A DNA stretch of 64,000 nt. Source: Natranaerofaba carboxydovora (GTDB lineage: Bacteria > Bacillota > Natranaerobiia > Natranaerobiales > Natranaerofabaceae). The notes under the pieces are model-generated. The model did no database searches and had not been told where the DNA came from. It worked only from the letters and a program-made list of their open reading frames with translations. The first letter of the stretch is position 1. Each line of letters opens with the position of its first letter. This document shows positions 1 through 64,000 of the stretch, in pieces. A program made the translations under genes and the position numbers. Where the stretch lies: the NCBI RefSeq assembly GCF_022539405.1, contig NZ_CP054394.1, forward strand, positions 1,868,501 through 1,932,500, read 5' to 3'.

Positions 1-170
1 ATTTCATCACGAATAACTACAAAAAACCAGGGCTGCTTATTCATGGCAGTAGGTGCTGCCATTGCAGCCTGTAATATCTTTTCAACCTTCTCATCTTCTA
101 TTTTTTTATCTTTATATTTTCGAACACTTCTTCTTTCAAATATTAAATCAAGCTTATTATTATCAATCAT
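1..170 (-). CDS. Nitroreductase family protein, N-terminal part (runs off the window)
   Basis: The first 56 codons of a flavin-dependent nitroreductase read leftward off the window edge from an ATG at 170. The visible N-terminus has the family hallmark pattern: a short helix ending in ERRSVRKY, then KVEKILQAAMAAPTAMN and QPWFFVV. In known members the RRSxR segment contacts the FMN phosphate and the PxxxNxQPW segment packs on the flavin. The enzymes reduce nitro-aromatics, quinones or similar acceptors with NAD(P)H in the cytoplasm. The substrate cannot be told. The gene is followed upstream by a decayed NTPase gene on the same strand. Confidence 0.85.
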   Translation of the reverse strand, partial: MIDNNKLDLIFERRSVRKYKDKKIEDEKVEKILQAAMAAPTAMNKQPWFFVVIRDE

Positions 171-208
171 ATTATCACCTACCCTAAATTGTTTTGGTAT
201 ACTTTCCC

Positions 209-495
209 TTAAGCAGTGAACAAATTGCTTGATATCTTATTAGGCAAGGACTCCCGATTCTTCTCAGTAACTTCAATCAAACTAACATCCTCTCTAGTTT
301 TTACATGATCACAAAATTTATTAGAACTTTTCATCGGGTAGATACAATTCTAAAACCAACCCTTTTATTGTTGTTGCTATCTCTAAGTTCTTCTGTAAAA
401 AATCCCACTACCGGAGTTTTAATGAGCTCTATACTTTTCATTATAACAGTAGTCTTACCAATCCCTGGTCTGCCTGTCAAGAGAATATTATTCAC
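209..495 (-). pseudogene. Decayed THEP1-type nucleoside-triphosphatase with internal deletion
   Basis: A GTG start at 495 after an AGGAGG box opens a 54-residue frame (stop 331-333) with a Walker A motif GRPGIGKTT and the downstream TPVVGFFTEELRD and RVGFRIVSTR segments typical of the THEP1/NTPase family (about 170-180 residues). A second, shifted frame (334-209) holds the sequence DVSLIEVTEKNRESLPNKI, which matches the usual C-terminal end of the same family. The middle of the protein, including Walker B, is absent and the two pieces are out of frame. I read this as an internal deletion of roughly 80 codons leaving a non-functional remnant. The family hydrolyses nucleotides; its cell role is poorly known. 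Confidence 0.7.
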
Positions 496-665
496 GACTA
501 TGAACCTCCTTCCACTATCTATTTTATAAGAAAAAATTATACCTATAAAGATCTTACAAATTTTTATATTCGTTACATTTTATATATTCAATTTATGTCA
601 AATTATATGGTATAATTAAAGAAGCTTGTAATATGTCATCACATTTAAAAAGGGGAGCCTAGCCT

Positions 666-2456
666 ATGACTCAAGAACCTTTGCCTGAAGAGAAAACTGA
701 AGAAGAAGAATTAAAAGCAAATTTACAAAACGAAATTAAAAAAAAGAAACATTTTCGGTTTTTTTGGATTAATATTGTAATTGGCGTAGTATTAACTATA
801 ATTTTACTTGTAATATTACTTTATCTAGCACCAGGAAGACAAGAAGCTTCACCTTATCCACCCACTGATGAAACAAGATTAATCTTTGAAGATAAGGATT
901 TAGGAACAGAACACACTCTACAAAAAGATGATGAAACTTATATTTCAAAAGTATTTCTAAAAGAACATATCGATCCCTATATTCACTACGATGAAAACGG
1001 TGATTACGTAACAATAACATCACATGAAAAAGTTTTTCAAATGCAAACAGACCAGCTCACTGCATATGTTAACGAAGAAGAAACAGAATTAAACTTCCCC
1101 CCAACAATCCATGAAGACCAACCTTATCTCCCTGCAGATGTACTACAAGAGGTTTATCCGGTCGAGGTACATTATTTTGAAGAAGATAATCTGGCATTAT
1201 TAGAAAATCTTGAAGAACAGGCTTTAAAAGGTAATGTAAAAGAAAATGAAACAGGCATTTTGCGTGAGGGCCCTTCCATTAGGAAGGGCATTATTGACAG
1301 ATTAGACGAAGGGGAAGAAGTAATAATCTATTCAGAGGAAAACAACTGGTTTTTTGATTGGTATTATGTACGCACTCCTGATGGCTATCTAGGATACATA
1401 TCAAAAGATGATTTAACCTTAGACGATGTAACTTTTAGAGAAGCTGTCAAAAAAGAAACCCCTCGCCATGTTCCAAACATATCTATGGGAGAACCAATTA
1501 GCCTTACCTGGGAACATGTCATAACAAATACACCAAATCCTGATGAAATGCCTTTACTTTCGGGAGTCAATGTAATAAGTCCCACATGGTTTCACCTTAA
1601 TAACTCAAAAGGTGAGCTTGATAATGTAGCAGACAAATCATTTGTCTACTGGGCCCACCAAAATGATAAGCAGGTTTGGGCTCTTATTTCTAATAGATTT
1701 GATCCCGCAAAAACACATGAGTTTTTGCGGGATCCAAATGCAAGACAAAATACCATAAATCAACTTTTATTGTTTTCTGAAATTTATAACCTAGATGGTA
1801 TTAACTTCGATTTTGAAAATATAAAATTAAAAGACCGGGATTACTACACCCAATTTATAAGAGAAGCCACCCCATTTTTAAGAGAGCAAGATCTCGTGGT
1901 ATCTGTTGATGTAACATTTATATCTGAAAGCGAAAATTGGTCAAAAAGTTATGACCGAAAAGCCCTTGCCCATACAGTAGATTTTGTTATGGTCATGGCC
2001 TATGACGAGCACTGGGGAGACAGCCCTGTAGCTGGCTCTGTTGCGAGTCTTCCCTGGGTCGAAAATAACTTAGAAGAAATCCTGAAAAAAATACCAGGTG
2101 AACAATTAGTACTTGGCATTCCTTTTTACACAAGGTTATGGAAAGAAGAAGAGAATGAAACAGGCGAAATAGAAGTCTCTTCAAGTGCTTATGGTATGGA
2201 CAGAATAAAAGAGATCCTCGATGAACACGACGCTGATATAACTTTTGACGAAGATACAAAGCAATACTATGCCGAATACACAAACGATGATAATAGGTAT
2301 CGTACATGGTTAGAAACACCCGAATCTATCAAAAAGCGTATTGATCTAGTTCACGAATATGACCTTGCAGGAGTTGCATCCTGGAGAAGAGGTTTTGAGA
2401 CAGATGATATTTGGGACGTAATAAAAGAAAACCTATATAGACCTACATCAGAGTAA
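666..2456 (+). CDS. Membrane-anchored SH3b and GH18 (YaaH-like) cell-wall hydrolase
   Basis: A 596-residue protein. Residues about 32-55 form one hydrophobic anchor after a charged cytoplasmic tail, so the rest is outside the membrane. Residues about 80-185 resemble the copper-amine-oxidase N-like stalk domain found in Clostridia, about 190-262 is a bacterial SH3 domain (GILREGPSIRKGII, GYLGYISKDDL) for wall binding, and about 290-590 is a glycoside hydrolase 18 barrel. The catalytic strand reads DGINFDFE at about 377-384, so the general acid Glu is kept although the second Asp of the DxxDxDxE consensus is Asn, as is common in spore-type members. Likely it cuts spore or vegetative peptidoglycan. 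SD AGGGGAG precedes the ATG. Its 3' end overlaps the convergent DUF3786 gene by 9 bp. Confidence 0.85.
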   Translation: MTQEPLPEEKTEEEELKANLQNEIKKKKHFRFFWINIVIGVVLTIILLVILLYLAPGRQEASPYPPTDETRLIFEDKDLGTEHTLQKDDETYISKVFLKEHIDPYIHYDENGDYVTITSHEKVFQMQTDQLTAYVNEEETELNFPPTIHEDQPYLPADVLQEVYPVEVHYFEEDNLALLENLEEQALKGNVKENETGILREGPSIRKGIIDRLDEGEEVIIYSEENNWFFDWYYVRTPDGYLGYISKDDLTLDDVTFREAVKKETPRHVPNISMGEPISLTWEHVITNTPNPDEMPLLSGVNVISPTWFHLNNSKGELDNVADKSFVYWAHQNDKQVWALISNRFDPAKTHEFLRDPNARQNTINQLLLFSEIYNLDGINFDFENIKLKDRDYYTQFIREATPFLREQDLVVSVDVTFISESENWSKSYDRKALAHTVDFVMVMAYDEHWGDSPVAGSVASLPWVENNLEEILKKIPGEQLVLGIPFYTRLWKEEENETGEIEVSSSAYGMDRIKEILDEHDADITFDEDTKQYYAEYTNDDNRYRTWLETPESIKKRIDLVHEYDLAGVASWRRGFETDDIWDVIKENLYRPTSE

Positions 2457-3158
2457 AGCACGATTAATTAATCTTAAGGTTGCATTAATGCCCATAACAT
2501 AGATAGATGCCGTATCCAAATAAGTAGAAATTATCGCATCAAATAAAATATTCCCATTGGCAGAAAACTCATCATCAGCTTCCCAAATAATAAATGCTTG
2601 ATTTAATTTTGGAAAAACTGGAATAATGGCACCGTAATCTCCCATTTCACCTTTTTCTCCACCAAGGGCTTCTACTCCCTTGAAAAAATTCTCCTTTTTC
2701 CCTGCTAGTTTTTTTACAAGCGGAGTAATTGCATCTTCTATAAAACAGCTATGGTGATGCCCCCCTTGGGGCAGTTCCAAAAAGTTAATCCATCTGCCTT
2801 TTGGGGGAAGCCCACTTGCATTTCTTAAATAATAAAGCATAAGAACCTGATCGCTGATAAGTATTGTGTCACCCGTATGATCCTCTTCATCTTCTATATT
2901 TGTTTCTTTATTAACTGGTCTACCACACCCATTTTTCTCAAGTTGAAATTTGTCTTCTTTGAAATCGTCTGCAAAAGCGAACTCACCCTCTGGAAACTTG
3001 ATTATATAATCCTGGTTCAAATATCTTAGCTTAAAAATACCCCTCCCCTCTTCAATCTCTTCAAACACAGCCCCGCTGCAATCGGCCATCAAAAATGGAT
3101 CACCTTCTTTAAATTCTTCCTTAGCTTTTATTAAGGCACTTATATTTTTTTCTTCCAA
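2448..3158 (-). CDS. DUF3786 domain protein
   Basis: A 236-residue soluble protein starting at TTG with a GGGAG box nine bases upstream. The C-terminal part has the pattern seen in DUF3786 proteins of anaerobes: IIPVFPKLNQAFIIWEADDE, then FDAIISTYLDTASIYVMG. The middle has HHHSCF at about residue 134 and two isolated Cys at about 26 and 78, which could bind metal. Family members often sit near corrinoid or methyltransferase genes in acetogens and methanogens, but no such gene is next to this one. The function is unknown; no membrane segment or signal peptide is present. Confidence 0.7.
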   Translation of the reverse strand: MEEKNISALIKAKEEFKEGDPFLMADCSGAVFEEIEEGRGIFKLRYLNQDYIIKFPEGEFAFADDFKEDKFQLEKNGCGRPVNKETNIEDEEDHTGDTILISDQVLMLYYLRNASGLPPKGRWINFLELPQGGHHHSCFIEDAITPLVKKLAGKKENFFKGVEALGGEKGEMGDYGAIIPVFPKLNQAFIIWEADDEFSANGNILFDAIISTYLDTASIYVMGINATLRLINRALL

Positions 3159-3199
3159 GTAAACTCACTCCCTTTATTTCATTTTAATTAATCTAATCT

Positions 3200-3244
3200 T
3201 ATCATTTATCTTTTAATCATTTATCTTTTAATCATTTATCTTTT
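3200..3244. repeat. Three tandem copies of a 15-bp repeat
   Basis: The unit AATCATTTATCTTTT occurs three times head to tail (3200-3214 with T at the first base, 3215-3229, 3230-3244). It lies in the AT-rich gap upstream of the TTG of the DUF3786 gene and upstream of the promoter of the small lipoprotein. No spacers are present, so this is a microsatellite-like tract that can change length by slippage, not a CRISPR. Confidence 0.9.
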
Positions 3245-3321
3245 ATCTAATTCTTGTTTATAAAAAATTATCCTTCATCTGTAAAAATATAAGTCGAGTT
3301 TACAAAATGTTTATCTTTTAT

Positions 3322-3352
3322 TTGAATTAGTTTTGAAAAGGCACTATATAAT
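3322..3352 (+). promoter_or_regulatory. Sigma-A type promoter for the small lipoprotein
   Basis: TTGAAT at 3322-3327 and a perfect TATAAT at 3347-3352 are separated by 19 bases, slightly long. They are followed 19 bases later by GGAGGG and the ATG at 3382. The assignment rests on motif match and position only. Confidence 0.5.
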
Positions 3353-3381
3353 TAAACCATCATAATTGAAGGAGGGATATT

Positions 3382-3555
3382 ATGCTAACATCATTTAAGG
3401 GGAAACTAATAGCTATTTTAGCGGTTCTTGTTCTCTCCTTGACAATGGCTATGGGCTGTGAAGAAGAGCCTATGGAAGAACCTGAGCCTAAAGATGATCA
3501 AATGGAGGAAAAAGAGGAAGAAATAGGCCTTGGTGATCTTTTAGATTTTGCATAA
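3382..3555 (+). CDS. Small acidic lipoprotein (57 residues)
   Basis: ATG follows GGAGGG at good spacing. The protein has a charged start (SFKGK), a hydrophobic stretch from about residue 10, and a lipobox-like MAMGC with Cys at residue 26, so it should be lipidated and exposed outside the membrane. The remaining 31 residues are almost all Glu, Asp, Pro, Met and Lys. It stands alone between a promoter and a strong terminator, so it is a self-contained transcription unit. I recognise no family. Acidic surface lipoproteins of this size are easily missed by gene callers. Confidence 0.7.
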   Translation: MLTSFKGKLIAILAVLVLSLTMAMGCEEEPMEEPEPKDDQMEEKEEEIGLGDLLDFA

Positions 3556-3566
3556 GTTTATTATTG

Positions 3567-3598
3567 AAAAGCGCAGATTTGATCTGCGCTTTTTTATT
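3567..3598 (+). terminator. Intrinsic terminator of the small lipoprotein
   Basis: GCGCAGAT (3571-3578), loop TTG, ATCTGCGC (3582-3589), extended by flanking A and T runs and followed by TTTTTT. Confidence 0.9.
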
Positions 3599-3746
3599 AT
3601 TTTGAAAATAGATGATATAATATCTTTAAGGTATACTGATACATTAATATATTTACTTAGTTATTTTGTTTTTCTGTATATTTATTATTCTAGGCATATT
3701 ATATGTGTCTTTACTTTTTGATTGTACAAGATAGGGGGAAGGTAAT

Positions 3747-4451
3747 GTGGAACACCAATTATTAATAATTGAGGATGATACAGAACTATGTAACATGTTA
3801 AAAATATCTCTAGAACATAAAGGCTTTAACGTTGAGTTGGCATATAATGGCGATGAAGGGATAGAAAAAATAAAAAGCAATAAATATTCTCTTATTATAT
3901 TAGATGTAATGTTACCTAAAAAAGATGGCTGGGAAGTATGTCAAAAAATAAGAAGCAGCGAGCATAATTCCAAAACTCCTATTTTAATGTTAACTGCAAA
4001 AGTTGAAGAAGATGATAAAATATTAGGTCTAAAATTAGGAGCAGACGATTATGTAACAAAACCGTTTAGCCCTAGAGAGCTAACAGCCAGGGTTGAAGCA
4101 CTTATAAGAAGAGCAAATGATTTTGAAGAAAAAGACAACGCCTATCAATATAGAGATTTAACAATTGATCCTAATACTTATAAAGTAATCGTTAACGATA
4201 GTGAACTTCAGTTAACACATAAAGAATTTGAACTACTGCTTACATTATGTAAAGATTATGGAGTAGTATTTAGTAGAGACAAATTATTAGAAAAAATCTG
4301 GGGGTTTTCTTTCATTGGCGGAACCAGAACAGTTGATGAGCATATCAAAAGACTAAGAAAAAAAATAGAATCTAAAAGTGATTATACTTTTATTCAAACT
4401 GTTTGGGGAGTAGGATATAAATTCGAGGTGAAGGAAAATGCAAATAATTGA
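3747..4451 (+). CDS. OmpR-family response regulator
   Basis: A 234-residue two-domain regulator. Residues 1-120 are a receiver with acidic pocket EDD at 9-11, phospho-acceptor Asp53 (LDVMLP) and Lys105 (TKPF). Residues about 130-230 are a winged-helix DNA-binding domain ending in TVWGVGYKF, as in PhoB/OmpR. The start is GTG at 3747, eight to ten bases after GGGGAAGG; an ATG two bases upstream is out of frame. The stop overlaps the kinase ATG by 14 bp, so the pair is translated together. The signal and targets are unknown. Confidence 0.93.
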   Translation: MEHQLLIIEDDTELCNMLKISLEHKGFNVELAYNGDEGIEKIKSNKYSLIILDVMLPKKDGWEVCQKIRSSEHNSKTPILMLTAKVEEDDKILGLKLGADDYVTKPFSPRELTARVEALIRRANDFEEKDNAYQYRDLTIDPNTYKVIVNDSELQLTHKEFELLLTLCKDYGVVFSRDKLLEKIWGFSFIGGTRTVDEHIKRLRKKIESKSDYTFIQTVWGVGYKFEVKENANN

Positions 4452-5967
4452 TAAAATAAAACCTAAATCTCTATTTTCTAAATTAATAAGCAGCTATATG
4501 ATCATTATTTTTGTTACACTTCTAATTCTTGGCGGGATTATGTCTTATTTATTAGAGCAGCATTTTTATGGTGCAAGAGAATGGGAGATAAATTCGCAAG
4601 CTCAAAAAGCGGCTTCTATGCTCGAAGAACCCATAATTGAAAAAAATGCTTCAGAAATAATTGAAAAAACTGCTACTCTATCAAAATCATTTGAGTCTAA
4701 CATTAATGTGTATGATAGCAATGGCAATGTTATAACAAAGGCTAACTATATAGATGACACAGATAACGACGCAAGGGATAACGATGATAATGTAAACATC
4801 GAAAAAAATGAAAAAGAACACGTTTTAAAAGGTAATTCTTTCACCAAAAAAGTATTTGGACCTCAAGCAAAAAGACTTTTGGTTGCAATACCTATCACAG
4901 TAGAGAATGAATCAGTTCATGCAACTACAACTCAAATCGCTGCATCTGATGAAGATGAAATACTTGGCTTTGTAACCTTAAACGCTCCTTTGATTGGTTT
5001 TGAGGATACTTTAGCAAGTATTTTTAGAATAACTTTAATTTCGGGGGCAATAGCTGTATTTTTTGCTACAATATTTGCCTTTACAATCTCAAGAAATATC
5101 ACCAAGCCTTTAAAGCATATTAACGAGTCAGCCAAAAAATTAGCTTCAGGCAATTATAAACAAGTAGGAGAAGAAAACATCAAAGAAAACGAAGATGAAC
5201 TAAATAAAGTTTCAAAAACTTTCAATGTCGCTGCAAATCAAATAGATCAGACCATCAAAGAGCAAAAAAAGCTCGCAGTCTATCGAAAAAATCTAGTTGA
5301 TAACGCTTCGCATGAGTTTAGAGCACCTTTAAGTACAATCAGAGGATATTGCGAATTATTGATAGATGGTATTTTGCCAAGAGAAAAACAAAAAAAATAT
5401 ATCCAAATCATTATGAATAATACTTTGAATTTAAATAAGATGGTCGACGAGTTATTGGAACTATCCAATTTAGAAAGCGGCAGTATAAACCTTGAAAATG
5501 AAAAGTTAACACCAGAAAAAATAGCCAAGCAAAATCACGAAAATATATTACCTATGGCGGACGAAAAGTCACAGAATATTGAATTACAAATTTTAAATGA
5601 CAAAAATGATTTAGGTTACTTTCTAGGTGATGTAACAAGAGTAAATCAAATACTCTCTAATATATTAAAAAACGCTGTACAATTTACGCAGCCAGGAGGT
5701 AAAATAAAATTTAGCGTTGGGGCAGAAAACAATTTTGTTGTGTATACAATCGAAGACAATGGAAAAGGCATACCTGAAGAAGAAATGCAAAATATATTTC
5801 AAAGGTTTTACAAGTTAGATAAATCCAGGAATGACAATTCAACTACTGGTCTTGGGTTAGCTATCGTTAACGAACTTGTAAAAGCTCATGATGGAGATAT
5901 TAAAGTTGAAAGCAAAGTTGAAGAAGGTAGCATTTTTAAAGTTTATTTCCCAAGATACGAAAGTTAA
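4438..5967 (+). CDS. Sensor histidine kinase with HAMP
   Basis: A 509-residue membrane kinase. TM1 is at about 17-38, an extracytoplasmic sensor follows, and TM2 is at about 198-220. HAMP is next, then the dimerisation helix with phospho-acceptor His292 in NASHEFRAPL. The ATPase domain has the N box (NILKNAVQF), G1 (DNGKGIP) and G2 (TTGLGLAIV). The sensor has an unusually polar, Asp/Asn-rich stretch at about 104-125, which looks like a flexible or cation-binding insert. It overlaps the response regulator and is its likely partner. Terminator follows at 6011. Confidence 0.92.
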   Translation: MQIIDKIKPKSLFSKLISSYMIIIFVTLLILGGIMSYLLEQHFYGAREWEINSQAQKAASMLEEPIIEKNASEIIEKTATLSKSFESNINVYDSNGNVITKANYIDDTDNDARDNDDNVNIEKNEKEHVLKGNSFTKKVFGPQAKRLLVAIPITVENESVHATTTQIAASDEDEILGFVTLNAPLIGFEDTLASIFRITLISGAIAVFFATIFAFTISRNITKPLKHINESAKKLASGNYKQVGEENIKENEDELNKVSKTFNVAANQIDQTIKEQKKLAVYRKNLVDNASHEFRAPLSTIRGYCELLIDGILPREKQKKYIQIIMNNTLNLNKMVDELLELSNLESGSINLENEKLTPEKIAKQNHENILPMADEKSQNIELQILNDKNDLGYFLGDVTRVNQILSNILKNAVQFTQPGGKIKFSVGAENNFVVYTIEDNGKGIPEEEMQNIFQRFYKLDKSRNDNSTTGLGLAIVNELVKAHDGDIKVESKVEEGSIFKVYFPRYES

Positions 5968-6010
5968 AATACCATGGAAAAAAATTATTTAAGGTTATGT
6001 TGCTTTTGAG

Positions 6011-6050
6011 GGGCTATCCCAAAATTACTTTTGGGTATAGCCCTTTTTTG
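6011..6050 (+). terminator. Intrinsic terminator of the two-component operon
   Basis: GGGCTATCCCAAAA pairs with TTTTGGGTATAGCCC around a short TTAC loop with one bulge, then TTTTTT. Confidence 0.9.
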
Positions 6051-6107
6051 AGTGTAATTTTAAATACAATATAAATATTTCTTATATCCATAAAATTTAT
6101 TTATGTC

Positions 6108-6201
6108 TTAAGGGCCGCCCTTAAAACCCCATTAAAATGGTTTTTTTATGTTTTTTAAAATTGTTTACAAATTTGACACATTTAAAAATATATTTTAATA
6201 T
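6108..6201 (+). promoter_or_regulatory. Promoter region of the selenocytochrome gene
   Basis: TTGACA at 6173-6178 and TAATAT at 6196-6201 are exactly 17 bases apart. About 50 bases upstream lies a perfect inverted repeat TTAAGGG-CCG-CCCTTAA (6108-6124), a possible operator. A small CCATT/AATGG hairpin with a T run lies between them. The leader to the ATG at 6267 holds AGGAGGG. Confidence 0.55.
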
Positions 6202-6266
6202 TATTATAGATTAAAAAATACCCAATACTTGCCTGGGGTAATTAAAACATTTAGGAGGGATTATGT

Positions 6267-7163
6267 ATGTCAAGGCAACAGACCAGTTTATCTAGGAAAG
6301 GTTTTCTAAAAAGATCAGGCGCATCCTTACTTACTTTGTCAATGGCCGCAGGACTTGGCGGAGCAGCGTTAGCAGGCTGTGACAAAGACAAAATAGCAGA
6401 TGCACCTGATGGAATCGAAGTTCCAGATTGGCCTTATAATTATGTAAAGCTTGATCCAGAGGCTGCTGCACAAAGAGCTTATGATGGTTATCAAAGAAGA
6501 ATTCATGATGACCTAGGCGGATGAGGTATCGGAGCTGCCGAAGGGACCTTCGGCTTAATGGCGGAAGAGTTAGGAGATCCTTTTAACCTAATTCCACCAG
6601 AAATGTATGCACACTTTTCTGGTGGTATAGCTGGCTATGGCTCGCTCTGTGGCTGTCTTTCTGTAGCTGCATCAGCTATTGGCATGGTTTCAGACAGAGA
6701 AACTCAAGGGAAGTTAACTCAGGAGCTCTTTAAATGGTACAAGGATGAGGCTCATCCATGTTGGACTCCTGAAGGGGAAGAAGAATACCCTAGGGAAGTA
6801 GTAAATTCCATTTTATGTCATGTTTCTGTAACCAAATGGTTAAAACACGCTGCAGAAGAATTTGGAGAAAGAGTTGAGTTCAGTGGCGAAGAACGTGGTG
6901 AAAGATGTGCCAGGGTCACAGCGGCAACCTGCAAGAAAGCAATTGAGCTTTTAAATGCCGAGGCAGATGGTGTCTTTGAATCCGAACATAACTTAACTGA
7001 TGATGTAGAAGATTGTATGACCTGTCATGGCGATGAAGGTGATGCAACAGTTACTCACGGAAGCGACAGCTGCTTAGAGTGCCACAGTGATGTAGACATT
7101 AGCGATGATCATGGCGGACTAGACATAAATGAAATGAAAGATAAAATAGATCAAATAAAATAA
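6267..7163 (+). CDS. Predicted selenoprotein: split-Soret-like c-type cytochrome lipoprotein
   Basis: One frame from ATG 6267 to TAA 7163 contains a single in-frame TGA at 6522-6524 (codon 86 of 298). The sequence on both sides is one protein. The N-terminus is Tat-like (SRKGFLK, one Arg replaced by Lys) with lipobox LAGC. Around the TGA it reads HDDLGG-U-GIGAAEG, then NLIPPEMYAHFSGGIAGYGSL with CGC, as in split-Soret cytochromes and C_GCAxxG_C_C proteins, where I expect Cys at the TGA position. The C-terminus has two haem sites, CMTCH and CLECH. A hairpin that fits bacterial SECIS rules follows the TGA directly. Reading: an exported redox protein with haem and a selenol/thiol centre. Alternative: a nonsense-mutated gene. 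It is transcribed alone. Confidence 0.8.
6537..6554 (+). promoter_or_regulatory. Candidate bacterial SECIS hairpin
   Basis: GCCGAAG (6537-6543) pairs perfectly with CTTCGGC (6548-6554) around the loop GGAC. The loop starts 19 bases after the TGA at 6522-6524. Bacterial SECIS elements bound by SelB need an apical loop about 16-37 bases after the UGA with a G in the first two loop positions; both hold here. The stem is the most stable local structure in the gene and encodes part of the protein. Confidence 0.75.
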
Positions 7164-7204
7164 CTTTATAATTTTAAAATGGACAACCTAGTCAAGTGAT
7201 ATCG

Positions 7205-7236
7205 GGGAGGGTAGAATTATCTATCCTCCCTTTTAT
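7205..7236 (+). terminator. Intrinsic terminator of the selenocytochrome gene
   Basis: GGGAGGGTAGA (7205-7215) pairs with TCTATCCTCCC (7220-7230) with one mismatch, followed by TTTTATT. Confidence 0.85.
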
Positions 7237-7333
7237 TATTTTACAACAAAAAATTACGAATAATTTTTTAGTCCAGGTAATAATATAAGAAAGGAGCTCG
7301 TACATATCCTTATTTACTAAAAGGAGGAAAAAT

Positions 7334-7513
7334 ATGAGTAGATTAATATACTATTATAGTGGTAAAGTTAAAGATTTAAAGTCAAACTTAGAAGGCGTAA
7401 TGTGTAGAAAGGTAATAAACCTAAATCAATATAAGTTGATGAAATCGAACAATCAAAAATCTTTTAAAAACAAAGAGTCAAATCAAATACCTTTTCGGCC
7501 AAAATACAAATAA
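7334..7513 (+). CDS. Small basic protein of unknown function (59 residues)
   Basis: ATG at 7334 follows AAGGAGGAAA at ideal spacing, the strongest evidence that it is translated. The product starts SRLIYYYSGKVKDLKS and is rich in Lys, Asn and Ser with one Cys (residue 24). It has no membrane segment or recognised motif. It lies just after the selenocytochrome terminator and converges with the YgjP-type gene. No family is recognised. Confidence 0.55.
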   Translation: MSRLIYYYSGKVKDLKSNLEGVMCRKVINLNQYKLMKSNNQKSFKNKESNQIPFRPKYK

Positions 7514-7542
7514 TTAAATAAATTTCTTCAATAACTTTACCT

Positions 7543-8298
7543 TCAATTCATCTGAAAAATTCTACCATTATATTTTAACCATTCACGTTTCTCTTTATAA
7601 TCCGGTATTACACTTTCTACTGCTTGCCAAAATTCTTTCGAATGATTAGGATAAAGTAGATGAGTCAGTTCATGTACAACAACATAATCAATCACAGATA
7701 TAGGTGCCATAGCTAATTTCCAATTAAAGTTTAAATTACCTAAACTACTGCAGCTCCCCCAACGTTTTTTTTGAGTTTTAATTCTCACCTGGTTAGGCTC
7801 TACACCTACTTCCCTTTTATAATAATTAACCCTTTCAATAATAATTTTTTTTCCTTTTTCCCGAAACCATTTTTCTAGGGCATTAATTATTAATTCCCTA
7901 CTATTAGACTCCTTCAGACATACAATATGAAATATATTATTATTAAAATAAATTTCTATATTTTTAATATATGATTTTTTCTTTTTGCCATCCACTTCTA
8001 TTATCTCGATAGGATAATCTTCCCCCAAAAATAATATCTTTTCCCCAGTAACAAAATTTTTAGACGCAGGTGGCTCTTTAACTTTTTGTAATTCTTTTAT
8101 TTTATTAAATATCCATCTTGATCTTTTTTGAAGTATATATTTAATTTCTTCTTCTTTTGCAGTGTGTGGAGCTTTAACTACTACTTTCATATCTGTGTCT
8201 ATCGTAATACCTATTGTTTTTTTTCGTTTTTTGCTTTTTGTAACATCATATTGGATTTTAAATTCATTATTCTCGTACTGAAGCACTATTGTTTTCAT
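7543..8298 (-). CDS. YgjP/WrrM-type zinc metallopeptidase domain protein
   Basis: A 251-residue protein of the YgjP-like (DUF45) family. The metal site is HELTHLLYPNHSKEFW at about 206-221: HExxH-type His residues plus a downstream His, as in M48-like gluzincins. Upstream, KTQKKRWGSCSSLGNLNFNW is the family signature that precedes the active site. The N-terminal half binds in some members to HsdR-type restriction partners, but no restriction gene is nearby here. No signal peptide, so cytoplasmic. ATG follows AGGTGA. Confidence 0.85.
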   Translation of the reverse strand: MKTIVLQYENNEFKIQYDVTKSKKRKKTIGITIDTDMKVVVKAPHTAKEEEIKYILQKRSRWIFNKIKELQKVKEPPASKNFVTGEKILFLGEDYPIEIIEVDGKKKKSYIKNIEIYFNNNIFHIVCLKESNSRELIINALEKWFREKGKKIIIERVNYYKREVGVEPNQVRIKTQKKRWGSCSSLGNLNFNWKLAMAPISVIDYVVVHELTHLLYPNHSKEFWQAVESVIPDYKEKREWLKYNGRIFQMN

Positions 8299-8378
8299 CC
8301 GGTTTTATTCACCTACCCAAACAAAATATTTACAACAAATCACCTGACGAAATTCACCCAATAACCCTAATAACCCTA

Positions 8379-8452
8379 TTGACTTATAGTGTTAAAGCTG
8401 ATACAATTAAGTCAATCATTACCCCCCTCCCACGGGGCGCGGGAAGCAAGGG
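8379..8452 (+). promoter_or_regulatory. Promoter and GC-rich leader of the LDCC-type mini-protein
   Basis: TTGACT (8379-8384) and TACAAT (8402-8407) are 17 bases apart. Directly downstream, 8421-8452 is a run of C and G (CCCCCCTCCCACGGGGCGCG) that stands out in the AT-rich surroundings and can fold (CCCC with GGGG). GGAGG for the 8482 ATG follows. Confidence 0.55.
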
Positions 8453-8481
8453 TGATATTATCAAAATTTGGAGGTGTTATA

Positions 8482-8622
8482 ATGATTAAAGCATTTAAGA
8501 ATTTTCTTAAAAGGTTAGAAAAAACAAATAAACAAGAGTTTGGCAATAAAAAATTAAGCTGTCATAATGTTAACCAGGCCGGAAGTTGTGAACATGAAAA
8601 AACCAAGTCGAATAAAAAATAA
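8482..8622 (+). CDS. LDCC-motif type small protein (46 residues)
   Basis: ATG at 8482 follows GGAGG at good spacing; longer upstream frames lack an SD. The product has the layout of the small LDCC-motif putative metal-binding proteins of Clostridia: an amphipathic start (MIKAFKNFLKRLEKTNKQEF), then G-x-KL-x-C. Here the usual LDCC is LSCH, and a second Cys occurs in GSCEH. The Cys and His could still bind one metal ion. Function unknown. It has its own promoter and converges with the J-protein gene. Confidence 0.6.
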   Translation: MIKAFKNFLKRLEKTNKQEFGNKKLSCHNVNQAGSCEHEKTKSNKK

Positions 8623-8658
8623 CGCAGTAAGTTTTTATATAATAAAACAGGGTAAAGA

Positions 8659-9291
8659 TCAACTCCTTTCCCTGTTAATTTTTTTAATGTATCTAACAAA
8701 CGCAGGGCCAAAGCCAAACAAAGCCTTAACAACCCCTATAATCCAGCCTAAAGCTATACCATATATTATGTAAAAAATCATACTCCTCCTTTTTGTTTTA
8801 GTTTCGCCCAAGTACCATAAAAGACCTACAAAATATACAGAAAATATTATACTCAATACAAAGTTCTCTTCTAAGTTTGTTATATGGGTTATAACATTTC
8901 CAAACAAAACGCCAATTACTATTCCTACAGCAGTATTTATTAATGGCTTTTTTAGAAGTTCTAACTGTCCTTTTTGAAGTTCTTTATAGCATTCTAAGCA
9001 GGATATAATTCCATTCTCAGAACAACACTCTTCGCAAAGAGGATTATTACAAAAAACGCACTTTGCTATAACAGTTCTACTAGGATGCATCTTGCAGTAT
9101 CCTGTTTGGGTATTTGTCAGAATACAATATGCCTCATTTATTTTTATAAATTCTTTCTCAGCCTTCTTTATATCAGGCGAGTTAACATGCATGTCTGGAT
9201 GATATTCTTTCACAAGGTTATAATACGCTTTTTTAATTTCCTTTTGGTCTGCATCTTTATTAATTCCTAGTATTTTATAGTATTTATCCAA
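8659..9291 (-). CDS. Membrane J-domain protein with a B-box-like zinc region
   Basis: A protein of about 210 residues. Residues 1-65 are a J domain with the HPD motif (YHPDMHV), which in this family stimulates DnaK ATPase. Next is a Cys-rich region, CKMHPSRTVIAKCVFCNNPL with C..C..CC and CLEC, arranged like a B-box zinc finger. The C-terminal part has three to four hydrophobic helices. It is likely a membrane-bound co-chaperone or a scaffold. TTG at 9291 lies six bases after GAGGTGG; a GTG at 9300 overlaps the SD itself and is less likely. Confidence 0.75.
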   Translation of the reverse strand: MDKYYKILGINKDADQKEIKKAYYNLVKEYHPDMHVNSPDIKKAEKEFIKINEAYCILTNTQTGYCKMHPSRTVIAKCVFCNNPLCEECCSENGIISCLECYKELQKGQLELLKKPLINTAVGIVIGVLFGNVITHITNLEENFVLSIIFSVYFVGLLWYLGETKTKRRSMIFYIIYGIALGWIIGVVKALFGFGPAFVRYIKKINRERS

Positions 9292-9323
9292 GGTTACCAC
9301 CTCTTATAAAAATTTCTTATAAA

Positions 9324-9367
9324 AATCACCCTGTAACTGCACTGTAAGCATTTACAGGGTGATTTTT
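9324..9367 (-). terminator. Terminator of the chemoreceptor gene
   Basis: AATCACCCTGTAA (9324-9336) and TTACAGGGTGATT (9352-9364) are perfect 13-bp arms. Read leftward from the chemoreceptor stop at 9371 it ends in a T run; the other side also has T7, so it may act both ways. Confidence 0.85.
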
Positions 9368-9370
9368 TTA

Positions 9371-11359
9371 CTATTTTATTCTAAACTCTCTAGCATAAGC
9401 GTTCAGTTTATTAGAGAGTTCTTTTAATTTCACGGCCGATTCTGCTATATTTTTGATAGCACGATTTTGTTCTTCTACAGAAGCACTTACCTCTTCTGCG
9501 CTGCTTGTAAATTCTTCTCCCGCTGCCGAAACATCTTGTATCACTCTTTCAACTTCTCTTCCACTTACAGCCATATCTTCTGCATTACTTGAAACTTCTT
9601 GAATATATTCTAACAAGCTGTCAATTTCATTCTTTATCTCTTCAAAATTCTTACCGCTTTCTTCAATAGTATTAGTACCTTTCTCTGCTTCCTCAGTACT
9701 TTCATTTATACTAGTAATAGCTTCATTGATTTGTCCTTGCACATCACTAATAAGACCTGCGATTCTTTCAGTGGCATTAGATGATTCTTCAGCAAGCTTC
9801 CTAACCTCTTCTGCCACTACAGAAAAGCCTTTTCCTTCTTCTCCTGAGCGGGCTGCTTCAATTGCAGCATTTAGAGATAACAGGTGAGTCTGTTCTGAAA
9901 TATTTCTAATCATATCAACAATTTCATTTATTTGCCTGGACTTATCTCCTAGCGAACCAACTGTTTCAGAACTTTTTATAACCTTCTCTTTTATACTCTG
10001 TATACTATCTACAGAAGATTGTATTGAACCGCTTCCTTTATTTACATTATCTATTACACCCTGACTTGCTTCTGACATTTCTTTAACCCTTTTACTAACA
10101 AGCTCTATTTTTTGTGTTAGATTCTCCATATTTTCAGCTGCTTCACCTAGTTCTGTAGCCTGGTTCTCAGCCCCTTCAGTCACCTGCTGCATTGCACTTT
10201 CCACCTGACCCGAGCTATCTTCAAGTTTACTTGTCGACTCAGACATTTCACTACTATAAGATTCAACTTCGCTAGCATTTTCCTGGTTAGTTTTTATAAT
10301 ACCCGATAAGTTATGTTTCATATCATTGAATGATTTAGCAAGCATTCCAATTTCATCACTTCTATTATCAGGCAGGTCTTCGCCTGTGAGATCTTTATTA
10401 GCTATCTTTTCAGAAGCTTTACTTATTTCTTCTACGGGCTTTATTACAATTCTATTAGATACATATATGACAACCACTATAATTACAAGGCCTAATAACG
10501 CCATTATTCCTAATGTTCTAGTAGTTGAACTCATAACCATAGAATTCATTTCTGAAATATCTTCAAAAACACCCATCACTGCAATAATATTTCCTTCTGG
10601 ATCTTCAAGAGGAAATAAAGAATATGCAGTGTTATCATCTAGATAGTTTATACTACTAGCTTCACCTGTTTCTGCTTCCTCAAAGCTCTCAGGATTTATC
10701 AAATCTACTAACTCATCATTCGCGTGTTCACCAGTAAAAACAGTTGCTTCATACTCATCATCTTCAACCATAAACATCCCAAGATCACTATGTAAAACTT
10801 CTGCTAATTCTCCCATCATTTCTTCAGTGAAATCGAGATTTGTTTCTAAAGTTCCAACGACTTCACCCTCATAAAATACAGGGGCCCAACCCCTCATGCC
10901 CACACTATACGCTCCCTCAATAAAGCCAGTAAAATACTCACCTTCCTCAGCGGTACGTAAAATTATCTCCCGATCTGTTGTATCTCCGTAATTTTCAATT
11001 GCATGAGCTCTTAATAGGGAGGTGTTATATGGAGCTCTAAGATGCATAACTCCAAGGCCTATTTCTTCTTCTAGGCTCTCAAAGACAGGAACAAGTTCTT
11101 CTAAAGCTCTATCTCTGTCTTCTTCTGCAGCTAATTCCATAGTTGAAGGATGGGTTGAAAGAGACACTGCTATGGCTAAAGCTTTCTCTGTCTGCTGATC
11201 CAAAATTTCTTGTGCAACATGTCTAGTTGAGTTAATCTCATCTTCCACCATATACTCTAATAACTGATTTTGACCTTGCCATACGACAAAACTTACAATA
11301 CCTATCAATGCTACTATTATGACTGCAATGCCTATTGTTACACTCTTCTTCAGACTCAT
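9371..11359 (-). CDS. Methyl-accepting chemotaxis protein (dCACHE-like sensor)
   Basis: A 662-residue chemoreceptor. TM1 is at about 7-28, an extracytoplasmic CACHE-like sensor at about 30-275 (it includes [17 protein letters not shown] and [20 protein letters not shown]), TM2 at about 283-305, HAMP to about 360, then the coiled-coil signalling domain. The hairpin tip contains [21 protein letters not shown], the most conserved stretch of the family. It should pass ligand information to CheA/CheW; neither CheA nor flagellar genes are in the window. ATG follows GGGAG. It is transcribed alone. Confidence 0.93.
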
Positions 11360-11453
11360 AAAAACTCTCCCTTCAAACCCCTATATAACCCGAGGGCATT
11401 CAATGTTTTTACTGTTATTATTTATTTTCTACGTAGTTTATCGTTACTCCTTC

Positions 11454-11480
11454 ATTAATTACTTAAAATAAGTAATTAAT
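11454..11480. terminator. AT-rich 11-bp perfect inverted repeat after the APC transporter
   Basis: ATTAATTACTT (11454-11464), loop AAAAT, AAGTAATTAAT (11470-11480). It lies between the transporter stop and the chemoreceptor promoter, so it may be a weak terminator or a protein-binding site. There is no clear T run. Confidence 0.4.
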
Positions 11481-11496
11481 ACTAATAAAATTTATT

Positions 11497-13749
11497 CTAA
11501 CCTTTATTAATAAAATCTTTTGCTTTTTTCACATAGCTTCTTATACTTTTTCGCTGGAGAGTATTATGAAAACTCTTCACTGCTAGCACCGAACAGTCGG
11601 CATTCTCTACCATTTCGTCCGAACGAATCCCTGTTATATAATCTTTTAGACCCCAGTCAAGAGAAGCACCAAGAATCATCAAGTCATACTTTCCAGTAAG
11701 AGCGACTACTTCTTGGACCAAATCCCCAACACGAACTTCCACTTCAAATTCGCTGGTTAAGTTCTCCATAGCCGATTGTATTTGTTCTTTATATTCCATC
11801 TCTTCTGAGATACTTTCGATATGGTCTACGACTTTTACAACCGTAACCTTGGCATCTAATGCATCGGCTATTCTTTTAACAACCGCAGCTGTTGTCTGTG
11901 AGTACCTCCCCCCTCCGTAAGGGAACAAAATATTTTTTACTTCTTTCAAACCATTATCTTTAAAAACACATACATCAGTAGGTGCTTCTTCAAACATCCT
12001 AGTTACTATCCCACCAGTAATATCATACTTAAAGTCATGGGCATGCCAACCTATTAATAACATAGATGACTCGTGTTTTTCTATTGACGAGGTAATTCCA
12101 TGAGTGATATCCCTAGAGAAGACAACTACTGGCTTTATATAAGAGCCAAACTTTTCTTCATAGTCCTGAAGCCTACCCAGTATATCTTTCCACTCAGTGA
12201 TAGTTTCTTTCAAATCACCATAATAGCCCGAATCAAGGGGGATCGATTCTGGCACATTAGCCACATGCAGAGGGATTAAATTTGTATTATCCTCAGCTTT
12301 TGCAATACTATTTGCAAAATTTATAAGACTATCCAAAGTATTAGGGTTAGCAACTGGTACATAGATTTTACTTTTTGTTCCATTGTTGTTTGCATTAACT
12401 GCATTTATTTTATTTTGGATAGGCACAATGGGTATTTCTAAAGGAGATATCCCTTTAGGAGCACTTTTTAACCTTGGAATGCCAAAATAGTAATACAGCA
12501 GACCAAGGGCTATTACACCTATAGAAACAAGCAAGGCAAAAGTATCAGTTATCCCCAATTGAACCACCAAAAATATATTCAAACCAATTCCTAATACGGG
12601 CGAAAGTGGATATAAAGGAGCCTTAAAACTTCTTTTCAAGTCTGGTTCTTTCTTTCGAAATATTATTAAAGCAACATTAACCAAGCTATATCCTGTTAGA
12701 GAAAAAATACTTGTTATAGCTGAAATATGTTCTAAATCCCTTATAGACACAGAAATAATTACAATTATACCTGCTGTTATGATTGAAAAAATCGGTGTCT
12801 TTGTCTTATTATTGATAACCTTAAAAATAGAAGGAAAACGCTGATCTCTAGCAAGGGCAAAAGATGTCCTAGAAGATGCAATTATTGCTGTGTTTATCGA
12901 GGACACCGTTGCGAAAATGCCCGCAAGTGCAAACAAATACCCTCCGATTACTCCCCCCATCACGACTGCAGTATCTGTCAATGGGGTTCCAGTAACTGCA
13001 GGTATCAACTGCTGCCAGTGTATCAAGCCACTTCCGATAAAAAAAGCTGCTGTTTTTAGAAAAATGACAAATACAAGAGAGATAATTATCGCTCTTGGAA
13101 TAGTTTTTTGCGGGTTAATAACCTCTTCGCTAGCTGTAGTAACAAGCCCATACCCTATATAGGTCATATACAGAAAACCCATTGCGTGAAACATCCCGCC
13201 AAGCCCTTCGGTAAAAAAAGGGGTCTGTTTGGTTAAATCTATGTGAAAAAAACCATAAATAATATACCCCATTAATAGCACTATAAGTCCAACAGTAATT
13301 ATATTTTGCAAACCACCGGAATTTTTCATCCCTTTAATATTTATTCCAATAACATAAACTATCAATATATAAGTCCCTATCATCTCAGGTATAAAGGGGA
13401 AAAAATAATTTAAAAAATTCCCAAACCCAATGGCAAAAAGGCCACAGGACATAGCATAGCCAAGCCAAAAACCCCAGCCGCAGATAAAACCAATAACATT
13501 GTTATTGGTCGCTTCACGAACATAAGCATAACCTCCGCCGGCTTTTGGGATGATTGTCACAAGCTCAGCAAAGGAAAAAGCCGTAAAAATCGCTGCAATA
13601 CCTGCCAAAAAAATAGACAGGCTGGCAGATGGACCCGCAGCTTCATAACTGGTACCAGCAAGGACAAAAATTGCCGAACCTACCATTGTACCCACACTTA
13701 TAGTAATAGCAGAAAACATCCCTAGTGAACGGTCTAACTTTTGTCTCAA
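11497..13749 (-). CDS. APC-family amino-acid permease fused to tandem universal-stress domains
   Basis: A protein of about 750 residues. Residues about 10-430 carry 12 predicted membrane helices with the APC start ISVGTMVGSAIFVLAG and GGGYAYVREA. The C-terminal 300 residues are cytoplasmic and hold two USP-like domains: about 450-590 (VVVFSRDITHGI, MLLIGWHAH) and about 600-740 (ILFPYGGGRYSQ, DLMILGASLDWG, ITGIRSDEMVENADCSVLAVK). USP domains bind ATP or other nucleotides and may gate transport. The substrate is probably an amino acid or amine. TTG at 13749 is eight bases after AAGGAGG, better than the GTG at 13758 inside the SD. It forms a single-gene unit. Confidence 0.88.
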   Translation of the reverse strand: MRQKLDRSLGMFSAITISVGTMVGSAIFVLAGTSYEAAGPSASLSIFLAGIAAIFTAFSFAELVTIIPKAGGGYAYVREATNNNVIGFICGWGFWLGYAMSCGLFAIGFGNFLNYFFPFIPEMIGTYILIVYVIGINIKGMKNSGGLQNIITVGLIVLLMGYIIYGFFHIDLTKQTPFFTEGLGGMFHAMGFLYMTYIGYGLVTTASEEVINPQKTIPRAIIISLVFVIFLKTAAFFIGSGLIHWQQLIPAVTGTPLTDTAVVMGGVIGGYLFALAGIFATVSSINTAIIASSRTSFALARDQRFPSIFKVINNKTKTPIFSIITAGIIVIISVSIRDLEHISAITSIFSLTGYSLVNVALIIFRKKEPDLKRSFKAPLYPLSPVLGIGLNIFLVVQLGITDTFALLVSIGVIALGLLYYYFGIPRLKSAPKGISPLEIPIVPIQNKINAVNANNNGTKSKIYVPVANPNTLDSLINFANSIAKAEDNTNLIPLHVANVPESIPLDSGYYGDLKETITEWKDILGRLQDYEEKFGSYIKPVVVFSRDITHGITSSIEKHESSMLLIGWHAHDFKYDITGGIVTRMFEEAPTDVCVFKDNGLKEVKNILFPYGGGRYSQTTAAVVKRIADALDAKVTVVKVVDHIESISEEMEYKEQIQSAMENLTSEFEVEVRVGDLVQEVVALTGKYDLMILGASLDWGLKDYITGIRSDEMVENADCSVLAVKSFHNTLQRKSIRSYVKKAKDFINKG

Positions 13750-13870
13750 TACCGTCACCTCCTTTTAGGTACTACGTTAGCTTTATTTTTCAGCATTAGC
13801 AAAAAGAGGATAACACATTATTTCTAACCTGACAATATAGTTTTATGACGATATTAAAATGCATAAATTA

Positions 13871-13897
13871 AAACTCCCCGCAAAACGGGGAGTTTTT
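13871..13897 (-). terminator. Terminator of the transglutaminase-like gene
   Basis: AAACTCCCCG (13871-13880), loop CAAAA, CGGGGAGTTT (13886-13895). It sits downstream of the leftward gene ending at 13963 and has T runs on both strands, so it could also work rightward. Confidence 0.85.
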
Positions 13898-13962
13898 ACA
13901 TAAATTTTTAAACTTGCTATTTTGTAAATTATGAGTAAATTTTCAATACTTTTGAATTCTAT

Positions 13963-14619
13963 TTATTTGACTGAGATTTCAAAATTAAGTCTAGATGTTT
14001 TTAAATTTTGCCAGGTAAAATTATTTGTACTTACTTCCATCCACCAAGCAACAAAAAAGCCCAAAAAGAAGAAAACTTTTTTGCTAAAAGGCATAAGCTC
14101 CATAAAATTGTTATAACTTCTGTAAGTCACATCCCACTGAAAGTCTGGAATTTGAAAACCCTCTTCCTCTGAAAACAAAAACACATCGTCTCTCTCTATA
14201 TAACCCTCATCCTTACCATCATAATGAACCCAAAAATGATTAATGGAATATCTAAGTTCATAGTCCCTTCCAAGAGCTTCAAAAATTGATGCAAGAAGAA
14301 TCATTCTAGATTTACAATCGCCTGTCCTATTTGCCAAAACCTCTTCAACCCTTGGATAATACCAGGGAAGATTAAAGGTCTGCCAATCATATTGATACGG
14401 GATATAATCAAGCACAAACCTTTCTATTTCACCGTTATCTAAATCACGCATCTCTTCTAAAACATGATCTGATATTACCTCAGGGGCTACTGGTGGATTA
14501 AAGACCCTAAAAAATGTCTCTCCAACCCTCATTGGGTTCGGGTAAAAAACTAACAACACCCAAACAAATATAAAAAACAGCTTCCACCTTAATGTAGAAT
14601 ACATGTTGTTTTTAATCAA
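13963..14619 (-). CDS. Transglutaminase-like membrane protein
   Basis: A 218-residue protein with an N-terminal membrane helix (about 10-27) and a second hydrophobic segment near the C-terminus (about 182-193). Between them is a transglutaminase-like core: Cys in TGDCKSRMILLASIFEALG at about 109, His in SINHFWVHYDG at about 132, and Asp in YIERDD. This is the papain-like Cys-His-Asp order, so it may be a protease or amidase facing outside. TTG at 14619 follows GAGAGG. The HAD phosphatase upstream is on the same strand. Confidence 0.75.
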   Translation of the reverse strand: MIKNNMYSTLRWKLFFIFVWVLLVFYPNPMRVGETFFRVFNPPVAPEVISDHVLEEMRDLDNGEIERFVLDYIPYQYDWQTFNLPWYYPRVEEVLANRTGDCKSRMILLASIFEALGRDYELRYSINHFWVHYDGKDEGYIERDDVFLFSEEEGFQIPDFQWDVTYRSYNNFMELMPFSKKVFFFLGFFVAWWMEVSTNNFTWQNLKTSRLNFEISVK

Positions 14620-14678
14620 ATTTTTCCTCTCCCAAAAAAATTAATACTATAATTTATAACTATATTGGATAAGTTTAG

Positions 14679-15371
14679 TTATTCTAGCAAAACATCCTTT
14701 AATACACTTACTTGATCAGTGATATATTCTGGACCAACTGCCTCTAATTCATCTTTAGAGCCGTATCCATACAAAACCCCTACACTGTCAATTCCATTCT
14801 CCTTAGCTCCTATTATATCGTATTCTCTGTCCCCAATCATTATTTTTTTAGGGTCTATATTTTTACCAGCATTAGCACTACTAGTATTATATTCAATTGA
14901 ACTCAAAGCTGCATTTATAACTTCTGATTTTGCTATCCTTGTTCCATCTAAGTTGCTGCCAAATACACCTACAAAATACTCATCAATCCCAAAAAATTTA
15001 ATAATCTCTTTAGCAAAAACAGTCGGCTTTGAAGTTGCCACTATAAGTGTTTTATCTTTTTCTTTCAGAGAATTTAGTAATTCTTTTATACCTGGATAAA
15101 GCTTGTTTTCATACATTCCACGCTCAGAAAAATACTCCCTGTAATAATTCACAACATTGTATACTTCTTTTTCATCAAAAGAATAATAAACTTCAAAAGA
15201 CTCATATAACGAAGGGCCAATAAACTTTTCCAAATACTTATCATCATTTTCTTCTATGCCGTATTTTGACAGCGCATATTTTATCGAATTTATTATCCCT
15301 TCTTTGGGATCTGTCAGGGTACCATCTAAATCAAATAATATTATATCGTAGGTTTTATCCTCTTCTTTCAT
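14679..15371 (-). CDS. HAD-superfamily phosphatase (PGP/PpaX-like)
   Basis: About 230 residues. Motif I is DLDGTLTD, the cap domain has the PGP-type helical form, motif II is VATSKP, motif III includes KSEV and motif IV is MIGDREYDIIGAKENG. Such enzymes remove phosphate from phosphoglycolate, pyrophosphate or sugar phosphates. The start region carries two copies of GAGGTGAGCGA, each followed by an in-frame ATG (15392 and 15371); the second matches the usual N-terminus best. It starts 37 bases after the VanZ gene and is probably co-transcribed with it. Confidence 0.85.
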   Translation of the reverse strand: MKEEDKTYDIILFDLDGTLTDPKEGIINSIKYALSKYGIEENDDKYLEKFIGPSLYESFEVYYSFDEKEVYNVVNYYREYFSERGMYENKLYPGIKELLNSLKEKDKTLIVATSKPTVFAKEIIKFFGIDEYFVGVFGSNLDGTRIAKSEVINAALSSIEYNTSSANAGKNIDPKKIMIGDREYDIIGAKENGIDSVGVLYGYGSKDELEAVGPEYITDQVSVLKDVLLE

Positions 15372-15407
15372 TATGTCGCTCACCTCTTTCATATCGCTCA
15401 CCTCTGT

Positions 15408-15956
15408 TCACTCACTTCTAATTCCAAAGATTTTACTTATAATTAGGCCGCTAATAACACCAAAAAAAACTCCTAAGCTGTTAAGCATAACATCATCAAT
15501 ATTGGTTTGTCTCAAAGGGTGAAAAAGCTGTATTAATTCAATAGTTGTAGAAAGCCCGATCCCTATAAATACTACCCAGATAACAGATAACTTCCCTAGA
15601 AAGCGCAAAGTCATAAAAAAGGTAAGAGGCATAAACAAAACAATATTACCCCCTACCATCCTCAATATAGTTTCTCTTGTTGAGAATCGAAACATCTCTA
15701 AAATATTTTCAAAAGGAACCAAGTTAACCGACATATATACGGGCTCTAACATCAAACCTCGTATTGGAGATAGTGTTAGTAAAATCACTGCTATTAAAGA
15801 TGTGATAATCAATATCTCTAAAATAAAATTTGTCAGGCTAAATGAAAACCGCCCTCTAATAAAATATTTTAAAGCCAAAATTCCACTGTATATTAAAGCA
15901 GCCGCGCAGGCTATTACAAGGAAACTTACAGCATCTATGCCAAATCCAATATACAT
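15408..15956 (-). CDS. VanZ-family membrane protein
   Basis: A 182-residue integral membrane protein with about five helices. The VanZ signature is present: NLVPFENI before helix 3, then GNIVLFMPLTFFM, and TIELIQLFHPLRQTNIDDVMLNSLG. VanZ gives low-level teicoplanin resistance in enterococci, but most chromosomal homologues have no known function. ATG after AAGGAGC. It lies between Tex and the HAD phosphatase on the same strand with short gaps, consistent with one operon. Confidence 0.9.
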   Translation of the reverse strand: MYIGFGIDAVSFLVIACAAALIYSGILALKYFIRGRFSFSLTNFILEILIITSLIAVILLTLSPIRGLMLEPVYMSVNLVPFENILEMFRFSTRETILRMVGGNIVLFMPLTFFMTLRFLGKLSVIWVVFIGIGLSTTIELIQLFHPLRQTNIDDVMLNSLGVFFGVISGLIISKIFGIRSE

Positions 15957-15975
15957 TTTTAAAATAAGCTCCTTC

Positions 15976-18159
15976 CTAAACTTTTCTTAGGCCAATCCTT
16001 CCTCGTTCTTTGTCTATATCAATGATTTCAACTCGCACAATATTACCCACGGACACCACTTCAAATGGATGTGCTATATATTTATCGCTCAAGTTGGAAA
16101 TGTGAATTAAGCCATCTTCCTTTATACCAAGATCCACAAAAGCACCAAAATCTACAACGTTCTTTATCTCACCTTCTAGCACCATACCTTCTTTTAGATC
16201 TTCAATCTTTAGAATATCTTTTTTTAATCTGGGCTTATCAAATTTATCCCTCGGATCAAAGTGCGGCTTTTTAAACGCACTTAATATATCTTTTAGCGTA
16301 AAATAATCTGTTTCTAGTTTATCTGCTAATTCTTCAATCTTTGCCTGGTCATTTTCCAGGGTAGTGATTTTTTCTATAAGCTCACTAGAACCTATATTTT
16401 CTGCTTTTTCTTGCATGATATCTAACAGTTCAGTCGCTAGATGATAAGACTCCGGATGAATCGCTGTTTTATCCAACGAGTTTTCACCATTTAATATTCT
16501 TAAAAAACCTGCACACTGCTCAAATGTTTTGTCACCTAGCCCTTTTACTTGTTTTAATACTTTTCTAGAGTCAAACCCCTGTAATTCAGTTCTTTTTTCA
16601 ACTATATTTTCTGCACTTTTTTTATTTAGACCAGAAATATTTTTTAGCAGGTGAACCGAAGCTGTATTAACATCTACACCTACCTGGTTAACTACTTTTT
16701 CTACTACAAAAGAAAGGGTCTCTTCTAACTTTTTCTTTGAGACATCATGCTGATACTGTCCCACTCCAATAGAGCCTGGATCTATTTTTACTAATTCTGC
16801 TAGAGGGTCCAAAACCCTTCTTGCAATAGAGATAGCACTTCTTTCCTGAACATCTAATTCCGGGAACTCTTCACTGGCAAGTTTTGAGGCAGAATATACA
16901 CTTGCACCGTCTTCACTTACAATTGCATACTGAACATCCTCGTCCCCGGTTTCTTTTGTATATGAAGATATTGCCCCTACTACAAACTCTTCTGTTTCCC
17001 TAGAAGCAGTACCATTACCTATCGCTATAATCTTGACATTATAATTTTTAATTAAATCTAATACTTTCTTTTCTGCTTCTTTGACTTTGCTGTGAGGTTT
17101 AGTTGGGTAGATAACATCAACTTCTTTAACATCCCCGGTACTATCTATAACAGCCAACTTACACCCGGTTTTGTATGCAGGGTCTACCCCCATAATAACC
17201 TTACCCTTGATAGGAGGTTTCATTAAGAGATTTTCAAGATTTTTGGAAAATATATTTATCGCCCGTCCTTCTGCTTCTTCAAGCTTGTATGTTTTTAATT
17301 CTCGCTCAATCGAAGGTACAATTAATCTTTTGACACTGTCAGCCACGGCCTCTTCTATAACTTGTCTTGAGTACCCTTCAATACCTTTTGTTTCTCTTGT
17401 TGACAATCTGTCAATAACTTTTTGTTCGGGCGAAGAGTATTTGACTTTTAGAACCCCTTCTTTTTCACCCCTATTAATCGCCATAATTCTATGGGAAGGA
17501 AGTTTTATTAGCTTATCACCAAATTCATAATAATCCTTATAAACACCTTTTTTGTCTTTTTCTTTGTCTTTTAACTCTACATTAATTTTGGTTAGATTCT
17601 CACAAATATCTTTTGTTTCTTTTCTGTTTTCACTTTTTTGGGCTATTTTTTCTGCAATAATATCATTTGCCCCTTGGAGGGCTTCTTCGTAGGATGTTAC
17701 ACCTTTTTCTTCCTCCAAAAATCTTTCGCTCTCTTTTTGTGCTTCATTTTCAGTAGTTATTTCACCTTTTAAGAAAATATCTGCCAGAGGGCTAAGGCCT
17801 TTTTCCTCTGCTTTCATTCCCCGGGTCTTTTTCTTTTGTTTGTATGGCTTGTATAACTCTTCTAGCTCGTGCTGGGTGTTTGACAGATTGACAGCTCTCT
17901 CAAGTTCAGGAGTTAGCTTTTCTCTATTTTTCAGGGTTTCGATTATTTCTTTTTTCCTTGTCTCAAGATTATTAATGTATTCCCATCTTTCTATTATATT
18001 TCTAATATCATCTTCTGACATATTTCCTGTTTCATTTTTTCTATACCTTGCCACAAATGGTATCGTATTGCCGTCTTCTTTTATTAGTTTAACTACTTTA
18101 TTTACTTTATCTTTTTTTAGGTCCTGTTCTTTTGAGACCTGTTCTACTATATCTACCAC
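15976..18159 (-). CDS. tex: Tex-family RNA-binding transcription accessory protein
   Basis: About 727 residues, the normal Tex length. From the N-terminus: Tex-like helix-turn-helix region (IPFVARYRKNETGNMSEDDI at about 34-53), the YqgF/RNase H-like domain (VIMGVDPAYKTGCKLAVID), helix-hairpin-helix repeats (VNTASVHLLKNISGLNKKSA) and a C-terminal S1 RNA-binding domain (GEIKNVVDFGAFVDLGIKEDG). The GTG at 18159 lies after AAGGTGG and gives the canonical start VDIVEQVSKEQ; longer frames run into the yhaM gene. Tex binds nucleic acid and affects transcription and sporulation or virulence traits in other Bacillota. It lies directly downstream of yhaM. Confidence 0.95.
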   Translation of the reverse strand: MVDIVEQVSKEQDLKKDKVNKVVKLIKEDGNTIPFVARYRKNETGNMSEDDIRNIIERWEYINNLETRKKEIIETLKNREKLTPELERAVNLSNTQHELEELYKPYKQKKKTRGMKAEEKGLSPLADIFLKGEITTENEAQKESERFLEEEKGVTSYEEALQGANDIIAEKIAQKSENRKETKDICENLTKINVELKDKEKDKKGVYKDYYEFGDKLIKLPSHRIMAINRGEKEGVLKVKYSSPEQKVIDRLSTRETKGIEGYSRQVIEEAVADSVKRLIVPSIERELKTYKLEEAEGRAINIFSKNLENLLMKPPIKGKVIMGVDPAYKTGCKLAVIDSTGDVKEVDVIYPTKPHSKVKEAEKKVLDLIKNYNVKIIAIGNGTASRETEEFVVGAISSYTKETGDEDVQYAIVSEDGASVYSASKLASEEFPELDVQERSAISIARRVLDPLAELVKIDPGSIGVGQYQHDVSKKKLEETLSFVVEKVVNQVGVDVNTASVHLLKNISGLNKKSAENIVEKRTELQGFDSRKVLKQVKGLGDKTFEQCAGFLRILNGENSLDKTAIHPESYHLATELLDIMQEKAENIGSSELIEKITTLENDQAKIEELADKLETDYFTLKDILSAFKKPHFDPRDKFDKPRLKKDILKIEDLKEGMVLEGEIKNVVDFGAFVDLGIKEDGLIHISNLSDKYIAHPFEVVSVGNIVRVEIIDIDKERGRIGLRKV

Positions 18160-18175
18160 AATATATCCACCTTTC

Positions 18176-19132
18176 TTAATTTTCAGCTCTGTATACATAT
18201 CCTTTATATTTGTCAGAGTAGCCAAACTCACCTTCATCAATATTTTGCAAAGCATCAACCACTTTATAACACTCAGCATCCATTAGGTCAGCATGATGCA
18301 CAAGAACAGCTTCAGGTATCTTTGGCTGAGTAATTGCACCGTACTCAATTTTACCATGATGACTTGCTATAATATGAAGAAGCAAATCCTTTTCTTCGTC
18401 GGATATTGAGGTGTTTTCACAAAGTTCTCTCACAATCTCCATTCCTAGTACTTTATGCCCAAACAACATACCTTTTTTTGTAAGCTTTATCGCCCCAGTT
18501 TCAAAGGAGTACTCTTCAATCTTTCCTATATCGTGAAATATTGCCCCCAAAATTGCAAGCCCCTGGTTAACACCTGGCTCTTTTTTCGAATAAAAATAAA
18601 CATGCCTTGCTACATTTAAGGTGTGCATTAATAGTCCACCAAGCTTTTCATGATGAAATTTTATTGCAGCAGGCCAAATTTTAAAGTCCTCATAGTAGCT
18701 GCTGCCTAGAAAGTTATCAATTATTTCTAAATAAGCACTTTTGCTTTCATCTAATTCTTTTCTCAAAATATCTATTAAACTATCAAAAGCTTCTAATAAT
18801 TCATTAATATTTTGTACCTTAGGCATAAATTCCTCTTTATTATAATTACCTTTTTCTGCTTCAATTTGATCAACTATTATCTGTTTTTCTCCATTATATT
18901 CACTTGTTTTTCCTTTAACCCTTACTATATCTCCGACCTCTACCAAATCAAATACTTCTTCGGCACCATCCCATTTAATGGCTTTAATCCTGCCGCTATC
19001 ATCAGATAATTCCATAGTCATAAAATCACCTGGTTTGTTATTGAAAGGCTTTTTATCTTTTCTGGTTAATAAAAAAACATTATCACTTATTAGTTCGTTA
19101 GAATCCTGATCCATAATCTGCTTTACCTTCAT
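18176..19132 (-). CDS. yhaM: YhaM-type 3'-5' exoribonuclease (OB fold plus HD domain)
   Basis: A 318-residue protein. Residues 1-85 form an OB fold for RNA or ssDNA binding (LSDDSGRIKAIKWDG, GDIVRVKGK). Residues about 160-290 are an HD domain with HHEKLGGLLMHTLNVARH and the metal site HDIGKIEEY, then HHGKIEYG. This order is specific to YhaM, a Mn-dependent exoribonuclease that trims RNA ends. ATG follows GGAGGACAAAGACTT. It is followed after 16 bases by tex, so the two are likely co-expressed. A stable hairpin (CTCCTGG/CCAGGAG, about 19164-19181) lies just upstream of its start. Confidence 0.9.
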   Translation of the reverse strand: MKVKQIMDQDSNELISDNVFLLTRKDKKPFNNKPGDFMTMELSDDSGRIKAIKWDGAEEVFDLVEVGDIVRVKGKTSEYNGEKQIIVDQIEAEKGNYNKEEFMPKVQNINELLEAFDSLIDILRKELDESKSAYLEIIDNFLGSSYYEDFKIWPAAIKFHHEKLGGLLMHTLNVARHVYFYSKKEPGVNQGLAILGAIFHDIGKIEEYSFETGAIKLTKKGMLFGHKVLGMEIVRELCENTSISDEEKDLLLHIIASHHGKIEYGAITQPKIPEAVLVHHADLMDAECYKVVDALQNIDEGEFGYSDKYKGYVYRAEN

Positions 19133-19288
19133 AAGTCTTTGTCCTCCTGATAAAAAATAATTTCTCCTGGTTCACCAGGAGCTTCTTTATATAATCATAC
19201 ACTTTCTTTTATTTTATCATTTTTGCTAGTTTTTGTTCTAGCATAATAATACTTAAAACATCCAAAAAAATGAAATCTTAAAGCAAAA

Positions 19289-19334
19289 AAGGCAAGGCTA
19301 TTCCTATTTTACTAAGGATAACCTTGCCTTTTTA
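19289..19334 (-). terminator. Terminator of the HD-GYP gene at 19344
   Basis: Arms of 18 bp, AAGGCAAGGCTATTCCTA (19289-19306) and TAAGGATAACCTTGCCTT (19313-19330), with two mismatches. It ends in T6 leftward and also T5 rightward. Confidence 0.85.
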
Positions 19335-19343
19335 TAATTTTTA

Positions 19344-20357
19344 TCAAAATGCCAATACTTCAGATATTTTCAGAGAAGTTTCCTTACTTAAATCAATGAA
19401 TTCATCGCCAACTTTAACTAGTGAATAAGTTGGTTTTTCTCTATTAACCATTACTACCTCCCCTACTTTCTCATCATTTAAAACTACCTTTGCTCCCACT
19501 AACAGGTCTAACATTCTATCTCCAAAAGTAAAAGCCGAAAGTGGGTCCAATTTGTCAAAAGCACTTTCTTTAATTATCTCAATAGCTTTAAAAGCACATT
19601 TTTTCTCCATATTTGCTGCTAGGATGTATTCATCAAAAGTATCTACAACTGCAATAATTTTTGCATAACTACATATTGCTTTGCTTTTTAGACTTCTTGG
19701 ATACCCGCTCCCATCAGCCCTTTCATGGTGCTGATACACACCTTTAGCAATATTATCACCATAACTTGTTTTCTTTGTTATAATATCATAACCATAATAA
19801 GGATGTTCCATAAATTCTTTTAATTCTTTTCGCCTAATGTAGATTCTACCTATATCATGCAAAAGACCTGTAAGACCAACTTCTTTAATTTGTGCTTCAT
19901 CCATCCTAAGCCACCTTGCCAAGAGTGAAGAAAAAAGACCAACATTAACACTGTGCTGAAGAAGATAACTGTTTTTACCCTGCAGTTGGTCCATTAATTT
20001 GATAAACAGATAGTGATCAGTAGAAAATTTATATAAATCTTCTGCAAGTTCATTAACCTCTTTAATGTCTAGTCTACCTTTCTGCTTTAACCCTTCCATG
20101 AATTTAGTAGTTCTTTCAACAGCTTTTTGATATCTGTGTTTTACTTTTAGCTCTTTTCTCTCCCTATTCTGGATAACATTTTCATCTTCTCTTTGAACAT
20201 AAACTTCTTCAATACCCCAATTCTTTATAAAATTAATTACTTTTTCTGTAATTACATTGTCCTTAGGATAAAGGACGATTTCATTTTTTACTATATCTTT
20301 ACCAAGTTTCATACCTGGTTTAATTTCGGATACATGATACTTCTCTATCTTTTTCAA
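19344..20357 (-). CDS. HD-GYP domain phosphodiesterase
   Basis: A 337-residue soluble protein. Residues about 1-60 resemble the DUF3391-like start of HD-GYP proteins (VSEIKPGMKLGKDI, KNWGIEEVYV). Residues about 130-300 are the HD-GYP domain: LLQHSVNVGLFSSLLARWL, HDIGRIYI, then YQHHERADGSGYPRSL in place of the classic HHExxDGxGYP. Such enzymes break down cyclic di-GMP. TTG start after GGGAGGGGGG. It is a single-gene unit with its own terminator, and one of two HD-GYP genes in the window; the other is disrupted. Confidence 0.9.
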   Translation of the reverse strand: MKKIEKYHVSEIKPGMKLGKDIVKNEIVLYPKDNVITEKVINFIKNWGIEEVYVQREDENVIQNRERKELKVKHRYQKAVERTTKFMEGLKQKGRLDIKEVNELAEDLYKFSTDHYLFIKLMDQLQGKNSYLLQHSVNVGLFSSLLARWLRMDEAQIKEVGLTGLLHDIGRIYIRRKELKEFMEHPYYGYDIITKKTSYGDNIAKGVYQHHERADGSGYPRSLKSKAICSYAKIIAVVDTFDEYILAANMEKKCAFKAIEIIKESAFDKLDPLSAFTFGDRMLDLLVGAKVVLNDEKVGEVVMVNREKPTYSLVKVGDEFIDLSKETSLKISEVLAF

Positions 20358-20516
20358 GATTGAACCCCCCTCCCTTTAGGTTCATACATTTCCTTAACTA
20401 TATTTTACAATAAATAGTTTGATTTAAAATTACTTTTAAGGAAATCACATCTATTTGCTTATTAATTTAGTACTTTTGGGAGGGTCAATCTATAACTACA
20501 GTCACGATTTAATTAG

Positions 20517-21455
20517 TTATTTCAACCCTTCTACAAAGGTCTTGGTATTATGCTTCATTTTATCAATATATGAATCTGCTCCATTGCCTTCCACACCTAT
20601 AGCATCAGAATATACCTCCCCTGCAATAGCTACCCCGGTCTCATCTTCGACCATCTCCATATACTGTGGGTTAACCGTAGTTTCTACGAATACTGCAGGG
20701 ACTTCATTATCTTTTACTATATCTACTATTCTTGATATTTGCTGTGGGGTCCCTTCTTCATGAGAGTTTAGTTCCCAGATTCCATCAGTTTCAAAACCGT
20801 AAGCATCACCATAATATTTGAAGCAATTTTCGCTGGTAATAATGAACCTATTTTCTTCGTCAACTTCTTCTACTTTCTCTTTAATCCATTCATCTAGTTC
20901 TTCTAACTCTGCTAAGTATTTTTCTGCATTTTCAAAATAATAGTCTTTTCCATCAAGATCCAAATTTTTTACCTTATCAAGTATATTCTCAACGTAGTAA
21001 TCTTGCACAAGCTCTACATCCATCCATAGATGCGGATCTGGAATATTGTCTCCTTCAGCTAAAGGAATTGTAGGACCATCTTCTGCTACGTGTACTATAG
21101 GGACATCTGAAATATTTTCAACCATATCTTCCAGCCATGTTTCTATATTATATCCATTTACAAAAAATACGTCAGCATCACTTACTTTTTGAAAATCACT
21201 TGGAACCGGCTCATATTCCTCAGGCTCTTCTCCAATTGGCACAATATATTCTACCTCTGCCCTATCCCCTACTATATTCTCTGTCATGTCTGCAATTATT
21301 GAGATACTAGTTACAATTTGTAACTCACCTTCTGCCTCTTCTTTTTCTGTTTTATCTGCTTTATCATCACTAGGCTCAGCCTCGCTACCGCAGCCATAGA
21401 CAAAGATACTTAGACTAATCACAATTAAAAAAATCATAATACTTCTCGCTTTCAT
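20517..21455 (-). CDS. Manganese-type metal ABC transporter binding lipoprotein
   Basis: A 312-residue lipoprotein (lipobox FVYGC, Cys22). It belongs to the cluster A-I metal-binding proteins. Ligand positions compare best with PsaA/MntA: His in DPHLWMD (about 147), Glu in TSENCFKYYG (where zinc-type proteins have His), and Asp in EVYSDAIG near the C-terminus. The first ligand, normally His in DPHEYEP, reads EEPEEYEP, so it is Glu here. There is no His-rich loop. This points to Mn(II) or Fe(II) rather than zinc, with an altered site. It is co-transcribed with the permease upstream; no ATPase gene is next to them. Confidence 0.85.
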   Translation of the reverse strand: MKARSIMIFLIVISLSIFVYGCGSEAEPSDDKADKTEKEEAEGELQIVTSISIIADMTENIVGDRAEVEYIVPIGEEPEEYEPVPSDFQKVSDADVFFVNGYNIETWLEDMVENISDVPIVHVAEDGPTIPLAEGDNIPDPHLWMDVELVQDYYVENILDKVKNLDLDGKDYYFENAEKYLAELEELDEWIKEKVEEVDEENRFIITSENCFKYYGDAYGFETDGIWELNSHEEGTPQQISRIVDIVKDNEVPAVFVETTVNPQYMEMVEDETGVAIAGEVYSDAIGVEGNGADSYIDKMKHNTKTFVEGLK

Positions 21456-21494
21456 AAATACATACCCCTTTCATTAGAAAAAATGTAAAGTTAA

Positions 21495-22349
21495 TCAGGC
21501 AGTTCTTTTAATACTTCTAATAAGCACTCCATGTTTAGGAGCCACTAGCAAGGTGATAAAAAATATCACTGAAGCAACAACAACTATCGCTCCACCTGTA
21601 GCCACATCATAAATAAAGGAAAAATAAACACCTATAAGAGACGATATAACCCCAAACACTGACGAAAGAACAAGCATATTAAACAGTCTATCCGTTAGAA
21701 GATAAGCTGTTGAAGCAGGTGTTATGAGCATTGCAACCACAAGAACTATACCTACTGTCTGAAGGGATGCTACAATTACAAATGAAAGTAATAACATAAA
21801 AAGATAGTGTAATAGATTAGTTGGTATACCTATTGCTTTAGCCATAACTGGGTCAAAGGTACTTATTACAAATTCCCTATAAAGGATAAATATACTTGCA
21901 AGAACAAAAATACCAACCCCTACAATAAGCCATAGCTCACCTGTAGAAACTGCAAGAACATTGCCAAATAATATATGCCATAGATCAACCTCACTTCCAT
22001 CCAGCGCTGTAATCATCACTATCCCAACTGCAAAAGCTGCTGTAAACATTATCCCCATCGCTGAATCATCTTTTATCCTACTACCCTGGCCTATATAACC
22101 TATACCCAGAGAAGTTATTACTCCTGTGATGACCGCTCCAATAAAGAAACTAAAACCGTAAATATAGGCTATAACCACCCCGGGTAGTACTGCATGCGAT
22201 ATAGCATCCCCCATAAGAGCCATCCTCTTTAGGATGATAAAGCACCCAATCACCCCGCAAATTGTACCTACTAAGACTCCTGCAATCATAGCATTTTGCA
22301 AATACCCGTAAGACTGTAGAGCATCTAAGAAAAAGCTTAAGTTATCCAT
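21495..22349 (-). CDS. Metal ABC transporter permease (MntB/ZnuB type)
   Basis: A 284-residue membrane protein with eight to nine helices, ABC-3 family. It has GVLVGTICGVIGCFIILKRM, MGDAISHAVLPGVVIAY and a GIVLVVAMLITPASTAYLLT region, all usual for the family. It pairs with the binding protein 39 bases downstream. The ATP-binding subunit that normally lies just upstream is missing: the space upstream of the ATG holds instead a leader with a strong hairpin that also occurs elsewhere in the window. Activity would need an ATPase encoded elsewhere. Confidence 0.9.
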   Translation of the reverse strand: MDNLSFFLDALQSYGYLQNAMIAGVLVGTICGVIGCFIILKRMALMGDAISHAVLPGVVIAYIYGFSFFIGAVITGVITSLGIGYIGQGSRIKDDSAMGIMFTAAFAVGIVMITALDGSEVDLWHILFGNVLAVSTGELWLIVGVGIFVLASIFILYREFVISTFDPVMAKAIGIPTNLLHYLFMLLLSFVIVASLQTVGIVLVVAMLITPASTAYLLTDRLFNMLVLSSVFGVISSLIGVYFSFIYDVATGGAIVVVASVIFFITLLVAPKHGVLIRSIKRTA

Positions 22350-22541
22350 TTTAGATCACTTCCAAAGACATTCATGCAACTACCTCCTTTGTTTTTTTGA
22401 ATTATCACCTCTTGAACAAATTAGAGGCAAGAAAAAAAGTTGCTTGCGGTTAAAATTAAGCTCAGTATATTCTATCTAAAACAAAAAGATTGGTGCTTGT
22501 CACAGCACCAATCTTTGGCCTTTTTGTGAGAGATCTAAATT
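22319..22541. repeat. Dispersed repeat copy A: leader of the metal permease with hairpin
   Basis: About 223 bp that recurs at 41225-41447 with only about seven mismatches; its hairpin part recurs again at 52456-52524. It covers the first ten codons of the permease, its SD region and an upstream hairpin AAAGATTGGTGC (22485-22496) with GCACCAATCTTT (22505-22516), which read leftward ends in TTTTTG and should terminate or attenuate transcription before the permease. A short leader frame (MNVFGSDLKWIT) starts at 22371 after GGAGG and ends inside the permease start. 22542-22734 holds no gene that I can see. Confidence 0.85.
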
Positions 22542-22734
22542 AACGTATCCTATAAACACCGTTGTATTGTTTTTCTTTAAATATCTAAATCCATTTTTTG
22601 TTGTTTCAGCTTGTGTTGCTTATTTGTAATTTCAGTTTTGCCGTTTTGAATAACACGATTAGATGGTTATACATAACACAGGAGATAAATTATGAATATC
22701 TTACAAGCAAATTTAAGTAAAGGAGCGAAAGAAA

Positions 22735-23056
22735 ATTGCCCCTTTCAAACAAAAATTATTTAATCAGGACTGTTTAAATAAAGAGAAAGAACCCTTGCAT
22801 AATGTACTAAAAGGTTTTCTTCTGACTATTCAATCAAAAGATAACTATACTGCAGCCCACAGTTACCGTGTGGCCCATTTTTCTATTGAACTAGCAAATT
22901 TATTTGGATTAAAACCTTTAAAACTAAAAGCTTTAAAAACAAGTGCTTTATTACATGACCTTGGGAAACTAGCTGTACCGGATTCGGTTTTAAACAAAAA
23001 AAGCTCTCTTACTGACTCTGAGTTCGATTTAATAAAAAAACACCCCAGGATTGGGG
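22735..23056 (+). pseudogene. HD-GYP gene, 5' part, interrupted by an insertion
   Basis: N-terminal half of an HD-GYP phosphodiesterase: VLKGFLLTIQSKDNYTAAHS, HDLGKLAVPD and KKHPRIG. The frame is cut at 23056 inside the HPxxG motif by a mobile element. Joining 23056 to 25143 restores HPRIGGEILNNLK and one open frame, 621 nt from TTG 22795 or slightly more from ATT 22735. The ATT at 22735 is nine bases after AAAGGAG, while TTG 22795 has no clear SD. As it stands the product ends in a few element-encoded residues and lacks the catalytic GYP half. Confidence 0.85.
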
Positions 23057-23150
23057 TAAGGGGTTCGATTTTAAAGTTGAAATTTGAAAATCACAAGCTA
23101 AATCACAAAAAATTCACATGGTGAATAACAAATTTTTCACATTAAAAAAA

Positions 23151-23186
23151 TTGCAGTTCTCTCTAGTAAAAATGAGAGAACTGCAA
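23151..23186 (-). terminator. Terminator of the sigma/anti-sigma operon inside the element
   Basis: TTGCAGTTCTCTC (23151-23163) pairs perfectly with GAGAGAACTGCAA (23174-23186). Read leftward it is followed by T7. Confidence 0.9.
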
Positions 23187-23246
23187 TTATCTTTAAGGCA
23201 CATAAATCGGATAATGTGTATCAACCTTGTTTAAAACTCCATTTAC

Positions 23247-24173
23247 TTAATAGCTTTTGGGGATATCATTAGTCCCTCTTTTTTCTATTACAAAATCAGA
23301 AATTACTGGGTATTCTTCTGCTAAACTATTCTTTTTATCTTCTGCTTTTTCTTTACTATTGAAATAATCTACTTCTATTAAAAATTCTTCATCTTCATCT
23401 TTTAACATCCTTCTAGTATCGAGTGAAAATAGCTGTTCTTCTAATATTCCAATTTTTTCACCATAAGGATGTGATTTACTTCTAATCGAGTATATAGTTT
23501 CTTCTTTACTTTCTGGTTTTTCTTCTAAAGTAACAACTAACTGTCCTGGCTCTTTATATTCTGTCACTTGATATGAGAAAGGCTTATCCATAGTAATTGA
23601 AAATCTTACCATAGAATCGTCTAGTGTCATTAATCTATATATATCCTGTATCATATTTCCGTCCTTCATCTTTTCAAATTCATCTTCAGCAGAAAATTCT
23701 CTAACACCTGAAATTTTGAAATTTAAAGTGTATGGGTACTCATTGTAATCAATTTCATAGTGACTTGCAAACTCCTCTTCTTTAATGTCCTGAGAAAAGT
23801 TTATTACTATGTGCTCTTTGTTGTCCTTTTCGACCAATGAAATAAACTCTACGTCACTTCCATCAGTAATTTTGCCACCTTCCTGGGGTGCTTCACTAAA
23901 ATCTAGTACCCTCACTAACTGTCCTGCTATTGGGATATCGTGCATAGCATTTGCAAAAGCAGGCATTGTATTAACACTAACTGTAAAAAGTAACAAAATT
24001 GAAGCGGCAACACCTAGACTGATCTTTTTAACCTTATTTTTGAAATTTTTTCTAGCTCTTTCTTGCATTCCTTTTTCAACTCCTTTCATTATACAGTCAT
24101 CAATCTCTTCAGGGATGTCAATACTTTTGTAATAATCTTCTTTAAAATTCTGAAGCTTATGCTTAACCTTCAC
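23247..24173 (-). CDS. DUF4179 anti-sigma factor (cargo of the element)
   Basis: A 308-residue single-pass membrane protein. Residues 1-50 are cytoplasmic and basic, TM is at about 51-70 (SLGVAASILLLFTVSVNTMP), and the rest is a DUF4179 extracytoplasmic domain starting FANAMHDIPIAGQLVRVLDF. Proteins of this layout are encoded next to ECF sigma factors and hold them at the membrane until a signal is sensed outside. GTG at 24173 is eight bases after GGAGG and overlaps the sigma gene end by 11 bp, so the two are translationally coupled. The signal is unknown. Confidence 0.85.
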   Translation of the reverse strand: MKVKHKLQNFKEDYYKSIDIPEEIDDCIMKGVEKGMQERARKNFKNKVKKISLGVAASILLLFTVSVNTMPAFANAMHDIPIAGQLVRVLDFSEAPQEGGKITDGSDVEFISLVEKDNKEHIVINFSQDIKEEEFASHYEIDYNEYPYTLNFKISGVREFSAEDEFEKMKDGNMIQDIYRLMTLDDSMVRFSITMDKPFSYQVTEYKEPGQLVVTLEEKPESKEETIYSIRSKSHPYGEKIGILEEQLFSLDTRRMLKDEDEEFLIEVDYFNSKEKAEDKKNSLAEEYPVISDFVIEKRGTNDIPKSY

Positions 24174-24690
24174 AATTATAGCCTCCTTCCAGATTATCTT
24201 TAATTTTCTTTAAGCCTCTATAAAATTTTGTTTTAACAGTATTTAATGGATAACCTAGAATTTCTGATATTTCCTTTAACTTGAAACCTTCAAAACTCTT
24301 TAATATTATAATTTCTTTGTCTTTTTGCTCTAAATCATCTAAAGCATTATTTAAGTCTATCATCTCAACTATCTCATCTTTGTTATGCCGACTATCTCTA
24401 ACTTCTTTGTTCTCCATAAAAACGTACTTCTTATTTGATTTAATATAATTCACTGCAGTATTGATAGTAATTTTTACAAGCCAAGTATCGAAGTACTCTG
24501 GCTGCTTTAGTTTATCTAGTGAAATGTACGCCTTGTATGTTGCTTCTTGGACTACATCTAGAGCATCTTCTTTATTTTTTACATATGAAAATGCTATGCG
24601 ATAAATTTTTTCCTTTCTCGATTGTATTAGGTTTACAAAACTATCTTCATCTCCTTTAACTGCTTTTTGAACTTGTATTTCAGTTGTCAA
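24163..24690 (-). CDS. ECF-type sigma factor (cargo of the element)
   Basis: About 175 residues. Region 2 covers about 10-85 (FVNLIQSRKEKIYRIAFSYV, DALDVVQEATYKAY, FDTWLVKITINTAVNYIK) and region 4 about 115-170 (LEQKDKEIIILKSFEGFKLK, ISEILGYPLNTVKTKFYRGL). This two-region form is that of SigV/SigW-like ECF factors. TTG at 24690 lies 11 bases after AAGGAGG; a TTG at 24717 would place the SD inside the gene. It overlaps the anti-sigma gene. A TGAAAC/GTCTAA promoter just upstream suggests autoregulation. As element cargo it could change host transcription wherever the element lands. Confidence 0.9.
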   Translation of the reverse strand: MTTEIQVQKAVKGDEDSFVNLIQSRKEKIYRIAFSYVKNKEDALDVVQEATYKAYISLDKLKQPEYFDTWLVKITINTAVNYIKSNKKYVFMENKEVRDSRHNKDEIVEMIDLNNALDDLEQKDKEIIILKSFEGFKLKEISEILGYPLNTVKTKFYRGLKKIKDNLEGGYNCEG

Positions 24691-24730
24691 TTTTATTTTA
24701 GCCTCCTTTGCTACCAATTTACTTCACTAA

Positions 24731-24761
24731 TTAGACAAGATAAGTACAACAAAAAGTTTCA
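24731..24761 (-). promoter_or_regulatory. Candidate ECF-type promoter of the sigma/anti-sigma operon
   Basis: On the minus strand TGAAAC (24761-24756) is followed by a T run and, after 19 bases, GTCTAA (24736-24731). This matches the general form of ECF promoters in Bacillota (TGAAAC and CGTC/CGTA) at nearly normal spacing. It lies about 40 bases upstream of the TTG. Autoregulation is inferred. Confidence 0.45.
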
Positions 24762-24928
24762 CTAAAAAGAAATATTTTATAACTTCCTTCTCAAAAAGTA
24801 CCCCAAGTTTTCTGATTAACACAAAAGTGGACAATTTTGGTGTTGATGGTAGATGTCAGATAAGTCTTATATTACTTTGTTGAAACTTCTTCAATACCAT
24901 GTTAAATTTTTAACGAAATTTTCACACT

Positions 24929-25082
24929 AAAAATCACAAACGATTCACGTCACAAATATTTATTTCTATTGTGAATCATCTTGTGAAAAATTTGTGATTT
25001 TTAAGTTATTATTTTAATAAATTCCTGTCATAACAGTAAAAAGTAGCAGTTAAAATTATGCGAATTTAACTACTACTTTTTT
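24929..25082. repeat. Subterminal inverted repeats and hairpin in the right arm of the element
   Basis: AAAAATCACAAA (24929-24940) is an exact inverted repeat of TTTGTGATTTTT (24991-25002), with ATTCAC and GTGAAT nested inside, so the region can form a large cruciform. Further on, AAAAAGTAGCAGTTAAA pairs with TTTAACTACTACTTTTTT (about 25038-25082), a terminator-like hairpin near the right end. Multiple TCACA/TGTGA copies at both element ends look like transposase-binding sites. Confidence 0.7.
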
Positions 25083-25142
25083 GTGATCCACTCTGTGATT
25101 TTAGATTTTCAACTTCAAAACCGAACCCCTTAAGGATTGGGG

Positions 25143-25501
25143 GCGAAATTTTGAATAACCTGAAGTCAGTATCACCTTTCTTAGACATTATATGCTATCA
25201 CCATGAAAGATGGGATGGAAAAGGTTATCCTGAAGGACTAAAAGGAAAAGAAGTTCCTATCGAGGCAAGGATATTAAGTGTAGCTGACAGTATAGATGCC
25301 ATGTTTAGCAATAGACCTTATAGAAAAGGAATGATAACAGAAGATGTTAAAAATGTTTTAGATCAAAATAAAGGAAAACAATGGGACGAAAAATTAATTG
25401 GGCTAGTATTAGACAATAATTTATTAGATTATGCTTTGAAACTTCAAAAATATAAGAATTTGAATGAAGTTATTTATAAGGAAGATTTGTTTAATTTTTA
25501 A
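25143..25501 (+). pseudogene. HD-GYP gene, 3' part
   Basis: C-terminal half of the disrupted phosphodiesterase, in frame from 25143 (GEILNNLK). It has the catalytic GYP region YHHERWDGKGYPEGLKG and then ADSIDAMFSNRPYR. No SD or start of its own is visible, so it is probably silent. A terminator follows (ACACCAA 25501-25507 with TTGGTGT 25519-25525, then T5). Confidence 0.9.
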
Positions 25502-25652
25502 CACCAATATTTTTAGCTTTGGTGTTTTTTATTTAAAATAAAATTTGATTTTGCATTTTTTGCATTTTTAGTAACACTATGAGTTGTTTTTGCATACCAA
25601 CTCCACCTTGCTGTTCATAAAATACTTTAAAACTTGCAAGGAGGTGCCAAAA

Positions 25653-27392
25653 ATTAATTTTAGCATACGTAACCAGTTAATATTAGGCTTTGGAATCTTG
25701 TTGTTCTTACTGGTAACCATCACTGGAATTAGCTATTATATGCTCGATAATGTTTCAAGAACAAACGAAGAAGCAATCGAAAATATGGAAACGGTTATAA
25801 CTTTTTTGGAAAGTGAAATTGATCATTTAGCCTGGGCCAATGGATTAGGTATAGCTACTTTTGTTCATGAAGAAAAATTTCAAGGCGAGCTTGATCCAAC
25901 CCAATGTAGCTTTGGAGAAGAATATTATGACTTCTTAGAAAGTAAAGAGTTTGAACAATCACCAGAGGAGTTGCAGGATGTATTTCTTGAGATGGAAAAA
26001 CCTCATACAAATCTACACGAATCAGCAGAAGAAATAGTTAGGATAAGTGAAGAATATGAAAATGGATTATCAAGCGAAAAAGGACAACAAAAAGCAGAAG
26101 AAATTTATTTAAATCAAACAGAACCCTCTCTTGAGCAAATAAGAAATAGTTTTAATGATGCAGAAGACATTTTTTACAGTCAAAAAGAAGAATTAGCGGC
26201 AGATATTGAAACCCAAGAAGAAAGAACTAGAATTATAATTGTTATCGGGGCAATAATCTCGGTAATTATTGGCGGAGTTACTGTTTACTTTCTAAATAGT
26301 AATATCACTGTTCCTATTAATAACTTAAAAGATATATTGTATAGATTTTCAAATCATGACTTTTCCTATAATGAAGATAGTGAAGCCGAGAAATATTTAC
26401 AAAGAAAAGATGAAATAGGTGAAATCACTAATGCTTTAGCAACAATGCAAGAAAATGTAGTTGGGTTAATAAAAAGAATAAATCAAAAAGTTGAACAGCT
26501 TGCATCATTTTCTGAAGAACTTAGTGCCAGTATTGAAGAAAATACCGGTGCTGCTAATGAGGTGTCAAAAGCTATTGATGACATTTCCCAGGGAGCTTCT
26601 ACCCAGGCCGAAGAAACAGAGGATACTTCTAATAAAACTGAAGAACTTGGCTCTTTAATAGAACAAGATCAAAGTCATATTGAAAGCTTAAATGAAACTA
26701 TTAGCAAAGTAGATAATCTTAAAAAAGAAGGATCAACCGCAATGCAGGATTTAGATAAAAAGGCAGTTGAAACTAATAAATCTATTAAAGAAATACAGGA
26801 GGTAATTGAAGAAACTAATCAAAGTGCAAAAACTATTGAAGAAGCAAGTGGCCAAATAGCTGATATTGCAGAACAAACTAATTTGTTAGCTTTGAATGCT
26901 TCAATTGAAGCAGCAAGGGCAGGAGAACATGGCAAAGGTTTTGCTGTAGTTGCTGAAGAGATAAGAAAGCTAGCCGAAAAATCCAATGAGTATTCCGCTA
27001 ACATTACAAAGGTTATTAATAATTTAGCTGACAAGACAGATAAAGCTGTCTCTACTATGGAAAAAATGAATGAGATCAAAGATAGTGAAAACCAGGTCAT
27101 AAATGAAACTGGTGAAAAATTTGAGGGCATAACTGAAGCAATTGAAGAAACTAAGCAGGTAATTGAAAAGTTAAATGAAGCTGGAAGGTCTATGATGCAA
27201 AAGAAAAATGAAATAGTAGAGAAAATACAAAGTTTAGCGGCTATAGCTGAAGAAAATTCATCTAACACAGAAGAATCTTCGGCTTCAATAGAGGAACAAA
27301 CCTCTTCGCTTGAAGAAATAGCCAAATCAAGCGAAGATTTGGCTAAAATGGCTGAAGAGATGCAAGAAGAAATATCAAAGTTTGATTATTAA
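25653..27392 (+). CDS. Chemoreceptor with an extracytoplasmic CZB-like zinc domain
   Basis: About 579 residues. TM1 is at about 9-30, TM2 at about 192-214, then HAMP and a signalling domain with [21 protein letters not shown]. The outside domain has the residue order of the CZB zinc domain: IDHLAW, then [10 protein letters not shown], then [10 protein letters not shown] (His, Cys, His, His). CZB is usually cytoplasmic. The start is not clear: GTG 25644 overlaps the SD, while ATT 25653 is eight bases after AAGGAGG. The gene follows the broken HD-GYP gene and precedes a small protein and cheW, so this was a signalling cluster. Confidence 0.85.
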
Positions 27393-27399
27393 ATGGCAT

Positions 27400-27434
27400 C
27401 CGGAGTAATGTATAAATGAATTTCATTACTCCGG
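27400..27434 (+). other. Intergenic hairpin without T run
   Basis: CCGGAGTAATG (27400-27410) pairs perfectly with CATTACTCCGG (27424-27434). It lies between the chemoreceptor and the next small gene. Lacking a T run, it is better read as an RNA-processing or stability element, or a binding site, than as a terminator. Confidence 0.6.
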
Positions 27435-27468
27435 TAATACCAAAGTTAAAATAAAGGAGAGAGGTGTC

Positions 27469-27708
27469 TTGAAAAAGTTACATCTTGTTACTTTTCTTTG
27501 TGAAGAAGAGCTAAATAATTTTATAATGCATTTAAAGGAAAATGAGATTAAAGATTATTCTGTTATTAAGAAGGAGAAGGATAAAAGTAGTTTTTACCAG
27601 CTGAAAGTCTCAATGGATTCATATAGAAAGGCATGTGAAATTTTTGAAGAAAAGGTCGGGCGTGCAAACTGGTTGCGTAATGTTTTTAAGAGATACGGAA
27701 TTATTTAA
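27469..27708 (+). CDS. Small protein of unknown function (79 residues)
   Basis: TTG at 27469 lies after GGAGAGAGG. The product (MKKLHLVTFLCEEELNNFIM, FEEKVGRANWLRNVFKRYGI) looks like a small alpha/beta fold with a Lys/Glu-rich middle and one Cys. No family is recognised. It lies between the CZB-like chemoreceptor and the broken cheW, all on one strand with short gaps, so a role in the same sensory path is possible. Confidence 0.65.
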   Translation: MKKLHLVTFLCEEELNNFIMHLKENEIKDYSVIKKEKDKSSFYQLKVSMDSYRKACEIFEEKVGRANWLRNVFKRYGII

Positions 27709-27788
27709 GAATAGATATATCATGACTATTTTATGAAACACCCAAAAAAATTGATACTAAAAAAGAAAGAAAGTGAGGGTTTAAAAGA

Positions 27789-28275
27789 ATGAGTGAGAAC
27801 AGTATATTAACAGACCATCAGTATATTGTTTTTGAGCTCGAAAAACAAATATTTGGTATAGATATTCTAAAAGTACAAACAATTGAAGTGATGCTTCCTA
27901 TAACTAAAATACCTAGTTCATTTGAATATTTTGAAGGGATAATTAACTTAAGAGGTGAAGTGATTCCAATTATTAGTTTAAAGAAAAAGCTTGATCTTAA
28001 AGAATCAGAAAGCAAACAAGCTAAAATTATAACTATGTATATAAGAGATGCTAAAATTGGTATAATTGTTGATGAGGCAAAAGATGTAGTTAGAATTGCT
28101 AATGAAGATGTAGATACTTCTATGTAATACTTCTATTTCATCAATAGGATTTACTGGAATAAACTTTGAGCATATTAAAGGTATAGCAAAACTAAAAGAT
28201 GATCTTTTGGTAATACTGAACTTTGAAAAAATTTTTAAGGCAAATGAGATCCAAGAAATTAATGAAACAATATAA
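27789..28275 (+). pseudogene. cheW: cheW broken by a 13-bp duplication
   Basis: The frame from ATG 27789 encodes a CheW start (QYIVFELEKQIFGIDILKVQ, EGIINLRGEVIPIISLKKKL) but stops at 28127. The rest of CheW (SIGFTGINFEHIKGIAKL, LLVILNFEKIF) continues in another frame to 28275. The cause is visible: ATACTTCTAT occurs at 28114-28123 and again at 28127-28136, a 13-base insertion. Removing 13 bases gives EDVDTSISSIGF and an intact 157-residue CheW, the normal size. CheW couples chemoreceptors to CheA. The truncated 112-residue product lacks the final strands of the fold. Confidence 0.9.
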
Positions 28276-28290
28276 ATATTATTATTTTAT

Positions 28291-28322
28291 AAAACTCACA
28301 GCATTTCGCTGTGAGTTTTAAA
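28291..28322 (+). terminator. Terminator of the chemoreceptor-cheW unit
   Basis: AAAACTCACAGC, loop ATTTC, GCTGTGAGTTTT, then A-rich sequence. Confidence 0.85.
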
Positions 28323-28539
28323 CTACAATATTTTTTACACCATATTAACATATGTAAATATGCTAAAAGTTTTATTAACTCTAAACTCTTCAATAATATT
28401 GCCAAATAAGGTATAATTAAATCGATGGAAAATAATGAAATATCTATTGGGGGATTTATAACACTTCATTTGAGTCCTATTAGCGTCTTTAAATATAAAC
28501 TTCTAACTAAATGTTATTAGGAAGGAGATGAAAAGAAAT

Positions 28540-29529
28540 ATGAAAAAAAATAGTTAAATGGATTATGGTGGGAATTCCACTTTTGTTAATAGTGGTTGCA
28601 GCGTTTATAGTTGAAAGTAGCTATGTTGAACATAAAGAGTTAATTGAACAGGAAAAAGAAGAATATCCAGCACCAGGTACTCTTGTGGATATTAATGATG
28701 ATGGCGATAAATTACATGTTTATGGCAAAGGGGAAGGAGACACAACTCTTGTTTTTATGTCGGGGCTTGGAACTAGCTCTCCAGTATATGGCTTTAAAGT
28801 GCTTTACAATAAGTTATCAAATGATTACCGAATTGCCGTAGTAGAGAGGGCTGGATATGGTTGGAGTGATATTTCCTCAAGTCCTAGAGATATTGATACG
28901 GTTTTAGAAGAAACCCGTGCCGCATTGGAACTTTCTGGTTAAATTCTCCCTATGTTTTGTTTCCACATTCTATGGCTGGCTTAGAAGCAATATATTGGGG
29001 CAATCAATTTCCAAAAGAAGTTGAAGCTATTGTTGGCTTAGATCCTCTTGTTCCAGACTATCAGAAGCAGACCAAAGAAGATATTTCCTTTTCACTAGTG
29101 ATAGATTTACTGATGAGTACTGGTCTAGTAAGGCATCAGCCAGAAGTTTATAATGATAATTTCCCTGCTATGAAAAAAGGACGTTTGACAGAAGAAGAAG
29201 CTGAAATTGCTAGAACAATATTTTATCGCCGTGTTCAAACAGAAAACATGAAAGAAGAAGTGGATTCTCTACCAGATAACACTCAAGTCGTTTCTGAGCA
29301 GGGAAAACCTGGTGTACCCTTCCATGTATTCATTTCTGATCAAAATGAAGAAGAATACTGGAGTAAAAGTTTAACTTCTTATGCAAAAGAAACAGGTGGG
29401 GAATATTTTATATTGGATGCATGGCATTATATTCACCTTGATAAACCAGAATTGATTGCAGAAAAAAGTAGGGAACTTATTGAAAATGGGTCTAAAAATG
29501 AGCATAGAGGCTCTCTAAAACTGGAATGA
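28540..29529 (+). pseudogene. Alpha/beta hydrolase with two frameshifts
   Basis: The intended start is ATG 28540 after GAAGGAG, but an A8 tract (28543-28550) puts it out of frame; with seven A it reads MKKIVKWIMVGIPLLLIVVA, a membrane anchor. The main frame then shows the hydrolase core (LVFMSGLGTSSPVYGF, RAGYGWSD). A missing base near 28940 shifts the frame again, after which LNSPYVLFPHSMAGLEAIYW holds the nucleophile Ser in HSMAG and WHYIHLD holds the catalytic His. A repaired protein would be about 328 residues. Substrate unknown. Both events could be mutations or, less likely, sequencing errors. Confidence 0.8.
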
Positions 29530-29576
29530 TGGCTCTATGGCAAAATTATATTGTTCGAACTAATACGTTAATAATT

Positions 29577-29602
29577 AAAACTCAGGTAAAACCTGAGTTT
29601 TT
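29577..29602 (+). terminator. Terminator of the hydrolase gene
   Basis: AAAACTCAGGT (29577-29587), loop AAA, ACCTGAGTTTTTT. Confidence 0.9.
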
Positions 29603-29737
29603 TAACATAACATGGCTTGTGGGACACATTCTAAAAAAATTTTTTAATAGAGACGTGCTATGAATAGTCAAGTATAAATTTTTCAAAGATTTTTCAAAGA
29701 TCACTGTTGTTCTTTGACAACCACATAAGGATTTTGG

Positions 29738-30958
29738 CTAAGAATTATTATCTGGAGACCACTTGTAGTTACTTTGATAAGGGCGATTGTTTTTCCACAA
29801 AGAGAAAATCATATGTACTAATTTTCGAGCCACAGCACCAGTTGCAACATTAGAATGCTTACCTTCTTGTTTCTTTTTTTCATAGAACTCTTTAAGTTCA
29901 GGATTAAACCGCCTAGCTGATACAGCTGCCATCCACAAGCTATGCCTTAAAACAGGGGACCCTCTTTTGGACATTTTGTTTTTAGAACCTTCAAACTCTC
30001 CAGAAGCGTACACACTAGCATCAATACCAGCAAAAGCTACAAGGGCTTTGGCATTTTTGAATCTGTGGATATCCCCAACTTCACCAATTATGGCAGCAGC
30101 AAGGGTAGGTCCAATACCAGGCACAGTTTCTAACACATGGCGATACTCAGTATCTTCAGAAGGACGCATCTCTTCCATGACCTGATCTATGGCTTCTTCA
30201 ATAGTGTTTATCTGGTCTTCAACAAACTCAATTTGCTCCATAAGAAGCCTAAGCTCTAAAGCATAAGCATCAGCGGCCAGATTTATCCCAAAGGTTCCCT
30301 TGGCTAGATCTTTAACCTGCTGGGCTTTATCACTGCCAAACCTTCCCCTTGAATGTTTCTTTAAGAACTCTGTTAACTCTGAAAGATCCACATCAGCTAG
30401 TTCTTCAGGGGAAGAAAATTCTTGTAAAAGCTTTTTAGAACTGTTGATAAACACACCAGAAAAACACTCAGGGTATTCTGGGAAAACTCTGTCTAAGATA
30501 GCTAGTACCTTGTTTTTCAAATCGCCAACACTTCTAACAAGATCAAAGCGGTGTCTGGATAGAGTTTGAAGTTTCATAACAGTTTCAGATGCAAGCTCAG
30601 ACTGCGGCAGTCGCCCGAAACGGACCATATCAGCTAAGATAAAAGCATCTTTTAGATCTGTTTTGGTCTTTCTGATATAGAAGTTTCTGATGGCATGAGA
30701 TTGGATAGGATTAATCACATGAACCTCATAACCCAATTCTGTTAAATGATAGTAAAGAGAAAGCCAGTAGTGGCCTGTAGCTTCAAGGCAAAATTTGCAG
30801 TTGTCAGTTGTAATTCCTAAGCGTTCAAAGTTACTAAGAAGTTTATCTACACCCTTTTTTCTATTATGAATATTAATACTAAGAACTGAATTACCTTCAG
30901 CATCAATGATGCAAACTTCATGCTTATGTTTTGCAATATCAATACCGCCAAAAAACAT
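29738..30958 (-). CDS. IS110-family transposase (DEDD recombinase)
   Basis: A 406-residue transposase. The N-terminal RuvC-like domain starts FFGGIDIAKHKHEVCIID with the first catalytic Asp, and has KTDLKDAFILADMVRFGRLP later. The C-terminal transposase_20 domain has VPGIGPTLAAAIIGEVGDI and KRGSPVLRHSLWMAA with the conserved Ser. ATG at 30958 follows AGAGG and gives the typical start; a longer frame runs into the non-coding region. The gene is intact, so the element may be active. In this family the enzyme is guided by a structured RNA from the element. Confidence 0.93.
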   Translation of the reverse strand: MFFGGIDIAKHKHEVCIIDAEGNSVLSINIHNRKKGVDKLLSNFERLGITTDNCKFCLEATGHYWLSLYYHLTELGYEVHVINPIQSHAIRNFYIRKTKTDLKDAFILADMVRFGRLPQSELASETVMKLQTLSRHRFDLVRSVGDLKNKVLAILDRVFPEYPECFSGVFINSSKKLLQEFSSPEELADVDLSELTEFLKKHSRGRFGSDKAQQVKDLAKGTFGINLAADAYALELRLLMEQIEFVEDQINTIEEAIDQVMEEMRPSEDTEYRHVLETVPGIGPTLAAAIIGEVGDIHRFKNAKALVAFAGIDASVYASGEFEGSKNKMSKRGSPVLRHSLWMAAVSARRFNPELKEFYEKKKQEGKHSNVATGAVARKLVHMIFSLWKNNRPYQSNYKWSPDNNS

Positions 30959-31181
30959 TACAAAGATACCTCTCTTTAACAAAATATTGACAGGGCCAGT
31001 CCCCAGCACCTCACAAGTCCCAACCTTGCTCGTTACTCGAGGCATACAGCAAGCTATATCCACAACGTGCTCATTCGAGAAATCTTATGAGGGCGGGGCT
31101 CCACTCTCTATACCAGGACAGCTTAACTTCCCATGGAGGTGATCGAAGCCCCTGCCTCATTAGAGATATTAGCTACTTAAG
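30959..31181 (-). ncRNA. Candidate bridge/seek RNA region of the IS110 element
   Basis: The long non-coding segment upstream of the transposase, read in the same direction. It is clearly richer in G and C than its surroundings and contains several short complementary blocks (for example CTCGAATGAGC and CTCGAGTAACGAGC, GGGGCT near AGCCCC). In experimentally studied IS110 elements this position encodes the RNA whose loops pair with target and donor DNA. No structure was computed; the call rests on position and element type. Confidence 0.45.
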
Positions 31182-31334
31182 GCCAAAATCCCTATGTGGT
31201 TGTCAAAGATCAGTGAATTCTTTTGACTATCAATAGCATGTCGGGAACTAACTATATTGTACAAGGGAGGGGTGAGCTGTTAAAGTATAGAAAATCTATC
31301 AAATATAACCATTGAATAAGCAGGGGCATTTCTT

Positions 31335-31526
31335 ATGAAACAGTTTGATGGTAAGGATAATTATAGAAAAAAAGAAAAGTTAACAAAAGCATTAAAATCA
31401 ATTGAAGAATTTATAGAAGCAGATAGATTACGGAAGGAAGAAAAGACCTCCATTTTAACTACCAAACAAAAGCTACAAAAAGCTAGAGAAGATTTACAAG
31501 AATTTTTAGATGAAGATCATCACTAG
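31335..31526 (+). CDS. Small charged helical protein (63 residues)
   Basis: ATG at 31335 after GGGGCATTTCTT; the SD is weak. The product is almost wholly Lys, Glu, Asp, Arg and Leu with heptad spacing (KLTKALKSIEEFIEADRLRK, KLQKAREDLQEFLDEDHH), so one long coiled-coil or two-helix hairpin is likely. No Cys, no signal, no known family. It lies just after the IS110 element and converges with a Spo0E-like gene. Confidence 0.5.
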   Translation: MKQFDGKDNYRKKEKLTKALKSIEEFIEADRLRKEEKTSILTTKQKLQKAREDLQEFLDEDHH

Positions 31527-31534
31527 TAATTTGG

Positions 31535-31684
31535 TTATAAACATTTAATTTTAAATCTACCTCCTGGCTTTTTTTTTATCATTTCAGGATCGTTAATGTA
31601 TTTTTTATCGGCCATTTCTACAATCTCATTTCTTAGTTGTTTAATTTCTTCTAACAGTAATTTTTCATTACTTTCTTTTTTCAT
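31535..31684 (-). CDS. Spo0E-like small regulatory protein (49 residues)
   Basis: ATG at 31684 follows GGAGGGTATCAAAA. The helix LLEEIKQLRNEIVEMADKKY followed by INDPEMI closely resembles Spo0E aspartyl-phosphatases (EIEELRxxLxxLAxxKGLTDPEVI pattern). The usual C-terminal SQxLD motif, needed for phosphatase activity, is replaced by KKKPGGRFKIKCL. So it is either a divergent member or an inactive one. In sporulating Bacillota, Spo0E removes phosphate from Spo0A. It is too short for most gene callers. Confidence 0.65.
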   Translation of the reverse strand: MKKESNEKLLLEEIKQLRNEIVEMADKKYINDPEMIKKKPGGRFKIKCL

Positions 31685-31798
31685 TTTTGATACCCTCCTT
31701 AACAACATTGGTAAACAAATATTAGTAATTAATATCTATACTCCTATATTAATACATTTTTTGTCACTTTATTCTCCCCATCTATTCAATCGCAATAA

Positions 31799-31840
31799 GC
31801 ATAAACAGCAAGATAAAAGAAAATTACTTGCTGTTTATGC
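31799..31840 (-). terminator. Terminator-like hairpin after the carnitine dehydrogenase gene
   Basis: GCATAAACAGCAAG (31799-31812) and CTTGCTGTTTATGC (31827-31840) are perfect 14-bp arms. It is downstream of the leftward operon that ends at 31864. The T run is weak, so termination is likely but not certain. Confidence 0.6.
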
Positions 31841-31863
31841 CGCTTACTATTTGTTAAATTCAA

Positions 31864-32820
31864 TTATACTTTTTTGTGATTTTTAAGCAGTTCTATAAGT
31901 ATATCATCTCTAAACTTTATAACCTCTTCTTCTGTATTACCAAACTCTTTAGAGCGATTTTTCAACTCTTCTTTAACACCTTCCTGTGCTATTTCAGGAA
32001 ATCCATCAGGAATCTTGGTAAAAGTAGCCATGTCTTCCCACCACTTTTCAACCGAAGGACCTATGTGATGAAGTATTCCTTTTATTCCATGAGCTCCCCC
32101 ACCTAAATGATAAAGGAGGCTAGGCCCCATAGTTGCATATCTTAAACCTGGCCCAAAAGTTACCGCCTTATCTACGTCCTCTACTGAACACACACCTCTC
32201 ATGATTAGTTCAATTGCTTCCCTATACAAAGCTAAAGATAACCTGTTTGCTACAAACCCAAGCACTTCCTTTTGAAGGACTATCGGCTCTTTATCTATAC
32301 TTTTGTAGAAATCATAAGCTCTATCTATCGTTTCTTGACTACTTTTTTCACCTTTTGTTATCTCAACCAGTGGTATTAGGTGGGGCGGATTATATGGATG
32401 AGCACCAATACATCTAAAAGGGTTGTTTGAATACTTAGCAATTTCACTAATCAACAATCCTGAAGTACTGCTGGCAAAAATCGCCTCTTCAGGAGCAAAA
32501 CTATCCGCTTCTTTTAATATTTCCTGTTTTATTTCATATTTTTCGGGAACGCTTTCTTGTATCAAATGCACATCTTTCACGGCTTCTTCTAAAGAGGTAG
32601 TAGTTTTCATTAGTGATTTGGCATAATCTTTTTCCTCAACTGTTAAGACTTCTTTTTTAACCAAAAATCCTAAATTATTGTCAACTAAAGAAATTGCTCT
32701 ATCTAGCTCTTCTTCGCCAACATCATAAAGATTGACGTAACAACCTTTTATTATAAAATTAGTAGCCCAACTTGCCCCTATAACCCCTGTTCCTACACAC
32801 GAAATTTTTTCTATATTCAT
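31864..32820 (-). CDS. Carnitine 3-dehydrogenase (3-hydroxyacyl-CoA dehydrogenase family)
   Basis: A 318-residue NAD-dependent dehydrogenase. The Rossmann start is KISCVGTGVIGASWATNFI. The catalytic region has IGAHPYNPPHLIPLVEITKG, with the His-Glu pair of the family. The C-terminal domain has GPGLRYATMGPSLLYHLGGG and the tail WWEDMATFTKIP, which are typical of L-carnitine dehydrogenases rather than of fatty-acid enzymes. It would oxidise L-carnitine to 3-dehydrocarnitine. It is the last gene of a four-gene operon with BKACE, whose known activities include cleavage of 3-dehydrocarnitine. This context supports the call. Confidence 0.85.
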   Translation of the reverse strand: MNIEKISCVGTGVIGASWATNFIIKGCYVNLYDVGEEELDRAISLVDNNLGFLVKKEVLTVEEKDYAKSLMKTTTSLEEAVKDVHLIQESVPEKYEIKQEILKEADSFAPEEAIFASSTSGLLISEIAKYSNNPFRCIGAHPYNPPHLIPLVEITKGEKSSQETIDRAYDFYKSIDKEPIVLQKEVLGFVANRLSLALYREAIELIMRGVCSVEDVDKAVTFGPGLRYATMGPSLLYHLGGGAHGIKGILHHIGPSVEKWWEDMATFTKIPDGFPEIAQEGVKEELKNRSKEFGNTEEEVIKFRDDILIELLKNHKKV

Positions 32821-32911
32821 CTTTAAGTCTCACCCCTTTTAAAGAAGACACAGAGGGAAACACATGAGAAGAGTTTTTTCAAGCATCCCTTTGTGTCCCC
32901 TTATGCCTTTC

Positions 32912-34225
32912 TTAAATAATTAGCGAGTATATAAGTGCACCTATTATCGTCACTGCCACTGGAATAGCTGCTGTTACCATCCCCAAATCTTTGTATGCTT
33001 CTTTATGAGTAACTCCTATAACGGTAAGAACAGTTATAACAGCACCTGAGTGGGGCAAGGAATCAAGGCCGCCAGATGACAAGGAAGAAACCCTGTGCAG
33101 GATCTCTGGGTCAAGTCCCATGTTTACATATTCTGTCCCCATAGTTTCCATAAAAATAGTAAGCCCTCCACTAGCTGACCCTGTAATACCAGCTATTATA
33201 TTAACAGCGAACACTACTGAGATAAGTGGAGGAAAGGGAAGGTTAAAAGCGAAATTCACAAAACTCTGAAAAGCATCTACATTCTGAACTACCGAGCCAA
33301 AACCAACTATACAGGAGGTATTAATTAGAGCCATAATACTGTTTTGCATACCTACGTTTAAAGTTTCTAATGGCCTTTCAATTCTAATCCAGTTTAATAG
33401 ATAAGTGACTATAGTACCTGTTAATAAGGCTATATTAACAGCAAAAATTGCAGGCAATTCTATAACGCTTGCAAGGACAATCAAAAGTACTATAACTATT
33501 ACCATTGGCAGTAATGCCAGCTTCCAATCAGGAAGTTTCGCTTTTTCTTCTTCCGATAATTCCTGGGCATTATCCCTGGGACCTGGAACAAAACCGTCTC
33601 CATGTTCCTTTGCCAGCCTAGCCTGTCTCATAATGTACATATAACCAAGTACCAAAATGACCAAACCTGTTACCAACCCAAAAATTGGTGCTGCAGTAGG
33701 TGGTGTTCCAAGTACCTGAGATGGTATAATGTTTTGAATGGCAGGGGTACCCGGAAAAGCTGTCATAGTTATGGTAGCTCCACCTAGACCAATACAAGCC
33801 ACTAACAATCTTTTTGGCAGATTAGCATTTCTAAATAGTACAACTGCAATAGGATATGCCGCAAAAACCACAATAAAAAGGTTAACCCCTCCATAGGTCA
33901 GCACAACAGTGGCCAAAATAAGCACCAAAATAGACTTCTCCTCACCAAATTTATCAAGAAGCTTATAGGATATTGAAGAAGCACATCCACTGTCTCCCAT
34001 CACTTTCCCAAAAAGAGAACCAAAGACAAAAAGTATCAAGTAAGTCCCGGCAAAATCCGAAAATCCATCAATGTAGTACTCCGACAAACCTACCCATATA
34101 CCTACTTGATTAGAAAGTATTACAACTATAGAACCAAACAAAGATACAGCTATTATACTTACACCTTTATAAGCTAAAAATATAATTAAAGCTAAAGCAA
34201 CTATAACTCCTAAAACACCAAGCAC
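32912..34225 (-). CDS. GntP-family permease
   Basis: A 437-residue membrane protein with about 12 helices and the GntP features (PGTPAIQNIIP, GSASGGLTIFMETMG, LSSGGLDSLPHSGAVITVLT). Classic GntP proteins carry gluconate; many relatives carry other hydroxy-acids such as 3-hydroxybutyrate. In this operon the cargo could be carnitine, a carnitine-derived hydroxy-acid, or acetoacetate/hydroxybutyrate as product. It lies 42 bases after the BKACE gene and 91 before the dehydrogenase. Confidence 0.88.
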   Translation of the reverse strand: MLGVLGVIVALALIIFLAYKGVSIIAVSLFGSIVVILSNQVGIWVGLSEYYIDGFSDFAGTYLILFVFGSLFGKVMGDSGCASSISYKLLDKFGEEKSILVLILATVVLTYGGVNLFIVVFAAYPIAVVLFRNANLPKRLLVACIGLGGATITMTAFPGTPAIQNIIPSQVLGTPPTAAPIFGLVTGLVILVLGYMYIMRQARLAKEHGDGFVPGPRDNAQELSEEEKAKLPDWKLALLPMVIVIVLLIVLASVIELPAIFAVNIALLTGTIVTYLLNWIRIERPLETLNVGMQNSIMALINTSCIVGFGSVVQNVDAFQSFVNFAFNLPFPPLISVVFAVNIIAGITGSASGGLTIFMETMGTEYVNMGLDPEILHRVSSLSSGGLDSLPHSGAVITVLTVIGVTHKEAYKDLGMVTAAIPVAVTIIGALIYSLII

Positions 34226-34267
34226 AGTTAAAACCTCCCCCGTCTTAATAGATTATTTTGATTGTTA

Positions 34268-35188
34268 TCATTTTAGATTTAACATCTCTCTGGCCTCATC
34301 CGGAGTGGCAGGCTCAAAATCATACTCCCTCATTATGCGAACCATCTTTTCTACAAGTTCTGCATTATTTTTAGCGAGATTTCCTTTGTCCAAATATAAA
34401 TTATCTTCTAGACCTACTCTTACATTACCGCCGAGGAAAAGTCCCATGGTAGCTGCAGGAAACTCCGCCTTGCCGGCTCCGATAACAGACCATTGATAAT
34501 TATTTTTGCCAAACAATCTATCTGCGGTAGTGTGAAGGTTCATGATGTCATAAGGAGTAGAATTTATACCACCCAAAATACCTGTTACAAATTGCAGATA
34601 AATAGGCGGCTTTACTATTCCTCTCTCAAGCATATAAGCTATACTGTAAAGATGACCCGTGTCATAAACTTCAAGTTCAGGTTTAGTACCATTGTCATAC
34701 ATGATTTGACAAATCTTCTCCATAGCAGCAAAAGTATTTTCAAATATAAAATCCTTAGTCATGTCTAACATATAAGGCTCCCACTGGAATTTAAATTCGG
34801 GCACCTTCTCTTTAACCGGAAAGAGCCCCCAGTTTATAGACCCTGCGTTCATAGAGGCAAGCTCAGGCTTAAATTCAGGTACTACAGCAGCCCTTTCTTC
34901 CACCGACATTCCTGCGCCTCCACCGGTAGTTATACATATAATAACGTCCTCATCTTCTTCTCTTATCTTATCGATTATCTGCCTGTAGATATTTAAATCA
35001 GAACTTGGCTTTCCATCTTCTGGATCTCTTGCATGAATGTGTACTGCTGCAGCCCCTGCTTTTGCAGCATCCACAGCGTTTTTAGCAATCTCTTCCGGAG
35101 TTATAGGAAGATAGGGCGACATACTTGGAGTATGAATAGATCCAGTTACTGCACAGTTTATAATCCTTTTATTAGATTTATCAGTCAT
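34268..35188 (-). CDS. BKACE-family beta-keto acid cleavage enzyme, copy 1
   Basis: A 306-residue TIM-barrel enzyme of the 3-keto-5-aminohexanoate cleavage family. Zinc ligands His-x-His are in AAVHIHARDPEDG at about 49-51 and Glu in VGLEDNLYL. These enzymes join acetyl-CoA and a beta-keto acid to give acetoacetate and a new acyl-CoA. Next to carnitine dehydrogenase the likely substrate is 3-dehydrocarnitine, giving betainyl-CoA. ATG at 35188 follows GGAGGTATTAAA; a longer frame to 35263 lacks an SD. It is over 80 percent identical by eye to the copy at 39992. Confidence 0.9.
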   Translation of the reverse strand: MTDKSNKRIINCAVTGSIHTPSMSPYLPITPEEIAKNAVDAAKAGAAAVHIHARDPEDGKPSSDLNIYRQIIDKIREEDEDVIICITTGGGAGMSVEERAAVVPEFKPELASMNAGSINWGLFPVKEKVPEFKFQWEPYMLDMTKDFIFENTFAAMEKICQIMYDNGTKPELEVYDTGHLYSIAYMLERGIVKPPIYLQFVTGILGGINSTPYDIMNLHTTADRLFGKNNYQWSVIGAGKAEFPAATMGLFLGGNVRVGLEDNLYLDKGNLAKNNAELVEKMVRIMREYDFEPATPDEAREMLNLK

Positions 35189-35240
35189 TTTAATACCTCC
35201 TTCAACTTTAATACTTGATCTTAATAATAAAAATAGATCT

Positions 35241-36257
35241 TTACGAAATATCTGGCAGCTCAAAAAGGTCTAAGTTGGAAAATTGATGTTTTAAATTCCC
35301 AGCTTCAATGTCCTTGATTATTTTAACCACCTGATCATTTAGTGGTGTTTTGACATTGTATTTTCTTCCCATTTGAGATACCACTCCATTTAATCCATCT
35401 ACCTCAGTTTTTTGATTTTTTTCCAAATCTTGAAGCATACTCGCTTTTAGTTCCCTATGGGGTTGAAACACCTTATGATAGATAGGCAGTTTCTTTTCCA
35501 TCTCTTCTCTACTGTCAAAAGAAAGAATGGACAAATCATGACCCTGAATTGGTTCAAGTTGTATACCCATAGCTCTAGAAACTTTTATAATCTCATTTCC
35601 TATATGACCTACACATTCTAAAGCTTTTTTATTATCTAAAACTTCTCCAAAGGTACATCCTAGAGAAGCCGACATGCCGCTTAAGGTAGCATTAACTAAA
35701 AGCTTTACCCACCTGTGTCCCATTAGATTTTCTGTCACATAAGCTTGACCTGTTTTATTTAAAATTTCTACTACATTATCTACTCTTTCAGTTCTTTTCC
35801 CATCAATCTCCCCCACATCGTAAGTCATCTTATCTGTTTCAGAGGTAAGTCTTGAAACTCCTGGCTTTTCCCAAGTAGCCCCCCAACCTACAGTACCGCC
35901 AATTGTCCTTTCTTTACCAATAAGTTCTGCCACAGCATTTTCTGGCACTCCATTCTGGAGGGTACAAACTACACTATCTTGACTTAGGTGAGGTAGTAAT
36001 TGGTTTAGAGCTGTTTCATTATGTGTTTGCTTTACAAGGTAAAGGACAATATCATAAATTCCAGTCATTTCATCAGGGGTTATAGCAGTAACAGGAATAT
36101 TTACTTCTGTTTTACCTACTATGGTTGCACCATTTTCATTTAATGCCCTTATATGTTCTTTATTTGTATCTATCAAAGTAATATCTTCACCGTTTTTAGC
36201 AGCCAAAGCTCCAATAATAGTTCCTAAAGATCCTGCACCCATTAATGCTACTCTCAT
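35241..36257 (-). CDS. Ketopantoate reductase-family (PanE/ApbA) oxidoreductase
   Basis: A 338-residue NADP-type dehydrogenase. It starts MRVALMGAGSLGTIIGALAA, the glycine-rich dinucleotide fold, and has the middle motif LQNGVPENAVAELIG and the conserved Lys in HRWVKLLVNATLSGMSA. True PanE makes pantoate for CoA. Here it is the first gene of a catabolic operon under a sigma-54 promoter, so it more likely acts on a hydroxy- or keto-acid related to the carnitine path. ATG at 36257 follows AAGGAGG; the 17-codon longer frame has no SD. Confidence 0.85.
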   Translation of the reverse strand: MRVALMGAGSLGTIIGALAAKNGEDITLIDTNKEHIRALNENGATIVGKTEVNIPVTAITPDEMTGIYDIVLYLVKQTHNETALNQLLPHLSQDSVVCTLQNGVPENAVAELIGKERTIGGTVGWGATWEKPGVSRLTSETDKMTYDVGEIDGKRTERVDNVVEILNKTGQAYVTENLMGHRWVKLLVNATLSGMSASLGCTFGEVLDNKKALECVGHIGNEIIKVSRAMGIQLEPIQGHDLSILSFDSREEMEKKLPIYHKVFQPHRELKASMLQDLEKNQKTEVDGLNGVVSQMGRKYNVKTPLNDQVVKIIKDIEAGNLKHQFSNLDLFELPDIS

Positions 36258-36378
36258 CAAATTCCTCCTTTGAAAAGTCGAGTTATCAATTCTTAAATTC
36301 GAATTCATCAGTAATTGTCACACTAATAGTTTTGATCACCGCCTTGGTATACTCAATTATTTATCATTTAATAAGTGT

Positions 36379-36395
36379 CGCAATTTTCATGCCAA
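36379..36395 (-). promoter_or_regulatory. Sigma-54 (-24/-12) promoter of the PanE-BKACE-GntP-dehydrogenase operon
   Basis: Read leftward: TTGGCATGAAAATTGCG. The GG and GC doublets are exactly ten bases apart and surrounding bases match the TTGGCACnnnnnTTGC consensus in all but one place. It ends about 120 bases upstream of the first ATG of the operon (36257). The enhancer-binding activator encoded just upstream on the same strand fits. Confidence 0.8.
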
Positions 36396-36473
36396 AATAA
36401 TTAGGGCATTTGGAATTGCGCTAACTGGGGCAATCTTTGAATAATTATTAATTTTTAAAAAATTTTCGCCCAA

Positions 36474-36499
36474 AAATCGAACCATTCTATACTCGATTT
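36474..36499. promoter_or_regulatory. Inverted repeat, possible activator binding site
   Basis: AAATCGA (36474-36480) and TCGATTT (36493-36499) are inverted with 12 bases between, about 80 bases upstream of the -24 element. This is a normal distance for a binding site of a sigma-54 activator. Assigned by position. Confidence 0.4.
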
Positions 36500-36529
36500 G
36501 ATGCTATTTTGAATCACTCTGCACAAAAA

Positions 36530-36558
36530 AATCAGCCCTATTAATTTTAGAGCTGATT
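36530..36558 (-). terminator. Terminator of the sigma-54 activator gene
   Basis: AATCAGCCCT (36530-36539) and AGAGCTGATT (36549-36558), one mismatch, followed leftward by T7. It overlaps the last codons of the activator gene. Confidence 0.8.
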
Positions 36559-37945
36559 AATTAATATTATACTTCTTTAGTTTTCTTACTACTGAAGTTT
36601 GGCTTATTCCCAAAGCTTTAGCAATTTTTCTTGTAGTTTTATACTTTAGAAAAGCTTTATTTAATAGAGCTTTTTCCGCTTCATGTAATAAATTATCTAG
36701 CGGTAAGATTTCTTGTATGTTAATACTGCAACTGCTGTTAATGGATTGTTCCTCTAACATTTTATTTGGTAAGTGACTATAATCTATCCTCTCTTCCTGG
36801 CTTATGACAACAAGTCTCTCAACAATATTTCTTAATTCTCTGATATTGCCAGGCCAACTGTAGTTCTCAGCTATCTCAAACACCTCTTTTTCAAAGGCAA
36901 CTTTTCTTTTATATTTTTCATTATATTTTTTTAAATAATACATAATAAGGGGAACTATATCTTCCCTTCTATCTCTTAAGCTTGGCAAGGTTATTGGGAC
37001 AACATTCAGTCTAAAAAATAAATCCTCTCTAAATTTACCTTCCTTAACCAGCTGTTCTAAATCCTGATTGGTAGCAGCGATAATTCTTACATCCACATTT
37101 TTTGATTTTTCTGCCCCTATAGGTTGAATTTCAAAAGTTTCTAAGGCACGCAAAAGTTTTCCCTGCAAATTGAGAGGGAAAGAGCCTATTTCATCTAAAA
37201 ATAGTGTTCCTTTATCGGCTAGACCAAAAGAACCTACTTTTCCTTTTGTTTTTGCCCCAGTAAAAGAACCACCTTCGTAACCAAAAAGCTCGCTCTCTAA
37301 CAAAGATTCGGGAATGGCTGCACAATTAATTGTGACAAAATTCTTCTCAGACCTGCTGCTGCTGTTATGAATCAATCTAGCCATAACATCTTTACCGGTA
37401 CCAGATTCACCACTTAACAGGACAGTGGTTTCAGTAGCGGCGATTCTTTCAATAATCTCCAATGTTTTTTTCATTTCGGCACTATTAGCTATAATATCTT
37501 TGTTAGTCCTTTTTTCCCTTTGGAGCTGTGAAAAATACTGATTGGTCAGTTCTTTACTTTTTTCACATTCATATTTAAGGTTTATTAGCTCCGTCAAATC
37601 CCTTAGCGTAGCCACTATATATTTTATATTATTGTTTTTATCCATAATTGGAGTAGCGGTAACTAGAACTTCTTTAACGACATCATGTTTTAAGGTCTGT
37701 AAGATAGACATTTGCTTTTTTGTTTTGAAAACTTTGGATGTTACCGACTCGTCTATTAGTCCCATTTCTACTAAATCTAAACCTGTTTTACCAAGAAGTT
37801 TATCTCTCTTATAACCTGATATTCTTTCTATCCCTTTGTTAGCTTCAATAAATTTCCCTTCACTGTCAACTATATAAATACCATCATGAGTTGAATTCAA
37901 TATGGCATCTAATATTTCCTGATTAGATTCTACTTCAAAACTAAT
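36557..37945 (-). CDS. Sigma-54 dependent activator (PAS-AAA-Fis)
   Basis: About 462 residues. Residues about 15-120 are a PAS sensor (STHDGIYIVDSEGKFIEANK). The AAA core has Walker A GESGTGKD, the sigma-54 contact loop ESELFGYEGGSFTGAKTKGK (GAFTGA reads GSFTGA), and Walker B GTLFLDEIG. The C-terminal Fis-type helix-turn-helix is KIAKALGISQTSVVRKLKKY. ATT at 37945 is seven bases after GAGGTG with an in-frame TGA just before it; TTG 37900 has no SD and would cut the PAS start. It lies between the two BKACE units and likely activates the -24/-12 promoter at 36379. Confidence 0.88.
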   Translation of the reverse strand: MSFEVESNQEILDAILNSTHDGIYIVDSEGKFIEANKGIERISGYKRDKLLGKTGLDLVEMGLIDESVTSKVFKTKKQMSILQTLKHDVVKEVLVTATPIMDKNNNIKYIVATLRDLTELINLKYECEKSKELTNQYFSQLQREKRTNKDIIANSAEMKKTLEIIERIAATETTVLLSGESGTGKDVMARLIHNSSSRSEKNFVTINCAAIPESLLESELFGYEGGSFTGAKTKGKVGSFGLADKGTLFLDEIGSFPLNLQGKLLRALETFEIQPIGAEKSKNVDVRIIAATNQDLEQLVKEGKFREDLFFRLNVVPITLPSLRDRREDIVPLIMYYLKKYNEKYKRKVAFEKEVFEIAENYSWPGNIRELRNIVERLVVISQEERIDYSHLPNKMLEEQSINSSCSINIQEILPLDNLLHEAEKALLNKAFLKYKTTRKIAKALGISQTSVVRKLKKYNIN

Positions 37946-37960
37946 GACTGTTCACCTCTG

Positions 37961-38572
37961 AAAAAAATTTGAGGAAGGTTCTCTTGTTATTATTTTGGAT
38001 TTTCTTAGCCACTAATTCCACCCCACATAGCTTTTTAGCTTAACAGCTTCTATCTAGCGTAAAGTTCTATATAAACACAAAAATCTCCTTCATTTGAGAA
38101 GGTTTGCTAACTGTGTATTTTCTAAAACTATATGTTTTTTATTGTTAGAACACTTTTGAACTAAATTTGCATCTTGGAAAAAACATCTTCCTTTTTGAGC
38201 AGTTATTTTGTAGATGCTTTTGCTTTTGGGTTTTAATCTCCTTCTTCTCTATCATAGCCATATTCAAAATTTGGTACTTTACCTTTTATACAAGACCAAA
38301 TTAAACTTTACAATTCTTTGATAATATAGTAAATTAATAGTAATTACCATAAAGTATCATTAATATGACTTCATTAGTTTGTCCAACAAAATAAAAATCT
38401 CTTAAAGCCTGGTGTCACTGGACTCAAGAGGTTTTTCTTCTTTTTTAAAAGTTTAGCATAATGGGAGTTCCTTGCTTCTTAACTGCAATGTATATAAAGA
38501 TCAATATTAAGCAACAAAATTCAAATCTTCTGGGATTAAAAATCAATTTATTTATTATCAAAGGGGAGGGGT
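37961..38572. other. Long intergenic region between activator and AtoE-BKACE unit
   Basis: About 610 bp with no gene that I can support. An imperfect hairpin CTCTT...AAGAG followed by TTTTT lies at about 38397-38436, a possible leader terminator for the rightward unit. TTGGTACTTTACC and TGGGAGTTCCTTGC resemble sigma-54 sites but fail the ten-base spacing. Otherwise AT-rich. Confidence 0.4.
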
Positions 38573-38578
38573 TTGTCC

Positions 38579-39970
38579 GTGAAGTATTTAGGAGAATTAT
38601 TTGCTGATAAGTTTAGCAGGTGGTTACCTGAATCACTGGTTTTTGCGTTCATCTTAACAATTATTATTGCGGTTACAGCTGTTTTGCTTACACCTACTGG
38701 TCCAGGAGAGTTAATTGAAATTTGGTATGGCGGCTTCTGGGAAATGTTAGAGTTTGCGATGCAGATGGCTCTTATAATCACCCTGGGATATGCGATCGGT
38801 TTATCTCGGCCCATCAGTAATTTTTTTGACTTTTTGGCAAATAAAATAAATAATCCTTCTATGGCTTATGTAGCTATTTCAGTAGTGTCGCTGATATTGG
38901 TAACTATAAACTGGGGGTTAGCGCCAATAGGAGCTGTATTTGCTGTAGAAGTGTGTCGTAGGGTAAAAGGAATAGATATAAGGTTGGCTTGTGCCGCAGT
39001 TTATACTGCACTTATCCCTTGGCATGGTGGCCTGTCTTCATCAGCAGCTTTAAAAATGAATACTGAAGGAAATCAATTTATCGAACAGGGAATTGTAGAA
39101 GATGTGATCCCTATTTCTGCTACCTTAGGTAGTACATTAAACATATCATTGATTATTGCTAGTTTTATAATAATTCCGACAATAATATTTATATTAGCAC
39201 CACAAAAAGTCGATAAAAACTTTGATGCAGCTTTGGTTATTCAAGAAAGAGAAGAGGCGGTTGAGGTCAAAGAAAGTTCTATAAATGAAGAGGAGTTTCA
39301 GAAATTTCAGATAAGCGCAAAAAATGAGAAAACGCCATCAGACATTCTTAATGAGAGTTGGATTTTAAATGTAATAATTGCCTCAATTGGCTTTGTCTTC
39401 TTAATTTTTTATTTTTCTGAAGCTGGTATAGATGGACTAGAGCTTAACAGCGCAAATTTTACATTGTTAATGGTTGGTCTTATCTTGCACAAAACTCCTA
39501 TACAATATCTATACGCTGTACGTCAAGCAGTCAGAGGAATTGGGGATTTAATCATTCAATTTCCTTTTTACGCTGGGATAATGGGAATATTCATGTTTTC
39601 AGGGTTGTCAGAGTTAGTGGTAGAATTTTTTGTTAATATATCGACAGAATTTACTTTCCCTCTGTTTTCATTTATATCGGCCGCTATAGTAAATGTTTTC
39701 ATCCCATCAGGTGGAGGTCAATGGGTAGCCCAGGCTCCGGTTTTACTACCTGCTGCGGAATCTTTAGGTGTTTCATTAGAGAGGGTTATTATAGCATTCG
39801 GTTATGGAGATGCTCTTACTAATTTAATCAACCCATTTTGGACTCTTGCTATTATCCCGATAATATCAAGAGTTATTGATATTAAAGCTAGGGATTTCAT
39901 GGGTTATGCAGTTTTAATAGCTATTATTTTCTTCTTTATCAATAGTGCTTTAATACTTTTTGTTCCTTAA
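38579..39970 (+). CDS. Short-chain fatty-acid permease (AtoE type)
   Basis: About 463 residues, 10-12 helices. The AtoE signature is clear: a C-terminal IPSGGGQWVAQAPVLLPAAE followed by GDALTNLINPFWTLAIIPI, and an N-terminal KFSRWLPESLVFAFILTI. AtoE brings in acetoacetate or butyrate-like acids in E. coli. A hydrophilic loop lies at about 215-250. GTG 38579 is at better SD spacing from GGGGAGGGG than TTG 38573. It is followed after 21 bases by the second BKACE gene, so uptake of a keto-acid and its cleavage are coupled, or acetoacetate is exported. Confidence 0.88.
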   Translation: MKYLGELFADKFSRWLPESLVFAFILTIIIAVTAVLLTPTGPGELIEIWYGGFWEMLEFAMQMALIITLGYAIGLSRPISNFFDFLANKINNPSMAYVAISVVSLILVTINWGLAPIGAVFAVEVCRRVKGIDIRLACAAVYTALIPWHGGLSSSAALKMNTEGNQFIEQGIVEDVIPISATLGSTLNISLIIASFIIIPTIIFILAPQKVDKNFDAALVIQEREEAVEVKESSINEEEFQKFQISAKNEKTPSDILNESWILNVIIASIGFVFLIFYFSEAGIDGLELNSANFTLLMVGLILHKTPIQYLYAVRQAVRGIGDLIIQFPFYAGIMGIFMFSGLSELVVEFFVNISTEFTFPLFSFISAAIVNVFIPSGGGQWVAQAPVLLPAAESLGVSLERVIIAFGYGDALTNLINPFWTLAIIPIISRVIDIKARDFMGYAVLIAIIFFFINSALILFVP

Positions 39971-39991
39971 TTCTGTTTTAGGAGGGTTTAG

Positions 39992-40918
39992 ATGTCAGTA
40001 AAACATAAAAAAAGGATTGTTAATTGTGCTGTTACTGGTTCGATCCATGTACCAAGCATGTCCCCTTATCTACCAATTACTCCAGAGGAGATTGCACAAA
40101 ATGCAATAGATGCAGCAAATGCTGGAGCAGCCTCAGTTCATATTCATGCAAGAGACCCTAAGGATGGGAAGCCATCTTCTGACTTGGAGTTGTATAGAGA
40201 AATAATAGACAAAATAAGGGCGAAAAATAAAGAGGTAATTATATGTATTACTACAGGTGGCGGTGCTGGTATGAGTATTGAAGAAAGGGCTGCAGTTGTG
40301 CCTGAGTTTAAACCTGAACTTGCTTCAATGAACTGTGGTTCTATAAACTGGGGGCTATTTCCCGTAAAAGAAAAAATTCAGAAGTTTAAGTATGAGTGGG
40401 AACCTCAATTACTAGATATGACAAGAGACTTTATATTTGAAAACACCTTTGAAGCTATGGAAAAAATATGCGGAATTATGTATGAGAATAACACAAAGCC
40501 AGAGTTAGAAGTGTATGATACCGGCCATTTATATAATATTGCGTTTTTATTAGAAAAAGGTATAGTAAAGCCGCCAATTTATCTTCAATTTGTAACGGGA
40601 ATTCTTGGTGGGATCAACTCTACTCCTTATGATATAATGAATCTACACACTACAGCAGAAAGACTATTTGGCAAAGAAAACTATGAGTGGTCTGTAATAG
40701 GTGCGGGAAGCTCAGAATACCCGGTAGCTACTATGGCTTTGTTTCTTGGTGGTCATGTAAGAGTAGGATTAGAAGATAACTTATATTTAGGTAAAGGTAG
40801 ATTGGCAAAAAATAATGCCGAATTGGTGGAAAAAATGGTTCGTATCATGAATGAATTTGATTATGAACCGGCTACCCCAGCTGAGGCAAGGGAGATTTTG
40901 AAAATAAGCAAAAATTAA
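39992..40918 (+). CDS. BKACE-family beta-keto acid cleavage enzyme, copy 2
   Basis: A 308-residue paralogue of the enzyme at 34268 with the same His-x-His (VHIHARDPKDG) and Glu (VGLEDNLYL) metal ligands. Long blocks are identical (for example PPIYLQFVTGILGGINSTPY), so the duplication is recent or the two are kept under the same constraint. Substrate-pocket residues near MNCGSINWG (copy 1 MNAGSINWG) and SSEYPVATM (copy 1 KAEFPAATM) differ slightly. ATG follows GGAGGG. It is the last gene of its unit; a strong terminator follows. Confidence 0.9.
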   Translation: MSVKHKKRIVNCAVTGSIHVPSMSPYLPITPEEIAQNAIDAANAGAASVHIHARDPKDGKPSSDLELYREIIDKIRAKNKEVIICITTGGGAGMSIEERAAVVPEFKPELASMNCGSINWGLFPVKEKIQKFKYEWEPQLLDMTRDFIFENTFEAMEKICGIMYENNTKPELEVYDTGHLYNIAFLLEKGIVKPPIYLQFVTGILGGINSTPYDIMNLHTTAERLFGKENYEWSVIGAGSSEYPVATMALFLGGHVRVGLEDNLYLGKGRLAKNNAELVEKMVRIMNEFDYEPATPAEAREILKISKN

Positions 40919-40945
40919 TTAATCAAAGAGATTCTTCTTTCTGGC

Positions 40946-40980
40946 ATAACAAGGAAGCTTGGGCATCCTTGTTATTTTTT
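40946..40980 (+). terminator. Terminator of the AtoE-BKACE unit
   Basis: ATAACAAGGA (40946-40955), ten-base loop, TCCTTGTTAT (40966-40975), then T5. Confidence 0.9.
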
Positions 40981-41046
40981 GTCGATAACGTGTAAGATAT
41001 CGAGACTAGCTTGTTATACATATAAACAGAGAAGAGGTACTTATTT

Positions 41047-41250
41047 TTGAATAAATGTGGCTGGCTAACTCCTAGCGGCAGGTTTTATTCCTGTGAGTCA
41101 TGGGGGGCACAGGAATTTAGCCGTAGAGTTAATTTAAAAACATGGGATTGATAGTGGTGGTAATATAAACTTTGATCATTTTTTGGAGACTTAAGGATAT
41201 ATTGTGACTGAAGATAGTGTATATGAGCATCTAAGAAAAAGCTTAAGTTA
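41047..41250 (+). pseudogene. Remnant of a short unknown gene
   Basis: A 34-residue frame from TTG 41047 (after GAGAAGAGG) reads LNKCGWLTPSGRFYSCESWG, a pattern that recalls a family of short hypothetical proteins beginning with GW(I/L)TPxGxFxxC. It stops at 41151. A shifted frame further on (NFDHFLET, stop, GYIVTEDSVYEHL) looks like more of the same protein, with at least one frameshift and one stop. The end merges into dispersed repeat copy B. It is likely a dead gene. Confidence 0.4.
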
Positions 41251-41447
41251 TCCATTTTAGATCACTTCCAAAGACATTCATGCAACTACCTCCTTTGGTT
41301 TTTTGAATTATCACCTCTTGAACAAATTAGAGGCAAGAAAAAAAGTTGCTTGCGGTTAAAATTAAGCTCAATATATTCTATCCAAAACACAAAGATTGGT
41401 GCTTGTCACAGCACCAATCTTAAGCCTTTTTGTGAGAGTTCTAAATT
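41225..41447. repeat. Dispersed repeat copy B
   Basis: Nearly identical (about seven differences in 223 bp) to 22319-22541. It includes the first ten codons of the metal permease, its SD and the hairpin GATTGGTGC...GCACCAATC, but no permease gene follows: on the relevant strand the frame runs into a gene remnant. It is a duplicated leader with no gene. Confidence 0.88.
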
Positions 41448-41594
41448 TAGTTTTAAATTTTTCGATAGAAAGTTTTTCTTCTGAACAGTAAAATCGGTTT
41501 CTCTATTCCACCCTTTTCCATCCTTTTGCTGTTAGAGTAACGTTCGCTGTAATCAAATTACTACTCCCCAGCATTGCACCACAATATCAAATGT

Positions 41595-41747
41595 TTAGTT
41601 GAGTCTGATGTTTTTTGCCGGATTTGTAATAATCAAACCTTCGTTTGCAAAGTAACTGAAAAATATTTTAAGGGCATTTATTGTACTAACTTTTTCTTCT
41701 ATACCTTTATGTGTTTTCAACCAAGTATAAATTTCGTTTTTAGTTAG
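41595..41747 (-). pseudogene. Fragment of a tyrosine recombinase (integrase)
   Basis: Read leftward, the frame gives LTKNEIYTWLKTHKGIEEKV, then STINALKIFFSYFANEGLII and TNPAKNIRLN before a stop. This is the core-binding SAM-like domain of phage-type or Xer-type integrases, where NPAxxI marks its end. No start, no catalytic domain (Arg-His-Arg-Tyr) and a stop just upstream, so it is a remnant of an integrated element. Confidence 0.65.
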
Positions 41748-41830
41748 CTATTTAATCTATATACATAGAAAAGGTGTTATCTAAAGTAAGGGCTCGGACT
41801 ATATTAGTAATTTAGTCAAAAGCTAAAATT

Positions 41831-42082
41831 TCAACCTCCTGCAACTGGTGGAAATATTGATATCCTGTCTCCTTCTTGCAAAATGTAATTTCCATCAACA
41901 TTTCTACCATTAACAATAATGAATTTTACATCTTGTGTAGGTAGTCCGATAAATTCTATTAATTCTTTTATATTTGTATTTTTATTTTTATTTATTTTAA
42001 CAACAAAAGGGATTCCACTTTTTATATTTATATAATCGCATAATGTTCCATAACATCTTACTTCAATTTCCATAACTATCAT
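41831..42082 (-). CDS. MoaD/ThiS-family sulfur carrier of the aldehyde oxidoreductase operon
   Basis: An 83-residue ubiquitin-like protein with the C-terminal diglycine (FPPVAGG), which is activated and thiocarboxylated by a MoeB/ThiF-type enzyme. It is 59 bases downstream of the aldehyde ferredoxin oxidoreductase gene and last in the operon. MoaD copies next to such oxidoreductases most likely serve the tungsten or molybdenum pterin cofactor. ATG follows GGGAGTG. Confidence 0.9.
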   Translation of the reverse strand: MIVMEIEVRCYGTLCDYINIKSGIPFVVKINKNKNTNIKELIEFIGLPTQDVKFIIVNGRNVDGNYILQEGDRISIFPPVAGG

Positions 42083-42103
42083 ACACTCCCTTATAATAAG
42101 TGG

Positions 42104-42125
42104 GGGCCGGTAATAAAACCGGCCC
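42104..42125. other. Intercistronic hairpin between AOR and moaD
   Basis: GGGCCGG (42104-42110) and CCGGCCC (42119-42125), a GC-only seven-bp stem in AT-rich DNA. No T run leftward, so it probably affects mRNA processing or relative expression rather than ending transcription. Confidence 0.6.
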
Positions 42126-42141
42126 GGGTAGTACTGTTTTT

Positions 42142-43890
42142 CTATTTATTTTCATCCCAAACTTTATCTAAATCGCTATCACTAATATCAAACACGTTAT
42201 TATGTGGGGGTAGTTCTTCTTCTTTCATAAACTCAGGCAACCTATCATTGACTTCATTAAATCCTGCCAATCTATTAAACTCTCTTTCTTCTGAAATAAT
42301 ATCCATACCTATTTTGCTAACGTCTTCAGCAGTAAATGATGTACCATACAATCCATTAATTGTTTCCAATACCCCGATAAAACCATCTTCGATGTCCATG
42401 ATTGCAAAAGCTATAAACAAACAATAACCTGTACTATCCAAAAATGCAGTTGAAATTTGCAAGTTTTGCGAAAGCTCAACTTTTCCTTCAGTAGTAAGAG
42501 GGTCCAATTTGCCAGTCACACCAAATATTTCTGCTGCTATTGCATATCCGGCAGTATGGTCTGCCCCCATAGGGCTAGTGCTATAAGTAACCCCTATACC
42601 TTTAACTCCACGAGGGTCATAAGCAGGCATAGATTGTTTCTTTACGGTAGGTACTTTGTATTGACTAAACACTTGACCTGTGACTGATGCTCCACTACCT
42701 ATTATCCGTCCAAGAGGAGTTCCTTTTTCAATTTCCTCAAGTAACTTTATTGCTTTTTTTCCATCACCGAAAGGTATTACGTCTGCCTCCATGGCAACTC
42801 CTACTGCTGCGCCAGTTTCAATGGTATCAAGTCCTATATCATTACATAATCTTATTAACTCGGCAATATCATCTAGATTATCAATTTCACAATTAGCACC
42901 AAAGGCCCAATCAGATTCATATTCAATGCAAGAAACATGCTCTGAACCATCAGGTCTTGGATAGACATTTGAACAGCGAATTATACAACCGGGATGACAC
43001 CCATGTCCTGTCATACCTCCACCTCTTTTTTCAATTGCCTCAGCAATTGCCTCGCCACTTGTCTTTTCAGCTCCTTCAAAACGTCCTTTAGAGAAGTTTC
43101 TTACTGGTAGAGCTCCTACTTCACTCATAACATTTATTACAGCAGAAGTGCCATAAGCATTTAAAACTCCACCAGGCTTAGTAAGATCATGGTTCCTTAT
43201 AGCTTCAACTAATTTTTTTTGTCCTTGATTGAAAAGTTCTTTGTCCTGTATTTTAACACCGGGAGCATCAGTTTCGTCAACAATAATTGCTCTTAAGCCT
43301 TTACTTCCCATTACTGCACCTAAGCCACCTCTACCCGCATATCTGCTAGCTCTATTTTCAGGGTCGTTAAAACATATTCCGGCTGCACTTAGTCGCATTT
43401 CTCCTGCTGGTCCAACTCCTATAATACCAATGTATTCTCCATATTCAGATATCAAATGCTTATTTGTTTGTTCCATCCCTTTGCCTATAATTTCATTAGC
43501 AGATAATAGTTCAGCACTATCTTTATCTATTTTCAACTTATAAAATTTACTATCATCTTCTGGCATTCCTTCAATTATAATAGCCTTAATTCCAAGCCGG
43601 GCAATTTTTTGACTAGTGGGTGTACCTGCATTAGATTCCTTTATCCCGCCGGTCAATGGTGATTTCGCACCAACTGAAATTCTGCCTGAGCAAGGCGCTT
43701 TAGTCCCTGTCACCATTCCAGGCGAAAAGACTAATTTGTTCTTATCACCTAATGGATGACATTTCGGAGGAACTTCTTCGCAAACGATCTTTGAAGTTAA
43801 CCCTCTTCCTGCATCATAAATCAACTTTTCAGAAAGTTCTTCTTCTTTAACTGTTAAATCACTCATATTAACTCTTATTACTCTATTCAT
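42142..43890 (-). CDS. Aldehyde ferredoxin oxidoreductase
   Basis: A 582-residue tungsto/molybdo-enzyme. The N-terminal pterin-binding domain has GRGLTSKIV and KSPLTGGIKESNAG. The 4Fe-4S ligands are Cys in GHGCHPGCIIRCSN (about 285-294) and DSTGYCLF (about 475). AYDPRGVKGIGVTYSTSPMG and GADHTAGY are also typical. It oxidises aldehydes to acids with ferredoxin, or runs backward on activated acids. ATG at 43890 is eight bases after GGAGG; the 15-bp longer frame puts the SD in the gene. It is flanked by an alcohol dehydrogenase and MoaD in the operon. Confidence 0.93.
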   Translation of the reverse strand: MNRVIRVNMSDLTVKEEELSEKLIYDAGRGLTSKIVCEEVPPKCHPLGDKNKLVFSPGMVTGTKAPCSGRISVGAKSPLTGGIKESNAGTPTSQKIARLGIKAIIIEGMPEDDSKFYKLKIDKDSAELLSANEIIGKGMEQTNKHLISEYGEYIGIIGVGPAGEMRLSAAGICFNDPENRASRYAGRGGLGAVMGSKGLRAIIVDETDAPGVKIQDKELFNQGQKKLVEAIRNHDLTKPGGVLNAYGTSAVINVMSEVGALPVRNFSKGRFEGAEKTSGEAIAEAIEKRGGGMTGHGCHPGCIIRCSNVYPRPDGSEHVSCIEYESDWAFGANCEIDNLDDIAELIRLCNDIGLDTIETGAAVGVAMEADVIPFGDGKKAIKLLEEIEKGTPLGRIIGSGASVTGQVFSQYKVPTVKKQSMPAYDPRGVKGIGVTYSTSPMGADHTAGYAIAAEIFGVTGKLDPLTTEGKVELSQNLQISTAFLDSTGYCLFIAFAIMDIEDGFIGVLETINGLYGTSFTAEDVSKIGMDIISEEREFNRLAGFNEVNDRLPEFMKEEELPPHNNVFDISDSDLDKVWDENK

Positions 43891-43929
43891 TGTAAATACC
43901 TCCATTTTAAAATCTGCTTAAAAATTTAA

Positions 43930-45156
43930 TTAAAATGGTTCGCCAAATTTGCCTTCCCAAGTATTTTCCGCGATTGTTTCTGCATCTTCTTTCGAAACAG
44001 TCCTTTTGGTCCAAAATTGATAAACAGGAACTACCCATGGATTCGAGTGAAGCCAGTCAGCAACTACAGGCAAAGCATTTTTATCAGCATTTTCATAATC
44101 TTTTAAGGCATAAGAAAATCCGACGTCATTTATCAAAGTTGTCACTGATTCAATAGCTTTATATGCTGCTTCCCTTGGAGTTAAGCCTGCAATGTCCTCC
44201 CCCATAGCAACCGCTATATCAGCCATTTGTTCAGAGTTGTGAAGAACGTTATATTCCATTGTGGATGGTAAGGCAAGCCCACACGCCTGACCATGAGGCA
44301 TTTTATATATTGAACCCAAAACATGACCTAAGGCATGGTCTTCTCCTGCCCCTGCTATCTGAATTCCTGCTCCTCCAATAAAAGATGCGTAAGACATATT
44401 TATTCTAGCTTCTAAATCATCGGGATAAGCTACCGCTCTGCGCAAATATTTAGAAATCAATCTTATTCCTTGAAGTGATACTGCCCTGGTAAAAGGATTA
44501 GAAAGTGCTGTATAACTTGATCCAACACAATGCGCCAATGCGTCTAGACCTGTAGCAGCCGTAAGTTCACGAGGCATACTTACTGTCAACATTGGGTCGA
44601 CTATAGCTGCATCAGGAACAATATTGGGATCGGCAAAAAATGCCTTAGCATAATAATTTGAGCCTTCCATTTCTGTCGCTACTACTGAATATGCCGTAGT
44701 TTCTGCCCCTGTACCAGATGTAGTAGGAACGGCTACTATAGGAAGTCCTTTTTGAGGAAACGCTGCATTTGGTAGGTAGTCATTAACTTCACCACCTAAA
44801 GCTATTAGTTGGGCAATTACTTTAGCAGAGTCAATAACACTTCCTCCACCAAAAGCTACAACCGCTTCTGGCTTTGATTTACTTCCTTCAGAAGCACCTT
44901 TTTCCATAGATTCGCGAGTTGGTTCGGGTTCACAACCATCCCAAATTTCAAAATCTATATTTGCTTCTTCTAATGGATTAGTAACATTTTCAATCAATCC
45001 AGTATCTTCCATCCCTTTATCCGTAACCACAAGAACCTTATTTTTAACTCCTAATGATTTTACTACATCACCAGTCATACTTACTGTACCAACCCCAAAA
45101 TGCGTAACTCCAGCAATTTTCCAAGCAAACTGTTCTGTTAAATTAAGATAACTCAA
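43930..45156 (-). CDS. Iron-containing alcohol dehydrogenase
   Basis: A 408-residue group III dehydrogenase. NAD-binding GGGSVIDSAKVIAQL, then PTTSGTGAETTAYSVV. Metal ligands Asp and His lie in TGLDALAHCVGS and GEDHALGHVLGSIYKMPHGQ. It interconverts alcohols and aldehydes. TTG at 45156 is eight bases after AGGAGG. Between the CooC-like ATPase and AOR genes, it could feed aldehyde to AOR or take up aldehyde from it. Confidence 0.92.
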   Translation of the reverse strand: MSYLNLTEQFAWKIAGVTHFGVGTVSMTGDVVKSLGVKNKVLVVTDKGMEDTGLIENVTNPLEEANIDFEIWDGCEPEPTRESMEKGASEGSKSKPEAVVAFGGGSVIDSAKVIAQLIALGGEVNDYLPNAAFPQKGLPIVAVPTTSGTGAETTAYSVVATEMEGSNYYAKAFFADPNIVPDAAIVDPMLTVSMPRELTAATGLDALAHCVGSSYTALSNPFTRAVSLQGIRLISKYLRRAVAYPDDLEARINMSYASFIGGAGIQIAGAGEDHALGHVLGSIYKMPHGQACGLALPSTMEYNVLHNSEQMADIAVAMGEDIAGLTPREAAYKAIESVTTLINDVGFSYALKDYENADKNALPVVADWLHSNPWVVPVYQFWTKRTVSKEDAETIAENTWEGKFGEPF

Positions 45157-45181
45157 ATTAATAACCTCCTATGATTTAATT

Positions 45182-45961
45182 TTATATACGTTCTAACATT
45201 TTTTCTTTTATAATAGGCCAAACATTTGTAATAGTTTGATAAGCAGGGCTTTTATCTGAAAGCTCATTAATAGTTTGACCGCTCAAATTAACTATCTGAA
45301 GTTGAGGATCTAAAGGTATATTACCTAAATAATTATACCCACTTTTGTTTGCAAATTCTTCAACCATAGACAATGCTTCATCAGCAAACCTGTTTCCAAT
45401 AATAAATTTCGACGAATAGTTGTGGCTTAATTCTCTTGTTAAATTTTCTATCCGCCTTGCCGTTTCAAAACTCATACTACTAGGCTCAGCTACTACAATA
45501 AGTTGATCTGCATTAAAATCAGTTTTTCTACTAAAATGCTCTAGGCCAGCATCAAAATCTATTAAAACAAGATCGTAAAGTTTTACTGCACTATCTAGAA
45601 CACGCGATAAGACTGTATTTAAAAGACAGTAGCAACCTTCGCCCGTTGTCCTCCCCATCACTAAATAATCAAATCCGTCCCCATGCTCAATGGCTTCCTG
45701 CACCTCATCTTTTAAAAGTTCAGCCTTATCTTGTTTACCTTCCTCTAAAACCATTTTTTTCTTGTCTAGTATTTCGCCAACAGTCTGACTTACTTGTAAA
45801 CCCATAATATCGGGTATATTACTTGCAGGGTCAGCATCAACTAATAAAATCTCTTGAAACTCATTTTGCTTAAGAATATGTTTCATTAACAAGCCTACAA
45901 AAGAAGTCTTCCCAGCACCTCCTTTACCAGCCACTGAAACTACAAAAGGTGTGTGTCTCAT
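45182..45961 (-). CDS. CooC/MinD-like P-loop ATPase
   Basis: A 259-residue deviant Walker A ATPase, VSVAGKGGAGKTSFVGLLMK, with DADPASNIPDIMG and switch VLIDFDAGLEHFSRKTDFNA. This form is that of CooC, which loads nickel into CO dehydrogenase, and of other metal-centre maturases. No CO dehydrogenase gene is visible. In this operon it may mature the metal centre of AOR or the ferredoxin-type proteins. A Cys pair typical of CooC metal sites is not clear; GCYCLL at about 109-114 is the only candidate. ATG after GAGGGG. Confidence 0.85.
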   Translation of the reverse strand: MRHTPFVVSVAGKGGAGKTSFVGLLMKHILKQNEFQEILLVDADPASNIPDIMGLQVSQTVGEILDKKKMVLEEGKQDKAELLKDEVQEAIEHGDGFDYLVMGRTTGEGCYCLLNTVLSRVLDSAVKLYDLVLIDFDAGLEHFSRKTDFNADQLIVVAEPSSMSFETARRIENLTRELSHNYSSKFIIGNRFADEALSMVEEFANKSGYNYLGNIPLDPQLQIVNLSGQTINELSDKSPAYQTITNVWPIIKEKMLERI

Positions 45962-45977
45962 TGTTTCCCCTCCAAAC

Positions 45978-46643
45978 TCAAACTATATCTTCCATTCGTA
46001 ACACGTAATTTTCAAATAGTACTCGTTCACAAAGAACTAACTGGGAACGTTTATCATGTATATCTTGATATTCGGATGGCAATATTTCTCGAAAATATCC
46101 GTTTCTAGGATAAAACAACAGAATACCAATTCCAGCATAAAAACATTCCTGAACGAAATCGTTATCCACTTCGTAGCTCAGTATTAAATATGATCTATTG
46201 CAGGTTTGACGAGTCTTTTTTAAAGTTTTAAGTGAAGTTATAGGCTCCTTATCTCCTGAAAGTGCCAGAAAAACTTCTCTTGCTGGAATGTTATAATCTT
46301 TTAGCCGCCAATAAACTACGTCTTCTGCTTCAATATGTTTTTCTACCCAACCTTTTCCTTCGCATTCCATGAGTACCCCCTTTGAAAAGGCAGGCTCCCC
46401 GCCTACAGCCTCAATTATATCTTCAGTTAAAACCCACTTATCTGTAGATAAAAGGTGTAAAACACCCGCAGGGGCAGGTCCTTTTTTTGACCTAGCCTTT
46501 ATTTCTTTAAGTATAGGTTTCATCCCCACTACATCAATTTCAACGTCAAAACCTGCGGGCATTTCCATATTAGTTACAGTGTAGAAACCTGAAGCAGAAA
46601 AAAATGCTGCAGTTGACATCGTAAGGATTTTCCTGCTTAACAT
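45978..46643 (-). CDS. Unknown protein of the aldehyde oxidoreductase operon
   Basis: A 221-residue protein that I do not recognise. The first 25 residues are mildly hydrophobic (TMSTAAFFSASGFYTVTNM). The middle, ARSKKGPAPAGVLHLLSTDK and DIIEAVGGEPAFSKGV, looks like a winged-helix or small alpha/beta domain, and the C-terminal half is rich in Tyr, Glu and Arg. Two Cys at about 93 and 147 are isolated. Its ATG directly abuts the stop of the ferredoxin gene upstream, so it is translated with it. A maturation or subunit role for the redox cluster is an inference from context only. Confidence 0.6.
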   Translation of the reverse strand: MLSRKILTMSTAAFFSASGFYTVTNMEMPAGFDVEIDVVGMKPILKEIKARSKKGPAPAGVLHLLSTDKWVLTEDIIEAVGGEPAFSKGVLMECEGKGWVEKHIEAEDVVYWRLKDYNIPAREVFLALSGDKEPITSLKTLKKTRQTCNRSYLILSYEVDNDFVQECFYAGIGILLFYPRNGYFREILPSEYQDIHDKRSQLVLCERVLFENYVLRMEDIV

Positions 46644-47024
46644 TTAACTTTCGCTCTCTTTGCCCCGAGTCGTTATTTTTGTGCCATCTTTTAATGTATA
46701 ACAAAAGATTATATCCGATCTCTGGACTCTAGCAGCAGGTTCGCGGGACTCTGGCATCTCTAGTCTTAATGCATCATTAGGGCAGGCTTCTACACATTTA
46801 TTACATCCCCAACAATTAGTCATAAAGCCCGTAACTATTTTCCAATCAATATCCTCGTATTTTTGCGGTTTACCACGCTCAGGAGTCTCAGTGTTCATCC
46901 AAGCAATACATAGACACCCCACTCTATTACTGGTTTCTACACACTTAAGACAGTGGTAAGCGTTACCACATTTTTCTTTATCATAAATAAGTTTTGGCCT
47001 GGGAGTGTGATATTCATAAGCCAT
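46644..47024 (-). CDS. Ferredoxin-type 4Fe-4S protein
   Basis: A 126-residue protein. It has YHTPRPKLIYDKEKCGNAYH then CLKCVETSNRVGCLC, and a classical CWGCNKCVEACPNDALRL at about 88-105. The two Cys groups can hold two 4Fe-4S clusters, one with the usual CxxCxxCxxxCP layout. ATG at 47024 follows AAAGGGG; the longer frame has no SD. It probably carries electrons to or from AOR. Confidence 0.88.
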   Translation of the reverse strand: MAYEYHTPRPKLIYDKEKCGNAYHCLKCVETSNRVGCLCIAWMNTETPERGKPQKYEDIDWKIVTGFMTNCWGCNKCVEACPNDALRLEMPESREPAARVQRSDIIFCYTLKDGTKITTRGKESES

Positions 47025-47085
47025 TAAAATAATCCCCTTTCCTTTGATTTCAAAATATTTATATAATAAAAATGTACTCACATTT

Positions 47086-47925
47086 TTACCAGTTATCAAC
47101 TAATGAAGGAATTGAGAGGCGCTCAAAAAATTCAACCGCACCATGAGGGCAGAAGTTTCGACAGTTACCACAGCCAAAACAGTCTTCTATTGCAACAAAT
47201 ACACATTCATGAGTAGGACTGTATCTTAAAGCACCAAAGTGACACTTAGAAAGACACTTTACGGTACTATTCCCGCAGCCTTGTTGGCATTTTTCTTTAT
47301 TTATTTTAGCAACATATTCTCCTTTTCTCATACCATTCATCGCACCGTAAACTTGTCGTGCCCTAACTCCCATACAGTCGGGATATCCGCAAGTACAAAT
47401 TGCAAGTACCGGAATGCCATCGGGATGGACTCCTCCATGCCAGATAGAATGAACATAGCCCTTTTTAGACATTTCACGAATATGCTTTTTAGTTTCTTCG
47501 GTTTCCAACAGTTCATGTTCCTTTTCCCACGGCCTTGCTTCAGAAGCCCCTTCAGAAACTGGTGCTGGATACAGACAAACATTCATATCCTTTTGCCCAA
47601 AATATTTTCGACAAGCACAGTGCATTCTTAAAAAAGGCTTATGAGAAAGGTCTACAACTTTCAGTGCATCCTCTACCGGAACCACCTGTCCTCCATGATT
47701 AAGCTGATTTTCCAGTACCTCGTTAACCTTATCCGGATAGTTGAGGTCTGGACAGACTTCATCCGCATTAGCAGCAATACTTAACTCAAAAGTGTTTTTT
47801 CCTTCACCTGCAAGATCAAGCACTGCAGAGGCATGAGGCTCCTCATCTAATACATCTTTACTGTAGTTCTTAGGATTTAAATACCACTTAGTTCCATCGC
47901 CATACTCAACACAGTATCGGCACAT
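47086..47925 (-). CDS. Cys-rich iron-sulfur protein of the aldehyde oxidoreductase operon
   Basis: A 279-residue protein. It begins MCRYCVEYGDGTKWYLNP, has a middle Cys group (MHCACRKYFGQ, NVCLYP, ICTCGYPDCMG) and a C-terminal two-cluster ferredoxin domain (KCQQGCGNSTVKCLSKCHF and DCFGCGNCRNFCPHGA). That gives at least three possible metal centres. No flavin or transhydrogenase motif is visible. It is second in the operon after the acyl-CoA ligase. A redox hub between AOR and an unknown donor or acceptor is likely. ATG follows AGGAGG. Confidence 0.82.
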   Translation of the reverse strand: MCRYCVEYGDGTKWYLNPKNYSKDVLDEEPHASAVLDLAGEGKNTFELSIAANADEVCPDLNYPDKVNEVLENQLNHGGQVVPVEDALKVVDLSHKPFLRMHCACRKYFGQKDMNVCLYPAPVSEGASEARPWEKEHELLETEETKKHIREMSKKGYVHSIWHGGVHPDGIPVLAICTCGYPDCMGVRARQVYGAMNGMRKGEYVAKINKEKCQQGCGNSTVKCLSKCHFGALRYSPTHECVFVAIEDCFGCGNCRNFCPHGAVEFFERLSIPSLVDNW

Positions 47926-48002
47926 AAATTAATTCCTCCTATTCTTAATTTGATTATTTTAAAGTAACAAGTTATTACTTGCTACTTTACAACTTGATAA
48001 GT

Positions 48003-49532
48003 TTAAGAAGATAACTCTCTTCTCATTATCTTACCTGTGCTTGTCTTTGGAACATCGTCTACAAATGCAACAGATCTAGGAATTTTATAAGGTGCTAAAT
48101 ATTCACGACAATACGAAATTACTTCATCTTCTTCCATTTTTTCTCCCTGCTTTAGAACTATAAAAGCTTTTGGCAGCTCACCTTTTAATTCATCAGTCAT
48201 TTTCCCAATAGCAGCTATTGCAACTTTAGGATGCTGACTTAATACTCTCTCAATCTCAGAAGGGTAAATATTATATCCTCCAGCTATAATCATATCTTTT
48301 TTTCTATCTACAATAAAAATATAACCTTCTTCATCAATGTAACCAACATCTCCGGTATGAAGCCACCCATCTTGATTTATAGTTTCACTAGTAGCTTTAT
48401 TATTGCCCCAATACTCTTTCATGAGAATTGGACCTTTTATCATAAGTTCTCCAACTTCGCCACTAGAAAGAGTTTTCTGAGGGTTTTCAGCTGATACGAT
48501 TTTACATTCACAATAAGGAAGAGGTATGCCTATAGAACCATGTTTATTATAGCCGTAGAGAGGATGAGTTGTACCAAGACCAGATATTTCAGTCATCCCC
48601 CATAATTCTAAAAGGGGACAATCAAATTTTTCTTCAACTTCTTTAGCTTTACTTTCGCCCATTATCTGACCACCCACTGTACATTTTTCTAATGAGCTAA
48701 CATCATATTTATTAAACTCAGGATAGTTTAATAAATATAAATACATAGTGGGCACCCCTTCAAACATAGTAGCTTTATGTTTTTCAATATTCTCTAAAGC
48801 TCTTCTTTCTTCAAAACGATCTAACAATACTAATGTTCCTCCAACCATAAATGTACTGTTCATAACTACATTTCCATATACATGTGCCGTTGGTAAAGCA
48901 CTCACTATACAGTCATGTTCTGTACGAACATGCATATTAGCTGTCATAGCAGAATTTAAAATAACACCTTTATGTGTTAAAGATGCGCCTTTAGGATGTC
49001 CGGTAGTCCCAGAAGTATAGCAAATAGTTGAAATATCTTCAGGGGCTATTTCCTCATATTGAAAATTTACATCTCCTTCTTCAAGAAGTTTGCTAAATGA
49101 CAAAACATCACTATAAGAAGGATTGCCAGTAGATATAATTATCTCAACACTCCTGAACTGATTTTTAACGTTTAAAATCGACTCTTCTTTTTCCTCAGAA
49201 ATAATCAAAACCTTTGCCTGATTATCATTTACTACAAATGCTACTTCTTCAGGTGTTAACATTACATTTATAGGATTAATAATAGCCCCAATTTTTGCAG
49301 CAGCATAGTAAGATATAATCCATTCAACACTATTTCCAAAGTAAATAGATACCCTATCACCTTTACTAATCCCTAAATCGACCAATTTGCTAGCCATACT
49401 ATTAGATAACCGATCCAAGTCATTATAAGTATAAGCGGAATTATTAATGTAAAGAGCTGTTTTGTTTTCAAAATATTCAGAAGATTTAGGTAGTATTTCA
49501 GCTAGAGTTTTTACTGACTGTACTTTGTACAC
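48003..49532 (-). CDS. Acyl-CoA ligase (AMP-binding)
   Basis: A 509-residue member of the acyl-adenylate family. Motifs: STICYTSGTTGHPKGA (A3), LWGMTEISG (A5), GWLHTGDVGYID (A7), VDRKKDMIIAGGYNIYPSEI (A8) and the catalytic Lys in KTSTGKIMRREL (A10). It activates a medium, long or aromatic carboxylic acid with ATP and CoA. As first gene of the AOR operon it would pull the acid formed by AOR toward the CoA ester. GTG at 49532 is seven bases after GGGAGG. Confidence 0.92.
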   Translation of the reverse strand: MYKVQSVKTLAEILPKSSEYFENKTALYINNSAYTYNDLDRLSNSMASKLVDLGISKGDRVSIYFGNSVEWIISYYAAAKIGAIINPINVMLTPEEVAFVVNDNQAKVLIISEEKEESILNVKNQFRSVEIIISTGNPSYSDVLSFSKLLEEGDVNFQYEEIAPEDISTICYTSGTTGHPKGASLTHKGVILNSAMTANMHVRTEHDCIVSALPTAHVYGNVVMNSTFMVGGTLVLLDRFEERRALENIEKHKATMFEGVPTMYLYLLNYPEFNKYDVSSLEKCTVGGQIMGESKAKEVEEKFDCPLLELWGMTEISGLGTTHPLYGYNKHGSIGIPLPYCECKIVSAENPQKTLSSGEVGELMIKGPILMKEYWGNNKATSETINQDGWLHTGDVGYIDEEGYIFIVDRKKDMIIAGGYNIYPSEIERVLSQHPKVAIAAIGKMTDELKGELPKAFIVLKQGEKMEEDEVISYCREYLAPYKIPRSVAFVDDVPKTSTGKIMRRELSS

Positions 49533-49612
49533 ATTTATACCTCCCAATTACAATTTGTTATATCTGGTGTATGTTATATCTATGATAGGTATAAAAATAT
49601 AATAACTGTTTT

Positions 49613-49795
49613 TTGAATTTTTATTGGAAAAAATTTTTGCTTGTATACTTCAAGGAAAGTAGGGATCACGGATTATTTGAAGCAAGAAATTTGTATCCAG
49701 AGGAGAGTGGGTATTTATTGATAGACGGAATACCTTGGCAGTATGCGGCAGCTGAAAGGATGCCAAATTATATCAACTATACTGGTCTCCGTTGA
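49613..49795 (+). CDS. Short ORF, possibly a gene fragment
   Basis: A 60-residue frame without a clear SD. The C-terminal part (EESGYLLIDGIPWQYAAAER) has protein-like composition and differs from random AT-rich reading, but the start is poor and no family is recognised. It could be a fragment of a larger lost gene. Low confidence. Confidence 0.2.
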   Translation: MNFYWKKFLLVYFKESRDHGLFEARNLYPEESGYLLIDGIPWQYAAAERMPNYINYTGLR

Positions 49796-49921
49796 TAACT
49801 TTTCAAATAAACATATAACCCTCTACTAAAGCCTTTATAATAGAATTTGTTGACTGTTGAGTAAAAAGTGAATGTAAAAGTAGAAGGTTATACAAACAAC
49901 AATAAAAGCCAAGGAAGTCCC

Positions 49922-49947
49922 GGCAGCACTCATTTAAGAGTGCTGCC
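49922..49947. other. GC-rich perfect hairpin downstream of the GHKL ATPase gene
   Basis: GGCAGCACTC (49922-49931), loop ATTTAA, GAGTGCTGCC (49938-49947). It has no T run on either side. It lies 70 bases beyond the stop of the leftward gene at 50018 and may protect the mRNA end. Confidence 0.6.
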
Positions 49948-50017
49948 AAATAAACTTTCGCCAGTTAGAACTTACAGCATTTTTGCCTACTTAACAAAGC
50001 TATTAAAATGTTCAGCA

Positions 50018-52285
50018 TTAACTATCCTCTTCCTGTATAATTTCGTTCAGTTTATCTATCACAGGTAGTATCACCTGGCTAAAACCTTTGGCCACATCAT
50101 CAACATCTAATTCTGTATCAAGGTTTTTTAACCGATAGTAAGTGGATATACCTAAAAGCCCTATGCCTAGCTTAAACTTTTCTTTAATGACTTTTGCTTG
50201 AACCTCGTCATACTCTTTTTGTCTTAAATAGCTCTGTAAATAAACATTATCTTCGTTTACCAACACCATAAATTCGCTATCGTCTTCATGATGGATCTTT
50301 ACTGCACTTTGATCTTCATAATCATCCGGCCACTCTTCGCTGTTAATAAGTCTAATTGGCGGGAGTTTAAAACCTGTTTGCTTTCTTGGTGTACCGGGAT
50401 TATTTTTTCTTTTCTTTTGCGGTTTTGTCACCTTTAATTTAAATGTCTGAACAAGTTCACCTTCCACTACTGCAGGTGTGGTTACAGCTACTCGTATTTC
50501 TTTACTGTCGCCTTCTTTTAACCCCATAAGTGCAGGTTCTAAAGTTATAATCAACCTACCATCTACCAGCTCATTGCTTTTTTTAAGATCATCAGGGTTA
50601 ACTTTTAATTCTCCTGGATAATCGGGTCTACCAAAATAGTTATTTACTGCGTTTAGCTTAAAAGTAACTTTACAGTAAGAATTTTGAGGGCATTTTTTCT
50701 TTCCGGAATCTAGATCTATAGGTTCAAGAAACGTAGGAAATCTTTTTAACTCAATATCATCATCATCGACTTTATCTCCTTTGCCACCTTTTATATGAGG
50801 TATAGTTACCCCGGGTTTAAATAAGCTTGTAATCTCAGGGTTTTCGTTTACCATTTTCTTTAATAAATCTTTTGCAATCTCTTCGTTTTCCGTTCGTTCC
50901 TGTAGTGCATTTTCTTTTCTGCTTTGATTCCATTTTTTAAGTGTTTCGTCTTTTTTAAGTTGTTTTTCTAGCTCTTTTTCAATCTTTTCTCTTAAATCTT
51001 TTCGCATACGATCACGCGATCCCATAAAAAGCGTATTTTGCACTTCTGGTGGTAGGTGTGAACAGTCTACATGTACTAACAAAGTTTTTGCCAACCAGGG
51101 TTTTCTTACTTCTTTTCTAGTAAAAAACCTCCGGTCAAAACTGCTGTGCATTACACCATTTACCGTAAGTATGATTGCTTCTGAAGGTTTCAAGAAGTGT
51201 CTTTCTTTATCTTTTTTAAAAAGCCACATCTTTAACTTTAGCTCACCTATATCTGGGACTTTAAAGCTACTAACTTGAGGGAAATCCCCTTTACCTTCAA
51301 TATATTCTTCTCTATTTGTAAGTGATTCAAGCCTTGCGTTCATGCCAGTAAGTGTAGTCTCTTTTGTTTTACCACCATAGTCCCTGTTTTCTATTATCCT
51401 TATAGGCATAGGTATTTCAAACATAGCCCTGTTTAAACTGTAATACAAGTTTAAGGTTGCCACTGTAGTATCCGCTATGTCGTATTCATAGAGTTTTATA
51501 AAAGTCCCGTAATTTATTTCACGGTCGTAGCTACCAGCTTCAGTGCCGGGTAAGATTTTTAAATCTTCTTTGTAAAGCACGGGTATTTCCCCCTCAGGAG
51601 CAAAATATTCATAAGTGGGCTGTTCCCACCGATTTGGCGAAGGCTTTTTTCTTACCAGAGTAAAACCCCAGGGGTTATCTGTAGGCGAAGAAACAAGCTC
51701 CGGTGCTTTCTTGGAAAGTACCAGTTGATAGTTCTTTTTACCGCAAAACGGTAGTGCCCCTGTGGCCCCCATGTTAAATTTGCCCATTGTAAAGCGGATT
51801 TTCTTTTTATTATCTTTAAACAGGCTAAGAAGTGTATCAGAAAAATCTTCAGGTCTTTGGCCTTCGCCTTTGTCGTATATAATATAACACGGCTTACTTT
51901 TTTTACCCGTAGCTATTAGTTGGATATTATGTGCCAGTTTGTTCTGTGTTTTTATGTCCAGCATAGCTGGGTCCCCATTTGGGATATTAAAATAGTTTTC
52001 TGTCACATCTGTCATTTCTATTGGTGCGGTATCGCTTTTTGGATCTATACCGTCTTTTTTTACTTCTTTTAGCATTACTGCATCAATACTGTTTGTCAGT
52101 TTTTCTACAAGTGCCCTTGTAGAATCTTCCTGCTGGTTATTAAACCCGCCAGCATTATTAGGTAAATCGCCATAATAACGCCAGTTATCAGGATTTTGGA
52201 ATATTTCATGTTCGTTTAAAACTTTATCTACCTCTTTCTCAGTTTCTGCTGTCACGAGTTGTTCTAAAATCTTTTCATACTTGAT
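50018..52285 (-). CDS. Orphan GHKL ATPase of the MutL/MORC type
   Basis: About 755 residues. The GHKL fold is plain: N box ALVEKLTNSIDAVML, G1 YIIYDKGEGQRP, G2 GKFNMGATGALPFCG. The rest has a MutL/MORC-like transducer (HVDCSHLPPEVQNTLFMGSR), a Lys/Glu-rich coiled coil (about 440-500) and a beta-rich, Ig-like C-terminal part with KCPQNSYCKVTF. It is too long and divergent for MutL or Hsp90. Relatives occur with restriction-type defence genes, but here it stands alone. ATC at 52285 follows GAGGGGTG at nine bases with an in-frame TGA before it; GTG 52255 has no SD. Confidence 0.75.
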   Translation of the reverse strand: MKYEKILEQLVTAETEKEVDKVLNEHEIFQNPDNWRYYGDLPNNAGGFNNQQEDSTRALVEKLTNSIDAVMLKEVKKDGIDPKSDTAPIEMTDVTENYFNIPNGDPAMLDIKTQNKLAHNIQLIATGKKSKPCYIIYDKGEGQRPEDFSDTLLSLFKDNKKKIRFTMGKFNMGATGALPFCGKKNYQLVLSKKAPELVSSPTDNPWGFTLVRKKPSPNRWEQPTYEYFAPEGEIPVLYKEDLKILPGTEAGSYDREINYGTFIKLYEYDIADTTVATLNLYYSLNRAMFEIPMPIRIIENRDYGGKTKETTLTGMNARLESLTNREEYIEGKGDFPQVSSFKVPDIGELKLKMWLFKKDKERHFLKPSEAIILTVNGVMHSSFDRRFFTRKEVRKPWLAKTLLVHVDCSHLPPEVQNTLFMGSRDRMRKDLREKIEKELEKQLKKDETLKKWNQSRKENALQERTENEEIAKDLLKKMVNENPEITSLFKPGVTIPHIKGGKGDKVDDDDIELKRFPTFLEPIDLDSGKKKCPQNSYCKVTFKLNAVNNYFGRPDYPGELKVNPDDLKKSNELVDGRLIITLEPALMGLKEGDSKEIRVAVTTPAVVEGELVQTFKLKVTKPQKKRKNNPGTPRKQTGFKLPPIRLINSEEWPDDYEDQSAVKIHHEDDSEFMVLVNEDNVYLQSYLRQKEYDEVQAKVIKEKFKLGIGLLGISTYYRLKNLDTELDVDDVAKGFSQVILPVIDKLNEIIQEEDS

Positions 52286-52455
52286 AAAAGATCACACCCC
52301 TCTCCCTTTTGTTACTAAAAATTATTAACTTTATTAGTTTTTAATGAATTATAGTTTTTTTTAATGGGTGCACCCTTGCTCTTGGCTAATGGTTGGTGAC
52401 TACAAACCCCCATAGCGGACTTTCACCGCCTAGCTAATCGCCATGCATGGCGCAC

Positions 52456-52524
52456 AACACAAAGATTGGTGCTTGTCACAGCACCAATCTTAAGCCTTTT
52501 TGTGAGAGTTCCAAATTTAGTTTT
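52456..52524. repeat. Dispersed repeat copy C (hairpin part) with GC-rich flank
   Basis: 69 bp identical but for one base to 41386-41454 of copy B, containing the GATTGGTGC/GCACCAATC hairpin. Just to the left, about 52372-52455 is an unusual segment with inverted repeats (CGCCATGCATGGCG at 52439-52452, GCGGACTTTCACCGC) that looks like the end of a mobile element of unknown type. Nothing else is seen in 52286-52773. Confidence 0.8.
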
Positions 52525-52773
52525 TGTAATTTGCCCTAAATAATCTTTAATATTTTTCATTTATTATTTTCATTTATTTTTATAACTTTATTATTATACC
52601 TTATTCTGTTAGAATATTTTAAAAGAGTTACAATTTTCCCTTCGAAATAACCTTAATATATTTTATCATAAAACTTTATTGTTTATGTAAAAATTAGACA
52701 AGCCTTTACTGTGGATAAACGAATAATTGCTATAGAGTTACTAAACTGGTTCAATTTGAAAAGAGGCGATAAT

Positions 52774-53217
52774 TTGGAAATGACGCTGCCTGTTTTATTT
52801 TTTCTTTCTATACCTGAAATGATAGCTTTATCTTTGTTTGTTCTAGCCTTAAACAAAAGTTTAAATTATTGGAAAAAAGGGGTAATAGTCGGTGTTTTTC
52901 TTGCGTTAACCGTTTATTGCTTACGTCTCATTCCTATCACATTTGGTGTTCATACTTTAATCTTGATTTCATTATCGGTAACTATATTTTTCATTGTTTT
53001 TAATTTAAACCTTATTAAAACTATCCTCTCAGTATTATTAGGACAGCTAATTATTATTATAGGAGAGTTTTTTTCTATAGTAATTATTCCAAATAGACTT
53101 GGGATTTCTAATGAAGACATCTTTGAAAATTCTGTTTTATGGATAACATTTGGCTGGTTTTCAGTTATTCTAGTTATAATTGTTACTTTTATTATCTATA
53201 AATTTACATTGAGGTGA
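52774..53217 (+). CDS. Small integral membrane protein
   Basis: About 147 residues with five hydrophobic helices and few charges (start LEMTLPVLFFLSIPEMIALS). TTG at 52774 is seven bases after AGAGGCG; GTG 52711 has no SD. It resembles the free-standing N-terminal membrane part seen before Spo0B- or AgrC-like kinases, but the match is only in layout. It is followed by a possible 43-residue peptide gene and a membrane histidine kinase on the same strand, so a peptide- or membrane-sensing role is possible. Confidence 0.6.
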   Translation: MEMTLPVLFFLSIPEMIALSLFVLALNKSLNYWKKGVIVGVFLALTVYCLRLIPITFGVHTLILISLSVTIFFIVFNLNLIKTILSVLLGQLIIIIGEFFSIVIIPNRLGISNEDIFENSVLWITFGWFSVILVIIVTFIIYKFTLR

Positions 53218-53221
53218 GGAG

Positions 53222-53353
53222 ATAAATAGTCCGATAATTTGTATTTTAGCTTCAACAATTAGTTTTCCTCTTCTTGGTAAGCTTGCCTATTTTATTTCAT
53301 CCACATTAGAAGAAGTTATTTTACCTTTATTATTACCAGCCCAAAATGCCTGA
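53222..53353 (+). CDS. Possible hydrophobic peptide gene (43 residues)
   Basis: Directly after GAGGTGAGGAG at the end of the membrane protein gene, a frame opens (ATA at 53222, no ATG/GTG/TTG) and encodes a hydrophobic peptide, ICILASTISFPLLGKLAYFI followed by SSTLEEVILPLLLPAQNA. Layout and position recall small peptides encoded between an Agr-type membrane protein and a kinase, but it lacks the Cys-containing core usual for cyclic lactone peptides. The start codon is not canonical. Low confidence. Confidence 0.3.
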   Translation: MNSPIICILASTISFPLLGKLAYFISSTLEEVILPLLLPAQNA

Positions 53354-53436
53354 ATCTCTAAGAGAAGTATAATATTACAACTTTTTTGGGGGGGGTATAT
53401 TTCCCTTCTCTCTTTTTGTTGAAGGAGTGAATCTTC

Positions 53437-55521
53437 ATGGGATGGAAAAAAAATCGACTTGAAAAAATAAAAGAAATTATTATTTTGACTCAGTTTTTTG
53501 CTATTACTCTCATTTCAATTTCGCTAATTCATTACTTGAATCCAAGTGATTTTAAAGAAGCTGTTATGCTTCATAGAACTTTTATACCTTTTTTTATTTT
53601 ATTACTTATATTTGGAATAACATATTTTAAAGAAACTTTTTTAAATAAAAGTGAAGATAGAATCTACAAATATAGTTTTTTGTTAAATATTTTTTTGTTA
53701 ATAATAGTCACTTTTGTTGTAAATATAATAGGTCAGGATAGAACTTTAATAAAAGCCCTATATATACTTCCTTTGCTTACAATGTCCATAACTCACGGGC
53801 TTTATCCTGGCCTTGTTTTTGCAAGTTTGACAAGTATAAACATTATTTTTTTTCATTCTGAGTTTTTAGGTATACAAACCTTCCTTGATTTTAATTTTGA
53901 TATTAATGTTATTTTTGTAGGAATTTTGTTCTTAATTGCCTGGTTAGCAGGTCGCTTCACCAATCTCGAAAACAAAATCAGGAATGATTTGATAAATTCA
54001 AATTATGCATTAAAGGAAAGCGAGAGAAAATATGATCTCCTTTTAAATGGCACATCAGATATAACCATACTCTGCAAAGTTGAAAATAATTTAAAGCTCA
54101 AAATTGTCAAAGCAAATAACTACTTCATTGATGCTGTGAAATCAACTTGTGAAAACACAACCGGAAAATTTCTTCATGAAATTCTCTCCGAGAGAACATT
54201 TGACATTTGGAATGATAAAATATATCAAGCTTTGAAAAAAAGAAAAGAAATCCGTTTTGAGGATTATTATTTTGACAATCATTTTGATACCAAAATAATA
54301 CCTACCATAGATGATAAAGGAAAATGTACACATGTTATTATAACTGCTTCTAATATAACCTACAAAAAAGAAATAGAAAAATACAGACTAAAGATGGAGA
54401 AAATGGAGTCAATCGGTCTCCTTGCAGCAGGTATTTCCCATGATTTTAATAATCTCCTCATGGTCTCCATGGGAAATATCTCTTTAGTCAAGCAAAAACT
54501 TAATCTAGCAAAAGAACATGATGAAAACGTTATAGACCTATTAGAAAACGCAGAAAAGGGGCTTGAAAAATCAAAAAATCTTACAAGTCAATTGCTAACC
54601 TTCACAAAAGGTGGAACTCCCATCAAAAATGCAACTTCTATTAAATCGGTAATTGAGGAGGCCTGTTTCTTTGCTTTAACAGGTTCTAACGTTAACTGTC
54701 AACTAAATATTCCTAAAAACATCCCCGCTGTTGAAGCCGATGAGGGACAGATTTATCAAGTTTTTAATAATATCATAATTAATGCTGATCAGGCTATGCC
54801 TGAAGGCGGCACCGTGAATGTTTCTGCAGAGAAGATTATTATTGATGAAGAAAAAACTTCCTTCCCATTAGAAAGTGGAGAATATGTCAAAATTTCAATA
54901 GAAGATAAGGGGATAGGCATCCCACAAAAATATATTGACAAAATTTTTGACCCTTATTTTTCTACCAAAAACCAGGGTAGTGGACTTGGGCTTGCTACAT
55001 GCCATTCTATAATACTTAAACACGGTGGATATATAACAGTAGATTCTGAAGTAGGTATTGGATCTACTTTTACAATCTATCTTAAAGCAGCAAAAACCGA
55101 GGAGGTAGAAAAACCAAATACTAAAACAATAGCCGAGGAAAAAGATAAGTTTAAAGAAAAAGGCAGAGTACTTATTATGGATGATGAGGAGATGATTAGA
55201 GAAGTATTATATCAAACCCTTGAAACTATTGGCTATGAAGTAGCTTGTGCTAAAGATGGTAATGAAGCAGTTGGGTTAGTTGAGAATTCAAAAGAATCCT
55301 TTGACATAGCCATGTTAGATTTAACAATCCCCGGTGGTAAAGGTGGAAAAGAAACTATTAAAGAACTAAAAGAACTTGATCCAAATATTAAAGCATTTGT
55401 TATGAGCGGTTATATCGAAGATAAAATTATTGCTAATCTTAAAGATTACGGTTTTGAAGGCGTAATAACTAAACCTTTTACTGTTGAGAAAATAAAAGAA
55501 GTGCTTAAAGCTCAACAATGA
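53437..55521 (+). CDS. Hybrid histidine kinase with membrane sensor, PAS and receiver
   Basis: A 694-residue protein. Residues about 10-185 hold five to six membrane helices with short loops (a MASE-like sensor). A PAS domain lies at about 195-305. The kinase core starts GLLAAGISHDFNNLL (His at about 336), with N box NNIIINADQAMP, G1 EDKGIGIP and G2 GSGLGLATC. A C-terminal receiver (about 570-694) has MDDEE, LDLTIP (phospho-Asp) and TKPF. NtrB-like kinases with a fused receiver often control sigma-54 or methyl-related genes. ATG follows GAAGGAG. It is downstream of the small membrane protein. Confidence 0.9.
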   Translation: MGWKKNRLEKIKEIIILTQFFAITLISISLIHYLNPSDFKEAVMLHRTFIPFFILLLIFGITYFKETFLNKSEDRIYKYSFLLNIFLLIIVTFVVNIIGQDRTLIKALYILPLLTMSITHGLYPGLVFASLTSINIIFFHSEFLGIQTFLDFNFDINVIFVGILFLIAWLAGRFTNLENKIRNDLINSNYALKESERKYDLLLNGTSDITILCKVENNLKLKIVKANNYFIDAVKSTCENTTGKFLHEILSERTFDIWNDKIYQALKKRKEIRFEDYYFDNHFDTKIIPTIDDKGKCTHVIITASNITYKKEIEKYRLKMEKMESIGLLAAGISHDFNNLLMVSMGNISLVKQKLNLAKEHDENVIDLLENAEKGLEKSKNLTSQLLTFTKGGTPIKNATSIKSVIEEACFFALTGSNVNCQLNIPKNIPAVEADEGQIYQVFNNIIINADQAMPEGGTVNVSAEKIIIDEEKTSFPLESGEYVKISIEDKGIGIPQKYIDKIFDPYFSTKNQGSGLGLATCHSIILKHGGYITVDSEVGIGSTFTIYLKAAKTEEVEKPNTKTIAEEKDKFKEKGRVLIMDDEEMIREVLYQTLETIGYEVACAKDGNEAVGLVENSKESFDIAMLDLTIPGGKGGKETIKELKELDPNIKAFVMSGYIEDKIIANLKDYGFEGVITKPFTVEKIKEVLKAQQ

Positions 55522-55716
55522 AATAAAAAATAGTTAACAAAGAAGGCCTCAGTAGATTTAAAAAACAGCATATATTGACAAGTCAACCTTTGTATAATAA
55601 GATAATAGTTATAATTATCAGAAAATAAGATTAGTTATTAATATGAGATGGGTCAAGTAAACAGAAATATATCCCTCTCAAAGTTACTTAATCAGCTTCA
55701 AGGCTATATTAAAACG

Positions 55717-55757
55717 TATATTAAAAAGGTGTTTGTACAAAATACCTTTTTAATATA
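55717..55757 (+). promoter_or_regulatory. 14-bp inverted repeat in the katG leader
   Basis: TATATTAAAAAGGT (55717-55730) pairs perfectly with ACCTTTTTAATATA (55744-55757), ending 29 bases before the katG ATG. It may be an operator or an mRNA structure. Upstream, TTGACA (55574-55579) with AT-rich TATAAT-like sequence could be the promoter, and TTATAATTATCAGAA (about 55608) resembles half of a PerR box. Confidence 0.5.
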
Positions 55758-55771
55758 AATTACAAGGATGA

Positions 55772-57985
<2,214 letters not shown>

Positions 57986-58005
57986 CATAGATTAGTAACA
58001 TAAAT

Positions 58006-58075
58006 AAGGCCAGAAGAATAACACTCCTGGCCTTGCAAAAACGCTGGCCTTTAAAATCAAATTAAGGCCAGCGTT
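58006..58075 (+). terminator. Double hairpin terminator after katG
   Basis: AAGGCCAG (58006-58013) pairs with CTGGCCTT (58027-58034); AACGCTGGCCTT (58040-58051) pairs with AAGGCCAGCGTT (58064-58075). The four arms share AAGGCCAG, so alternative pairings are possible. T-rich sequence follows weakly. Confidence 0.75.
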
Positions 58076-58225
58076 TATTAGTTAATTTGGTTATTGGAGA
58101 GCTACAAATATTCCTTTAAGAATGAAACTAAATTTAGAGGTTTACAACTTATTTTGTAGAAGCTATCAATAGAGATAATATGATTAACACAAACCAACAA
58201 ACTTGGTGCAAAGGTGGAGTTTTAT

Positions 58226-59344
58226 ATGAAAGACATAAAAATAGAACTAAGAGAAAAACTTAAAAGTTTACCAGATATTTCATATGCTGCAGCCGCAGAT
58301 TATGAAAAAAATAAAGAGGCAATTGTAGCAGAAGTAAATGAAATTATGAATAGTCAAGATGATGTCAATCAACTCACTGGTAATAATCCTATTAATTTGA
58401 TGGAAGAAAATCATCAAAACCACGCCGAATTTATGACTAACTTATTCAAAATGAATAAGTTAGAGCTATTATTAACTGTAGTTCCATGGGTCTATCGTAC
58501 TTACCATAATCAAGGATTTAATTTTGAGTATTTTCTCCGGACTTTTAAAGCTTGGAAAGAAGCAGTAAATAAATATTTGGAGCCTGAAAATACCTACTCT
58601 ATTTTAGAGATCTATCAGTGGTATGAAGAAAGCCATGAGAAAATGATAGAACTTGCTAGGTTGGATGAAAAGCCTCCCATTGAGATATCTCCTAATTGGA
58701 AAAAGACAAATCAAGACTTTTATTTAGCCCTTATGGAAGGAGATCATAAAAAGTGTATGGACATAGGTGATAAAGCTGTAAATTCCCCTGAAGACTTACA
58801 AAACTTTTATCTCCAGGTAGTACAACCCAGCATGTACAACATCGGCTTCAGATGGGAAAAGGGAGAGATATCAGCTGCCCACGAGCATTTGGCTACTGCC
58901 ATTGTTTCTAGAGTTATGGCAAATCTATACCCTAAATTTATACTCATTGAGCACACAAAGGAAAAAGCAGTGATTACAGCTAGCCCTAATGAATACCACG
59001 AACTTGGAGCCAGAATGATAGCAGACCTTTTAGAAGTAGAAGGATGGGATGTAGATTATTTAGGTGCTAATGTCCCCGGCGAGGAATTAATTGAACTACT
59101 ACTTGAAGAACCTCCTTTCCTACTAGGAATTTCTGTAGCTATGCCCTTTAATATCGATAAAACATCAGAATTAATACAAAAAATCAAAACCAATGAAAAA
59201 TTAAAGGACATCAAAGTCATGGTAGGAGGAAAAATCTTTGCAGAACATACTGAACTTTGGAAAGCAACAGGTGCCGACGGTTATGCAACAAATGGCAAAG
59301 AAGCCATCGCTCTAGCAGCAAAATGGTGGGAAGATTGGAGGTAA
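58226..59344 (+). CDS. B12-binding protein with CarH-type photoreceptor signature
   Basis: About 372 residues. The N-terminal 150 are helical and unrecognised. Then a four-helix cap with Wx9EH: FRWEKGEISAAHEHLATAIV (Trp, nine residues, Glu-His), the signature of adenosylcobalamin photoreceptors such as CarH. The B12 fold follows with the lower-ligand motif ExHxxG (NEYHELGARMIADLL), LLGISVAMPF and GGKIFA...GADGYATN. In CarH, light breaks the Co-C bond and alters oligomer state. There is no DNA-binding domain. ATG at 58226 after AAAGGTGG. The cyclase gene starts six bases after the stop and its SD lies in this gene, so the two are coupled. Confidence 0.88.
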   Translation: MKDIKIELREKLKSLPDISYAAAADYEKNKEAIVAEVNEIMNSQDDVNQLTGNNPINLMEENHQNHAEFMTNLFKMNKLELLLTVVPWVYRTYHNQGFNFEYFLRTFKAWKEAVNKYLEPENTYSILEIYQWYEESHEKMIELARLDEKPPIEISPNWKKTNQDFYLALMEGDHKKCMDIGDKAVNSPEDLQNFYLQVVQPSMYNIGFRWEKGEISAAHEHLATAIVSRVMANLYPKFILIEHTKEKAVITASPNEYHELGARMIADLLEVEGWDVDYLGANVPGEELIELLLEEPPFLLGISVAMPFNIDKTSELIQKIKTNEKLKDIKVMVGGKIFAEHTELWKATGADGYATNGKEAIALAAKWWEDWR

Positions 59345-59350
59345 AATACA

Positions 59351-60304
59351 GTGATAGTGGACTTTTTAATAAATCAATACACTGAAAGTTTAAGAAAATA
59401 TCTGCAGGAAATTAGTACTACTTTTATAGTTACCACGGATAAAGACTTTAATATTTTGGACTGCAATGAAGAATTTTTACGGCTGTTAAACCTAAAAGAA
59501 AAACCTACCTCCATCCCTTTAAGTAACTATCTTAAAAAAGAAAAGGGAAATATTCTAAAAGAATTAAAGGAAGAAATTCAGGAAAGTCCACATAAAACTA
59601 GACTTAACTTTTACGATGAACAGGAAAACATTTATCTGATAGACTGCGCTATATTTGAAGATAAGAAATATTATATAATATTTGGTGAAAAACACTTCTT
59701 TACAGGAGAGGAAATCATAGCTAAAATGTCGACATTAAATTACGAGCTCTCCAACATGACCAGGGATTTGAATAAAAAGAATATTGAACTAAAAAAAGCT
59801 AATAACACTATTAATAATTTATTAAGAACTGACCCTCTTACTAACATTTCCAACAGAAGATGTTTCATAGAAGCATTAGAAAAATCTTTATCCTCTCTAC
59901 GCCGTCACAAGACGCCGTGTTCCCTTGTAATGATAGACATCGACAAATTCAAGTATATCAATGACCACTGGGGACACAGCATAGGAGATCAGGTTCTCAT
60001 TGATCTTGGTAAAATATTAGAAGAGCATTCCAGAAAAGAAGATCTCCCAGCCAGGCTGGGTGGGGAAGAATTTGTAATTCTTTTACCCCATACCGGCTGT
60101 AAAGATGGGATAGCCTATGCTGAAAAAATCAGGCAGGCCCTAGAGAAGCACAAATTTAGTTCACTAGATAAGACCATAACCGCCAGTTTTGGAGTCACAG
60201 AACTCAAAGAAAATGATTCATCAGACTCCGCACTTAATAGAGCTGATACTGCCATGTACATAGCAAAAGAAAAAGGACGCAATAGAGTAGAAAAAAACTG
60301 CTAA
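59351..60304 (+). CDS. Diguanylate cyclase with PAS sensor
   Basis: A 317-residue cyclase. Residues about 20-115 are PAS-like (FIVTTDKDFNILDCNEEFLR), 125-160 a coiled coil, and 165-317 a GGDEF domain with the active motif GGEEF (LPARLGGEEFVILLPHTG) and the inhibitory I-site RKED exactly five residues upstream. It should make cyclic di-GMP with product inhibition. GTG at 59351 is eight bases after GGAGG. The partner B12-binding protein directly upstream may set its activity. Confidence 0.92.
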   Translation: MIVDFLINQYTESLRKYLQEISTTFIVTTDKDFNILDCNEEFLRLLNLKEKPTSIPLSNYLKKEKGNILKELKEEIQESPHKTRLNFYDEQENIYLIDCAIFEDKKYYIIFGEKHFFTGEEIIAKMSTLNYELSNMTRDLNKKNIELKKANNTINNLLRTDPLTNISNRRCFIEALEKSLSSLRRHKTPCSLVMIDIDKFKYINDHWGHSIGDQVLIDLGKILEEHSRKEDLPARLGGEEFVILLPHTGCKDGIAYAEKIRQALEKHKFSSLDKTITASFGVTELKENDSSDSALNRADTAMYIAKEKGRNRVEKNC

Positions 60305-60369
60305 GTTTAATTTTCTAAATACAGGATACATACAGATCGAAACGCTGTACAATATCCAACTTTGACACT

Positions 60370-60620
60370 CCACACGCATAAATGCGTGGGATTCTTGGGT
60401 AGCTTTCCGTCCTCAATCCATTTCTGCTTTGGACAGCTCCCAAGCTAAGGGTATGCCAGTACCCTTCCCATACCAGTGCATATAGCAGTATGGGCTGATA
60501 GACTGCAGCTTAAGCTGCTCCATCTATCACAGGTGCATGGATGATATTCATCCCTGCTACCCGGTCTCGGTGCGAACTAAAACCGCAGGTGCATTGATAT
60601 TTTCTATCTTTTGCTTGGTT
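60370..60620 (-). ncRNA. Candidate omega RNA (reRNA) at the tnpB 3' end
   Basis: In studied IS605 elements a guide RNA starts inside the end of tnpB and runs to the right end of the element, with the guide just outside. Here the tail of tnpB and the following 140 bases are GC-rich and foldable (for example GGGAAGGGTACTGG with CCAGTACCC-like blocks near 60450-60480). The call is from position only; no fold was computed. Confidence 0.4.
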
Positions 60621-61559
60621 TAGTATTTTACATACAGGACATGTTTGACTGGTGTATTTAGGGTTTACAAATTCTACTGCTATGCCTGCTAATTTTGCTT
60701 TGTACTCAATGTATGATGCTAGACGATAGAATGACCATGCATGAAGGTTCTTTTCGTTTTTACGGCTTGTTCTTGCCGTGGTTCTGATATTAGATAGTTT
60801 TTCTAATCTAATGGTGGAAACTTTATTATCTATTGCAAAGTCAACCACTTTACGGCTGATTTTATGGTCCTGGTCTTTCATCCAGCGCTGTTCTTTGTCG
60901 TTGAGGTTTTTGATGGCATTTAATTTTTTTGCTTTTCCTAATTTACGTCGTTTTGTTTTGAATTTTCTGCGGATATATTTGTTTTGTCTGCCGTTACCGG
61001 TGAATTTTGTTTTGCCGGTACTTGTTACTGCGACTGCTGGAGATTTTAGGCCTAAGTCTACGCCCATTATTATATCTGTTTCTTTAGGTTTAGGGTCTGG
61101 TAGTGTTACACATATTTGGGCTATCCACTTGTTTGATTTCTTTGTGATGCGCAGTGTGCCCAGTTTGTTTTTAAGTAGCTCTTTTTGATATTCGGTTAAT
61201 ACGGCTTTTATGGCTATACGCTTTGATTTAGTATTGATACATACTGGAAATTCAATGATGTTGTCTTTGATTTTGTAGTTTTGATTGTTCCATATACAGA
61301 TTGGTTTTTTAAGGATAGGCACTCTTTTTATCTTCTTTGATCTACGATAAACACTTTTTGCATCACGGATTGCTTGATTTTTGACGGCACTTGGCATTGA
61401 TACATTAACATCTTTTGATGATAGTTTTAATGATTTTTTAGCTTGGACCATTTCAGAAACTAGTGTGTTAATGGTTTTTATGTATTCTTTTGATATATCT
61501 ATCAGGTGTTTTTCTTGTTCTTTTGTTGGTAGTAGTTTGATCTTCGCTGTTTTTTCCAT
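60510..61559 (-). CDS. tnpB: TnpB RNA-guided nuclease
   Basis: A 349-residue TnpB. RuvC-I Asp in MGVDLGLKSPAVAV, RuvC-II Glu in TIRLEKLSNIR, the zinc ribbon CPVC...CTCG, and RuvC-III Asp in HRDRVAGMNI are all present, so the nuclease should be active. It starts with the family form EKTAKIKLLPTKEQEKHL. ATG at 61559 follows AAGAGGGTGA; a longer frame overlaps tnpA. TnpB cuts DNA next to the element's target motif and favours its retention. Confidence 0.93.
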   Translation of the reverse strand: MEKTAKIKLLPTKEQEKHLIDISKEYIKTINTLVSEMVQAKKSLKLSSKDVNVSMPSAVKNQAIRDAKSVYRRSKKIKRVPILKKPICIWNNQNYKIKDNIIEFPVCINTKSKRIAIKAVLTEYQKELLKNKLGTLRITKKSNKWIAQICVTLPDPKPKETDIIMGVDLGLKSPAVAVTSTGKTKFTGNGRQNKYIRRKFKTKRRKLGKAKKLNAIKNLNDKEQRWMKDQDHKISRKVVDFAIDNKVSTIRLEKLSNIRTTARTSRKNEKNLHAWSFYRLASYIEYKAKLAGIAVEFVNPKYTSQTCPVCKILNQAKDRKYQCTCGFSSHRDRVAGMNIIHAPVIDGAA

Positions 61560-61563
61560 GAGT

Positions 61564-61965
61564 TCACCCTCTTGTTTTTTGTTCTTCGACATACTTTTTG
61601 ATAGTATCGCTTGATACATTACCTGCTGTTGATACGAAGAAAGAACGTGTCCATAAGCTTGGTAGATGTTTTAAATGTTTGAACTCTTGACGAAGTTTTC
61701 TTGAACTCACCCCTTTTATTTTCGCCATAATTTGAGATGGACTTATTTGTGGTAGAGCATTTAGAAATAAATGCGTATGGTCTTTGTCACACTCAATTGC
61801 CAGTACTTCTATTTCCTGTTCGATACATACTTCATGGACAATTTCTTTAAATCGCTCTTCTACCTTTTGATTTGAAAATATCTTTCTTCGATATCTTGGG
61901 CAGAAAACAAAATGATAGTTGATTAATGATACGGTTGTTTTAGTTCTTCTATATTCTTGTTTCAT
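61564..61965 (-). CDS. tnpA: Y1 (HUH) transposase TnpA
   Basis: A 133-residue single-strand transposase. The HUH motif is HTHLFL and the catalytic Tyr lies in TIKKYVEEQ near the C-terminus. It begins KTTVSLINYHFVFCPRYRRK, typical of the family. Four bases separate it from tnpB downstream. Confidence 0.94.
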   Translation of the reverse strand: MKQEYRRTKTTVSLINYHFVFCPRYRRKIFSNQKVEERFKEIVHEVCIEQEIEVLAIECDKDHTHLFLNALPQISPSQIMAKIKGVSSRKLRQEFKHLKHLPSLWTRSFFVSTAGNVSSDTIKKYVEEQKTRG

Positions 61966-62289
61966 AACTCTAGTGTATATGTTTTTTATTTGTGCTGCAA
62001 CGATAATTTATAAAAAAATGGGCTTTCATCCCACGATTTAAAACCGTGGGCTTTTCGCCCTTGTACTGTAATAATGGATATAGGGAGTTTTCGTATATGG
62101 GATATTAATTCCGGCAAGTGATATCCCAAAAAAATTACTACAGCTAATAGAAAAGTACTTTTTACGTTTTATTTTTTTACTACATATTTAGCAATTTTAA
62201 AGCAGGAATAAAGTGAATAAGCTAGAATTATTTATAAACACATAAATTTTTTAATCCTTTTAGGTCTTTTATAAATTTAATATCGAAGA

Positions 62290-62447
62290 GTTAGGTGCCT
62301 TTATTAATAAGGTTAAAAGGGAATCAGGTGAGAATCCTGAGCGGTCCCGCCACTGTAAGGGTAAGGTTATTTTCAGTATGCCACTGGAGTATCACTCTGG
62401 GAAGGCCGAATCTAACCAATGATCCCAAGCCAGGAGACCTGCCTAAC
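62290..62447 (+). ncRNA. Cobalamin riboswitch aptamer
   Basis: All hallmark blocks are present in order: a 5' strand AGGTGCC, GGGAATCAGGTGAGAATCCT, GCGGTCCCGCCACTGTAA, a variable region with CACTCTGGGAAGGCCGA, and the B12 box AAGCCAGGAGACCTGCC at 62427-62443. Adenosylcobalamin or a related cobamide should bind. It is read rightward. A terminator follows at 62529. Confidence 0.95.
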
Positions 62448-62528
62448 TAGCGTTCACCGCAGAACTACGAAGGATGGGGAGGTGACTATATTCTATTTTA
62501 CTTGCTATATTATAAAATAGATAATACT

Positions 62529-62554
62529 AACTCCCTGTCAGGGGAGTTTTTTTC
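62529..62554 (+). terminator. Terminator in the riboswitch expression platform
   Basis: AACTCCC (62529-62535), loop TGTCAG, GGGAGTT (62542-62548), then T5 and C. It is about 85 bases after the aptamer. The intervening sequence (TCTATTTTA with TATAAAATAGA) can form an alternative hairpin. Confidence 0.85.
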
Positions 62555-62584
62555 TTGACAAATTCTTTTAAGATAGAATACAAT
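62555..62584 (+). promoter_or_regulatory. Candidate pssA promoter
   Basis: Perfect TTGACA (62555-62560) and TACAAT (62579-62584) separated by 18 bases, starting directly at the riboswitch terminator. It would give the phosphatidylserine synthase gene its own start, independent of the riboswitch. Confidence 0.6.
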
Positions 62585-62724
62585 TGAAATAGTAACTGTT
62601 TGAGAACGATTTTCAATCTCATGTGGTTTTTAGCATATATACATCTCTAATAGTTTAAATTCATTAGTTATTTACTTAACAATTATTGTATATAAAAAGA
62701 AATACATATTAAATATTTTGGTGG

Positions 62725-63471
62725 GTGATTAAAATTAAAAAGCTAACACTACACGATGCGAAAAATATTATAGTAAGAAATATCCCCTCGGTTATTACTT
62801 TAAGCAATCTAGTATTAGGCTTTTTCTCTATAATATTTACAATAAATTCTCAATATAAAGTTACATTGACATTAATTATTATATGTATGTTCTTAGACTT
62901 TCTAGATGGCAAAGTAGCAAGGATTCTTGGAGTATCTAGCTCTTTTGGCAAAGAATTAGACTCTTTAAGTGATGTTGTTTCATTTGGTGTAGCACCAGCT
63001 GTATTTACATACACTATCCTCCCTTATAATGCGTATTGGGTTTCTTTAATACTAGCGATTTATTTAATATGTGGCGTATGTAGATTAGCTAGATTTAATG
63101 TAAGCAGCAACAACAATTCTAATTTTAGTGGTTTTCCAATCACCACAGCCGGAGGATTATTAGCTTTATTAAGTTTTTATTATGCGGTTTTCCCTCCATC
63201 TATTTTCTTTATGATAGTAATAGCCTTGTCTATATCAATGGTAAGCAGAATACCTTTTTTTAGTGTAAAAAAAAGTAAAAGTCATAATGCAAACTTAAGA
63301 TATTCAAAATGGTTTAGCTTGCTTTTAGTGAGTTTATTTGGAGTTATTGTACTAATCTATCCTTTTGTTATGGCAATAACTTTAATCTTATACTACTTAA
63401 GCGGTCTAACATTGATATTAAATCATTTTCAACCTACAAATCTAAACTCTCAAATTAAATTTAAGCGGTAA
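62725..63471 (+). CDS. pssA: CDP-diacylglycerol-serine O-phosphatidyltransferase
   Basis: A membrane protein of about 248 residues with the CDP-alcohol phosphotransferase signature DGKVARxxxxxSxxGxxLDSLSD (here LDFLDGKVARILGVSSSFGK then ELDSLSDVVSFGVAPA). The latter tail is typical of PssA. It makes phosphatidylserine, the precursor of phosphatidylethanolamine. Eight or so helices. The start is GTG (next to GGTGG) or an ATT six bases later. It lies 240 bases after a cobalamin riboswitch. Confidence 0.9.
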   Translation: MIKIKKLTLHDAKNIIVRNIPSVITLSNLVLGFFSIIFTINSQYKVTLTLIIICMFLDFLDGKVARILGVSSSFGKELDSLSDVVSFGVAPAVFTYTILPYNAYWVSLILAIYLICGVCRLARFNVSSNNNSNFSGFPITTAGGLLALLSFYYAVFPPSIFFMIVIALSISMVSRIPFFSVKKSKSHNANLRYSKWFSLLLVSLFGVIVLIYPFVMAITLILYYLSGLTLILNHFQPTNLNSQIKFKR

Positions 63472-63519
63472 ATAACAGGTATATTAATAGCCATCTAATA
63501 GCCTTTATTACTAAAAAAT

Positions 63520-63550
63520 AGGCCTCCCTTTAACTAACAAAGAGAGGCCT
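63520..63550 (-). terminator. Terminator between pssA and rubrerythrin
   Basis: AGGCCTC (63520-63526) and GAGGCCT (63544-63550). The T run is on the leftward side, so it ends the rubrerythrin transcript and may also serve pssA. Confidence 0.8.
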
Positions 63551-63588
63551 TAACTTAATTGAAATCCCTATTTTGCAATATTTAATCT

Positions 63589-64000
63589 CTACCAGTTGTA
63601 ATCTCTCATCTCAAAGAACTTTTGTGGGTGATCACAAGCAGGGCATACTTGTGGAGCCTTCTTCCCTGTAATGTTAAAACCACAATTTCTACATCTCCAT
63701 GTTACTTCTTCAGGCTTTTCATACACTTTATTCTCTTTCAAGTTATTAAGCAAACCTAAAAACCTTTCTTCATGGTACTTTTCAGCAATTGCTATATTTT
63801 CAAACACTGAAGCAATCTCTTTAAACCCTTCTTCTTTGGCAACTTCTGCAAATTCAGGGTACATTTCGGCGTGCTCGTGGTTTTCACCATTAGCTGATTC
63901 TTTCAAGTTCTCTTCTGTAGTGCCAATAATTCCGGCAGGGAAGTAAGCTTGTATCTCTGCTTCGCCACCTTCTAAAAACTTAAATAATCGCTTAGCATGT
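63589..64000 (-). CDS. Rubrerythrin (start lies outside the window)
   Basis: The C-terminal 137 residues are visible. Helix sequences HAKRLFKFLEGGE, NHEHAEMYPEFAEVAKEEGF and IAIAEKYHEERFLGLL carry the Glu/His ligands of the di-iron site. The C-terminal rubredoxin domain has CRNCG and CPACDHP (Cys4 iron). Rubrerythrin reduces hydrogen peroxide to water with rubredoxin/NADH in anaerobes. Its presence and that of KatG give two ways to remove peroxide in the window. Confidence 0.95.
   Translation of the reverse strand, partial: HAKRLFKFLEGGEAEIQAYFPAGIIGTTEENLKESANGENHEHAEMYPEFAEVAKEEGFKEIASVFENIAIAEKYHEERFLGLLNNLKENKVYEKPEEVTWRCRNCGFNITGKKAPQVCPACDHPQKFFEMRDYNW

Follow-up and report, generated by a model that had tools for sequence, protein, structure and literature searches.

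For the protein described here we found a single relative with a solved structure, the split-Soret cytochrome c of Desulfovibrio desulfuricans ATCC 27774 (PDB 1h21), and the title of that entry reports a novel iron centre. Mutants in the split-Soret genes of D. alaskensis have no fitness phenotype (PMC4215793). Selenocysteine (Sec) has previously been predicted in proteins of the C-GCAxxG-C-C type, forms 1 and 2, and in two sorts of cytochrome, namely ExtKL-type multiheme cytochromes (NF040886) and octaheme cytochromes of the tetrathionate-reductase family (TIGR04315) (PMC13188914). A split-Soret entry is absent from both published selenoprotein review tables, and a full-text literature search for split-Soret proteins with selenocysteine, with most subscription journals outside its coverage, found nothing; TIGR01909 is named a '(seleno)protein' by NCBI, so that some members may already be annotated. 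A preliminary description of this DNA had suggested that Sec directly in an exported diheme lipoprotein would be a new kind of redox centre. The Sec form of the split-Soret family is missing from the published lists, but both C-GCAxxG-C-C selenoproteins and Sec-containing multiheme cytochromes had already been predicted.

The window, by which we mean the whole stretch of 64,000 nucleotides analysed here, contains a rightwards-reading frame of 298 codons that is open from its ATG to its TAA apart from one TGA (Table 1). It is the only long frame in the window in which a single internal TGA is followed by a SECIS-like hairpin; the other long frame with a single TGA (14682-15986, reverse strand) covers two neighbouring genes and is without a hairpin. 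With a two-component system on one side and a YgjP-like gene on the other (ORFs read by eye), the Sec gene stands by itself and looks monocistronic. Elsewhere in the window there is a cobalamin riboswitch (62276-62460, forward strand, 135 bits), and upstream of the window (L110, 632-3682) an aldehyde:ferredoxin-oxidoreductase-like gene is followed by a radical-SAM-like gene, both assigned by eye.

Table 1. Features of the predicted split-Soret selenoprotein gene, in coordinates of the window.
Feature	Position	Strand	Basis
Promoter-like TTGACA-17-TAATAT	6173..6201	+	Consensus scan only
Shine-Dalgarno-like AGGAGGG, 7 nt 5' of ATG	6253..6259	+	Read in sequence
Coding sequence, predicted Sec-containing split-Soret cytochrome c, 298 residues, Sec at 86; ATG at 6267, TAA (7161-7163) included	6267..7163	+	Frame open if TGA is Sec; 1h21 homology on both sides of TGA; relatives
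Lipobox LAGC, residues 35-38, closing Tat-like signal sequence (SRKGFLK)	6369..6380	+	Translation; RR-type motif in relatives; tatC in genome
Predicted Sec codon TGA, residue 86	6522..6524	+	Cys (66) or TGA (23) in 89 homologues; Cys or TGA in second collection
SECIS-like hairpin, 7-bp stem: GCCGAAG (6537-6543), apical loop GGAC (6544-6547), CTTCGGC (6548-6554)	6537..6554	+	Fits bSECIS model; covarying stem; present in TGA members, rare in Cys members
Cys128, invariant, GCAxxG-type Cys	6648..6650	+	Alignments of relatives
Cys184-His185, invariant Cys then inferred axial heme ligand	6816..6821	+	His185 pattern in heme-bearing vs heme-less members
Cys214, invariant	6906..6908	+	Alignments of relatives
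Heme-binding motif 1, CMTCH, residues 250-254	7014..7028	+	Translation, alignments
Heme-binding motif 2, CLECH, residues 269-273	7071..7085	+	Translation, alignments
His282, inferred second distal axial heme ligand	7110..7112	+	H in 97% of diheme members, missing from heme-less
Terminator-like intrinsic hairpin with T tail	7204..7231	+	Sequence scan

When 398 genomes of the phylum were searched with a profile, extraction gave 89 sequences that cover the TGA column, and in these homologues, all from one phylum, the column holds Cys (66) or TGA (23) and no other codon. A separate named collection supplies nine further TGA members, of which one is apparently the L077 locus already counted and eight are distinct, and the other 70 members of that collection carry Cys. 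The named TGA members come from Dethiobacter, Syntrophomonadaceae, Clostridiales, Tissierella and Clostridiaceae JG1575 (two copies), as well as from two Desulfobacterota, Desulfonatronospira and Desulfonatronovibrio; several of these genera we take to be haloalkaliphiles. A second Sec copy lies in the window's own genome (L020/L109, G000:C1:2836000-2848000, Sec gene at 5632-6468), where it has the same TGA and hairpin and a probable TTG start. Were this TGA a true stop, a nonsense mutation or a sequencing error, the locus would be reduced to a fragment of 85 residues and, from 6558, a separate ORF of 201 residues, just as standard gene callers would divide it. This is scarcely credible given that TGA occupies exactly this column in 31 distinct homologues, that homology to 1h21 continues across the site, and that the paralogue repeats the arrangement of TGA and hairpin; the presence of those 31 members in two collections excludes sequencing error.

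The stem of the hairpin begins 12 nt past the TGA, and its loop lies 19 nt past it. The bSECIS model has a stem of 4-16 bp and a loop of 3-9 nt whose first two positions include G, placed 16-37 nt after the UGA and folding at -7.5 kcal/mol or below (PMC13188914), and the window hairpin agrees with it in its 7 perfect base pairs, its GGAC loop, its 19-nt distance and its energy of -10.4 kcal/mol. Only eight of the 2239 TGA triplets on the two strands of the window are followed, at SECIS distance, by a G-loop hairpin that is as stable or more so. Taken by itself, the hairpin has weak folding z-scores (-0.3 to -1.0), too weak to serve as proof of a SECIS element, and a comparison of Sec and Cys members was used instead; the significance of the element comes from these comparative data and not from lone z-scores. 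A stem of 5 bp or more, with G among the first two bases of its loop, lies 18-32 nt past the codon in every one of the 23 TGA members, and the hairpin reaches -7.5 kcal/mol or below in 22 of the 23 as against one of the 66 Cys members (Mann-Whitney p ~2e-14 for Sec versus Cys members' hairpins, a guide only, as related sequences are non-independent). In an alignment of 13 sequences from the window's clade, 95.6% of the stem cells are paired, two of the seven base pairs change on both sides, and neither any of 500 shuffles nor any slid alignment matches the observed covariation score. Where the window has GAA..TTC, for instance, G002 has GAG..CTC, a change of Phe to Leu joined by a synonymous change that restores the pair. 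Hairpins of the main clade have the stem at +13 and loops of the GGAC, GGGU or GUCU type, those of the G012/G096 group have a GUU loop, and that of G026/G106 lies at +26 with an AGUU loop.

The preliminary description had described the frame as open except for the TGA, the TGA as standing at the first conserved Cys of the family, and the hairpin as one of 7 bp with a GGAC loop at 12 and 19 nt; translation bears out the frame, the TGA faces Cys in 1h21 and in the homologues, and the hairpin was found again at the same coordinates and distances. It had also proposed inspecting homologues at the column of residue 86, where we find Cys or TGA and nothing else, and searching the genome for selA, selB, selD and tRNA-Sec, all four of which are present in the assembly, a single contig of 3.26 Mb. 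The tRNA-Sec has a UCA anticodon and was found by both ARAGORN and Rfam (70 bits, above the Rfam cut-off). The selD gene of the same genome (L036, 1480-2541) has an in-frame TGA of its own (KAGUAAK), followed by an 8-bp SECIS-like hairpin with a G-rich loop (-9.0 kcal/mol), and its product is itself a predicted selenoprotein, a positive control within the same genome. In the phylum, 18 genomes have TGA members, and selA scores above the cut-off in 17 of them; no selA was found in the remaining one, G167, which is fragmented and 90% complete. A Cys-charged tRNA(UCA) that read the TGA as Cys would supply a residue tolerated at this column, since relatives have Cys there, but the UCA tRNA is a canonical tRNA-Sec by both programs, the selA/selB/selD set is complete, and SECIS-like hairpins are conserved almost only alongside TGA, all of which make this reading very improbable. 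Sec insertion at UGA 6522 is, in our judgement, almost certain, and we infer that SelB and charged tRNA-Sec would decode the codon with the aid of the hairpin.

A quick tree of 85 sequences has five changes between Sec and Cys labels, at least three of them forced by starred branches, compared with a mean of 19.5 when labels are shuffled on the same tree. The hairpins differ by clade, which fits separate acquisitions of Sec, and the tree would need the Cys/Sec switch to have happened several times among the relatives, about five in all. A search of a phage collection gave zero matches. Unusual arrangements occur at three other loci. In Clostridiaceae bacterium JG1575 (L142, 2001-3230) one stretch holds two Sec domains, tandem or fused, each with its own SECIS-like hairpin; L078 (G210:C64, 736-4984) has at least four Cys-type family members in tandem with 0-1 CxxCH apiece; and the Sec member L029 (G026:C27, 1444-1902) is broken by a TAA that precedes the Sec codon and is cut off by the contig end, being either a pseudogene or an assembly error.

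The window protein scores 42 bits against PF09719 (C_GCAxxG_C_C), above the Pfam gathering cut-off of 27, but falls below the curated cut-offs of the NCBIfam equivalog NF047622 for the Desulfovibrio-type split-Soret cytochrome c (170.3 bits against 400) and of TIGR01909 for a C_GCAxxG_C_C subfamily (23.1 against 47.4). By these scores it is a homologue of NF047622 and not an equivalog member. Its alignment to 1h21 (E 1.2e-33) runs through the TGA site, and an AlphaFold2 model (mean pLDDT 85.9), for which 69 window and locus sequences were used, matches the same structure with a Foldseek E of 3.5e-14 and a Z of 27.1 over 219 residues. The next chain after 1h21 has a Z of 6. A weak structural likeness of the model to 2-methylcitrate dehydratase (Z 6) was judged to reflect a common helical arrangement. 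The family call made previously (split-Soret / C_GCAxxG_C_C) is thus upheld by PF09719 and by the sequence and fold of 1h21; we have little doubt about the split-Soret fold with bis-His hemes, and its combination with Sec insertion is very likely.

In a 69-sequence alignment that includes heme-less members, Cys or Sec is invariant at residues 86, 128, 184 and 214, and because all four are kept even where hemes are missing this Cys4 site is the core of the family; Sec86 lies in the Cys4 domain and not in a heme motif. His185 is H in all 73 heme-bearing members, whereas of the 13 heme-less members aligned 12 have another residue there, so that His185 is probably a heme ligand, and with it one Cys of the Cys4 site would adjoin a heme. 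His185 and His282 are the likely distal ligands. The Tat-type motif of the window protein has RK in place of the RR found in many relatives (SRR/TRR); tatC is present in the genome and also lies beside eight homologues of the window's clade, and the genome has a ResB-type heme-attachment system. We predict that the product is a diheme c-type cytochrome of the split-Soret family, exported and anchored in the membrane, in which Sec replaces the first family Cys, the chain consisting of a helical domain with the four Cys/Sec residues and a C-terminal segment with the two bis-His hemes. It would probably be exported folded by Tat, with hemes attached outside by the ResB-type system.

Homology and the title of 1h21 suggest that Sec86 and the three Cys may bind the iron centre that has been described in D. 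desulfuricans, and we give Sec86 an even chance of being a ligand of a metal centre; Sec as an iron-sulfur ligand is plausible. Cys184 and His185, being neighbours, could then carry electrons between the iron site and the hemes. The phrase 'new kind of redox centre', applied to the site in the preliminary description, is unproven. Alternatively Sec86 could be a catalytic selenol that reduces peroxide, disulfide, polysulfide or metal(loid)s, with the hemes giving electrons and the other Cys acting as the resolving pair. Sec is catalytic in most known selenoproteins, repeated exchange of Cys and Sec at one column is typical of redox-active sites, and all four Cys/Sec are kept in heme-less Sec members; on the other side, a CxxU/UxxC motif is absent, the four Cys are invariant as a set in the manner of a metal site, and the structure of the Cys homologue bears a title that reports an iron centre. 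Such a catalytic role is a serious contender, if somewhat short of even.

Many relatives have YeeE/YedE-TusA sulfur-uptake genes as neighbours. The paralogue L109 sits 0.4 kb past a YeeE/YedE (PF04143) gene; genes for TusA and LysR lie upstream, and ThiI- and IscS-like genes downstream. Of the 41 homologue regions, 17 have a YeeE/YedE gene within ~6 kb. Such genes accompany Sec and Cys members alike (nine of 21 and eight of 20 regions respectively, the window and paralogue included), and an association special to the Sec form was therefore rejected. Whole genomes have 0-7 PF04143 matches, and the linkage rate is far above that predicted from gene numbers. The window copy itself is without YeeE or TusA neighbours, and the link comes from the paralogue and other members. 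Four YeeE/YedE-type matches have an in-frame TGA (G148:C16:19712-20236, G058:C16:16502-17047, G130:C28:74300-74803 and G186:C1:358284-358778), reflecting either Sec or mere gene boundaries. YeeE imports thiosulfate with a TusA-like partner (PMC11582611), and YedE has been tied to selenium use (PMC5322559).

These neighbours suggest that the cytochrome might serve as an extracytoplasmic redox partner for uptake of sulfur or selenium compounds by YeeE/YedE and TusA. Coupling of the split-Soret protein to sulfur-compound uptake is a reasonable possibility, which we hold tentatively. A general role in anaerobic respiration, with nitrate-, metal- or polysulfide-linked electron transfer and with shared regulation as the only meaning of YeeE/YedE-TusA proximity, is likewise quite conceivable, if not favoured: expression of D. 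desulfuricans ssc is reportedly raised with nitrate (PMC5701242), and in P. delaneyi a diheme split-Soret protein is associated with a formate dehydrogenase cytochrome b subunit (PMC8105010), but the YeeE/YedE linkage recurs in several genome families at its elevated rate, among Sec and Cys members. The complete scheme, in which a Sec86 selenolate would ligate an iron centre wired to a heme through Cys184-His185, and this Se-tuned centre would power the redox conversion of sulfur or selenium compounds taken up by YeeE/YedE-TusA, with several independent switches from Cys to Sec, is speculative and on balance rather unlikely to hold in every part.

If the assignment is true, a structurally characterised cytochrome family joins the selenoproteome, with Sec at one of four residues resembling those of an iron centre, and split-Soret proteins are now tied to sulfur/selenium uptake genes. 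Since Cys and Sec versions alternate in the family and 1h21 offers a template, the effect of selenium on a heme-adjacent metal centre is directly testable, and the repeated switch to Sec among relatives makes the gene suited to asking how a redox protein that binds metal gains from selenium. Standard-code gene callers cut such Sec genes into two ORFs, so that members are easily missed.

Several described systems resemble this one in part. The predicted Sec-containing (2Fe-2S)-binding CopZ-like proteins (PMC13188914) have Sec in a presumed iron-sulfur protein, as the window protein may, but are listed under another domain (cd10141) with no heme mentioned. The ExtKL-type and octaheme tetrathionate-reductase-family cytochromes likewise place Sec in a c-type cytochrome, but they are listed under other families. 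The predicted C-GCAxxG-C-C selenoproteins (PF09719) have the same sort of Cys-to-Sec replacement, and the window protein differs from them in its two c-type hemes and axial His. The heme-less TGA members L011, L080, L081, L082, L083, L114 and L142, which retain the family's Cys/Sec site but have neither CxxCH motif and, where aligned, no His185 either, probably belong to one of the listed C-GCAxxG-C-C forms. The protein of 1h21 shares with the window protein the fold, 34-36% identity, all four family Cys positions and two C-terminal CxxCH motifs, and differs in having Cys where the window protein has Sec86.
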